Assembly (NCBI GenBank): GCA_903899885.1
Contig: CAIULK010000092.1
Coordinates: 1-39,584, forward strand
Direction of reading: 5' to 3'
From: an uncultured Rhodospirillaceae bacterium
GTDB lineage: Bacteria; Pseudomonadota; Alphaproteobacteria; Rhodospirillales; Magnetospirillaceae
DNA: 39,584 nucleotides
The position numbers were made by a program, and so were the translations under genes. Below, one piece after another: positions 1 through 39,584 of the stretch (its first letter is position 1; each line of letters opens with the position of its first letter). The notes beneath the pieces were generated by a model. It did not search any database and was not told the origin of the DNA. It saw only the letters and a list, made by a program, of their open reading frames with translations.

Positions 1-61
1 CTCCGCGCTCTATCTCTCCGTAAATCCGAACCCGAAGATCAGACGAATACCCTTTGGCCAT
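1..61 (-). CDS. IS630-family transposase, N-terminus only (cut by window edge)
   Basis: Only about 20 codons lie in the window. Read from position 61 leftward they give MAKGYSSDLRVRIYGEIERG, which matches the start of the helix-turn-helix domain of IS630-family transposases (family pattern M-A-K-x-Y-S-x-D-L-R-x-R). The start is supported by a strong GGAGGT ribosome binding site ending 5 nt upstream (complement of 67–72). These enzymes carry a DDE domain and insert at TA dinucleotides, but that part of the protein is outside the window. It is probably the right end of an insertion sequence with the neighbouring bases 62–120 as its terminal region. The terminal repeat cannot be fixed without the other end. 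Confidence 0.75.
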   Translation of the reverse strand, partial: MAKGYSSDLRVRIYGEIERG

Positions 62-87
62 GATTCACCTCCAAGAAGGGTGAATCA
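61..87 (-). promoter_or_regulatory. Hairpin covering the transposase ribosome binding site and start
   Basis: A perfect 9-bp inverted repeat (61–69 TGATTCACC, 79–87 GGTGAATCA) with a 9-nt spacer spans the Shine-Dalgarno GGAGGT and the first base of the start codon of the transposase. In a transcript that reads in from outside, this stem would sequester the translation start. Several other insertion sequences are known to use that strategy. The pairing is seen directly; the regulatory role is inferred. Confidence 0.45.
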
Positions 88-123
88 CAAATCAGCCCAA
101 ATGGGAATCCCCCGATTCAATTT

Positions 124-420
124 TCAGGCTCGATGCTCTAAAAAGAGGCGAACGAAACGTTTCCGAAGAGGATCCCACCAGCGATGGGCACTGGCCGGCC
201 GCTGGGCAAGGTAAGCGTCCACTTCCTTATCGACATTGATCATGCGGCCAAGATAGGGACGCCCTTGAGGCGGCACGGCATCGTTAAGCCAAATGCGAAG
301 GTCGGTGATTTTGTCCGCGCCGCGCAGAAATACCGCTTCGAGATCCGCTAAGTCGGTTTCCCAAAACGACTTTCCGGGCTTTCCCCCGGGGGCCGCGTTC
401 GCCACTCGTCCCATCGCCAT
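124..420 (-). CDS. Hypothetical protein, 98 aa
   Basis: An open frame of 98 codons with an ATG at 420 and a purine-rich stretch (AGAGGC) just upstream. No family is recognised. The C-terminal half is charged and aromatic (W-W-D-P-L-R-K-R-F-V-R near the end) and there is no signal peptide or membrane segment. Its stop lies within 60 bp of the insertion sequence end, so the C-terminus may have been truncated by the insertion. A 7-G run (437–443) lies just upstream of the start. It may instead be a chance ORF in GC-rich DNA. Positions 421–562 between it and ribA are less GC-rich and show no convincing gene. Confidence 0.35.
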   Translation of the reverse strand: MAMGRVANAAPGGKPGKSFWETDLADLEAVFLRGADKITDLRIWLNDAVPPQGRPYLGRMINVDKEVDAYLAQRPASAHRWWDPLRKRFVRLFLEHRA

Positions 421-562
421 TGCCTCTGATTCCGGAGGGGGGGACTGTAGTCATGGTGGCGAGGATTTTCAACATTAAATATATGACGACTCACACCACG
501 ACCCGACTCTATTAAGCAGCTAGGTTTAGCGCGAGTCAACATTTTTCAAGATTTTGCGTCAC

Positions 563-1693
563 CTAAAACAAATGCCCCCCACGGGTGGCCTTGGTCCGTA
601 AATACGCCTCGTTGTGGTCGTTCGACGGGAACACGTGCGGCACGCGTTCCTCGACGTCGATGCCGTGGCGCGCCAGGGCATCGACCTTCATCGGGTTGTT
701 GGTCATCAGGCGGACTTGGCCCACGCCCAACAGCCGCAGCATCTGCGCGGCGGGCTGGTAAATCCGTTCGTCGTCGTCGAAGCCCAGTTGCAGATTGGCG
801 TCGAGCGTGTCGAACCCTTCGTCTTGCAGGCGGTAAGCCCGCAGCTTGTTGACCAGCCCGATGCCGCGCCCCTCTTGGGCTAGATACAGCAGCACGCCGC
901 TGCCCGCCTGGGCGATTTCGGCGATTGCGCCGCGCAATTGGTCGCCGCAATCGCAGCGCAGGCTGCCCAGCAGATCGCCGGTAAAGCATTCGGAATGCAG
1001 ACGGGCCAAAACCGCCCGATCGGGGTCGGGCTCGCCGATGACGATCGCCAGATGCTCGATCCCGCCGTCGGACGGGCGGAAGGCGACGATGCGGGCGTTG
1101 TCGGCATCCTTCAACGGCACCCGCGCTTCCGAGACGATGCGCAAGGTCCGCGCCGCGGTCTGTTGATAGGTGTCGATGTCGGCGGCCTCGACCAAAATGG
1201 TCCCCGCCTCGGCCGGTCCGGGAACGATCAGGGCGGCGGGCAACAAACGGGCCAGCTTGGCCAAGGCAACGGCGGCCGCCGCCCCCGGCGTGGCGGCCCG
1301 CGGACGGAACAGGGCGGGATCGGCCGGTTTCGTTACGCAAGCGCACGGATCGGCGGCCCAGGCGACATCCTCGATGGCCCAATCGTCCTTAAGGATTTCA
1401 ACCACCCCGGCGCCGAGATCGGCTAATCCCAGCACCCCGGCGCGCCGCGCGGTGACGGCCAGGGCCGGTTGGGCGGCGGCGTGCAACAGTTGACCGGTAA
1501 CCGCCTCGGCGGCAAAGGCCAAGGTGACGTTTCCATCAGGGGTGCGAATCGCCACCACACCGCCCCGGCGGAATTCCGCCATGGCGCGATCGACGGCCAC
1601 CAGCGGAGCCGGGGTCGGTCGGGGAGGATGGGGCGAAAGATCAAGATGCCGCGTCATCGGCCGCAAGCCAAAATTGGAAAAGGGCGGCACCAT
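563..1693 (-). CDS. ribA: GTP cyclohydrolase II with degenerate RibB-like N-terminal domain
   Basis: Catalyses the first committed step of riboflavin synthesis: GTP to 2,5-diamino-6-ribosylamino-pyrimidinone 5'-phosphate, formate and pyrophosphate. The C-terminal ~190 residues are a complete RibA domain: the zinc-binding Cys cluster (S-E-C-F-T-G-D then R-C-D-C-G-D), the Y-L-A-Q-E-G-R-G-I-G-L motif, D-A-N-L-Q-L-G and T-N-N-P-x-K. The N-terminal ~190 residues align in layout with DHBP synthase (V-D-R-A-M-A-E-F-R-R-G-G at the start, A-A-E-A-V-T later). They lack the acidic D-D-E-D-R-E-N-E-G-D catalytic stretch, having R-T-P-D-G-N-V-T instead, so RibB activity is not expected. The start at 1693 has GAGGGG nine bases upstream. 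It is divergent from the winged-helix gene across 49 bp, and no FMN riboswitch fits in that gap. Confidence 0.93.
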   Translation of the reverse strand: MVPPFSNFGLRPMTRHLDLSPHPPRPTPAPLVAVDRAMAEFRRGGVVAIRTPDGNVTLAFAAEAVTGQLLHAAAQPALAVTARRAGVLGLADLGAGVVEILKDDWAIEDVAWAADPCACVTKPADPALFRPRAATPGAAAAVALAKLARLLPAALIVPGPAEAGTILVEAADIDTYQQTAARTLRIVSEARVPLKDADNARIVAFRPSDGGIEHLAIVIGEPDPDRAVLARLHSECFTGDLLGSLRCDCGDQLRGAIAEIAQAGSGVLLYLAQEGRGIGLVNKLRAYRLQDEGFDTLDANLQLGFDDDERIYQPAAQMLRLLGVGQVRLMTNNPMKVDALARHGIDVEERVPHVFPSNDHNEAYLRTKATRGGHLF

Positions 1694-1742
1694 AACGGTT
1701 TTCCCCTCGCGGCGAAAGAGTTACGGCCATTATAGTCGGCGA

Positions 1743-2267
1743 ATGTCGATGCAACGCATTCCCCTGTGTCTGAATATCGCCTCGCCCGCCTTGGCCGAGG
1801 CGGTCGCCCAGTATGTTCAAGGCATCGGGTACGAGATCGCCGCCGCCGACCGGGCCCGGGCGGTAATCACCGATCAGCCTTGGCCGGACGACTCGGGCCC
1901 GGTGCTGCGGATCACGCCGCCGGTCCGTTTGGGCTGGCTGGGCGGCGCCTTGGCCCGGCTTTTGGCGGCCCGCGAGATCCCCGTCGGGCCGTATCGGCTC
2001 AATCCGGCGGGGCGCTGCCTGACCGGATCGGGCGGCACGGTGAGTTTGACGGAAAAGGAAACCGAGATCCTGGTCTATCTGCACGCCGCCGCCGGTCCCG
2101 TCGTCAAGGACCGGCTGCTGGCCGAAGTGTGGGGGATGCGGGACGGTGTGGACAGCCACACCCTGGAAACCCACATCCACCGCCTGCGCCGCAAGATCGA
2201 AACCGACCCGGCCCGGCCGGAAATCCTCCTGACCGAGGCCGATGGGTACCGGTTGTCCCAAGCATGA
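1743..2267 (+). CDS. Winged-helix transcriptional regulator with pseudo-receiver N-terminus
   Basis: A 174-aa protein. Residues ~95–172 form an OmpR/PhoB-type winged helix: L-T-E-K-E-T-E-I-L-V-Y-L, then V-K-D-R-L-L-A-E-V-W, then the recognition-helix signature S-H-T-L-E-T-H-I-H-R-L-R-R-K-I-E. The first ~85 residues have the size of a shortened receiver domain and keep an Asp in the V-I-T-D-Q-P context. They lack the N-terminal acidic pair, so phosphorylation-dependent switching is doubtful. The start at 1743 is used because further upstream the frame runs into ribA on the other strand; an ATG at 1749 is also possible. The target is unknown. It may act on the divergent ribA promoter, but that is only an inference from position. 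Confidence 0.8.
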   Translation: MSMQRIPLCLNIASPALAEAVAQYVQGIGYEIAAADRARAVITDQPWPDDSGPVLRITPPVRLGWLGGALARLLAAREIPVGPYRLNPAGRCLTGSGGTVSLTEKETEILVYLHAAAGPVVKDRLLAEVWGMRDGVDSHTLETHIHRLRRKIETDPARPEILLTEADGYRLSQA

Positions 2268-2293
2268 TCCGAGGTCCTCGGATCATGCTTGGG
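2257..2293 (+). terminator. 18-bp perfect hairpin overlapping the stop codon
   Basis: Positions 2257–2274 and 2276–2293 are perfect reverse complements (CCCAAGCATGATCCGAGG and partner) separated by one base. The TGA stop of the winged-helix gene (2265–2267) lies inside the left arm. There is no T-run directly after it. It is the first part of the composite element that continues at 2293–2335. It probably acts in transcription termination or RNA 3'-end protection between convergent genes. Confidence 0.6.
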
Positions 2294-2335
2294 CGGCCAT
2301 TGAGGCCGCGGCCAAGCGGGCGGACGCGCCCGGCG
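2293..2335 (+). repeat. Structured intergenic repeat, copy A
   Basis: Contains a small hairpin GCGGCC-ATTGA-GGCCGC (2293–2309) and then the core GGCCAAGCG…GGACGCG…CCCGGCG (2310–2335). The core's central hairpin is CGGGCG-GACG-CGCCCG (2317–2332). Related copies occur at 23480–23526, 35230–35277 (both minus strand) and 39545–39584 (plus). All lie downstream of a same-strand gene. Confidence 0.65.
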
Positions 2336-2349
2336 AGAAAAATTAAAAA

Positions 2350-2784
2350 CTAAGCTTGCGCCGCGCGCTGGTGATACAGCTGCGCGAAATCCAGGGGCTG
2401 GATCAGCAGGGGCGGGAAACCGCCGTCGCGGGTCAGATCCGAGATAATGGCGCGCAGGAAGGGGAACAGCAGATGCGGCCCCTCGATCAGCAGGATCGGG
2501 CGCACTTGCTCCTCGGGCACATGCACCGTGAACACGCCGCCATAGGTGACATCGACGATGAACACCGGCCGCTCGTTCAGATGCGCGTTGATCTTGATGT
2601 GCAGCAACACCTCGTACATCGACGGGCCGACCTGACCATATTGGACATCGACCTGAATCGGCACCTCCGGGGCATCGGTGGTGTCGGCGAAAATGGCCGG
2701 AGCCCCCGGAACCTCGAAGGACAAGTCCTTGATATACTGGACGTTGACGGTCAACGGCGGCATCGCCGGGGAAACCTCGTTCAT
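2350..2784 (-). CDS. secB: Protein-export chaperone SecB
   Basis: A tetrameric cytosolic chaperone that holds preproteins unfolded and passes them to SecA. The 144-aa length and the sequence fit SecB: an N-terminal Q-Y-I-K-D-L-S-F-E-V-P stretch, the I-N-A-H-L-N-E-R-P-V-F-I-V-D-V-T-Y strand region, and I-L-L-I-E-G-P-H-L-L-F-P-F-L-R followed by D-G-G-F-P-P-L-L-I-Q-P. The frame stays open far upstream, but the start is set by AAGGAG placed 7 bases before the ATG at 2784. Another ATG at 2790 sits too close to that site. It is divergent from the Tim44-like gene over 139 bp (2785–2923), which must hold both promoters; no clear operator was seen there. Its 3' end faces the repeat element at 2293–2335. 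Confidence 0.95.
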   Translation of the reverse strand: MNEVSPAMPPLTVNVQYIKDLSFEVPGAPAIFADTTDAPEVPIQVDVQYGQVGPSMYEVLLHIKINAHLNERPVFIVDVTYGGVFTVHVPEEQVRPILLIEGPHLLFPFLRAIISDLTRDGGFPPLLIQPLDFAQLYHQRAAQA

Positions 2785-2923
2785 TCTCATGCTCCTTCGC
2801 GGCACGTTCGGCTCGCAACGCCCTAACATGGATTGTCCCAAACGGCAATCCATGCCCGCTCTTGCCCTTTTCGCGCCTTCGGTTAATCTGCCCGCCAATG
2901 GTTCAGCGGAATTGTCAGTCATC

Positions 2924-3550
2924 ATGAACGACGGCAGCGGCTTTCTCGATATCATCTTTTTCGCCGTCGTGGCGGCCTTCGTGCTGCTGCGGCTGCGCGG
3001 TGTGCTGGGGCGGCGTACCGGCAGCGAAAATCCGCCGCCGCGCTGGAACGCGGGCCCGCCGCCGGTGCAATCCGGTCCGCAACCGGCCAATGCCAACAAC
3101 ATCATCGATTTGGCGGCGCGCCGCGCGGGTCCAGCCGTTACCGGGTTGCCCGCGATCGAAGCCGCCGACCCGAATTTCCAGTCCGCCCAGTTTCTGGCCG
3201 GGGCCCGCGCGGCGTTCGAGATGATCGTCCGCGCCTTCACCGCCGGGGACAGCGCCACCTTGCGCCCGCTGCTGTCGGACGCGGTCTACCGCGATTTCGA
3301 GCAGGCGATCACCGCCCGCGACGGCGCACCCGGCGAGGGTGAGCTGATCGCCCTGAAATCCGCCGATGTCGAAGGGGCCACGCTGGATGGACGGGTCGCG
3401 CGGATCACCGTGCGGTTCGTTTCGCTTCAGACCATCGGCGCCGAGGCGGCCCCGCCGATCGAGGTGATCGACGAGTGGATGTTCGAACGCGATTTGGCCT
3501 CGCGCGATCCGAATTGGCGGCTGGTGGCGACCCGCTCCCCGGAGGAATGA
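2924..3550 (+). CDS. Tim44/TimA-like membrane-anchored protein
   Basis: A 208-aa protein with one N-terminal membrane segment (residues ~6–24, F-L-D-I-I-F-F-A-V-V-A-A-F-V-L-L). A Pro/Gly/Asn-rich linker follows, then a Tim44-like domain from ~85 onward (F-L-A-G-A-R-A-A-F-E-M-I-V-R-A-F-T-A-G-D, then L-R-P-L-L-S-D-A-V-Y-R-D-F). Bacterial members are inner-membrane proteins related to the mitochondrial import component; their exact role is not settled. It sits at the head of the operon with mltA and smr and opposite secB, an arrangement known in alphaproteobacteria. Its stop overlaps the mltA start. The Shine-Dalgarno is weak. Confidence 0.85.
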   Translation: MNDGSGFLDIIFFAVVAAFVLLRLRGVLGRRTGSENPPPRWNAGPPPVQSGPQPANANNIIDLAARRAGPAVTGLPAIEAADPNFQSAQFLAGARAAFEMIVRAFTAGDSATLRPLLSDAVYRDFEQAITARDGAPGEGELIALKSADVEGATLDGRVARITVRFVSLQTIGAEAAPPIEVIDEWMFERDLASRDPNWRLVATRSPEE

Positions 3551-4722
3551 TGCGCCGTTTGCTGCTGGCGGGATTGGTCTTGCTGGCGGGGTGCGCCGAA
3601 ACCCCGGCGCCGATGGCACCTCCTCCGGCCGCCGATCGTTTGATCCTGACCCCGGCCGACTGGTCGCAATTGCCCGGCTGGCGGGCCGATGGGGTGGCGG
3701 CGGCGATCCCGGCCCTGCTGAAATCCTGCCGGAGAATCGAACAACTGCCGCCCGACCACAGCATCGGGGCCGAGGGGACCGGCGGCACCGCCGCCGATTG
3801 GATGGCGCCGTGCGGCGCCGCCCGCCATCTCGTGGACGGCGACGATCAAGCCGCCCGCGCCTTTTTCGAGGACTGGTTCCGGGTGTTCGCCGCCGCGGGC
3901 CAAGGCATCTTCACAGGTTATTACGAACCCGAATTGAAGGGGTCCCGGCATCGCCACGGTCCCTTCACCGTGGCCTTGCGCGCGCGGCCCAAGGATTTGA
4001 TCACCGTCGATCTGGGCCGCCTGCGCCCCGACATCAGCCACGACCAGATCGCCGGGCGCTTGGGCAACGGCCGCCTCGACCCTTATCCCGACCGTGCCGA
4101 GATCGAAGCGGGCGCCATCGATGATGTGGCGCCGCCGCTGGTTTGGCTGGACGATCCGGTCGATGCGCATATTCTGCATATCCAGGGATCGGGACGCATC
4201 GTGCTGGACGACGGCACGGTGCTGCGGGTGGGTGTCGCGGCCACCAACGGGCGGCGCTTCGTCGGGCTTGGGAAAATCCTGGCCGAGGCGGGCAAGATTC
4301 CGCCCGGTTCCTCGATGCCGGTGATCCGGGCATGGCTGAAGGCGCACCCCGGCGAGGCGGGGCCGCTGATGGCGGGCAATCCGCGCTATATCTTTTACCA
4401 CGCGCTGCAAGGCGGGGATGGTCCGGTGGGAAGCGAGGGGGTGGCCTTGACCGCCGGGCGGTCGCTGGCCGTCGATCCGGCCTTCGTGCCGTTGGGCATG
4501 CCGGTCTGGTTGGATACCACCGCGCCGGACGGAACAGCGTTGCGCCGCCTGATGCTGGCCCAAGATACAGGGGCGGCCATCAAGGGACCGGTTCGCGGCG
4601 ACGTGTTTTGGGGCACGGGCGAGGCCGCCTTTCAGGCGGCGGGAGTGATGAAATCCTCGGGGCGGATCTGGTTGCTGGTTCCCAGCCACCGTTCGCCGCG
4701 ACTGGCGGAGGGGAACCGATGA
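3550..4722 (+). CDS. mltA: Membrane-bound lytic murein transglycosylase A
   Basis: Cleaves the MurNAc–GlcNAc bond of peptidoglycan to give 1,6-anhydro ends; an outer-membrane lipoprotein of 390 aa. It has a lipoprotein signal (M-R-R-L-L-L-A-G-L-V-L-L-A-G-C with the lipobox Cys at ~15). The MltA domain follows (G-I-F-T-G-Y-Y-E-P-E-L-K-G, then H-I-L-H-I-Q-G-S-G-R). The C-terminal 3D domain has P-L-G-M-P-V-W-L-D-T and A-Q-D-T-G-A-A-I-K-G-P-V-R-G-D-V-F-W-G, which carries the catalytic Asp. Two adjacent ATGs (3547, 3550) follow GGAGGA; 3550 has the better spacing. It overlaps the next gene by 4 nt. Confidence 0.93.
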   Translation: MRRLLLAGLVLLAGCAETPAPMAPPPAADRLILTPADWSQLPGWRADGVAAAIPALLKSCRRIEQLPPDHSIGAEGTGGTAADWMAPCGAARHLVDGDDQAARAFFEDWFRVFAAAGQGIFTGYYEPELKGSRHRHGPFTVALRARPKDLITVDLGRLRPDISHDQIAGRLGNGRLDPYPDRAEIEAGAIDDVAPPLVWLDDPVDAHILHIQGSGRIVLDDGTVLRVGVAATNGRRFVGLGKILAEAGKIPPGSSMPVIRAWLKAHPGEAGPLMAGNPRYIFYHALQGGDGPVGSEGVALTAGRSLAVDPAFVPLGMPVWLDTTAPDGTALRRLMLAQDTGAAIKGPVRGDVFWGTGEAAFQAAGVMKSSGRIWLLVPSHRSPRLAEGNR

Positions 4723-5414
4723 GTGCCGCCGACCATGCCAAGGCACGCGACAATGAGGAGCTGTTTCAACGGATGGTGCTGGCCGTCCGGGCGGGCCGGG
4801 TGCGGATCGCCGCCAACCCGGCGGTGCTGGATTTCGCGGGCTCGCCGGTTCATTCGCCGTGGGACCACCTCGCGCCGTTGCTGGTAATGATGCTGGGCGC
4901 GCTGGCGATTTTGCTGGCGACCGGTCTGCCCTTGGGGCTGGTCTCGATGACGCTGGGCGTGCTGATTCATATCGTCGGTAGCCGTTATCTGGTCGCGTGG
5001 CGGCTACAGCAGCGGACGGTGGCGGTGATGCTGCACAGTCTAGCTTATTGGCAGGCAGTCTGGCGGTTGGGCGGTGTCGCGCTGACCGTCACCGGCAGCC
5101 ACGAGCCGCCGTGCTTGGCGCCGTTCGGCGATTGGCGGAAATTCACGCGGCGCAACCTGGGCGCCGATCAGCCGCAACCGGCGGTGGCGTCCCCACCCGT
5201 TGAATCACCGCCCCCGCCCCCGCCCCCGCCTCCATCCGTCGTGGTCGAGCCGCCGCCGTTCGAGCCGGTTTTTCCGACGCCCCGCCCGGTGGTGGTCGGT
5301 GAAGTGGACGAGGATCTCGCCGATACGCCGTGGGACGGCGATACCGTCGCCGGCGATGAATCCGTTGAAATCATCGACAACGAGGCGGCTCCCCAGCCGT
5401 CGCCGGCGCCGTGA
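4719..5414 (+). CDS. Hypothetical membrane protein with proline-rich tail
   Basis: A 231-aa protein translated from an ATGA overlap with mltA, preceded by GGAGGGG. Residues ~47–90 form two hydrophobic segments (A-P-L-L-V-M-M-L-G-A-L-A-I-L-L-A and G-L-V-S-M-T-L-G-V-L-I-H-I-V). From ~155 the chain is disordered: a run of nine prolines encoded by CCGCCC-type repeats near 5210–5235, then an acidic C-terminus. No family is recognised. Its place between mltA and smr points to an accessory envelope role, but nothing in the sequence gives a function. Confidence 0.75.
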   Translation: MSAADHAKARDNEELFQRMVLAVRAGRVRIAANPAVLDFAGSPVHSPWDHLAPLLVMMLGALAILLATGLPLGLVSMTLGVLIHIVGSRYLVAWRLQQRTVAVMLHSLAYWQAVWRLGGVALTVTGSHEPPCLAPFGDWRKFTRRNLGADQPQPAVASPPVESPPPPPPPPPSVVVEPPPFEPVFPTPRPVVVGEVDEDLADTPWDGDTVAGDESVEIIDNEAAPQPSPAP

Positions 5415-5929
5415 ATCGCGACGACGTCCGGGTTTGGCGGACCATCGTGCGCGACGTGGTGCCGTTGCCGGGCCGCGCGGCCGAACCGCCGCCGGAAGAG
5501 CGCCGCCCGCCGCCCGAGCCCTCGCCAGATCTGGTTGTGATGCCGCAACGAACGCGGCCGGTGCGCGGCGTGATCGAAGGGGTGGCGCCGCCGGGCTTGG
5601 ACCGGCGCACGGTGCGGCGTCTGAAACGCGGGGTGCTGCCGGTCGAGGCCAGCCTGGATTTGCACGGTCTGACCCAAGCGGGCGCCCATTCGGCGCTGAT
5701 TTCCTTTGTCGGCGCGTCGCATCGCGCCGGGCGGCGCTGCCTTCTGGTGGTGACCGGCAAGGGGCGGATGGGTGAAGGGGTGTTGCGCACCCAAGTGCCG
5801 CGCTGGCTGACCATGACGCCGCTGAACGGCTGGGTGGTGCGCTACGGCACCGCCGCCCCCCAGCATGGGGGGCGAGGGCGCGCTGTATTTATTCCTTCGG
5901 CGGAAGGACGAGTAACCTACCGTCCGTAA
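5411..5929 (+). CDS. Smr-domain protein (MutS2 C-terminal type)
   Basis: 172 aa, beginning at a GTG that overlaps the previous stop (GTGA). Residues ~75–165 are a stand-alone Smr domain: L-D-L-H-G-L-T-Q-A-G-A followed by V-V-T-G-K-G-R and a C-terminal V-P-R-W-L then Y-G-T-A. Smr domains bind or nick nucleic acid (branched DNA or RNA). The first 70 residues are Pro/Arg-rich and probably disordered. The gene ends the secB-divergent operon, and its 3' end overlaps the convergent manC by 13 nt. The physiological role of bacterial single-domain Smr proteins of this type is uncertain. Confidence 0.85.
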   Translation: MNRDDVRVWRTIVRDVVPLPGRAAEPPPEERRPPPEPSPDLVVMPQRTRPVRGVIEGVAPPGLDRRTVRRLKRGVLPVEASLDLHGLTQAGAHSALISFVGASHRAGRRCLLVVTGKGRMGEGVLRTQVPRWLTMTPLNGWVVRYGTAAPQHGGRGRAVFIPSAEGRVTYRP

Positions 5930-7311
5930 ACATCCTCCAGCCGCACGATATCGTCTTCCCCGACATATTCGCCCGACTGCACCTCGATCAAGCGCAGCGG
6001 CACCTTGCCGGGATTTTCCAAACGATGCGGCGTGCCCGCCGGGATGAAGGTCGATTCGTTCTCGCGCAGGATGAAATCGCTGCCGTCGCGGGTGACGATC
6101 GCGGTGCCGGTGACCACCACCCAATGCTCGCTGCGGTGCCAATGTTTTTGCAGGCTCAGCTTGGCGCCGGGTTCGACCTGAAGCTGTTTGACCTTGAAGC
6201 GCGGCCCTTCCTCGACGGTTTCGAACCAGCCCCACGGGCGCCACACCCGCAAGCCTTGGGTCGCCTCGGGTCGCTGGCGGGTTTTCAGAATTTCGACGAT
6301 CTTTTTCACGTCCTGATCGGCGGACTTGTCGGCGACCAGCACCGCGTCGCCGGTGGCGACGATCACCAGATCGCGGACACCGACCGCCGCGACCAAGCCA
6401 TGTTCGGCCCGCACATAACATCCTTGCGAATTCAAAACGACCCCGTCGCCGATCACCGCGTTGCCGTGATCGTCTTGCGGGGTTTCGCGCCACAGCGCCG
6501 ACCACGAGCCGATATCCGACCAGCCCATGCGGACCGGCACCACGGCGGCCTTGTCGGTGCGTTCCATCACGCCGTAATCGACCGACTGGCTGGGAACGGC
6601 GGCGAAGGCGGCTTCGCCCAGGCGGAAAAAGAATAAATCGGCGCTGCCCTCGGCCAGGGCCCGGCGGCATCCGGCCAGCAGGTCCGGCGACAATCGTTCG
6701 ACCTCGGCCAAGAAAACCCCGACGGGGAACAGGAAAATGCCACTGTTCCAATCATAGCCGCCCGACGCAAGATATCCGGCGGCGGTCTCGGCGTCGGGCT
6801 TCTCGACGAAGCGGTCCACCGTGAAGCCGCCGCCCGTGGCCACACCCCGGCGAATATAGCCATAGCCGGTCTCGGCGCGTTCGGGGTGAATGCCGAAGGT
6901 TACCAAATGCCCGCTTTCGGCCAAACCCACGGCGCGGGCGACGCCGTCTTGAAAGGCGGCGTGATCAAGGATGCTGTGGTCCGAGGGCATCACCAGCAAC
7001 AGCGCGTCCGGGGTCGCCTCGTTCATCAGGGCGGCGATGGTAATCGCGGGCAGGGTGTTGCGGCCGATCGGTTCGATAACGATCCGTTGTGCCTCGATGC
7101 CGATTTCGCGGATCTGCTCGGCGACGATGAAGCGGTGTTCCTGGTTGCACACCACGATCGGGGCCGCCTCGATGCGCAACGCGGTTTCTTGCAACAGCGT
7201 GCGGTCGGAACACAAGGGCAGCAATTGTTTGGGATAAAGCTCGCGCGAGAGCGGCCACAGGCGGGTTCCCGCCCCGCCCGATAAAATCACCGGAATAAGG
7301 GGTCCGCTCAT
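5917..7311 (-). CDS. manC: Mannose-1-phosphate guanylyltransferase / mannose-6-phosphate isomerase
   Basis: Makes GDP-mannose from mannose-1-phosphate and GTP; the type II bifunctional form also interconverts fructose-6-P and mannose-6-P. 464 aa. The nucleotidyltransferase N-terminus has L-S-G-G-A-G-T-R-L-W-P-L-S-R and P-K-Q-L-L-P-L, with F-V-E-K-P further in. The C-terminal cupin-like PMI domain (from ~345) has R-P-W-G-W-F-E and L-Q-K-H-W-H-R-S-E-H-W. The start at 7311 (M-S-G-P-L-I-P) overlaps the previous gene's stop (ATGA); the open frame further upstream is not needed. It is the last gene of the polysaccharide operon and supplies GDP-mannose for it or for derived deoxysugars. Confidence 0.93.
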   Translation of the reverse strand: MSGPLIPVILSGGAGTRLWPLSRELYPKQLLPLCSDRTLLQETALRIEAAPIVVCNQEHRFIVAEQIREIGIEAQRIVIEPIGRNTLPAITIAALMNEATPDALLLVMPSDHSILDHAAFQDGVARAVGLAESGHLVTFGIHPERAETGYGYIRRGVATGGGFTVDRFVEKPDAETAAGYLASGGYDWNSGIFLFPVGVFLAEVERLSPDLLAGCRRALAEGSADLFFFRLGEAAFAAVPSQSVDYGVMERTDKAAVVPVRMGWSDIGSWSALWRETPQDDHGNAVIGDGVVLNSQGCYVRAEHGLVAAVGVRDLVIVATGDAVLVADKSADQDVKKIVEILKTRQRPEATQGLRVWRPWGWFETVEEGPRFKVKQLQVEPGAKLSLQKHWHRSEHWVVVTGTAIVTRDGSDFILRENESTFIPAGTPHRLENPGKVPLRLIEVQSGEYVGEDDIVRLEDVYGR

Positions 7312-8234
7312 CGCCGTTGCTCCCGATTCGCTTGGGCCATCGTGGCAAGTCCTTGATCCAGCGTTAAAGGTGGCCGCCAACCCAGGGCGCGCAGCGGGCC
7401 GTCATCGACCACCAGCGAGCCGGTCAGCCGTTTGATCGCCCCGCCCGGCAGGCGGCGCAAAAGACCTTGGGGAATTGGCAGCAAACGCGCCGGGCGGTTC
7501 ATCGCGCGCGCCAAGCGGCGAATCAGGTCCGGGGTCGAAACGTCTTCGCCGTCCTTGATCAGGAAGGTGCCGCCGATGGTGGCCGGGTGGGTCAGCAAAA
7601 AATGCAGGGCGTTGTTCAGATTGGTCCGGCCGATCACGCTGCGGCGGTTGTCGATCCCGCCCAGCGGCAGCGGGATGCCCAGGCGGATCAGGCGCATCAA
7701 GGCGGCCAGATTGCCCTTTACCGCCGGTCCGTGCACCAAGGGCGGGCGAATCACCGTCAGATCCAAACCCAAATCGGCCAGGCCGATTTCGGCGGCGGCT
7801 TTCGAGCGGCCATAGGGGTCGGCGGGGGCCGGAGGATCGCCCGCGCAAAATGGGTGGGCCGGATCGGCGGTTTCGCCGTTAACCTTGATCGAGCTGACGA
7901 AGACGAAGCGCTTCACCCCGGCGCGGGCGGCTTGGCGGGCCAGGGCAAGGGTACCCTCGGTATTGATCCGGCGGAACAGGGCTTCGGGGTCGGCGCCCTT
8001 TTGTTCCTTCATCACATGGGCGCGCCCGGCGGTGTGGACCACCGCGTCGGCGCCCGCCAGCGCCGCCGTCCAATCCGTTTCGGGGCCGATCTCACCGACG
8101 GTGCGCCATTCGATTCCGGGTGCTGGAAAAATTTCGGCGCGCACGGCGGCGGTGACCGCCATCCCCGCGTCGCGCAGTGTATGGCATAAGGCATGCCCGA
8201 CGAAGCCGGTGGCCCCGGTGATCAGCACCCTCAT
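7308..8234 (-). CDS. NAD-dependent sugar epimerase/dehydratase (WbpV-like)
   Basis: A 308-aa extended short-chain dehydrogenase. It has the N-terminal dinucleotide site M-R-V-L-I-T-G-A-T-G-F-V-G, the V-S-S-I-K-V-N-G-E region with the catalytic Ser, and Y-G-R-S-K (catalytic Tyr and Lys). Such genes are commonly paired with a WecA/WbpL-type initiating transferase, as here, and probably make a UDP-N-acetylhexosamine such as UDP-QuiNAc or UDP-FucNAc; the exact product is not readable from sequence. Both ends overlap neighbours by an ATGA junction, so it is translationally coupled to manC and to the transferase. Confidence 0.85.
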   Translation of the reverse strand: MRVLITGATGFVGHALCHTLRDAGMAVTAAVRAEIFPAPGIEWRTVGEIGPETDWTAALAGADAVVHTAGRAHVMKEQKGADPEALFRRINTEGTLALARQAARAGVKRFVFVSSIKVNGETADPAHPFCAGDPPAPADPYGRSKAAAEIGLADLGLDLTVIRPPLVHGPAVKGNLAALMRLIRLGIPLPLGGIDNRRSVIGRTNLNNALHFLLTHPATIGGTFLIKDGEDVSTPDLIRRLARAMNRPARLLPIPQGLLRRLPGGAIKRLTGSLVVDDGPLRALGWRPPLTLDQGLATMAQANREQRR

Positions 8235-9247
8235 CGAACCGCTCCCCGCGCCCAAAGCTGCAAGCACGCCAGCATCCCGGTGACCACCAGGCCCGCGGCG
8301 ATCACGCCCGTCCAAAAAGATCCGGCGGCGGTTAGCCCGGCGGCAATCACCAAACCCGCATTGCCGCCCGCGATGAACAGCGCCACCCGGTTGGGCGGAG
8401 TTCCGCCGCGCACGGCGCGTTGATAGAAGTGACGGCGATGCGCCTGCCAAATCCGCTCGCCGTCGATCAGGCGATGAACCAAGGTGATGGTGGCGTCGGC
8501 CAGATAATAGGCGGGCAAGATCACCGCCGCCGCGAGATACCCGGCCAAGGCCAGATGCAGCAGCAGCCCGCCCAGCAAAAATCCCAGCGGCACGCTGCCG
8601 ACATCGCCCAAAAACACCCGGGCCGGGTGCCAGTTCCACACCAAAAATCCCAATCCGCCGCCTGCCAAGGCCAAGCCGAACGGCGCCAAGGGCAAAACCG
8701 GCGCCGCCACCGCCCCGATCACCGCGATGCCCAGCCCCAAGGCGGCGGTTTCCACACCGGTAATCCCGTCGATCCCGTCCATGAAATTATAGAGGTTGGT
8801 GAACCAAACCCAAGCCAGCGCGGTAATCAACCGGTCCGCCCAAACCGGAACCAAGCCGGAAAACACCGTCAGGTCGCCGGGCAACAGGCACAAGGCGCCG
8901 CCGACCGCGCCGATATGGGCCAGCAGACGCGGCGCCTGCGGCAAATTGTGACGATCGTCGGCCCAGGACGCGGTCATCAACAACAAGGCGCCGCCGATTC
9001 CCACCCAGGCCCAGGCACTTAAAGGGCCGGGAACCACGGCCAAACCCCCCCAAACCAGCAAAACCGCCGCCATCACCGCGATGCCGCCGCCACGCGGCGT
9101 GGCGTTCGCATGCATCGAGCGTTCGTTCGGACGATCCAAAATCCGGTGGCGGCGCAACAGCTCTAGAACCTCGCGCGTCAGGACCACCGTCACCCCAAAG
9201 GATGTGCCGATCGCCGCCAACCCGGACGTCCAGACCGAAGCGATCAT
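8231..9247 (-). CDS. Undecaprenyl-phosphate sugar-phosphate transferase (WecA/WbpL/MraY family)
   Basis: An integral membrane enzyme of 338 aa with about ten hydrophobic segments. It transfers an N-acetylhexosamine-1-phosphate from UDP-sugar to undecaprenyl phosphate, starting glycan assembly on the inner membrane. Family signatures are D-R-P-N-E-R-S-M-H, then T-P-R-G-G-G-I-A, the D-D-R metal site, N-F-M-D-G-I-D-G, F-L-G-D-V-G-S and the cytoplasmic H-R-R-H-F-Y-Q-R-A loop. It is coupled by 4-nt overlaps on both sides. This is the only initiating transferase in the operon, so the glycan probably begins with the sugar made by the adjacent epimerase. Confidence 0.9.
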   Translation of the reverse strand: MIASVWTSGLAAIGTSFGVTVVLTREVLELLRRHRILDRPNERSMHANATPRGGGIAVMAAVLLVWGGLAVVPGPLSAWAWVGIGGALLLMTASWADDRHNLPQAPRLLAHIGAVGGALCLLPGDLTVFSGLVPVWADRLITALAWVWFTNLYNFMDGIDGITGVETAALGLGIAVIGAVAAPVLPLAPFGLALAGGGLGFLVWNWHPARVFLGDVGSVPLGFLLGGLLLHLALAGYLAAAVILPAYYLADATITLVHRLIDGERIWQAHRRHFYQRAVRGGTPPNRVALFIAGGNAGLVIAAGLTAAGSFWTGVIAAGLVVTGMLACLQLWARGAVR

Positions 9248-11403
9248 GCGCCCTCGGCGAGGTTGATCCGGCGGCCTTCGCGCAAGCTTTCCAGAACGGC
9301 GATGGTCGCCAGACTGGTTTCGATCAATTCAGCCTCATCGACCGGCGGGATGCCGCTTTTCACCCCGGCGGCGAACAGCTCCAATTCGGCGCGGTGGCCC
9401 TTGTCTTGGCCCATCGCGGCTTTCTCGGTGCGGGTCCGCCCGTCGCCGGTAATCGACAGCGTGCGGAAATTGTCGATGGTGACCACCGTTCCGCCGGCAA
9501 AACACTCGAACCGTTCCTTCGAGAACGAGGAATCGCCCAGAGCGGTATAGATGATGGTGCCCAGCGAGCCGTCGGCGAAGCCCAGGGTCACGGTCAAATC
9601 GTCGCAGCCGCCGACCGCCACTTGGGCGGCCTGGGCATCGACGCTGACGATCGCCGAGCCCAGCAGCATGCGCGCCAAATCGATGAAATGGCAGAGCTCG
9701 CCCAAGATACGGCCGCCGCCCTCTTCCTCGGCATTGACCCAGCTGTCGGCGGGCAGCGCCCCGGCATTGACCCGCAGCACCAGCATCTTCGGACCCGTGT
9801 GCCGCGCCAGATGGTCGCGGGCCTTCACGCTCATCGGCGCGAAACGGCGGTTGAAGCCGACCATGAAGAAGGCCTTCGAGGCGTGGCGCGCCGCCACCAC
9901 CGCCGCCAATTGTTCGCGGTCGAGCGCCAGCGGCTTTTCGACCAGCACGGATTTCCCGGCGGCCAGGGCGCGCGCGGTCAGATCCGCGTGATCGGCATGA
10001 CGGGTGGCGATCAGCACCGCGTTGATCGAGGGATCGTTCAAAACGTCGCCGATTTCGGTGGTCGCCTGTTCGAAGCCGAACGCCTTGGCCGCATGACCGG
10101 CGGTTTGGCCGCGGGTGGTCGCCAGGGCGCGGAAGGTCACCCCGGAAATCCGCTTCAATTCCGGCAACAACACCGTGCGCGCGAAGCTGCCCGCCCCCAG
10201 CACGCCCAGCACACAGCCGCCGGACGCGGGCTTGCCGGATTCGAAGGCGGGGAAGGCGGACACCGTTGGTTCCTCGTAACGAAGAACCACGCCGAGATGC
10301 GGCTCGCCGCCGCTGGTCACCAGATCATAGGCATCAAGCGCCTTTTCAAAGGCGAAGCTGTGGGTGGTCAGGCCCGCGACATTCAGGCGCTGGGGCAGCG
10401 ACGGCGCCATCAGGCGCACGCATTCGCGCAGATTTTCGGTTTCGGTCCAACGCACCCAGCCGACCGGATATTTGATGCCGCGCCCTTCGAAAGCGTCGTC
10501 ATAGCGGCCCGGCCCATACGAGCGCGACACCACCAGCGACAATTCCTTTTTCATGAAGGGGCCGAACGGCACCTCGGTGCCGGTTTTGCCGACCAGCACC
10601 ACGTGGGCGCGATCGCGCGCCAGCTCGGCCGCCAGATCCAAGGGGCCGCTGGATTCGGTGGCCGCCGCGATCAAAATACCGTCGCAGCCGACCCCGCCGG
10701 TCAGCGCCGCCACGGCGTCGAGCAGGCCGGGCTCGCCCAAGCGCCAGGTCAATTCGGCACCGAACCGTTCGGCCAGGGCCAGGCGGCCGGGATCGACATC
10801 GATCGCGATCACCCGGGCCCCTTGCAGGCTCAGCAATTGCGCGGCGATCTGACCGACCAGACCAACGCCAATAACGGCGATAACATCGCCAAGGCCAGCG
10901 CCAAGATTGCGCACGCCCGCCATCGAAATCGCGCCAAGCGTGCCGTAACACGCGTCTTCATAGGAAACGTCGTCGGGAACCGGCACGGCCAGCGATCGCG
11001 GCACGACATTCAATTCCGCATGATTGGCCAAACCCGCCCCGGCCATTGCGACCTTTTGCCCGACCTGAAAGCGCCCCTCCAGCCCGGCGCCGACCGCGAT
11101 GACATCACCGGCGGCGGAATAACCCAGCGGCAAAGGTTCGTCCAAACGGGCGATCACGGCTTTCAGGGTGGCGGCCAAACCGTCGCGCCGTGCCTTGTCC
11201 ATCACCTTGCGGACCAGATCGGGGCGTTCCTTGGCCTTACCCGCCAGACTTTTGCGGGCGAAGTCGATGACCATCCGTTCGGTCCCGGCGCTAATCAGCG
11301 AGGCGCGGGTACGGACCAACAGACAACCGGACTTCACCTTCGGCGAGGGAACGTCCTTGAGCGCGAGTTCGCCGCTGCGGGCGCTTTGAATGACTTGTTT
11401 CAT
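9244..11403 (-). CDS. Bi-domain oxidoreductase: MDR dehydrogenase fused to Gfo/Idh/MocA dehydrogenase
   Basis: 719 aa. Residues ~1–345 are a medium-chain dehydrogenase/reductase (Rossmann motif V-I-G-V-G-L-V-G-Q-I-A-A near 180). The G-H-E zinc site of classic alcohol dehydrogenases is missing. Residues ~390–719 are a Gfo/Idh/MocA domain (V-L-G-A-G-S-F-A-R-T, then the V-E-K-P-L-A-L motif with the active-site Lys). Fusions of this kind occur in O-antigen and exopolysaccharide clusters, where they are thought to act on nucleotide-sugar intermediates; the substrate is unknown. The start ATG is at 11403; 33 nt separate it from the phosphatase upstream. Its stop overlaps the transferase start. Confidence 0.88.
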   Translation of the reverse strand: MKQVIQSARSGELALKDVPSPKVKSGCLLVRTRASLISAGTERMVIDFARKSLAGKAKERPDLVRKVMDKARRDGLAATLKAVIARLDEPLPLGYSAAGDVIAVGAGLEGRFQVGQKVAMAGAGLANHAELNVVPRSLAVPVPDDVSYEDACYGTLGAISMAGVRNLGAGLGDVIAVIGVGLVGQIAAQLLSLQGARVIAIDVDPGRLALAERFGAELTWRLGEPGLLDAVAALTGGVGCDGILIAAATESSGPLDLAAELARDRAHVVLVGKTGTEVPFGPFMKKELSLVVSRSYGPGRYDDAFEGRGIKYPVGWVRWTETENLRECVRLMAPSLPQRLNVAGLTTHSFAFEKALDAYDLVTSGGEPHLGVVLRYEEPTVSAFPAFESGKPASGGCVLGVLGAGSFARTVLLPELKRISGVTFRALATTRGQTAGHAAKAFGFEQATTEIGDVLNDPSINAVLIATRHADHADLTARALAAGKSVLVEKPLALDREQLAAVVAARHASKAFFMVGFNRRFAPMSVKARDHLARHTGPKMLVLRVNAGALPADSWVNAEEEGGGRILGELCHFIDLARMLLGSAIVSVDAQAAQVAVGGCDDLTVTLGFADGSLGTIIYTALGDSSFSKERFECFAGGTVVTIDNFRTLSITGDGRTRTEKAAMGQDKGHRAELELFAAGVKSGIPPVDEAELIETSLATIAVLESLREGRRINLAEGA

Positions 11404-11436
11404 GGTTCAGGGTTTTCGCGGGTGGGGGTGGGAATG

Positions 11437-12090
11437 TCAAATCGATTCAAGGGCGGCGTCGAATTGGCCGTAATCATCGATCACCCGGTCGGCGCCGAGC
11501 GTCGAGACATCGCCCCCGTATCCGAACGACACCGCGATCATCGGGACCCCGGCCGCCTTCGCCGCTTGGGCATCGGCCAAGGAATCGCCGACATAAATCA
11601 CCGGTCCGGTGACCGTGCCCATCCGGGCCAGGGTTTCCAGGATATGGCGGCCGTCGGGTTTGCGGAAGGCGAAGGTGTCGCCGCCGGTCATCGCGGCGAA
11701 GAACGGGGTCAAACCCAAACCGTCCAAGACCAGCCGGGTGATGCGTTCGGGCTTGTTGGTGCACAGCCCCAAAGGAACACCCTTGCCGCGCAACCGGGTT
11801 AAAACCGCCAGGGCCCCCGGATATAGGCAAGTCCCAACGATCGGGCGGGCGGCGTAACGCTCTTGAAAGTCGGACAGGGTTGCCCCGGGATCGGACGGCG
11901 CGCCGCCGGTGGCGGCGAAGGCGCGTTGCAGCAAGGCCTTGGCACCCTCGCCCATCATCGGGCGGATTTGGTCCAGCTCCAACGCCGGGCGTCCCCAGGC
12001 AATCAGGGTGGCGTTCAGCGAAAAGCCGACATCGGCCACGCTATCAACCAGGGTGCCGTCGAGATCGAAAATCGCCGCCGCCGGGATCAT
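11437..12090 (-). CDS. HAD-family phosphatase (phosphoglycolate phosphatase-like)
   Basis: 217 aa. HAD motif I is F-D-L-D-G-T-L-V-D-S at the N-terminus, motif II is L-C-T-N-K, motif III is the Lys in F-R-K-P-D-G-R, and motif IV is Y-V-G-D-S-L-A-D. The cap domain is of the Gph type (M-M-G-E-G-A-K-A-L-L). The start at 12090 overlaps the AsnB-like stop (ATGA). The resemblance is to phosphoglycolate phosphatase, but placed inside a nucleotide-sugar operon it may dephosphorylate a sugar phosphate. Both readings are inference. Confidence 0.85.
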   Translation of the reverse strand: MIPAAAIFDLDGTLVDSVADVGFSLNATLIAWGRPALELDQIRPMMGEGAKALLQRAFAATGGAPSDPGATLSDFQERYAARPIVGTCLYPGALAVLTRLRGKGVPLGLCTNKPERITRLVLDGLGLTPFFAAMTGGDTFAFRKPDGRHILETLARMGTVTGPVIYVGDSLADAQAAKAAGVPMIAVSFGYGGDVSTLGADRVIDDYGQFDAALESI

Positions 12091-13949
12091 GCGTTGGTCC
12101 CCTCGCGCCAAGCGTCCAGTGTCAACAAGGCCCAGATTTTCAGCGCGTGATCGCGCCGCCCGCCTTGGTGTTCCGCCAGCAGGCGGGCGATCGGCGCCCA
12201 CTCCAACCCGGCGCGGGCCATCCGGCCGGGGGTCAAACGCTCATCGACCAACGGCTTCAATTCCCCCTTCAGCCACACCCCCATCGGGGGATTGAAGCCC
12301 AATTTGGGGCGATCCACAATCGCAGTTGGCAAAAGCCGCCGAGCCACCGCCTTCAGCAGGGTTTTCTTTCCAGAATCGAAACGGACAGCGGCGCCGATTC
12401 GCCCAACCGCCTCGACAAGCCGGTGATCAAGCAGCGGAAGGCGCAACTCCAAGGCGACCGACATGCTCATCGCATCGCCGTAGGCCAGTAAATTTCCTGG
12501 AAGAAATGACGTTAAATCAATCTGTTGCATAACATCAAGGGGGTGTGGCAACGCACACGAACGGTAGAGTTCGGCGATGGGGCGATGCGGGGCGGCGGAA
12601 AGGTTAAGAAGGTGTTGACGCTCCTCGGGATCGAAGTACTCGACCCAACTGCCATAGCGTTCAGCGTCGGATAATGCCAGGGATGAGAGAAATTCCCGCG
12701 CGCGCCGCCACCCATGATAGCCGCTTGTGCTCTCCGGCACGAGTCCGGCGGCCGAGGCGGCCAACGAACGCAGTCGCCGGGGAATCCGCTGGCTCAGCCG
12801 CTCGGCCAACAGGCCGCCCTGGTAGCGGGGATAGCCGCCGAACACCTCGTCGCCGCCGTCGCCGACCAAGGCAACCTTGACATGCCGGCGCGCCATCTGG
12901 CTGAGATCATGGATTAAAAGCGCGGTCGGATTGCCGAAGGGCTCGCCGAACAGGCGGACCATGGCGTCGAGAAACCCCGCGACCTTGGGCCGCGCGGGCA
13001 ATTCGGTGTGGACCGATCCGATATGGCGGGCGACCGCGCTGGCCGCCTCGCGCTCGTCGTAGGCGGCCTCGTCGAAGGTCATCGTGAAGGTGCGGGGCGG
13101 CGGCGCGCCCCGTTTGCGGCACAAATCGGCCATCACGGCGGCGATCACCGAACTGTCGATGCCGCCCGACAGGAAGCAACCGACCTCGACATCCGCCTCC
13201 AGGCGCAGCTCGACCGCCGAGGTGATCAGCGGCTGCAATTCCTCGGCGGCTTGATCGACGGTGATCCGCCGCAAGCCCCGGTAATCGGGCGCCCACCAGC
13301 GCCCGGTCTCGACCTTTCCGGCCCGCCAAATCAGCCAGTGGCCGGGTTCCAGCTTGCGGATGCCCCGATGCATGGTCAAGGGCGCGGGGACATAAAGCAA
13401 CGCCAGATAGGCCGAAAGCGCTTCGGCCTCGATTCCCAGATCCAAGCCTGGATGGGCGCGCAAGGCGTCGATTTCCGAGGCGAAGGCCAATCCGCCATCG
13501 GGCAGGGCCGCCCAGACCAGCGGCTTGACCCCCAGCCGGTCGCGAACCAGCAGCAACTCGTGCCGCTCGCGGTCCCACAGGGCGAAGGCGAACATGCCGA
13601 TCAAGCGATCCAGCGCGGCGCGGCCCAAGCGGGTCAGCAGACGCAACAGCACCTCGGTATCGCTGGTCGAGGTGAAGGTCTCGCCCTTGGCCTCGAGATC
13701 GGCCTTCAGCGCCCGGTAATTATAGATTTCCCCGTTGAAGGCGAGAACCCAGCGCCCGCAGGGCGAGGTCATCGGCTGCGCCCCGCCGGTTGACAGATCG
13801 ATGATCGCCAGCCTTGTGTGGGTCAGCCCGAAACCGGCGGTGGGATCGACCCATTGGCCGGTGCCGTCCGGTCCCCGGTGGGCCAAACGGTCCGCCATCG
13901 CGGTGAGAACCGCCGGATCGCCCCGGGTGCTGCCGGCGATTCCGCACAT
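12087..13949 (-). CDS. AsnB-type glutamine amidotransferase (asparagine synthase family)
   Basis: 620 aa. An N-terminal class II glutaminase has the nucleophile Cys2 (M-C-G-I-A-G) and the R-H-R-G-P-D-like L-A-H-R-G-P-D-G and F-N-G-E-I-Y-N-Y motifs. The C-terminal synthetase has the ATP-binding PP-loop S-G-G-I-D-S-S at 261–267 and a later G-D-G-G-D-E-V-F-G-G-Y. Canonical members make asparagine. Those inside O-antigen clusters are thought to amidate sugar uronic acids, and that is the more likely job here given the sugar oxidoreductases on both sides. It overlaps the phosphatase start and lies 4 nt after the Gfo/Idh gene. Confidence 0.9.
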   Translation of the reverse strand: MCGIAGSTRGDPAVLTAMADRLAHRGPDGTGQWVDPTAGFGLTHTRLAIIDLSTGGAQPMTSPCGRWVLAFNGEIYNYRALKADLEAKGETFTSTSDTEVLLRLLTRLGRAALDRLIGMFAFALWDRERHELLLVRDRLGVKPLVWAALPDGGLAFASEIDALRAHPGLDLGIEAEALSAYLALLYVPAPLTMHRGIRKLEPGHWLIWRAGKVETGRWWAPDYRGLRRITVDQAAEELQPLITSAVELRLEADVEVGCFLSGGIDSSVIAAVMADLCRKRGAPPPRTFTMTFDEAAYDEREAASAVARHIGSVHTELPARPKVAGFLDAMVRLFGEPFGNPTALLIHDLSQMARRHVKVALVGDGGDEVFGGYPRYQGGLLAERLSQRIPRRLRSLAASAAGLVPESTSGYHGWRRAREFLSSLALSDAERYGSWVEYFDPEERQHLLNLSAAPHRPIAELYRSCALPHPLDVMQQIDLTSFLPGNLLAYGDAMSMSVALELRLPLLDHRLVEAVGRIGAAVRFDSGKKTLLKAVARRLLPTAIVDRPKLGFNPPMGVWLKGELKPLVDERLTPGRMARAGLEWAPIARLLAEHQGGRRDHALKIWALLTLDAWREGTNA

Positions 13950-13953
13950 CGGC

Positions 13954-14844
13954 TTAGTCCAAATCCTGTTGGCAACGCTCCAAGACCTCGACCACCCGGA
14001 TTCCTAAATCGAGTTGATCCAGCGCGGTGTCGCGCGTGGCCACGGCGGCCCCGAATTCGGCCAAGGCGACGCTGAGAGGCGGGGTGGCCGGGCAGGCCAG
14101 CGGCCGGCCGTTCCAACACAGCTTGTCGGCGGCCAAATCGTCGTAAGACAGCGTGCCGCCGCCGGAATCGACCTCGAAGCGGCGGGTCTTGTCCATCAGC
14201 GTGCCGATCACGATATCGGCGGCGACGCCGTCGAAGTCCAAGGAAAGACGAAGGGTTTCCCCCACCCCGCCCTCGACGTCGCGCCGGTCAAGCCGACGCG
14301 CCGCGATCTTGGTTGGGAGCCGGCCCATCAGATCCAGCGCCATCGCGATATCGTGCGGCCCCCAATCCCACAGGACCGAGGCATCGGAGCGGTACGGCCC
14401 CCAATTCCCCGCGACGCCGCGCAAGGCGCGGATGTTTGCGGCCTGCGCCTTCAGCGCGCGAAAGGCCGGGCTGAACAGATGAATGTGATCGACCCGCACC
14501 ACCGCCTGGCGGTGGGCGGCAAAATCGCGCAAGGCTTGCGCCTCGGCGCCGTTCAGGGTCAGCGGTTTTTCAATGAACACGCCCAGTCCCGCCTCGATCG
14601 CCGCCGTGGCGATGGCGGCGTGCGTGGCGGGCGGGGTGGCGATCACCACCCCATCCAGGCCGCCCGCCGCGATCATCGCCCGCCAATCGGCAAACGCCCG
14701 AGCGCCGGGGGGCAGCTGGGCCGCGCTGTTCGGGTTGCCGCTGGCCAGACCGGTGACGGCAATCCCCGCGACCCCGGCGGCGGCGCGCAGGATCACCCGG
14801 CCCCAACGGCCGGCCCCGATCACGCCGATCCGGGTTTTGGACAT
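13954..14844 (-). CDS. Gfo/Idh/MocA-family sugar dehydrogenase
   Basis: 296 aa. An N-terminal Rossmann fold (I-G-V-I-G-A-G-R-W-G) is followed by the A-T-P-P-A-T-H region and the active-site motif I-E-K-P-L-T-L with Lys. The C-terminal half is the substrate-binding α/β domain (D-W-G-P-H-D-I-A region). Probably oxidises or reduces a nucleotide-sugar C3 or C2 position in the same pathway as the bi-domain enzyme. It starts at 14844 by a TGATG overlap with the epimerase stop. The substrate is not predictable from sequence alone. Confidence 0.88.
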   Translation of the reverse strand: MSKTRIGVIGAGRWGRVILRAAAGVAGIAVTGLASGNPNSAAQLPPGARAFADWRAMIAAGGLDGVVIATPPATHAAIATAAIEAGLGVFIEKPLTLNGAEAQALRDFAAHRQAVVRVDHIHLFSPAFRALKAQAANIRALRGVAGNWGPYRSDASVLWDWGPHDIAMALDLMGRLPTKIAARRLDRRDVEGGVGETLRLSLDFDGVAADIVIGTLMDKTRRFEVDSGGGTLSYDDLAADKLCWNGRPLACPATPPLSVALAEFGAAVATRDTALDQLDLGIRVVEVLERCQQDLD

Positions 14845-15905
14845 CAGCCCTCGCCGGTATAAACCGTGTCGGCCCAGAGGAAGAACCGCTTCAAGCCGTC
14901 GTCGAGATCGACGCTGGGCTCGAACTTCAGTTGCAGCCGGGCTTTACGGATGTCGGGGCAGCGGCGGTTGGGTTCGTCCGCCGGATAGCTGTCGGGATAT
15001 TCGATGATGTTGTGCTCGATCTTCTTCTTGAGCACGATTTCCATGCGCTTGACCAGATCGACCATCGAGATTTCCGGCTTGGGATTGCCGATGTTATAGG
15101 GCTCGCCCGCCACGCCGCGCAGGACCACCAGCGTGAAGCCGACCATCGCGTCGGTGATGTAGCAGAAGGTGCGGGTCTGGTTGCCCGAGCCGTAAACGTT
15201 CAGGGGCTTCTTGGCCTTGATCCGGTTGCCGAAATTCGGCAGCACGCGGTAGTCGGTTTCCTGCATGCCGGGGCCGAACACGTTGAACGGCCGGATGGTG
15301 TTGGTGTGGGTGCCACGGGTTTCGTGGAAAATGTGGCACAGGGTTTCGCCCATCCGCTTGGACTCGTCATAGCAAGCGCGGGGACCCTGGCACGACACGT
15401 TGCCGCGATAGCTTTCCGGGGTCGGCACATGCTTGGCGTCGGGATCGCCGTAAATCTCGGAGGACGAGAAGAACACGAAGCGCGCCTTGTTGGCGTCGGC
15501 CAGTTCCAGCATGTTGCGGGTGCCGCGCGCCGCGACCTCCAGGGTCTCCAGCGGGAAGGCGCGGTAATAGAACGGGCTGGCGATACCGGCCGCGTGGATC
15601 ACATAGTGAACGGGTTCCGGGAAGTGGAACGGCTCGATCACATTGTGATTGATGAAGGTGACATGCTCCATCTCGGGGATGTCGGCCCCTTCCTTGCCCG
15701 CCGTGATCAGATTGTCGAGAGCGATCAGGCGGCAGGGCTTTTCCAGAACCTCGCGGTTCAAACGCGCGAAGATTTCCATGAAATAGCGGCCGAGAAAGCC
15801 GCGCCCGCCGGTCAGCAGCACGGTCTTGCCGGAGAAATCATGGGCGGCGTCGCCCAGCCGGGTGACGATCTCGGCGATATCGGATTGCAGCAGAAACTCG
15901 CTCAT
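14844..15905 (-). CDS. NAD-dependent epimerase, UDP-glucuronate decarboxylase-like
   Basis: 353 aa, extended SDR. The dinucleotide site is L-L-T-G-G-R-G-F-L-G-R. The S-S-S-E-I-Y-G-D stretch carries the catalytic Ser, and G-P-R-A-C-Y-D-E-S-K-R the catalytic Tyr and Lys. The last of these closely follows UDP-xylose synthase (G-P-R-A-C-Y-D-E-G-K-R). R-P-F-N-V-F-G-P-G comes later. The product may be UDP-xylose-like or a 4-keto sugar. The start at 15905 overlaps the methyltransferase stop by an ATGA junction. Confidence 0.85.
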   Translation of the reverse strand: MSEFLLQSDIAEIVTRLGDAAHDFSGKTVLLTGGRGFLGRYFMEIFARLNREVLEKPCRLIALDNLITAGKEGADIPEMEHVTFINHNVIEPFHFPEPVHYVIHAAGIASPFYYRAFPLETLEVAARGTRNMLELADANKARFVFFSSSEIYGDPDAKHVPTPESYRGNVSCQGPRACYDESKRMGETLCHIFHETRGTHTNTIRPFNVFGPGMQETDYRVLPNFGNRIKAKKPLNVYGSGNQTRTFCYITDAMVGFTLVVLRGVAGEPYNIGNPKPEISMVDLVKRMEIVLKKKIEHNIIEYPDSYPADEPNRRCPDIRKARLQLKFEPSVDLDDGLKRFFLWADTVYTGEG

Positions 15906-17152
15906 AACACCTCGACACGGGGCAGGGGGACGACAAACCGCCCGCCCGCTTCGCGGAAGGCGGCATTCTTGGCGATGATCGACGCCGCGAAATTCCACGC
16001 CAAGATCAGCAGAATATCGGGTTTCTTGCCGGTCAGGGCCGCGCTGGACAGCACGGGAACATGCAGACCGGGGGTGAACAGCCCCTGTTTAAGCGGGCTG
16101 TCGTCGATGATGTAGTCGATAAGGTCCGGACCGAGACCGAAATGATACATCAAGGTGGTCGCCTTGGCGGGCGCCCCGAATCCGGCGATGCGCTTGCCTT
16201 CGGCCTTCAGGCCGCGCAGCAGGCTGCCCAATTCATCTTTTAGGGCGCCGATATGGCGGGCGAAGTCCTGGAAGGTTTCGGCGCGGTCGAGACCGGCCTT
16301 GGTTTCGGCGGCCAAGGCCTCGGCCACCGAGGCGCCAACCGGATGGCGTCCGCCCTTGGGCTGTGCCGTGCCGCGCAGCGAACCGCCGTGCGACGAAACC
16401 CGTTCCGTCTCGATCAGCTCCATGCCGTGGGCATCGAAAAACCGCACCAAGGGGCCGACCGAATGATAATCGAGATGTTCGTGATAGACCGTGTCGAACA
16501 GGGTTTTCTCAACCACATCAAGCAGGTACGAGACCTCGAAGACGAACACGCCATTATCGTCCAGCAGGTGCCGGATGCCCCGCGTCACCCCCGCCAGATC
16601 ATCGATATGGGCGAAAACATTGTTAGCGGTGATAACCGAGGCGGCGCCGCGTTCGGCCCGCACGGCTTGCGCCATGTCCTCGGTGAAGAAGCCGCACTGG
16701 GTTTCGATACCCGCCAGGGTCGCCTTGGCGGCGATGTCGCGGGCCGGATCGACGCCCAGCACCGCATGCCCGGCCTTTTTGAAAAAACCCAGCAAGGTGC
16801 CGTCGTTCGAGCCGATATCGAGTACCAAGGACCCCGCCTTGGGCTGGAAACGCCGGATCACGCTGTCGGCGTAATCCTCGAAATGTTTCACGAAGACCGG
16901 CGAGGTGCCCGAGACATAGACGTAATCGGAAAACAGCGCGGACGGATCGACCACGTCCAGCAATTGCAGATGGCCGCAATCGGCGCAGAAGAACAGATCC
17001 AGCGGAAAGCGGTCCTGCGCGCGGTCCAACAATGCCGCCGGGACGAAGGCGTTGGCCGGCGGCGTCGGTTCCAGCGACACCACTTGGGTCAAACGCTTGC
17101 CGCCGCACAGGCGGCAGTCGTCGCGTCGGCGGCAGGTGGGCCGGTCGCTCAT
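15902..17152 (-). CDS. Zinc-containing sugar C-methyltransferase (TylCIII/NovU type)
   Basis: 416 aa. The N-terminal zinc-binding module has two Cys pairs (C-R-L-C-G-G near 18 and F-F-C-A-D-C-G-H near 55). The central SAM-binding motif is L-V-L-D-I-G-S-N-D-G-T-L-L at ~107, and the Y-H-E-H-L-D-Y-H motif is typical of sugar C-3/C-5 methyltransferases. The C-terminal domain has I-A-G-F-G-A-P-A-K-A. The order is that of the Methyltransf_13/_11/_14 architecture. It methylates a carbon of a keto nucleotide-sugar. It lies 7 nt from the cupin gene and overlaps the epimerase. Confidence 0.9.
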   Translation of the reverse strand: MSDRPTCRRRDDCRLCGGKRLTQVVSLEPTPPANAFVPAALLDRAQDRFPLDLFFCADCGHLQLLDVVDPSALFSDYVYVSGTSPVFVKHFEDYADSVIRRFQPKAGSLVLDIGSNDGTLLGFFKKAGHAVLGVDPARDIAAKATLAGIETQCGFFTEDMAQAVRAERGAASVITANNVFAHIDDLAGVTRGIRHLLDDNGVFVFEVSYLLDVVEKTLFDTVYHEHLDYHSVGPLVRFFDAHGMELIETERVSSHGGSLRGTAQPKGGRHPVGASVAEALAAETKAGLDRAETFQDFARHIGALKDELGSLLRGLKAEGKRIAGFGAPAKATTLMYHFGLGPDLIDYIIDDSPLKQGLFTPGLHVPVLSSAALTGKKPDILLILAWNFAASIIAKNAAFREAGGRFVVPLPRVEVL

Positions 17153-17159
17153 GACCGGC

Positions 17160-17597
17160 TCAGCCCTGCGGCGGCAGATGGGGAATACGAACGACGTCCG
17201 CCTCGTAGACTTCCTGGGAGCGGGAATTGCGCCCGAAGGTCAGGAAGGTGGTGTCCTTGGTGAACACCATCGAATGATCCAGGTTGGGACCGGTGAAGAA
17301 CATCGTCCCGGCGCCGATCACGGTCTTGGTGGGGGCTTCGGCCGAGCCGGTCGGGCGTTCCCAATATTCGATTTCGCCGTCCAGGACATAGCAATAGTGC
17401 CAGTCGGTCTGGTGATAGTGATTGGCCCGCACGGTGCCCTTTTTCGAGGAAATCAGCACGCAGGATTCCATCGGGACATCGACCAGCGGCTGGATGGCGC
17501 CGCGCTCATCGACGAACGGCTTCTCCAACGGCACGATAACGGTCTTGGGCCAGCCCGCCTGCTCTTCCGCCGTCACCGGACGAATCGTCGTCTTCAT
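17160..17597 (-). CDS. Cupin sugar isomerase/epimerase-like (FdtA/WxcM or RmlC-like)
   Basis: A 145-aa single cupin domain. It has R-A-N-H-Y-H-Q-T-D-W-H-Y (metal or substrate-binding His residues) and a second half with G-P-N-L-D-H-S-M-V-F. Relatives act as dTDP-keto-sugar 3,4-ketoisomerases or 3,5-epimerases. The open frame has two ATGs, at 17603 and 17597; a GCGAGG site 6 nt upstream favours 17597. It is the first gene of the polysaccharide operon, so the promoter should lie in 17598–17697. That stretch shows a short direct repeat but no obvious consensus promoter. Confidence 0.8.
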   Translation of the reverse strand: MKTTIRPVTAEEQAGWPKTVIVPLEKPFVDERGAIQPLVDVPMESCVLISSKKGTVRANHYHQTDWHYCYVLDGEIEYWERPTGSAEAPTKTVIGAGTMFFTGPNLDHSMVFTKDTTFLTFGRNSRSQEVYEADVVRIPHLPPQG

Positions 17598-17671
17598 TCT
17601 CATCCTCGCCTAATGCAATCCCGAAGGTCCGGCCCTTTTACCCGTCTTTGAGGCGAAGCGAAAGTGCGATG

Positions 17672-17716
17672 TCACCTGCGCCCCGCGGCGTAAAATTTCA
17701 TCTGCGCCCCGCGGCG
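17672..17716. repeat. 19-bp direct repeat duplicating the holA stop region
   Basis: Positions 17672–17690 and 17698–17716 are identical except for one base (TCA-Y-CTGCGCCCCGCGGCG). The second copy encodes the last codons and stop of holA; the first repeats them just past the stop, including a second in-register TGA-like triplet. It looks like a small local duplication. Confidence 0.7.
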
Positions 17717-18717
17717 CGGGCAAGCGCGATCAAGGCCCGCCCGGTGATTTCGGCGGCGGGCATGCCGGTGGTCTTGCAGTCCGACTCGGCCTCAAGCAGG
17801 ATTTGCAGCGCACGGCCCAGGCGATCGGCCGGCCAGCGGCCCAATTGACGGCGGAAACGCTCGACCGATTTGAAGATCACCGGGGGTTTCAGTTGTCCGA
17901 TCGCGTCCTCGGGCGAGCGGCCCTTTTCCACCCATCCGGCGGCCAGATGCAGGCGTTGAAAATGCCGTCCGACGGTGCGCAACACCGAAATCGGCTGGGT
18001 CCCCTCGCCCAGCAGCCGTTCGAAGGTTGAAAGCGCGGTCCCCACGTCGCCGTCGGCGCAGCCGAAACACAGATCGTCGAGCGACAAGGCGCTGGCGTCG
18101 CCGACCGAGGCGACCGCGTCGGCCAAGGTCACCCGGCCGGGTTCCCCCATATACAGCGCCAGTTTGGTCAACTCGGCGCGGGTCAGGCGGCGGTCGGCCC
18201 CCAGATGGGCGGTTAGAAAGGCCAGGGCGTCGGACTCGATGGTCAGGCCGGCGGCTTTCAGTTCCTCGGCGATGACTTGGGCCAGACTGGCTCCCTCGTC
18301 CGCGTAGCAGGCAAGCGCCGCGGCATTGTCGGCCGTCTCGAACAGCTTGCGCAGCGACGAACGGGGACCCAATTCACTGGCCTCGACCACCACCAGCGCG
18401 TCGCCAACCGGATGGCCGAGAAAGGCCCCGACCACACCGGTTATCGAATCACCACCGTCGCGGACCACGACCACGCGCTTGCCGCCGGTCAGCGCCAAGG
18501 CGGCGGCCTCGTCGGCCAAGCGGGCCGGATCGTCCTTCAGATGGGCGGGCGACAGTTCGGCGACCCGGAAGGGATCGCGTAAATCCTCGACGGCGAGGCG
18601 CATCAGCCGTTCGACCCGTTCGCGCACCAAACCGGTATCGGCGCCGTACACCAAAACCGCCCGCACGGCGCCAGGGGATTTGAGGAACGCCTCGACCCGG
18701 CCGCCGTTCAGTTTCAC
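17698..18717 (-). CDS. holA: DNA polymerase III subunit delta
   Basis: 339 aa. Clamp-loader delta subunit that opens the beta clamp ring. Features are the N-terminal V-L-V-Y-G-A-D-T-G-L-V-R-E-R segment, a degenerate AAA-type domain with K-R-V-V-V-V-R-D, and an all-helical C-terminal collar region (R-Q-L-G-R-W-P-A-D-R-L). It begins with GTG at 18717 overlapping the lptE stop (GTGA). The order DUF3576–leuS–lptE–holA is conserved in alphaproteobacteria. Confidence 0.93.
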   Translation of the reverse strand: MKLNGGRVEAFLKSPGAVRAVLVYGADTGLVRERVERLMRLAVEDLRDPFRVAELSPAHLKDDPARLADEAAALALTGGKRVVVVRDGGDSITGVVGAFLGHPVGDALVVVEASELGPRSSLRKLFETADNAAALACYADEGASLAQVIAEELKAAGLTIESDALAFLTAHLGADRRLTRAELTKLALYMGEPGRVTLADAVASVGDASALSLDDLCFGCADGDVGTALSTFERLLGEGTQPISVLRTVGRHFQRLHLAAGWVEKGRSPEDAIGQLKPPVIFKSVERFRRQLGRWPADRLGRALQILLEAESDCKTTGMPAAEITGRALIALARAAGRR

Positions 18718-19280
18718 GGGGCAGGGGTCCCGGCGCGCCCGGTTGGCTGGCCGAATTCGTCCGTTTCGGGGGTAACGGCCGGGTTTTTCAGGCGGGCGGC
18801 GAGCTGATTGCGAAGATCATCGGCGATATCGATCAGCACGCGATCCTCGGCATCGCGTTCGATCGCAACGCTGCCGTAACGGGCGCCGAGGTAATCGACA
18901 CTGACGACGGATGTTGCCGAGCCCGAGGCGACGGGGGCCGCGGTCAAAAAGGTTCTCAATTGATAGGTCGCGCTCACCGTCATTTCGCCCAAGCTGGCGG
19001 TGTTGTTGCGCTGCACGCCCAGGCCGGTCATCGATTCGGACACGGTCACGGTCAGCACATAGCGCGGTTTGTCGGGTTCACCGCGCGGGTTCAGGCGCTC
19101 CAGCAAGGCGTTGCGCAGGATCTGTCCCTTGCGGTCGGCGATCGCGGCGATACGAATGGCCGCCAGCTCCGGCCCGGCGGCGCCCGCGACGCTGTCGGCC
19201 CGCTGGCCGTACATCGGATGAAAGCCACAGCCCGAAAGGACCAGGCCGACAACGATCAGAAGAAGCCTAGATGACCACAT
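18714..19280 (-). CDS. lptE: LPS-assembly lipoprotein LptE
   Basis: 188 aa. The lipoprotein signal is [20 protein letters not shown] (lipobox Cys at ~18). The C-G-F-x-P-x-Y-G sequence after the lipobox is the hallmark of LptE. It forms the outer-membrane plug-and-barrel with LptD that places LPS in the outer leaflet. It overlaps leuS by 14 nt upstream and holA by 3–4 nt downstream. Confidence 0.9.
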
Positions 19281-21840
19281 TGACGATCCGATCCGGCACG
19301 ACGACCACCTTTTTGGCAGGCTTTCCCGACATTGCCGCGATCACCCCCGGCAGCGCAAGTGCCGTTTGTTCGGCCAAGGCGCGGTCGGCTCCCTTGGGCA
19401 GATCGAAGGTGGCGCGCAGCTTGCCGTTGACCTGCACGGCGATGGTCACCTGATCCTCGACCAGCAACGTCGGATCGACCTCCGGCCACGGCGATTCGGC
19501 GAGCGGCGTGGCGTGGTCGAGGGCGGCCCACATTTCCTCGGCCAAATGCGGCATCATCGGACCGATCAGCCGGGCGGCGGCTTCGAGGCCTTCGCGCAGC
19601 ACCCACCCGGCGCCGTCGGTATCTCCCATCTCGCCCAAGGCGTTGGTCATCTCGCGCACGCGGGCGACCGCCTTGTTGAAATGGAAGCGATCCAGATCCT
19701 CATCGACCGCCGCGATGGTTTTGTGCACCACGCGCCGCGCCTTGGCGGCTTCGGGCGACAAGGCGGGAAGCGGGGCGCCGGGTTCGGCCAAGCTTACCTG
19801 CGGCCGCGCCACCATCCGCCAGAGCCGGTTGACATAGCGCCACGCACCGTCGATTCCGGCCTCGGTCCATTCCAAATCCCGTTCCGGCGGCGAATCGGAC
19901 AGCATGAACAGCCGCGCGGTATCGGCGCCATAGGTGGTGATGATCCGCGCCGGATCGACGACGTTGCGCTTGGATTTCGACATCTTTTCCGACCGCCCGG
20001 CGTGGGCCGGACGATGGGTTTCGGCGTGGGTCAGGGTACCGTCGGCGCCTCGGACCACCTCTTCGGGGTACAGCCAGCCGCCGTCTTCCGATTTATAGGT
20101 TTCGTGGCAGACCATGCCCTGGGTCAGCAGCCCGGCGAAGGGCTCCTCGACGCCGAGAAAGCCGCATTCCTTCATGGCGCGGGTGAAAAAACGCGAATAC
20201 AGCAGATGCAGCACCGCATGTTCGATGCCGCCGATATATTGATCGACCGGCAACCAGCGGTCGGCTTTTGCCCGATCGAAGGGCGCATCGGTGCAGTCCG
20301 GCGAGCAATAGCGCGCGAAATACCACGAGGATTCGAAGAAGGTATCGAAGGTGTCGGTTTCGCGCCGCGCCGCCGCCCCGCAGGACGGGCAGGCGACGTG
20401 CGACCACGTGGGATGATGGGCCAGCGGGTTGCCCGGCGTGTCGAAGGTGACGTCGTCGGGCAGGCGGACCGGCAAATCGGCCTCGGGCACCGGCACGACG
20501 CCGCAGGACGGGCAGTGGATCACCGGAATCGGGCAGCCCCAATAGCGTTGCCGCGACACCCCCCAATCACGCAGGCGCCACTGCACGGTGCGTTGACCCC
20601 GCCCAAGGGCCTCGATTCGCTCGCCCGCCGCCGTTTTGGCCGCCGCGACCTCCAACCCGTTCAGGAAGTCCGAGTTATACAGGGTGCCCTCGCCATCATA
20701 GGCGACGTCCTCCACCGTGAAGGTGGCGGGATCGGCGTCGGGGGGCAGTACCACCGGGCGAACCGTTAGGCCGTATTTGCGGGCGAAGTCCAAATCGCGC
20801 TGATCGTGCGCGGGGCAGCCGAAAATGGCGCCGGTGCCATATTCCATCAGCACGAAATTGGCGACATAAACCGGAACCGAAACGTCCGGGGCGAAGGGAT
20901 GACGCGCCTTCAGGCCGGTATCGAAGCCCTTTTTCTCGGCGGTTTCCAGCGCGGCTTCCGAGGTGCCCATGCGGTTGCATTCGGCGATGAACTCGGCCAA
21001 GGCCGGATTGGTCTGGGCCAGCTCGGAGGCCAGCGGATGATTGGGCGACACCGCGACGAAGGCCGCGCCGAACAGGGTGTCCGGCCGGGTGGTGTAGATT
21101 TCCAGGGTTTCGCCGCGCCCGATCAGATCCCAAACCAGCTTGGCGCCCTCGGAGCGGCCGATCCAGTTCTCCTGCATCACGCGCACGCGGTCGGGCCAGC
21201 GATCGAGCCCCTCCAACCCCTTCAGCAGATCCTCGGCGAAGGCGGTGATCTTTAGGAACCATTGAGTCAGGCGGCGCTTTTCGACCAAGGCGCCCGAACG
21301 CCAGCCGCGCCCGTCGATCACCTGCTCGTTGGCCAGCACGGTATTCTCGACCGGATCCCAGTTGACCCAGGAATCCTTGCGGTAGACCAGCCCGGCCTTC
21401 AAAAAGGCCAGGAACATCCGCTGTTCGTGGACGTAATACTCGGGCTCGCAGGTGGCGATTTCGCGGGCCCAGTCGTAACTCAGGCCCATCGATTTCAGTT
21501 CGACCCGCATCGCCGCGATATTCTCGCGCGTCCAGGCGGCGGGGTGCACGCCGCGCTCGATGGCGGCGTTTTCGGCGGGCAGGCCAAAAGCGTCCCAGCC
21601 CATCGGATGCAGAACATCAAAGCCCTTGGCCCGCTTGTGCCGGGCGACCACGTCGCCCAGCGTGTAGTTGCGGACATGGCCCATATGGATGCGCCCCGAG
21701 GGATAGGGGAACATCTCAAGCACATAGTATTTGGGACGGCCGGGGGTGTGACCGGCGACGAAACTGCCGCGCTCGTCCCAAATTTTCTGCCACTTCGTCT
21801 CGGTTTCCCGGACGTTGTATCGCTCATCCACGGAAACCAT
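19267..21840 (-). CDS. leuS: Leucyl-tRNA synthetase
   Basis: 857 aa, full length for bacterial LeuRS. The HIGH-type motif is H-M-G-H at 52–55 in [16 protein letters not shown]1 editing domain lies at ~220–420. Zinc-type Cys pairs in C-P-S-C-G-V and C-P-S-C-G-A-A follow, and K-M-S-K-S appears at ~617. The anticodon-binding and C-terminal domains complete it. The start M-V-S-V-D-E-R-Y-N lies 13 nt downstream of the DUF3576 gene. Confidence 0.98.
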
Positions 21841-21853
21841 GGGTCCTCGGGGT

Positions 21854-22384
21854 CTATTCGGAAACGATGCGCAGTTGCCGCGCGCGGGTCAGGATCGAGT
21901 TTTCCATATCGGCGGTCATCTTGGGATCGACCTTGGTGTCGTTCCACTGCCCCGAGCCGTCGCGCACTTGCTTGAAGATCGACACCTTCAGGCCGTCGGC
22001 CCGCAGCGCGCGGTCGATGATGAAGACGTTCAGCTTGAAGCGGGTGTCGGGAGCTTCCGGCAACTGGTACCAATCGGTGATGATCGTGCCGCCGAACGGA
22101 TCGGCGTTGACGATCGGCAGGAAGCCCAGCGTGTCGAGCGAGGCCCGCCACAGGAAGGAATTCACACCCAGCGCGCTGCCGCCTTGGTCCTTGTCCTTGC
22201 CCTTGCCGGATCCGAACAAGCCCTCGGACCCGAACACGGTCTCGCGCTTGTCGTTGGTCATGCGAGGGGCGCCGGTCCCGGTATTTTCCTCGGGATAATT
22301 ATATGTGGCTTGGTCGCAGGCCGATAACCCGGCGCCCGCCATCAAAATCATCGCCGCCGCCAGCGCCAACGAAGGCTTGTTCAT
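21854..22384 (-). CDS. DUF3576 lipoprotein
   Basis: 176 aa. The signal peptide ends in A-G-L-S-A-C (lipobox). The body has the DUF3576 pattern: [14 protein letters not shown], then [11 protein letters not shown], then [10 protein letters not shown]. An envelope protein of unknown function placed upstream of leuS–lptE in many alphaproteobacteria. Start at 22384 with AGGTGG upstream. Confidence 0.9.
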
Positions 22385-22410
22385 CGTGCCACCTGATAGG
22401 TAAGGAAAGT

Positions 22411-23460
22411 TCAAGGGCGGCATACTGGCACGATCGACCCGCTTCGAGCAATCCGTTCGAATTCCTCCGCCGCTTTGTCCCAGGTCCAATCGCGTTGTTC
22501 GGCCAAGCAGGCCGCGTGCTGCGCCGCCCACAAACCGGGATCGGTCAACAGGCGAAGGGCGGCGTCGGCGAAGGCGTCGGCCCCCTTGACCACGAAACCG
22601 GTCTGACCGTCCTTGACCCGTTCGGCCATGCAGGCCACATCCTCGACCACCGCCGGAACGCCCATCGCCTGGGCCTCGGCCACCGCCGAGCAGAAGGTTT
22701 CGCCGATATCGCCCCGGTACAGCAGCGCGCGCGCGCCGGCCAGCTCCAGCCCCAACCGCGCCTTGGGCACCGGTCCGCGCAGCACGATCCCGGCCGGGCG
22801 CAACGCGGCGGCGCGTTCCAGCACGCTCGTCATCCGCGATGCCCCCGACCCGCCATAAGTGGCCGAACCCGCGAAAACATGCAGCTCCGCCGAGGGGATC
22901 GCCGGATGAATGCGGCTTTCCCACACATCCAGCAGCCAATCCAGCGAGCGCGTCGGGTTCGAGGTGAACACCGCGCGCGGCGGCGGCGGCGGGCGCAACA
23001 GCGCGTGCCGGAACAAATCGGTGACCCCGTACGGCACGATCTCGCGCCCGCCCGCGAAGGCCCAACGGGGATAGGTCCCGGCATGACTGGCCCCGGAAAA
23101 CACGATGACCGGTTTGCGCCACGCCAGCTTCCACTGATACCGTCCTTTCAGAAGATATCCGGCGGGATTGTGGATCCAGAAAATCATCGCCTTGGCCCGG
23201 CGGCCAAGTTTCAGCAGCCGGTCGCCCCGATTGGCGATATACAAATCGGCGTCGTCGGGAACGCCGTTTTCAATCGGCCTCCACTCCACCCCTTTATGGG
23301 TGATCGGCTCCTCGCAGCGATTGCAGACCAAGACCTCATGCCCGCGCGCCGCCAGCGCGTTGGCCATCTCGATGAACGAGGTCTCGGCCCCGCCCAGCGG
23401 GCGTTCCTCCAGGGTCCGTCCGTCGAAGACGATCCCGTCATCCGTCATAAGAATTTTCAC
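22411..23460 (-). CDS. Glycosyltransferase, GT4/GT1 family
   Basis: 349 aa, GT-B fold. The N-terminal stretch is M-K-I-L-M-T-D-D-G with R-P-L-G-G-A-E-T-S-F, and the C-terminal nucleotide-sugar site is S-A-V-A-E-A-Q-A-M-G-V-P-A-V-V-E-D-V-A-C. The start is a GTG at 23460 set by an AAGGG site 9 nt upstream; the longer open frame upstream reads through the repeat element and is not needed. Probably part of LPS core or O-chain synthesis. The Shine-Dalgarno region lies inside one flanking repeat of the inserted element (23459–23471), so the insertion kept the gene's leader intact. Confidence 0.85.
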   Translation of the reverse strand: MKILMTDDGIVFDGRTLEERPLGGAETSFIEMANALAARGHEVLVCNRCEEPITHKGVEWRPIENGVPDDADLYIANRGDRLLKLGRRAKAMIFWIHNPAGYLLKGRYQWKLAWRKPVIVFSGASHAGTYPRWAFAGGREIVPYGVTDLFRHALLRPPPPPRAVFTSNPTRSLDWLLDVWESRIHPAIPSAELHVFAGSATYGGSGASRMTSVLERAAALRPAGIVLRGPVPKARLGLELAGARALLYRGDIGETFCSAVAEAQAMGVPAVVEDVACMAERVKDGQTGFVVKGADAFADAALRLLTDPGLWAAQHAACLAEQRDWTWDKAAEEFERIARSGSIVPVCRP

Positions 23461-23565
23461 GACATATAGCCCTTCAAGCGCCGGGCGCGCGCGTCCGCGC
23501 GCTTGGCTTCCGCGCCATGTGGCGCGCCGCCGCGGTCGCGGCGGACCGGCGAACGACATATAGCC
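23459..23565. repeat. 13-bp direct repeats flanking repeat copy C
   Basis: ACGACATATAGCC occurs at 23459–23471 and again at 23553–23565, bounding an 81-bp stretch that contains repeat copy C. This resembles a target-site duplication, or a duplication of the gene leader caused by recombination. Confidence 0.65.
23480..23526 (-). repeat. Structured intergenic repeat, copy C
   Basis: On the minus strand: a small hairpin CGCGCC-ACAT-GGCGCG (23511–23526), then GCCAAGC, then the core hairpin GCGCGC-GGAC-GCGCGC (23487–23502), ending in CCCGGCG. It has an extra hairpin at 23527–23544 (8-bp stem) that the other copies lack. Confidence 0.65.
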
Positions 23566-23588
23566 AGGTTCAATGTGACGTTCGCCGG
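23546..23588 (-). terminator. 10-bp hairpin after the glycosyltransferase stop
   Basis: 23546–23555 (CCGGCGAACG) and 23579–23588 (CGTTCGCCGG) are perfect reverse complements and begin 3 nt after the stop of the upstream minus-strand gene. It has no T-run. It is the gene-proximal part of composite element C. Confidence 0.5.
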
Positions 23589-23590
23589 GT

Positions 23591-24349
23591 TCATTCGTCG
23601 CGCTCGTACTTAGCCTTCAAGTGCGACAGCATCGGATACAGGCTGGCGAAAACCGCGACCAGAAACCCGTAGCCGCCCTCGCGATACCCCTTCCTCCGGA
23701 CATAGCATTTGAAGAACCGGGAAAAAATGCGCCGCAGGTTCGAGGCGAACGAGCCCCAGGTCTCGCCCCGGTCGCGCAGGTCGCGGGCGCGCGCGGTGGA
23801 ATAACTGTCGAGGCGGCGGATCATGTCGGAAATATTCTTATCGACGAAATGTTCGATGCGGTGGGTCAGCATCGGCCCCTTGCGGCCATTCCAGGTCAGC
23901 GACGGATGCACCCGGTCATTGCCCCAGATCTTGGCGCCCTTGCGGAACAGACCGGGATAAGCCGCCTTGCCATAGGACGCGCCCCAGCCGTGGCGCACAC
24001 GCCGCGCGCCGATGAAATTATCGACCAGCAGTTCGTGCCAATCGAAGGCGGTGGTTTCGATCACCGCGCGGATCTCGCGGGCCAGCTCGGGCGTGACATG
24101 CTCGTCGGCATCGACCTCCAAAATCCAGTCGCCGGTGCAGGTTTCGATCCCGGCGTTGCGGCGCCCGCCCTCCAAATCCCAGCGCCCCTCGATGATCGTC
24201 GCGCCATAACGTTGCGCGATGGCCTTGGTGCCGTCGGTGCATTTGTCCAGCACGACGACGATCTCGTCGGCGAAGCCAAGCTTGTCGAGACAGGCGGGCA
24301 GGCGTTTTTCCTCGTTGCACACGACCACCAGGGCGGAAAGCTTGGTCAC
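23591..24349 (-). CDS. Glycosyltransferase family 2, WaaE/KdtX-like
   Basis: 252 aa, GT-A fold with no membrane segment. Features are L-V-V-V-C-N-E-E-K-R, D-K-C-T-D-G-T, the D-x-D site E-V-D-A-D-E-H-V-T, and G-A-R-R-V-R-H-G. The C-terminal Y-R-E-G-G-Y-G-F-L region resembles LPS-core WaaE-type glucosyltransferases. The start is GTG at 24349 overlapping the previous stop (GTGA). It ends at 23591 just before repeat element C. Confidence 0.85.
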   Translation of the reverse strand: MTKLSALVVVCNEEKRLPACLDKLGFADEIVVVLDKCTDGTKAIAQRYGATIIEGRWDLEGGRRNAGIETCTGDWILEVDADEHVTPELAREIRAVIETTAFDWHELLVDNFIGARRVRHGWGASYGKAAYPGLFRKGAKIWGNDRVHPSLTWNGRKGPMLTHRIEHFVDKNISDMIRRLDSYSTARARDLRDRGETWGSFASNLRRIFSRFFKCYVRRKGYREGGYGFLVAVFASLYPMLSHLKAKYERDE

Positions 24350-25422
24350 ACCGGGGCTCCTCTCTTGCGGGCGTTGGCGCGGGCCTTGTCATAGGCGGCC
24401 AGGGTTTGGGCCATGCGGGCGTCGAAGCGCATGCTGGATTCGGCCAAGGCCCGGGCGTTGGCGGCGATCGAACCGGCCTCGGCCCCCAGGCCGCGCAGAA
24501 TCGCATCGGCCAAGGCGGCGGGATCCGCAGAGGGAACCAGCCAGCCGGTGATCCCATCGGTGACGATTTCCGGCAATCCGCCGACCGCCGAGGCCACCAC
24601 CGGACGCCCGGCGGCAAAAGCCTGCACCGCGACGCGCGGTTGCGCTTCGGTCAAGGAGGGAATCACCACCAGGTCGGCCATCGCCATCAGGGCCGGAATA
24701 TCCTCGCGGTAGCCCAGGAACTGAATATCCAACCCCTCGGCGCGGGCGCGCAAGGAGGCCTCGTGCGCGGCGCTCTCGGCGGTCGCCGATCCCGCCAGAA
24801 GGCATGTGAACGACGTTCCGCGCCGATTCAAAAGGCGGAGCGCCGCGATCAAGTGATCTTGTCCCTTGTCCGGGCGCAGCATGCCGACGCACAAAATCGT
24901 GTTGGTTCCCGGCCGGTCCGCCGGCAGCTGGAAAAACCGGTCGTCGGCCCAGCCGCCGATCGCGGTCGAGCGTGCCGGACTGATCATCCCATCGGCGATC
25001 AGGGTGTTTCGGGTGACCGCGGCGACCGTGATGACATGGTCGGCCCCCAGCCGCCATTGCAGACGGCGGATCGGCGACGGGATCAATGGCTGGTTGACAT
25101 GGCGCGAGCGCACCACCGCGCAGCGGTCCAAACAGCCGATCGCCGCCTTGGCGTCGCGGGTGACGTGGGTATCGATCACCTCGATGTGGTGGTGGATCAC
25201 GAAGCGCCGCAGCGCCAGCAGCGTGGCCGGCCCCCACGGCCGGTCGAAAGCCATCGCCGTCACCGGCAGACCCAGGGCCACGGCGCGCCGGAACGGTTCA
25301 CCATCGGCGGGGGCGGCCAGGAACACCGCATGGCCGTGATCGGCCAGCCAGCGCACTTGATCCAACGTGCGCTGTTCCGCGCCGCCCCAATTGCGGCCGG
25401 GAATGGTGTGAAGAATCCGCAT
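24346..25422 (-). CDS. Glycosyltransferase family 4
   Basis: 358 aa, GT-B fold. The acceptor-side N-terminal stretch is M-R-I-L-H-T-I-P-G-R-N-W-G-G-A-E-Q. The C-terminal half has C-V-G-M-L-R-P-D-K-G-Q and the nucleotide-sugar motif S-L-T-E-A-Q-P-R-V-A-V-Q-A-F-A-A-G-R-P-V-V-A. Operonic with the WaaE-like and deacetylase genes, so an LPS or capsule assembly role is likely. The donor sugar is unknown. Confidence 0.87.
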   Translation of the reverse strand: MRILHTIPGRNWGGAEQRTLDQVRWLADHGHAVFLAAPADGEPFRRAVALGLPVTAMAFDRPWGPATLLALRRFVIHHHIEVIDTHVTRDAKAAIGCLDRCAVVRSRHVNQPLIPSPIRRLQWRLGADHVITVAAVTRNTLIADGMISPARSTAIGGWADDRFFQLPADRPGTNTILCVGMLRPDKGQDHLIAALRLLNRRGTSFTCLLAGSATAESAAHEASLRARAEGLDIQFLGYREDIPALMAMADLVVIPSLTEAQPRVAVQAFAAGRPVVASAVGGLPEIVTDGITGWLVPSADPAALADAILRGLGAEAGSIAANARALAESSMRFDARMAQTLAAYDKARANARKRGAPV

Positions 25423-25423
25423 C

Positions 25424-26167
25424 TTACCAAACCATCGCGAAGCGCGACCAAAAGGGTTGATGGTCCGGTCCGGTAATCGGAACGGTGTGCAACCCGGTAC
25501 GCTCGAACCCCTCCAGCAACTGGCGCATCAAGGTGACCGTCACGGCGGGTTTGAACTCGGCCCCCGGACGCTCGTTGATCGGTTGATCGTGCATCAGAAC
25601 GATGCTTCCCGGCAAGGCCGGATCGGCCAGCAGGCGGTCGGCCTGGGCGGTGCATTCGTGTTCGACATCCGCGGGCGTTACGCAGCGCGGCGCGATCAAA
25701 TGATCCTCGGTCGGTGCCGACCAGTGGACGATCCGGCAGCCTGGCTGCCATTCGGCCAGGGTGCGGTGGACCATCCGGTTGCGCCAGCCGCCGTTATAGG
25801 GCAGGCGGATCAAATAGGGTTTTGGCGTCGGGCGGATTTCGGCCAGCAGCGCCTCGCAGCGGGCCATGTCGGCGCGCAGGCGTTCCGGCCCGGCTTGGTC
25901 CAGCCGGATATGGTCCCAGCCGTGGGCATAGATCGCATGGCCGCGCGCATGAATTTCAGCGGCCAGACCGGGATGGGCGGCAACCCGGCAGCCCGACAGG
26001 AAAAAGCTGGCGGTGGCGCGGTGGTGCTCCAACAGATCGAGCAGCATCGGCGTGGTGTCGGGCATCGGCGCGTCATCGATGGTCAGCGCAACGCCCCGCT
26101 GGTTCTTGTCCAACCGCCATTGCACCGGAAGCCAAATCCCCCGTGACCACGAGATCCGCAAACTCAT
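25424..26167 (-). CDS. Polysaccharide deacetylase (NodB-homology, CE4)
   Basis: 247 aa. The NodB motifs are T-I-D-D-A-P (metal and catalytic Asp pair), H-G-W-D-H-I-R-L (metal His), R-L-P-Y-N-G-G, and V-L-M-H-D-Q-P-I-N. It removes N- or O-acetyl groups from a glycan. There is no signal peptide, so the substrate may be a cytoplasmic lipid-linked intermediate. The start at 26167 overlaps the DUF2478–DUF364 stop, and 1 nt separates it from the glycosyltransferase. Confidence 0.88.
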   Translation of the reverse strand: MSLRISWSRGIWLPVQWRLDKNQRGVALTIDDAPMPDTTPMLLDLLEHHRATASFFLSGCRVAAHPGLAAEIHARGHAIYAHGWDHIRLDQAGPERLRADMARCEALLAEIRPTPKPYLIRLPYNGGWRNRMVHRTLAEWQPGCRIVHWSAPTEDHLIAPRCVTPADVEHECTAQADRLLADPALPGSIVLMHDQPINERPGAEFKPAVTVTLMRQLLEGFERTGLHTVPITGPDHQPFWSRFAMVW

Positions 26168-27375
26168 GCCCCCGCCTCCGCCGGACGGCGCAGGGTAACG
26201 AAGCGCCCGAATTTCTTGATGGCGCGGCCGCCGCCGCCTTCCGCCACGCAGGCCACCAAACCCTCGGGGTCGGTGGCGACGAAGCCCGACAATTGCGCGA
26301 TGCCGTGATCGAACAAACGCGGTGTTAACGGTGTTCCAGGGCCGACCAGCGCGACATGGGCGTGCCGCGACAGACGCAGCAAACGCGGCAGGGTCCGATT
26401 GGCCAGGGCCGAGGCGGTGATCGCCACCGCCTCGGCGGTGGGCAGCAGCCACTCGGCCGCTTCCTCGGGATATTGGCCGGGTTCGGGCTGACGCTCGATC
26501 ACCAGGGCGTTTGGCGCCCGGCCGCGCAAACCCGGAAAACCGCCGATCACCACCAGCGGGTCGAATTGATCCAAACCGTCCAGCCCGTTCGAGCGCTCGG
26601 CGTCCAAATCGAAGCGGTTGATCCCGGCATTGATCGCCGCCATCCCGACCGCCAAATCAAACGGGTCCCACGACCGCGCCAAACCGGCCAGATCGGCAAG
26701 GCTCCGCCCACTCCAGCCGCCGCGCGGGGTGCTTGGCATGTAAGACGGCGTGCGGGCCAGACCGATACCATGCGGCCCTTCGACCAGGGTGAAGCCCAAA
26801 CCGACCACCACCCGGCGGGCGGCCTCGTCCGGTGCCGATTGCGCCAGATCGGAATACAACCGGGGGCCGCTCCACCAGCGGGCCAGGGCGTTCATCTGAT
26901 TGCCCAAAAGGTCGCCGCGTCCGCCGGTGAAGGCACGCCAATCCTCGACCAGCCCGGCGGGAACGGCGGTCAGCAGGGTGATTCCGGCGGTCATCGCCGC
27001 CAGCATTTCCGGCGCGAAACCACGCCCGGCGCGTTCCTGGTTCGAAAACTTATTGACCAGGATCAGATCGACCCGATCCGCCACGGCGCGCCGCAACACG
27101 CCCGAGGCCTGGGCCAAGGCGGATTCGTCGAGCGAGCAGGCCGCCGACCCCGATCCCAAATTTTGTTTGATCGACAGCCGCTCGCCGTTGGACAGATCCA
27201 CCAGGACCATATCGTCGTCGGTGGTTTCCTGGACCACGCCCCCGACCTTGAAGCCGCGCTGGGTCAGCGCGCGGGCGAAATCGGCCAGCAGCGATTCCGG
27301 GCGATGATCCGGGCCATAGACCACGGCGCCGATGATCGACGGCGGCGATGCGGGGGGAAGCGGTGAGCTTGTCAT
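26164..27375 (-). CDS. DUF2478–DUF364 fusion, putative molybdenum/heavy-metal handling protein
   Basis: 403 aa. Residues ~13–165 match DUF2478 (I-I-G-A-V-V-Y-G, then D-L-I-L-V-N-K-F-S-N-Q-E, then G-I-T-L-L-T-A-V-P-A-G-L-V-E-D-W-R-A-F-T-G-G), a domain often found near molybdenum transport genes. Residues ~175–400 match DUF4213/DUF364 (G-L-G-F-T-L-V-E-G-P-H-G-I-G-L, I-N-A-G-I-N, then V-G-P-G-T-P-L-T and F-D-H-G-I-A-Q-L-S-G), described as a heavy-metal chelation domain. Joined in one chain and placed divergent from moaA, it suggests a role in Mo or W homeostasis or delivery. That is inference from context. Confidence 0.85.
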   Translation of the reverse strand: MTSSPLPPASPPSIIGAVVYGPDHRPESLLADFARALTQRGFKVGGVVQETTDDDMVLVDLSNGERLSIKQNLGSGSAACSLDESALAQASGVLRRAVADRVDLILVNKFSNQERAGRGFAPEMLAAMTAGITLLTAVPAGLVEDWRAFTGGRGDLLGNQMNALARWWSGPRLYSDLAQSAPDEAARRVVVGLGFTLVEGPHGIGLARTPSYMPSTPRGGWSGRSLADLAGLARSWDPFDLAVGMAAINAGINRFDLDAERSNGLDGLDQFDPLVVIGGFPGLRGRAPNALVIERQPEPGQYPEEAAEWLLPTAEAVAITASALANRTLPRLLRLSRHAHVALVGPGTPLTPRLFDHGIAQLSGFVATDPEGLVACVAEGGGGRAIKKFGRFVTLRRPAEAGA

Positions 27376-27447
27376 GGCCCCTAGAGTAGCGGCCCCCCTT
27401 GATCGAAGACAAGACGCACGCGTGCCCAACGCGTTATATTCCGAAGC
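27376..27447. promoter_or_regulatory. Divergent promoter region with two phased palindromes
   Basis: The 72-bp gap between the DUF2478–DUF364 gene and moaA holds GCACGCGTGC (27416–27425) and AACGCGTT (27428–27435), both palindromic with the core ACGCGT. The core centres are 11 bp apart, about one helical turn. A TTATATT −10-like sequence overlaps the second. The pattern fits a dimer-binding operator for control of both genes. Confidence 0.4.
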
Positions 27448-28404
27448 ATGATTGATCCGTTCGGCCGTTCCCTGACCTATTTGCGCATTTCGGTGACCGA
27501 TCGCTGCGATCTGCGCTGCACCTATTGCATGACGGACGGGATGAGTTTCCTGCCGCGCACGGAAGTGCTGTCGCTCGAGGAACTCGAACGCATCGCCGTG
27601 ATGTTCATTGATTTGGGCGTGCACAAGATCCGGCTGTCGGGTGGCGAGCCCTTCGCGCGGCGCGATCTGATGGTGCTGGTGGCCCGGTTGGGCCAGCGCT
27701 TAGGCGGCGGCTTGCGGGAACTGACCTTGACCACCAACGGCACCCGTCTGGCCCGTCATGCCGAGGATTTGTGGGCGGCGGGGGTGCGCCGGGTCAATGT
27801 TTCGCTCGACACCTTGAACCCGGAGCGGTTCGCGGCGTTGACCGGGCGGGGCCGGCTGGAGACCGTGCTCGACGGCATCAAGGCGGCGCGCGCCGCCGGT
27901 CTGGCGGTCAAGATCAACGCGGTGGCGATCGATGCCGCGATCTTGGATGAAATCGACGATCTGCTGATCTGGTGCGGCGAGAACGCCGTCGACATGACCC
28001 TGATCGAACCGATGCCGATGGGCGGCGAACGGCCGCATCTGCCGCTGGCGGTTCTGCGCGAGCGCATCCTTCAACGTTGGACCCTGACCGATACGCCAGA
28101 CTCGACCGGCGGCCCGGCCCGCTATGCCTTGGTGGGCGAGACCGGGCGGCGATTGGGCTTCATCACGCCGATGAGTTCGTGTTTTTGCGACACCTGCAAC
28201 CGCCTGCGGCTGAGTTGTTCCGGCACGCTGTATCCCTGTTTGGGGCAAAACCACGCGATCGATCTGAAAACCCCGCTGCGCAAACCGGATTCGGATCACG
28301 CCCTGCGCGCCGCGATCGAGGCGGCGGTGGCCGCCAAACCCAAGGGCCACGAATTCGGCAGCGCCGCCGCCATCCCCCGGCCGATGTGCGCGACGGGGGG
28401 ATGA
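27448..28404 (+). CDS. moaA: GTP 3',8-cyclase MoaA (molybdenum cofactor synthesis)
   Basis: 318 aa. Radical-SAM enzyme converting GTP to 3',8-cyclo-7,8-dihydro-GTP, the first step of molybdopterin synthesis. The N-terminal 4Fe-4S site is D-R-C-D-L-R-C-T-Y-C-M; L-S-G-G-E-P follows. The second cluster is S-S-C-F-C-D-T-C-N-R-L-R-L with a later C-L-G, and the C-terminal Gly-Gly pair (M-C-A-T-G-G) is present. No MoaC is present in the window, and no molybdenum-cofactor riboswitch fits in the 72-bp leader. Confidence 0.96.
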   Translation: MIDPFGRSLTYLRISVTDRCDLRCTYCMTDGMSFLPRTEVLSLEELERIAVMFIDLGVHKIRLSGGEPFARRDLMVLVARLGQRLGGGLRELTLTTNGTRLARHAEDLWAAGVRRVNVSLDTLNPERFAALTGRGRLETVLDGIKAARAAGLAVKINAVAIDAAILDEIDDLLIWCGENAVDMTLIEPMPMGGERPHLPLAVLRERILQRWTLTDTPDSTGGPARYALVGETGRRLGFITPMSSCFCDTCNRLRLSCSGTLYPCLGQNHAIDLKTPLRKPDSDHALRAAIEAAVAAKPKGHEFGSAAAIPRPMCATGG

Positions 28405-28444
28405 GGGGTTCGATTGGCCGCCCCGACGTGCTAAAATCCCGCCC

Positions 28445-29419
28445 ATGAGCATGAACCCCCGCCCCGCCCCGCGCCTGTTGTCGGTCGTCATCCCGTTTTA
28501 CAACGAGGAGGGCGGCGTCGATGCGTTGTTCAAGCGTCTGGTTCCGGTCCTCGACGGTTTGGGTGTGCCGTGGGAGGCGGTTTGCGTCAACGATGGCAGC
28601 AAGGACCGCACGCTCGACGAACTGATCGCGCAAACCCAAGCCGACCCGCGGATCAAGGCGGTCGATCTGTCGCGCAATTTCGGCAAGGAGCGCGCCTTGT
28701 CGGCCGGTCTGGCCCATGCGGTGGGCGAGGTGGTGGTGCCGATGGACGCCGATCTTCAGCATCCCCCCGAAGCCATCGCGGCGATGATCGAGAAATGGCG
28801 GCAAGGTTGGGAAGTGGTTTACGCCGTGCGCGACGCCCGCACCGGGCAGGGGTTCGGGGAAAAGCTGTTCGCCAAGGCGTTCTATTGGTTTTTCGATCAC
28901 CTGTCCGAGGTGCCGCTGCCGCGCGAGGTCGGCGATTTCCGCCTGATGGACCGCAGGGTGGTCGATGCGATCAACCGCATGCCGGAACGCTCGCGCTTCA
29001 TGAAGGGAATCTTCGCCTGGGTCGGCTTTCGCCAGACCGGCATCGTCTATGTGCAAGAAGCCCGCACCGCCGGGACCACCAAGTTCAACTTCCTGCGGCT
29101 GCTGCGCTTCGCGATCGACGGTTTGACCTCGTTCTCGAATTTCCCCCTGCGGGTGTGGAGCGTGATCGGCGGCACGGTGGCCGGGTCGGCCTTCGTCTAT
29201 ATCGTCGTGCGGATCATCCGCACCCTGATTTGGGGCATCGACGTGCCGGGTTACGAATCGACCCTGGTCTCGGTGCTGTTCCTGGGCGGCGTGCAATTGC
29301 TGACCCTGGGCATTCTGGGCGACTATCTCGGCCGCGTCTTCGACGAGGTGAAGGGCCGCCCGCTTTATATCGTCCGCGAGGTGTATTCCCGGGATAAACC
29401 GCCGCCGCCCCCCGCTTAA
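28445..29419 (+). CDS. Glycosyltransferase family 2, GtrB/ArnC-like
   Basis: 324 aa. The N-terminal GT-A domain has V-V-I-P-F-Y-N-E-E, V-N-D-G-S-K-D, and D-L-S-R-N-F-G-K-E then M-D-A-D-L-Q-H-P-P. Two C-terminal membrane segments follow (A-F-V-Y-I-V-V-R-I-I-R-T-L and L-F-L-G-G-V-Q-L-L-T-L-G-I-L-G). This is the bactoprenol-linked glucosyltransferase/ArnC architecture; it puts a sugar on undecaprenyl phosphate for glycan decoration. It lies 40 nt after moaA and is convergent with the accessory island (15 nt between stops). Confidence 0.88.
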   Translation: MSMNPRPAPRLLSVVIPFYNEEGGVDALFKRLVPVLDGLGVPWEAVCVNDGSKDRTLDELIAQTQADPRIKAVDLSRNFGKERALSAGLAHAVGEVVVPMDADLQHPPEAIAAMIEKWRQGWEVVYAVRDARTGQGFGEKLFAKAFYWFFDHLSEVPLPREVGDFRLMDRRVVDAINRMPERSRFMKGIFAWVGFRQTGIVYVQEARTAGTTKFNFLRLLRFAIDGLTSFSNFPLRVWSVIGGTVAGSAFVYIVVRIIRTLIWGIDVPGYESTLVSVLFLGGVQLLTLGILGDYLGRVFDEVKGRPLYIVREVYSRDKPPPPPA

Positions 29420-29434
29420 GGCCCCAGCCCGCCC

Positions 29435-30312
29435 CTACTCGGAACACGCGTGATGAACATAGGGGCTTTTGTGGTCGCGCAGTCGTAGTTCATAGGGCGT
29501 AACCGGGTCGCGCCATGACCCTTCGCAGAGTTCGATCCAGGCCTTGTCTCGGCCCAGCCAGTAGATCGGCTGGTAGGGCGCTCCGAAGCGTTTGACGGCC
29601 TCGTAGGCAAAGGCGAACGGCAATATCGGCGGCAGCGGGCCGATCAGGGCGATTTGGCGCGACAATCCGGTTTGCTCGGAAAAGGAGACGCGGTAATGCG
29701 CGGGCGGCGCGGTGAACACCACGTCGTCGTCCCGACCGGGGCCGCCGTCGGTCCAGATCCCGCCGCGCCGCGCGGTTTCAGCCTTAAGCGCGTCACGGGT
29801 TTCGTGCAGCCGTAAACCGTCGAAATCGGTGGCGTCGGTGACTTCCTCGCCGAGAAAGGGGGGCGGTGGCGGCGTGCTGCCGGGCGAGCATTCGGCCACG
29901 TCAATCCAGACGCCCCGTCCTTTGGCGTGAAAAACCATATGGCAGGCCTGGGTGCCGTCCGGGATCGGGGCGACCACCCTGTGCAGCCATTCCTCTGTTT
30001 TGATATCGATGTAGTCACACTCAAGGAAGGCCGGTTTATCGGCCTTCTCCATCCGCCATGTGATGTCCTCGATCGTAGGTCCGGGGCCACTGACAGGCTC
30101 CTCCCATTCCTTTCCATCGCGGGTCAGTCCGTGGTCGAGGGTGGTAAGAGTCGCACCCCCGGCCCAGAGGTTGGCCCAACGAAATCGATAGTGGTTCTCG
30201 CCCACAGTCCAGATCGGGGGGCAAAACGCCCCCCCCTCGGGAGATCGGCCGCGAACGCCTCGGTGATCCCGGCACAGATCAACAACCCAACGATCAACCC
30301 GATGCGAACCAT
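29435..30312 (-). CDS. Secreted immunity-like protein, signal peptide out of frame at a G8 tract
   Basis: A clear signal peptide begins at ATG 30312 (M-V-R-I-G-L-I-V-G-L-L-I-C-A-G then A-F-A-A-D) with GGAAGGA upstream. After ~27 codons it runs into eight G residues (complement of 30229–30236) and leaves frame. The body continues in another frame to 29435: C-P-P-I-W, L-E-C-D-Y, A-P-I-P-D-G-T-Q-A-C-H, then P-P-A-H-Y-R-V. Nine or six G would join them. The body shares spaced Cys motifs with the product of 31244–32116 and its C-terminal third with the ORF at 30477. It is either phase-variable, a frameshift mutation or a sequencing error; the locus argues for a periplasmic inhibitor. Confidence 0.6.
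30229..30236 (-). repeat. G8 homopolymer between signal peptide and mature protein
   Basis: Eight consecutive C on the plus strand (G on the coding strand) lie exactly where the open frame shifts. Homopolymers of this length are typical slipped-strand sites. Confidence 0.6.
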
Positions 30313-30476
30313 GGCCTAGTCCTTCCGATATGCGCCAATGCAAATATCACCGCTGATGAATAGAGAAAGAGTTAAATTAATATAAATAGGTTTATGAATT
30401 ACGCTGTCGCTCTGGCTAAGTTCATCTTTGTGGTTGTCGATGAGGTCGTCCAACAAAAAGGCCGACGGATCAGACG
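30313..30476. promoter_or_regulatory. AT-rich leader of the second immunity-like gene
   Basis: 164 bp containing an AT-rich stretch (ATTAATATAAATAG near 30378–30392) that stands out in this GC-rich window. It holds no gene. It probably contains the promoter for the gene starting at 30312, independent of the upstream effector transcript. Confidence 0.4.
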
Positions 30477-31085
30477 CTAATCCTTACAAGGGAAATGGGC
30501 GCCCCGGTTGATGACCTCGATCAAGCGCATTTCATACGGGGTGATTGGAGGCCGTCGTCTTCCTCCGCACAATTCGACCTGGGTGGTGTCGGTCCCCTCC
30601 CATGATACAGGGCAACATGGCGTCGGTGCGCCGAGGCGCAGGACATATTTATATAAAAAATCACCGTCAAAAGCGGGCGGCGAGGGGCCGAGCGCGGTAA
30701 TTCGGACCGACAATCCGGTCTGTGGGGAAAACAAAACGCGGTAATGGGCGGGCGGGTCGGTGAAGGTATCCTTATCGACCTTGAGGGCGAGATAGCCGTT
30801 GTCGCCCTCGGTGGCGGCGATCCGCTTCAACTTATCCCCGATATTCTCGCCTACGGTTGAGGGCACGACGTGGCCTTGGGGCGGCGCCGATTTGCCGCTA
30901 TCGCCCTCCGGGGCATCGTTTTGCGCGATCTGCTCCGGCGGGACTGTGGATTCGGTTGCCGGTGCCACCCCCTTGTTGCCGCCCGAGGGATTTTGCGCCG
31001 CCGCCGCGCCGCCGTTCATCGGGTCGGTGATGTCCTTGGGCGGGGCCTCGGAGTCGTCGTCATTATTACCGGGGCAGGTCGCCAT
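30477..31085 (-). CDS. Chimeric ORF: effector linker fused to immunity C-terminal domain
   Basis: 202 codons. Residues 1–107 repeat the linker of the 591-aa effector: D-D-S-E-A-P-P-K-D-I-T-D-P-M-N-G-G-A-A, then P-P-Q-G-H-V-V-P, then G-D-N-G-Y-L-A-L-K-V-D-K-D-T. Residues ~109–202 match the C-terminal domain of the immunity-like gene at 29435: P-P-A-H-Y-R-V-L-F-S-x-Q-T-G-L-S, then T-P-Y-E-M-R-L. The hydrolase domain and the immunity signal peptide are absent. There is no convincing Shine-Dalgarno. The likely origin is a deletion joining an old effector–immunity pair, which makes expression doubtful. Confidence 0.6.
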   Translation of the reverse strand: MATCPGNNDDDSEAPPKDITDPMNGGAAAAQNPSGGNKGVAPATESTVPPEQIAQNDAPEGDSGKSAPPQGHVVPSTVGENIGDKLKRIAATEGDNGYLALKVDKDTFTDPPAHYRVLFSPQTGLSVRITALGPSPPAFDGDFLYKYVLRLGAPTPCCPVSWEGTDTTQVELCGGRRRPPITPYEMRLIEVINRGAHFPCKD

Positions 31086-31243
31086 CGGTGGAGAGCCACT
31101 GACCGCTTTTGCCCGCCGCCAGGATATCGTTCGGTGGCTTCCGCGAAATCCATTCGCCGGTCGGCTGCTTCCCAGCTCCGGCGGGGACTTGCTTGATCGG
31201 GTCCTGCGGTTGGGACGCTGATTTACTGGTACCGCCCCCGGTT
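31066..31243 (-). pseudogene. Start-less coding remnant, ~58 codons
   Basis: Between the stop of the first immunity-like gene and the chimeric ORF, one minus-strand frame is open without ATG or GTG: K-T-G-G-G-T-S-K-S-A-S, then P-T-G-E-W-I-S-R-K-P, then G-Q-W-L-S-T-D-G-D-L-P-R and a stop. It overlaps the first codons of the chimeric ORF in another frame. It looks like the tail of a lost gene of the same locus; no family is recognised. Confidence 0.35.
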
Positions 31244-32116
31244 TTATTTCAACGCGCTGGCCGTGGTGTCCGTGAGAAGGATGATTTGGGAAAAGCCGTT
31301 GCTAGGGTCCGGGTACGTCACGTTGAGCCGGACGCCGTCCTCGCCGTTCCAGATCCAGCTTGGTGTTTCGGATTTGAAGGAGTACCTGTTGCGAAACCAG
31401 AACCGCCGAGTCATCGCGTCGAACGCGGTTTTATCCCCGAGCTTCGCTGGTTCAACGATGATCCGCGCGGTTCGTTCGGGGTCGCTCGCGAACTCAAGAT
31501 GGACCTTCCGCTTATCGGCCAACATGATAACCAGCGCACCCGCTTCGCTCGAAATCGCCACGCCGTTCACCGCCGAAATTGCCGCATCGACTTGGTCCCG
31601 TGTCCAGCGCAACCGAAAGCCGCCGATTTCCGTGTCCAGACCCAAGGTTTCCGCAGGATAGAGTTTAACCCCGTCGTGTGCTGGATCACCGTTTGGGACG
31701 AAGCGGCACCAAGTTCGGACGGGGTCATGATAGGGCAGCTTGCGCCCGGGTGTCGGCCTCTGGTTATCCGCGCAGCAATAGTGATAAATATTAACGCAGT
31801 CCTTGAGCCCATGCGGAACGGGAATCATCAAACGGCGCCCGCTGGCATAGATGCAGCCGATGTCGGCCCGATACGTCCCTAGGCCATATTCATCGCGCCA
31901 CAGGTCATCCTCCTGACTTACGTCCGTCGAGAGCCCAACCTGACCGTCGATCCATGGGGTGGTCATCGCGATTACGTCCTTCGGATCGCTAGGCCATGTC
32001 GCCGGGCATTCAGCGGTTGGGGCGTTGGAGGGAGGCAAAAACGCGGGATCATCGGCAGCAAGTGCCGATGATCCAAAGGCTATGGCGAAAGAAAAGGCAA
32101 GGATCATATCTTTCAT
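31244..32116 (-). CDS. Secreted protein, candidate periplasmic immunity for the upstream effector
   Basis: 290 aa with a Sec signal peptide (M-K-D-M-I-L-A-F-S-F-A-I-A-F-G then A-L-A-A-D). The mature chain has spaced motifs shared with the gene at 29435: C-P-A-T-W near 38, G-C-I-Y, V-P-H-G-L-K-D-C, then G-G-F-R-L-R-W-T-R-D. It begins 34 nt after the effector stop on the same strand. Effectors that cut peptidoglycan are normally paired with exported inhibitors, so position and export signal fit immunity. No named family is recognised; the function is inferred. Confidence 0.7.
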   Translation of the reverse strand: MKDMILAFSFAIAFGSSALAADDPAFLPPSNAPTAECPATWPSDPKDVIAMTTPWIDGQVGLSTDVSQEDDLWRDEYGLGTYRADIGCIYASGRRLMIPVPHGLKDCVNIYHYCCADNQRPTPGRKLPYHDPVRTWCRFVPNGDPAHDGVKLYPAETLGLDTEIGGFRLRWTRDQVDAAISAVNGVAISSEAGALVIMLADKRKVHLEFASDPERTARIIVEPAKLGDKTAFDAMTRRFWFRNRYSFKSETPSWIWNGEDGVRLNVTYPDPSNGFSQIILLTDTTASALK

Positions 32117-32150
32117 GCCGCGCTCTCGCTTCTAATCCTCGCCATTTCGT

Positions 32151-33926
32151 TTACCGGATAACAGAGAATTGGCCGGCTGTGTAGCCATGACCGCTGGCCG
32201 ACGGATCGAATGGGATAAAGCGCCCCCCGGCGGGTTTGCCATCGTATTGATCAAACACCCGGATGCCGGGTTGACCTGTATCCGGGTTATTTGCATACCC
32301 CAAGAATATCGCCGCATGATTCTGGCCGGACACCCCCTTGTATTGGCCGTCGGTAAAACTGGCGATCGCCGTGCCGGGTTGCAGCGGCGGATCATTCGGC
32401 CCTTTGATGCCGTCGCCGGGTTTCCAAGTTTTTGTCGATCCTAGCTCGGGAATGAAATACTTAACGAGCGGTGCGCACTGTGTCCCGTTACCGGTGTCTT
32501 TATCAATTTTTTGGGCGAGATAGCCATTGTCGCCCTTGGCGGCGGCGATTTTTGCCAGTTCCTCCTCGGTCTTCGGGACAATGTGGCCTTGCGGCGGTGT
32601 ATTGTTGGCGGCGCCATTATTTTGAGTGTTCTGCCCGCCGGACAAAGCGTCGTTGGATGCCGCGTCACTCGAAGAGGCATTGACGGCGGTGGTGTCGAGA
32701 TTGGCTGTGGTGGACCCCACCCCGTTCGCCGAGGGACTTTCCGCCGATGCCGCGCCGCCGTTCATCGGGTCGGTGATGTCCTTGGGCGGGGGTTGGTCCT
32801 GCGTGTCCTTCCCGGGATTGGTGGTCTCGGGCGGGGCCTCGGAGTCGTCTTCATTATCATCGGTGGTGTCGGCACAGTCGATGGAGGTGTTGTCCAAGGA
32901 ATCCGGCGACGTATCGAGAGGCTCGCCCCGCGCATCCGCCACGGGTTCCTCGCCCCGCGCGTTGCGCAGCAACACGGCGCGGATGTTGTCGCGAATCCCG
33001 GCTGGGGCGCGGTCCCAGGCGGCGCGGACGGCGGGATCCAGCGCGCACAGCTGGTGTTCGTCGATCGGGCGGCGGTCGTCGAGCGCGGCGCGCAACAGAG
33101 TGTCGCGGATGTGCCGGGCGGCGTCGGAGCGGGCGGCGAAGGCGGCGGCGGTTTTGGCGGCACGGCGGTGATCGAGGATGGTGCGGGCCTCGCCCTCGTC
33201 CAACGGCGGGGGCGTGAGGCCGTGTTGCACCGCGGCCCAATGCAAGCGTGCGGCTTCGGCGGCGAGGCGGGTTTTCAGCCGGTGTTCGGCGGCGGGGTGC
33301 CCGGTGCTTGCGATCAAGGCGCGGTGGCGGTTGAAGAAGGCGTTGGCCGCCAGCGGGTCTTGGTCAAGCAAACGGTTGAGGACCGTGGTGGCGATAAGGT
33401 GGCGGAAACGGGCGAGGCGGGCTTGCACCGCCGTATCCGGTTGCGTGGTGCGCTGGCCGTGGCCACGGATTTCCGCCTCGCCGGCTTTTTCCAGATCCAG
33501 GAAGGCGGCGGGGTCACTGGCGTGATCGGCGGCATCGAGGATCAGCAGCCGCAACAGCCGGTCGCTGCCCTGGGTCCACCAGCGGGCGCGCTGGGTTTCG
33601 GCATGGCGGGTCAGGCGGCGGGATTCGAGATCGCGGTAGGCGGCGGATTGGCGGTCGAATTGGGCGCGCGCCGCGCCCGGCGGCATCGCATCGCGAAGTT
33701 CGCATCGCAGGCGCTCGATGTCGCCCAGCACCGAGGGCAAGGCGGCCAGGGCCTCGCCGACCGGGCGGCGGTGTTGTTGCAGACGAATCGCCCGCAGGCG
33801 GGTGTGGAAATCGCGACCCAGGGCCAAGGCAGCCTCGGTGCGGGTGTTCAGGCTGCGCACGCGGGCCGGTTCGGGGGGCTCGGGCGGCGGGGCGGCGAAA
33901 TAATCGGAAAGGGTGATGGTTCCCAT
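32151..33926 (-). CDS. Putative effector: phage-virion-like helical region plus BPSL0067/NlpC-P60-like domain
   Basis: 591 aa. Residues 1–~345 are helical and charged, with phrases such as L-L-D-Q-D-P-L-A-A-N-A-F-F-N-R-H that resemble phage internal-virion or tail proteins. Residues ~350–479 are a low-complexity Asn/Ser/Pro linker. Residues 480–591 match the BPSL0067 family: Q-C-A-P-L-V-K with Cys484, W-K-P-G-D, P-G-T-A-I-A-S-F, N-H-A-A-I-F-L-G with His537, and V-F-D-Q-Y-D-G. BPSL0067 proteins have, to my knowledge, an NlpC/P60-like fold, so a peptidoglycan amidase/peptidase toxin is likely. There is no signal peptide, so delivery would need a secretion system or lysis; none is in the window. 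Confidence 0.7.
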   Translation of the reverse strand: MGTITLSDYFAAPPPEPPEPARVRSLNTRTEAALALGRDFHTRLRAIRLQQHRRPVGEALAALPSVLGDIERLRCELRDAMPPGAARAQFDRQSAAYRDLESRRLTRHAETQRARWWTQGSDRLLRLLILDAADHASDPAAFLDLEKAGEAEIRGHGQRTTQPDTAVQARLARFRHLIATTVLNRLLDQDPLAANAFFNRHRALIASTGHPAAEHRLKTRLAAEAARLHWAAVQHGLTPPPLDEGEARTILDHRRAAKTAAAFAARSDAARHIRDTLLRAALDDRRPIDEHQLCALDPAVRAAWDRAPAGIRDNIRAVLLRNARGEEPVADARGEPLDTSPDSLDNTSIDCADTTDDNEDDSEAPPETTNPGKDTQDQPPPKDITDPMNGGAASAESPSANGVGSTTANLDTTAVNASSSDAASNDALSGGQNTQNNGAANNTPPQGHIVPKTEEELAKIAAAKGDNGYLAQKIDKDTGNGTQCAPLVKYFIPELGSTKTWKPGDGIKGPNDPPLQPGTAIASFTDGQYKGVSGQNHAAIFLGYANNPDTGQPGIRVFDQYDGKPAGGRFIPFDPSASGHGYTAGQFSVIR

Positions 33927-34010
33927 GACACGCTCGACAACAGTGGAGGTGTCTTAGGGATAAAAGAGGTGATGCGTGTTCGGCAACGCAATTATTTGCG
34001 TTACCGCAAC

Positions 34011-34541
34011 TTATGGCGCTTGCAGGCCGGGAATCGGAATGAGCGCGGGGACCACCCATTTGACTCCGGGCTCGGCCAGCAGGGTTTCCTTGGCCGCTTC
34101 GGCGTCTTGGGCCGTGGCGGCATGGCCCAGCAGATAGGCCACCCCGTTGACCACCCGCACATCGTAATTCGCGGTCAAGCGGGCTTTCAGCGCGTGCTCG
34201 CGCGGGGAGTCGGGCAAGAAACGCTCCAACCCATCGGCTTCGGTCAGTTGGATTTCGTCTTGCAATTGGTCCGGTCCGGTCAGGGCGGCGGCGGCGTGCT
34301 CGGCGCGCTGGCGCTGTTCCGGTTTGACCACGGCGCCGGTCAGCAGCACGCGGCCCTCCCAGGCGGTGGCGGTGACCGTGCGAAAGGCGGTGGCGTCGAG
34401 GACGCGGATCGCCGCGGTGACCGTGCGGCCGAGGTCGGTGTCTTGGGCCTGAATTTGCGGCGAGCGTTGCGGCACGACCGGCCCGGCGCATCCGGCCAGC
34501 AACAGGCACAGCAGCGCCAGGCGGCGTTTAGCTCCGGGCAT
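34011..34541 (-). CDS. BON-domain lipoprotein
   Basis: 176 aa. The lipoprotein signal is L-A-L-L-C-L-L-L-A-G-C. Two BON-type repeats follow: W-E-G-R-V-L-L-T-G-A-V near 62–72, and Y-D-V-R-V-V-N-G-V-A-Y-L-L-G-H-A near 125–140. BON proteins (OsmY/DolP-like) bind phospholipid in the periplasm. It overlaps the TVP38-like gene by 14 nt and so is probably co-transcribed. 84 bp (33927–34010) separate it from the effector gene. Confidence 0.88.
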   Translation of the reverse strand: MPGAKRRLALLCLLLAGCAGPVVPQRSPQIQAQDTDLGRTVTAAIRVLDATAFRTVTATAWEGRVLLTGAVVKPEQRQRAEHAAAALTGPDQLQDEIQLTEADGLERFLPDSPREHALKARLTANYDVRVVNGVAYLLGHAATAQDAEAAKETLLAEPGVKWVVPALIPIPGLQAP

Positions 34542-35220
34542 CGGGCAGCTCCTCGGGCAGACCTTGGCGGGCGCGGACCCGGCGCCACAAAACCAGCCCC
34601 AAAACGGTCGAGCCGATGAACAAGGCCACGCCCACGCCGATCCGCAAGGCGGGGTCCAGCGCGAAACCCGACCCCAGCAGCGCGAAAATGAAGGATTGCG
34701 GCCAAAAGCCCAGGGCCGAGGCCAGGAAAAACGGTGCCGGGCGCACGCCCGCCATGCCGCCCGCCAGATTGGTCGCCAGATTGTTCGAAAAGGGCGAAAG
34801 GCGGATCGCCAGGGTCATGCTGAAATCGTGGCCCTCCAACGCCTCGTCGATCCGCTTGATCCAGTGGGGGAAGCGGCGCACCAGAAAATCGCGGCCGACG
34901 AAACGGGCGACATAAAACGACAGCACCGCGCCGCCCAAGGTCGCCAGGGTCGCCCACCCACTGCCCGCGAAAGCGCCGAAGGCATAGCCCGCCAAAAAGC
35001 TGGGAACTTGACGCGGCAATCCGACGGCGGTGAACAGGGCCGAGATGCCGAGAAAGAGCGCCAATCCGGCCAGTCCCTTGCCGCGCACCTCGGAATCGAT
35101 CCATCCAGCCTTCAAAAGATCGCCCAGTCCCAGGGTTTTCAGCAAAACCCCGATCACCGCCACCGTAACCAGCATCACAAGGCTTTTGACCAGCGTCTTG
35201 CGGCTAAGGCGGTTCATCAT
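34528..35220 (-). CDS. TVP38/TMEM64 (DedA-like) membrane protein
   Basis: 230 aa with about six hydrophobic segments. The family core is G-L-P-R-Q-V-P-S-F-L-A-G-Y-A-F-G, then the R-L-S-P-F-S-N-N-L-A-T-N-L-A-G region. Relatives act in lipid or undecaprenyl carrier transport. Two adjacent ATGs (35220, 35217) follow GAGGGG, which is contributed by the end of repeat copy B; 35217 has the better spacing. Confidence 0.88.
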   Translation of the reverse strand: MMNRLSRKTLVKSLVMLVTVAVIGVLLKTLGLGDLLKAGWIDSEVRGKGLAGLALFLGISALFTAVGLPRQVPSFLAGYAFGAFAGSGWATLATLGGAVLSFYVARFVGRDFLVRRFPHWIKRIDEALEGHDFSMTLAIRLSPFSNNLATNLAGGMAGVRPAPFFLASALGFWPQSFIFALLGSGFALDPALRIGVGVALFIGSTVLGLVLWRRVRARQGLPEELPDARS

Positions 35221-35229
35221 AGTGCCCCT

Positions 35230-35277
35230 CGCCGGGCGCGCGCGTCCCGCGCGCTTGGCCGCGGCCGCAATGGCCGC
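35230..35277 (-). repeat. Structured intergenic repeat, copy B
   Basis: On the minus strand: hairpin GCGGCC-ATTGC-GGCCGC (35261–35277), then GGCCAAGC, then the core hairpin GCGCGC-GGGAC-GCGCGC (35238–35254), then GCGCCCGGCG and GAGGGG, which serves as ribosome binding site for the next gene. It differs from copy A in the loop (ATTGC for ATTGA) while keeping the stem. Confidence 0.65.
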
Positions 35278-35279
35278 TG

Positions 35280-35328
35280 GAACCCGACCGGCCCGTCCGG
35301 CGCATCACGTGATGCGGTGGTCGGGTTC
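35280..35328 (-). terminator. Hairpin starting at the glycosyltransferase stop
   Basis: 35280–35289 (GAACCCGACC) and 35319–35328 (GGTCGGGTTC) are perfect partners. Between them lies an inner 16-bp palindrome (35301–35316). The stop TGA overlaps the stem. It has no T-run; it is the gene-proximal part of composite element B. Confidence 0.5.
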
Positions 35329-36055
35329 ATTCGCTTTCCACCACCGGATTGCGGGCCCGGCGCATCAGCCACATCACGCCCAGCAAATCGGGGACGCCCA
35401 CCAAGGCCCGCGCCAGATTGGAATAGTTGGATTGCCCGGCGCGGCGCGGCCGGTGATTGACCGGTACCGACACCACCGACCCCCCGGCCCGCAGGGTCAG
35501 GGCAGGCAGGAAACGGTGCATGTGGTCGAAGCGCGGCAGATCCAGGAACAGGGCGCGGGGGAACAATTTGGTGCCGCAGCCGGTATCGGGGGTGTCGTCG
35601 CCCAGCAGCCGGGCGCGGATCGCGTTGGCCAGCTTCGAGGCGATGCGTTTCGAGCGGGTGTCTTGCCGCTTGGCCCGCCAGCCGGCGATCATCAGACGAT
35701 CGCGCTGACCTTCGGGGGCGGCGCGCCAGCGCGCGAACAACGCGGGCAGATCGGCGGGATCGTTCTGGCCGTCGCCGTCCAACGTGGCGATCACCGGGGC
35801 GTGGGCATGGCGGATGCCGGTGGCGATGGCCTGGCTTTGGCCGCAGCACGCCCGGTGGCGCAGCACGCGCAAGGATGGATGGTGTTTTTTGGCCTCGGCC
35901 AGGATCGCCAAGGTGGCGTCGGTCGAACCATCATCGACGCAGACGATCTCGAAGGCGATGCGGCCCGTTAGGGCCGCCGCGATTTCCTCGATCAGGTGCC
36001 GGATGTTGTCGGCTTCGTTTTTAACCGGGACGATAACCGCAAGCTCGGGCGTCAT
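35327..36055 (-). CDS. Glycosyltransferase family 2, DPM1-like, soluble
   Basis: 242 aa, GT-A fold. Features are V-I-V-P-V-K-N-E-A-D-N, V-C-V-D-D-G-S-T-D-A-T, L-D-G-D-G-Q-N-D-P-A-D (the D-x-D site), then G-C-G-T-K-L-F-P-R and the V-N-H-R-P-R-R-A-G-Q-S-N-Y motif. It lacks the C-terminal membrane segments of GtrB. It probably transfers a sugar to a lipid carrier or to lipid A precursors. It lies 22 nt after accA on the same strand. Confidence 0.85.
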   Translation of the reverse strand: MTPELAVIVPVKNEADNIRHLIEEIAAALTGRIAFEIVCVDDGSTDATLAILAEAKKHHPSLRVLRHRACCGQSQAIATGIRHAHAPVIATLDGDGQNDPADLPALFARWRAAPEGQRDRLMIAGWRAKRQDTRSKRIASKLANAIRARLLGDDTPDTGCGTKLFPRALFLDLPRFDHMHRFLPALTLRAGGSVVSVPVNHRPRRAGQSNYSNLARALVGVPDLLGVMWLMRRARNPVVESE

Positions 36056-36077
36056 GCTGATGTCCTAAAAGGCCACG

Positions 36078-37043
36078 TCAGGTCACGACGGTGCGGCCCA
36101 TTTCCAGGAATTTTTCCCGGCGGCGCGCCCGCAGGACGCCGCCTTCCAACCCCGACAGATCGCGCAAGGCGGTTTCGATCGCTTGCCCCGCCGCCCGCAT
36201 GGTTTGGGCCGGGTCGCGGTGGGCGCCGCCCAAGGGTTCGGGGATGATCTTGTCGATCACCTTCAGGCGCAGCAGATCCTGGGCGGTCAGCTTCAAGGCC
36301 TCGGCCGCGTCGCGCGCCGCGTCGTTGCTGCGCCACAAGATCGAGGCGCAGCCCTCGGGGCTGATCACCGAATAGATCGCGTGTTCCAGCATCAACACCG
36401 TGTTGCCGACCGCCAAGGCGATGGCACCGCCCGATCCGCCCTCGCCGATGATCAACGAGACCAGGGGAACCCGCACTTCCAAACAAGCCTCGATCGAGCG
36501 GGCGATCGCCTCGGCCTGACCGCGTGCCTCGGCATCGACACCGGGATAGGCGCCGGCGGTATCGACCAGGGTGACGACCGGCACGCCGAAATGCGAGGCC
36601 ATCTCCATCAGGCGCTTTGCCTTGCGGTAGCCCTCGGGCTTGGCCATGCCGAAATTGTGTTTCAGGCGGCTGTCGGTGTCGCTGCCCTTTTCATTGCCGA
36701 TGACCATCACCGAGGCACCGTTGAAGCGCCCCAGCCCGCCGACGATCGCCGCGTCCTCGCCGAAACAGCGGTCACCGGCCAGCGGGGTGAAATCCTCGAT
36801 CAGCGCCTTGATATAGTCGCTGGCGTGCGGACGGTCGGGATGACGGGCGACCTGGGTCTTCTGCCAAGGCGCCAGTTTGGCGTAAATGGCCCGCCGCTCG
36901 CGGTCGACCTTGGCTTGCAGGCGGCCGATTTCGTCGGCGATATTGACGCCGTCACCGTCGATGCGGTGCCGCAGGTCCTCGATCATGGCCTCGAGGTTGG
37001 CGATCGGCTTTTCGAAATCCAGGATATGCATGGGCGATGTCAT
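36078..37043 (-). CDS. accA: Acetyl-CoA carboxylase carboxyltransferase subunit alpha
   Basis: 321 aa. With AccD it transfers CO2 from biotin to acetyl-CoA to give malonyl-CoA. Features are L-D-F-E-K-P-I-A-N-L-E, R-H-P-x-R-P-H-A-S-D-Y-I, V-D-T-A-G-A-Y-P-G-V-D-A-E, I-I-G-E-G-G-S-G-G-A and the S-P-E-G-C-A-S-I-L-W crotonase-fold motif. The start is taken at 37043 (M-T-S-P-M-H-I-L); M-H-I-L at 37031 is an alternative that is also close to the usual ~319 aa. The Shine-Dalgarno is weak for both. Confidence 0.95.
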   Translation of the reverse strand: MTSPMHILDFEKPIANLEAMIEDLRHRIDGDGVNIADEIGRLQAKVDRERRAIYAKLAPWQKTQVARHPDRPHASDYIKALIEDFTPLAGDRCFGEDAAIVGGLGRFNGASVMVIGNEKGSDTDSRLKHNFGMAKPEGYRKAKRLMEMASHFGVPVVTLVDTAGAYPGVDAEARGQAEAIARSIEACLEVRVPLVSLIIGEGGSGGAIALAVGNTVLMLEHAIYSVISPEGCASILWRSNDAARDAAEALKLTAQDLLRLKVIDKIIPEPLGGAHRDPAQTMRAAGQAIETALRDLSGLEGGVLRARRREKFLEMGRTVVT

Positions 37044-37124
37044 AGCCTTACCGCGCTTTTGGGGCAAGACCCTAATCGGCGCTCTTGCCATCGGCTCGAC
37101 CTTACGGGCAGACTGCGCCCGCCC

Positions 37125-37463
37125 ATGACCCGCCCGCATTCCGAAACGACCTGGAGCATTCACCGTCGCCGCCGCTGGCGCCGCCGGGTGGGTGTGGGCG
37201 CCAAGCGCGCCGCGCTGTTCGGAACCGGCGGCACGCTGCTGGTCGCCTCTGTCGCGGCGGTGCCGACGCCGTTTCCCGGTCTGGGCCTGCTGTTGTTCGC
37301 CGCCGCCTTGTATTTCATGGCGCGGGGTTCGCGCGCGGCGCGGCGCGCGGTCAAATGGTCGCGCCGCCGGATGCCGCCGTTGTCGCGCGGGCTGACCTCG
37401 ATCCGGCCGGGTCTGCCCCGGCCGATGCAGGCCTTTATCGATCAGAGCGATCCGGGGCGTTGA
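37125..37463 (+). CDS. Small membrane protein, possibly PGPGW-like
   Basis: 112 aa. A basic N-terminus (R-R-R-R-W-R-R-R) is followed by a hydrophobic hairpin: G-G-T-L-L-V-A-S-V-A-A-V-P, then P-F-P-G-L-G-L-L-L-F-A-A-A-L-Y-F-M-A-R. The P-x-P-G-x-G turn and the basic tail resemble the PGPGW family. The 3' end overlaps the convergent YeeZ-like gene by 29 nt. Moderate support. Confidence 0.6.
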   Translation: MTRPHSETTWSIHRRRRWRRRVGVGAKRAALFGTGGTLLVASVAAVPTPFPGLGLLLFAAALYFMARGSRAARRAVKWSRRRMPPLSRGLTSIRPGLPRPMQAFIDQSDPGR

Positions 37464-38280
37464 AATCCGCGCTTAACCCGTCGCGGTAGCTGGGATAGGT
37501 CAGACGGACCCCCAATTCCGTTTTGATCCGCCCGGTGGCGACGCGCTTGTTGTCGGCCCAGAAGCTTCGGGCCATCGGCGACAGGGTGGCTTGGGCGGTG
37601 TCCCAATCCTCTTCCTCCGGCGGGTCCTGTCCCAGCAGGCGGCAGGCGAAGGCGATCACCTCGGCTTGGGGGGCGGGATCGTCGTCGGCGACATTGTAGA
37701 TCGCCCCCGGGTTGGGCCGGTGGATCGAGGCCTCGATCACCCCCGCGACATCCTCGACGTGAATGCGCCCGAAAGCGTGGCCGGGTTTGACGATGCGGCG
37801 CGCGGTTCCGGCGCGGACCTGCTCCAACGCATTTCGCCCGGGGCCGTAAATTCCCGCCAGCCGGAAAATATGCGCCGACAGGCCGGACGCAAGCCACGCC
37901 CGCTCGGCGGCCAAGCGGCGGTGCGAGCGTTCCTGGGTGGGGCGCGGCGGCGTGGTTTCATCGACGGTCTCGCCGCCGAAATCGCCGTACACCCCGGTGG
38001 TCGATAGATAGCCCGCCCAGGTGACCCCCGCCGCGGCAAGAAAGGGCAGCACCGGATCGCCCAGCGGGCCGGGCGGAATGGTCGAAACCAGATGAGTGAC
38101 CCCATGCAGGACGCGGGCGTCCAACGGGTGATCGGGATCGAACACCAGGGTCCTTACCCCCGGCACGCCGGCGCAATCACCCGCCCGCACCGTGGCGGTG
38201 ACCGTCCATCCGGCGGCGGCCATCCGGCGCGCGATCACCCGGCCGCAAAATCCCAGGCCGAAGACAAACACATGCGGCAT
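37435..38280 (-). CDS. NAD(P)-binding SDR-like protein (YeeZ family)
   Basis: 281 aa. The N-terminal Rossmann motif is V-F-G-L-G-F-C-G-R-V-I-A. L-S-T-T-G-V-Y-G-D-F-G-G follows, then I-F-R-L-A-G-I-Y-G-P-G-R-N and Y-N-V-A-D-D-D-P. The YxxxK motif is missing, as in YeeZ-type atypical SDRs, so a classic dehydrogenase function is unlikely. The start at 38280 is chosen because AAGGAG lies 9 nt upstream. It is divergent from the TPR gene across 73 bp. Confidence 0.85.
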   Translation of the reverse strand: MPHVFVFGLGFCGRVIARRMAAAGWTVTATVRAGDCAGVPGVRTLVFDPDHPLDARVLHGVTHLVSTIPPGPLGDPVLPFLAAAGVTWAGYLSTTGVYGDFGGETVDETTPPRPTQERSHRRLAAERAWLASGLSAHIFRLAGIYGPGRNALEQVRAGTARRIVKPGHAFGRIHVEDVAGVIEASIHRPNPGAIYNVADDDPAPQAEVIAFACRLLGQDPPEEEDWDTAQATLSPMARSFWADNKRVATGRIKTELGVRLTYPSYRDGLSADFNAPDRSDR

Positions 38281-38353
38281 CGATGATGGCTCCTTGCCAG
38301 ACGCGGCGGGTTGTTCCACTTATAACCCGATTGGCCGTTGATCGGGGACCCCC

Positions 38354-39097
38354 ATGCGCGCCGTTTTGCTTGTTCTCAGTCTTATCTTGTTGTCCGCCAG
38401 CGCCGGGGCGCAAACCTTCGACCCGTTGACGGAGTACCATAAGTGCCTGATTCTGGCTCAAACCCAGCCCGAGGAAGGGTGGGAGGAGGCGCTGGCTTGG
38501 CAATCGCTGGGCGGTGGCGAGGCGGCCCGTCATTGCGCCGCCATCGCCTTGATCAAGCTTGGCAAGTACGAGGAGGCGGCGACCCGCCTGGAAGCGCTGG
38601 CCCAAGACAGCAAGCGCGACGAGGCGACGCGGGCCGAAATGCTGGCCCAGGCGGGACAATCTTGGCTGCTGGCGCGCTCCATCGACCGGGCCGAGGCGGA
38701 TCAGCGGTTGGCGTTGGGTTTGATGCCGGGCAAGCCCGATCTGCTGCTTGATCACGCCGTCACCCTGGCCGAGGCGCACCATTATAAAGAGGCCGCCGAC
38801 GATCTGTCCGAGGTGCTGCGCCGCCAGCCCAACCGGATCGAGGCCTTGGCGCTGCGGGCCAGCGCATACCGCTATCTCAACCAGACCGACGGGGCCCGAA
38901 GCGATATCGACCGCGCCTTGGAACTCGATCCCGATTATCCCGACGCCCTGCTGGAACGCGGGATTCAGCGCCGCATCCGGGGCGACAATGCCGGCGCCCG
39001 CGAGGACTGGCTGAAAATCGTGCAAACGGTCCCCAAGGGCACGGTTCTGGACGAGGCTCAACGCAATCTGGAGCTGCTTGATGTCAAATCGAAGTGA
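38354..39097 (+). CDS. Exported TPR-repeat protein
   Basis: 247 aa with an N-terminal signal peptide (L-L-V-L-S-L-I-L-L-S-A-S-A-G-A-Q). Several tetratricopeptide repeats follow (H-Y-K-E-A-A-D-D-L-S-E-V-L-R, then R-S-D-I-D-R-A-L-E-L-D-P-D-Y-P-D-A). It is probably a periplasmic protein-interaction scaffold. The next gene starts inside its last codons (17-nt overlap). Confidence 0.82.
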   Translation: MRAVLLVLSLILLSASAGAQTFDPLTEYHKCLILAQTQPEEGWEEALAWQSLGGGEAARHCAAIALIKLGKYEEAATRLEALAQDSKRDEATRAEMLAQAGQSWLLARSIDRAEADQRLALGLMPGKPDLLLDHAVTLAEAHHYKEAADDLSEVLRRQPNRIEALALRASAYRYLNQTDGARSDIDRALELDPDYPDALLERGIQRRIRGDNAGAREDWLKIVQTVPKGTVLDEAQRNLELLDVKSK

Positions 39098-39509
39098 CAC
39101 CCGTCTGTTCGCCGACATCGCCCCCGGCGAATTCGTCACCGCCTTGGTGTCGGGCCGTCCGACGCTGTGCCTGAAAGTCGAGCGGATCGGCAAGGAACAT
39201 GTCAGCCATTACCTGATTCCCCTGGATCCGCTGGAGGACCGAAGCAGCCTGGCCCTGATCTGCGTCGATCCGGCGGGCGAGACAGTGCCCGAGGGCGGCA
39301 TCGCCCTGGTGTTCGATGAAATCGATGAAATCGGCGGGCCGGAGCCGGGCGATGTGTTCGTTTGCCGTTTCGGCACCTTCTTGAAAGTGATCGACGATCC
39401 CCGCGCCCAACGGGTGCATGCCTATGTCGATGTCGAAACCGGGCTGTTGCGCCCGCGCATGGAACGCGATGTCGAGCGGCGTCTGACGTGGCGGGTCCGC
39501 CGGGGCTAA
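39081..39509 (+). CDS. Hypothetical protein, 142 aa
   Basis: Starts at the ATG at 39081 (an in-frame TTG sits at 39078) with GGAG 7 nt upstream, overlapping the TPR gene by 17 nt. A soluble, acidic protein with β-rich phrases (G-E-F-V-T-A-L-V-S-G-R-P-T-L-C-L-K-V and P-G-D-V-F-V-C-R-F-G-T-F). No family recognised. Its stop is part of hairpin D. Confidence 0.7.
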   Translation: MSNRSDTRLFADIAPGEFVTALVSGRPTLCLKVERIGKEHVSHYLIPLDPLEDRSSLALICVDPAGETVPEGGIALVFDEIDEIGGPEPGDVFVCRFGTFLKVIDDPRAQRVHAYVDVETGLLRPRMERDVERRLTWRVRRG

Positions 39510-39545
39510 AGCGGTTTGCGCTTAATCTGGCGCAAACCGCTTTAG
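39506..39545 (+). terminator. 16-bp perfect hairpin overlapping the stop codon
   Basis: 39506–39521 (CTAAAGCGGTTTGCGC) and 39530–39545 are perfect reverse complements with an 8-nt loop. The TAA stop (39507–39509) lies in the left arm. The first part of composite element D. Confidence 0.6.
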
Positions 39546-39584
39546 CATTGAGCGAGCGGCCAAGGGCGCGGACGCGCCCGCTTA
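39545..39584 (+). repeat. Structured intergenic repeat, copy D (cut by window end)
   Basis: GC-ATTGA-GC remnant of the small hairpin, then CGGCCAAG and the core hairpin GGGCGC-GGAC-GCGCCC (39564–39579). The arms differ from copies B and C (GCGCGC) but pair perfectly, and the GGAC loop is kept. Confidence 0.6.

Follow-up and report, generated by a model that had tools for sequence, protein, structure and literature searches.

A probable homopolymer-length error at a G8 tract separates leader and body of a putative exported immunity gene beside a BPSL0067-family amidase gene

Phase-variable contingency genes with poly-G tracts are well known from Neisseria and Campylobacter. The immunity-like gene described here (30312-29435, read on the minus strand of the window, i.e. 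of the whole stretch of 39,584 nucleotides that was analyzed) resembles these genes in that a G tract lies within the coding region and the frames on either side are intact, but it differs from them in that the tract is not conserved and in that the window holds no excess of long tracts. The other system that lends itself to comparison is the BPSL0067-family amidase (NF033857), in whose relatives an exported partner gene follows directly downstream of the amidase gene, and the amidase gene of the window scores above the NCBIfam cut-off for this family. We take the BPSL0067 family to be Tae2, and the pair to correspond to type VI effectors of the Tae2/Tai2 kind. A passage of PMC10469887 describes Tae2 as a peptidoglycan amidase that is paired with Tai2, the tae2 gene of B. 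thailandensis is BTH_I0068 according to a section of PMC8926400, and BPSL0067 itself is given as a protein of unknown function in an excerpt of PMC4855414.

The locus departs from the Tae2/Tai2 type VI pairs in one respect. Searches for the type VI sheath gene (PF05943) gave no match in the genome from which the window derives, a draft that is rated 100% complete, and none in the other four carriers of the family (G004, G010, G023 and G073), and the gene is present in 9 of the 55 family genomes. BPSL0067-type pairs hence occur in five Magnetospirillum-like genomes in which a type VI sheath was not detected, and this points to another route of delivery or another use. For the immunity-like proteins, the STY0301 family (NF042415) was considered, as one relative (L003) reaches 22.0 bits, which is exactly the cut-off (22.0), and another (L005) 20.3 bits. 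The two proteins of the window, P0001 and the product of the second immunity-like gene, match no Pfam or NCBIfam family at E<=0.5, and a membership in STY0301 was rejected for this reason. STY0301 is labelled safC, outer membrane usher, in a passage of PMC3680342 that does not mention immunity.

The sequence-only reading of this locus had claimed that a signal peptide and the homologous body of an exported protein lie in different frames and that the frame changes at a run of eight Gs. The leader ORF, the body frame and the alignment of related proteins (A1) agree with this description, and the frame arithmetic is also correct, as one more G would restore the full exported frame. The tract, which was read directly from the sequence, and all other features are listed in Table 1. 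The frame that begins with the ATG encodes MVRIGLIVGLLICAGITEAFAADLP... and is out of frame with the body after the tract, so that a signal-peptide-like leader is present in the gene, but separated from its body in the sequence as assembled. Signal peptides were generally assigned from a hydrophobic stretch and by eye. The body frame is already open upstream of the tract (TTG at 30343), runs to 29435, and encodes ...AFCPPIWTVGENHYRFRWANLWAGG.... As the site of the frame change was placed by homology, the G8 tract is the putative position, with a doubt of a few bases. The C6 run that directly follows the cysteine codon of CPPIW was considered as another break site, but it is less likely, because the CPPIW cysteine that is shared by the relatives is encoded before this run.

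Table 1. Features of the window and genes split at G tracts elsewhere in the same assembly. Positions without prefix refer to the window.
Feature	Position	Strand	Details
Leader-frame ORF	30124..30312	-	62 aa; ATG at 30312, stop at 30124; signal-peptide-like start
G8 tract, putative site of frame change	30229..30236	-	C8 on the plus strand
Body frame of the immunity-like protein (P0001)	29435..30244	-	Without stops to its end; first residues CPPIW
GC stem of 7 bp with 5-nt loop	30216..30234	-	30216-30222 pairs with 30228-30234; tract forms one arm
Remnant	30477..31085	-	Amidase-gene linker continuing into the C-terminal third (~100 residues) of an immunity-like relative
Second immunity-like gene	31244..32116	-	Leader and body in one frame
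Amidase effector gene	32151..33926	-	591 aa; BPSL0067-family domain at the C-terminus, from residue 481 to 564 (NF033857, E 1.2e-15, 57.8 bits, cut-off 27)
nifV, split at G9	L111:6055-7255 (contig C191)		Profile halves meet: TIGR02660 2-210, then 211-364
Gene for phage minor tail protein L, split at G8	L119:1457-2225 (contig C242)		TIGR01600 1-82, then 88-221
K+ channel gene, probably split at G8	L117:3541-4615 (contig C182)		Left half only: Ion_trans to 197 of 241
Best cckA match, split at G6	L117:18057-19998 (contig C182)	-	Two NF046020 pieces
Membrane protein L027, candidate fourth gene cut at a G/C run of at least 8			Left half just below PF10131 cut-off; right half without match

Is the body frame a real gene? 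Homology, i.e. alignment A1 and the profile match derived from it, suggests that it is the true coding frame. A1 consists of seven rows of proteins from genomes of the same family, with the body of the window among them, and when its profile was run against the own genome, it matched 29438-30229 over the profile positions 21-283 of 283. The stretches that are common in A1, namely CPxxW, WANxWA, a GLRL stretch, RGGxW and TGLSR-like stretches, are found in the body. Of 5000 Markov shuffles, 6 produced an equally long frame without stops, and together with the homology this rules out that the body is a chance open frame. Composition alone is a weak support, as the codon model rated 29550-30143 as coding and 30144-30729, including the tract, as non-coding. 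No second lesion was seen in the body, because it is stop-free and keeps the shared positions of the family. When the A1 profile was compared with solved structures, only CD44 chains were returned (E 0.19-0.2), and these were taken as chance matches.

In the explanation that we favor, the locus would be an array of toxin-immunity cassettes, in which an amidase gene, an intact immunity-like gene, a remnant and the immunity-like gene 30312-29435 follow each other. The product of the latter gene would be exported via its signal peptide and then bind an amidase in the periplasm. Position and leader together indicate that the gene probably encodes an exported immunity-like protein, for which neutralization of an amidase is predicted. 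The term “immunity-like” had already been chosen in the earlier reading, and it is supported by the neighboring toxin-type gene, because a BPSL0067-family amidase gene lies upstream here as well as in six other genomes. The adjacency test covered eight of the nine carrier genomes (all except G169), and an amidase match was found just upstream of the immunity match and on the same strand in seven of these eight, own genome included; in the eighth, G253, no amidase match lies upstream of the immunity match. On contig C58 of G004, an amidase match and an immunity match are on opposite strands.

The remnant lacks both the amidase domain and the N-terminus of the immunity protein. It shares 94% DNA identity over 63 nt with the linker of the amidase gene (32729-32791) and 47% protein identity over 99 aa with the body, and it is a trace of a cassette deletion, which means that the neighborhood is in turnover. 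The N-terminal ~290 residues of the amidase gene product are weakly similar to large phage proteins that are labelled endolysin (phrog_1044, E 0.00041), and the amidase genes of the relatives have N-termini that are unlike this one. A second pair exists in the own genome on contig C262 (L260:1039-2447), where a short amidase gene of 188 aa is followed by an exported immunity-like gene whose leader and body are in frame. A phage or plasmid origin was also considered. It was rejected, as a tblastn search of 50,697 phage records and 72,556 plasmid records with P0001 gave no match, and the flanks of the tract had no exact match in viral_contigs. For the gene at 28445-29419, the best matches come from MAGs of Proteobacteria and Rhodospirillaceae (83, 80 and 78% identity), followed by Phaeospirillum and Magnetospirillum, and the 80 loci around its relatives, several of which are short, contained neither an amidase gene nor an immunity-like one.

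The A1 profile found matches in 5 of the 55 genomes of the family at E<=1e-4 and, when the search was extended to the 317 genomes of the order, in 9 of them at E<=1e-6. A total of 15 relatives was examined, i.e. 13 proteins from profile searches, the second immunity-like gene of the window, and L260, which was found via the amidase search and whose gene was picked by eye from an ORF list. This set includes the distant members L018, L019 and L243 (E-values of 2.9e-8, 4.3e-8 and 1.5e-7 in the profile searches), and a 48-aa fragment (L020), a weak match (L006, E 0.007) and the remnant were kept outside of it. By the hydrophobic-stretch test, the hydrophobic leader of each of the 15 continues into the CPxxW motif in a single open frame. 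Within the stretch from leader to motif, the longest G/C run ranges from 3 to 6 in these relatives, with 6 reached once (L260), and a run of more than 6 occurs in none of the 15, which means that the tract has not been kept.

This result bears directly on the idea that the gene is phase-variable. According to this idea, the length of the G8 tract would change by slipped-strand mispairing, and the immunity protein would be exported at some tract lengths and not at others. The tract lies within coding sequence and close to the start, the frames on both sides are intact, and a hairpin is found at the tract, all of which would suit such a switch, and the second immunity-like gene could make a loss tolerable. 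Nevertheless, we regard phase variation as quite improbable. Besides the lack of conservation in the 15 relatives, the G/C runs of the window stay below the expectation of a first-order Markov model: the G8 is the only run of at least 8, as compared to about 5 expected, and runs of at least 6 number 20 instead of 51. The possibility that the tract is more than a chance run was rejected, as this single run is fewer than the number expected. Moreover, most in-gene tracts of the assembly keep the frame, and the broken ones are found in unrelated genes, nifV among them. A switch of this kind, if real, would make the locus an unusual example of phase-variable self-protection. Its suggested consequence, that slippage at G8 makes clonal cells differ in whether they survive the peptidoglycan amidase of a sibling, with the intact neighbor covering the remaining amidase, must be considered very improbable. 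The earlier claim of an on/off switch thus finds no support, because none of the 15 relatives has the tract, because the window is poor in such runs, and because a switch that is specific for this gene does not account for the other, unrelated genes of the assembly that are also broken at G tracts.

Full-length protein could in principle also be produced from the sequence as it stands, if the ribosome slipped back at G GGG GGG or if RNA polymerase slipped, so that some of the product would be exported. In the leader frame, the codons at the tract read CCG AGG GGG GGG CGT, and the tract thus forms a perfect heptamer of the type X XXY YYZ, which is the consensus of slippery heptamers. A GC hairpin is present as well, but the slippery run lies inside this hairpin and not upstream of it, and the fold is only modestly better than that of shuffled sequences. 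For 61 nt of RNA, the folding energy is -30.2 kcal/mol (z -1.77), and 11 of 200 shuffles were as good; for 41 nt of DNA, the value is -10.7 (z -2.28), with 5 of 200 shuffles as good, and a separate hairpin search at the tract returned arms of 6 nt. As the site is also absent from all 15 relatives, recoding is hardly to be expected here. The hairpin has another aspect, as sequencing chemistry and polymerases may both slip at a G8 tract within such a structure.

The question therefore arises whether the tract is correctly represented in the assembly, and frame breaks at G tracts were indeed found in unrelated conserved genes of the same draft (3,437,273 bases in 269 contigs, rated 2.95% contaminated). 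The 97 overlapping matches to G/C runs of at least 8 were merged to 79 tracts, and all of these were inspected: 35 fall inside a single coding frame, 18 at an edge of coding and non-coding sequence, 15 in non-coding sequence, 10 at a frame change on the same strand, and 1 at a strand change. The G8 of the window is counted among the 15 non-coding tracts, as assigned by the codon model. By eye, six of the ten same-strand frame changes are boundaries of adjacent genes and four cut a gene. One of these four is nifV, for which no match in the whole genome passes the cut-off of 462.9 bits, and the two pieces reach 300.8 and 207 bits. An unbroken paralogue of 531 aa on contig C197 reaches 322.5 bits and was taken for a 2-isopropylmalate synthase, and nifH is intact and over its cut-off. 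The phage minor tail protein gene is likewise covered by its profile on both sides of the tract. The K+ channel gene is probably cut at its G8 tract, with the right half being recognized by eye, and L027 is doubtful as a broken gene.

A frame-change scan for breaks at any place within genes was carried out with a 438-kb sample of the own genome. It returned 162 boundaries with 7 candidates, and 163 and 8, respectively, when the model was retrained. Four of the candidates coincide with a run of 6 to 9 Gs, namely nifV, the K+ channel gene, the tail gene and the best match to cckA. In the latter case, residues 9-373 of one piece cover NF046020 positions 196-580 and the other piece covers 584-865, and a full-length second copy was not found at E<=1e-50 in the genome search, which returned the two pieces and one partial kinase of lower score. 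The same test was applied to 400 kb each from two single-contig genomes of the family as controls, and one candidate was found in each of them, neither of which is at a G/C run of at least 6. Of the coding tracts of at least 6 G/C, 0 of 166 are thus broken in the controls, as compared to 4 of 79 in the 438-kb sample (Fisher p 0.010), a comparison that is a support and not a proof, as it is based on four events and on a draft versus finished genomes of other species. The tract of the window is on neither side of this count, because its surroundings are called non-coding by the codon model.

The G8 frame break is thus most readily understood as a miscounted homopolymer in the draft assembly, and the location of the tract inside a GC hairpin would make it an error-prone spot. 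That an exported immunity gene has been broken by such an assembly error is the explanation that we consider likely, albeit with considerable reservation, and the true gene is then probably intact and always on. We rate a slip in sequencing or assembly as more probable than a genetic switch, because the same draft is broken at G runs in unrelated genes. If these breaks are errors, they are a minority, as 35 of the 39 in-gene tracts of at least 8 keep the frame. Three considerations speak against errors: slippage mutations in living cells would strike identical sites, natural loss occurs for both nifV and cckA, the latter being dispensable in some relatives, and the scan of the own sample also flagged four frame changes away from G/C runs of at least 6, at least one of which (L102) may be real. 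In any case, unless it is accompanied by reads, a frame break at such a tract says little in favor of a switch, as in this draft nifV and the best cckA match are broken as well.

A real, one-off slippage mutation would yield the same sequence, and this is the alternative that deserves most attention, even if we regard it as unlikely. The immunity-like gene would then be an orphan under weak selection, and a recent mutation at the site most prone to change would have inactivated it after the adjacent intact effector had been lost, and only the remnant is found directly upstream. The remnant shows that cassettes are being deleted at this place, the amidase gene is already adjoined by the intact immunity-like gene, and the own genome has the second amidase-immunity pair on C262, all of which would agree with an orphaned gene. 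On the other hand, the body has no other lesion, and the decay of an orphan leaves the G-tract breaks in unrelated conserved genes unexplained.

The other four candidates of the frame-change scan (L102, L103, L108 and L118) lie away from G/C runs of at least 6. In case of L103, two different families match on the two sides. L102 (L102:14828-16340, contig C152 of the own genome) is porin-like by eye and contains a frame change, with neither half matching in NCBIfam, and this gene may be genuinely broken.
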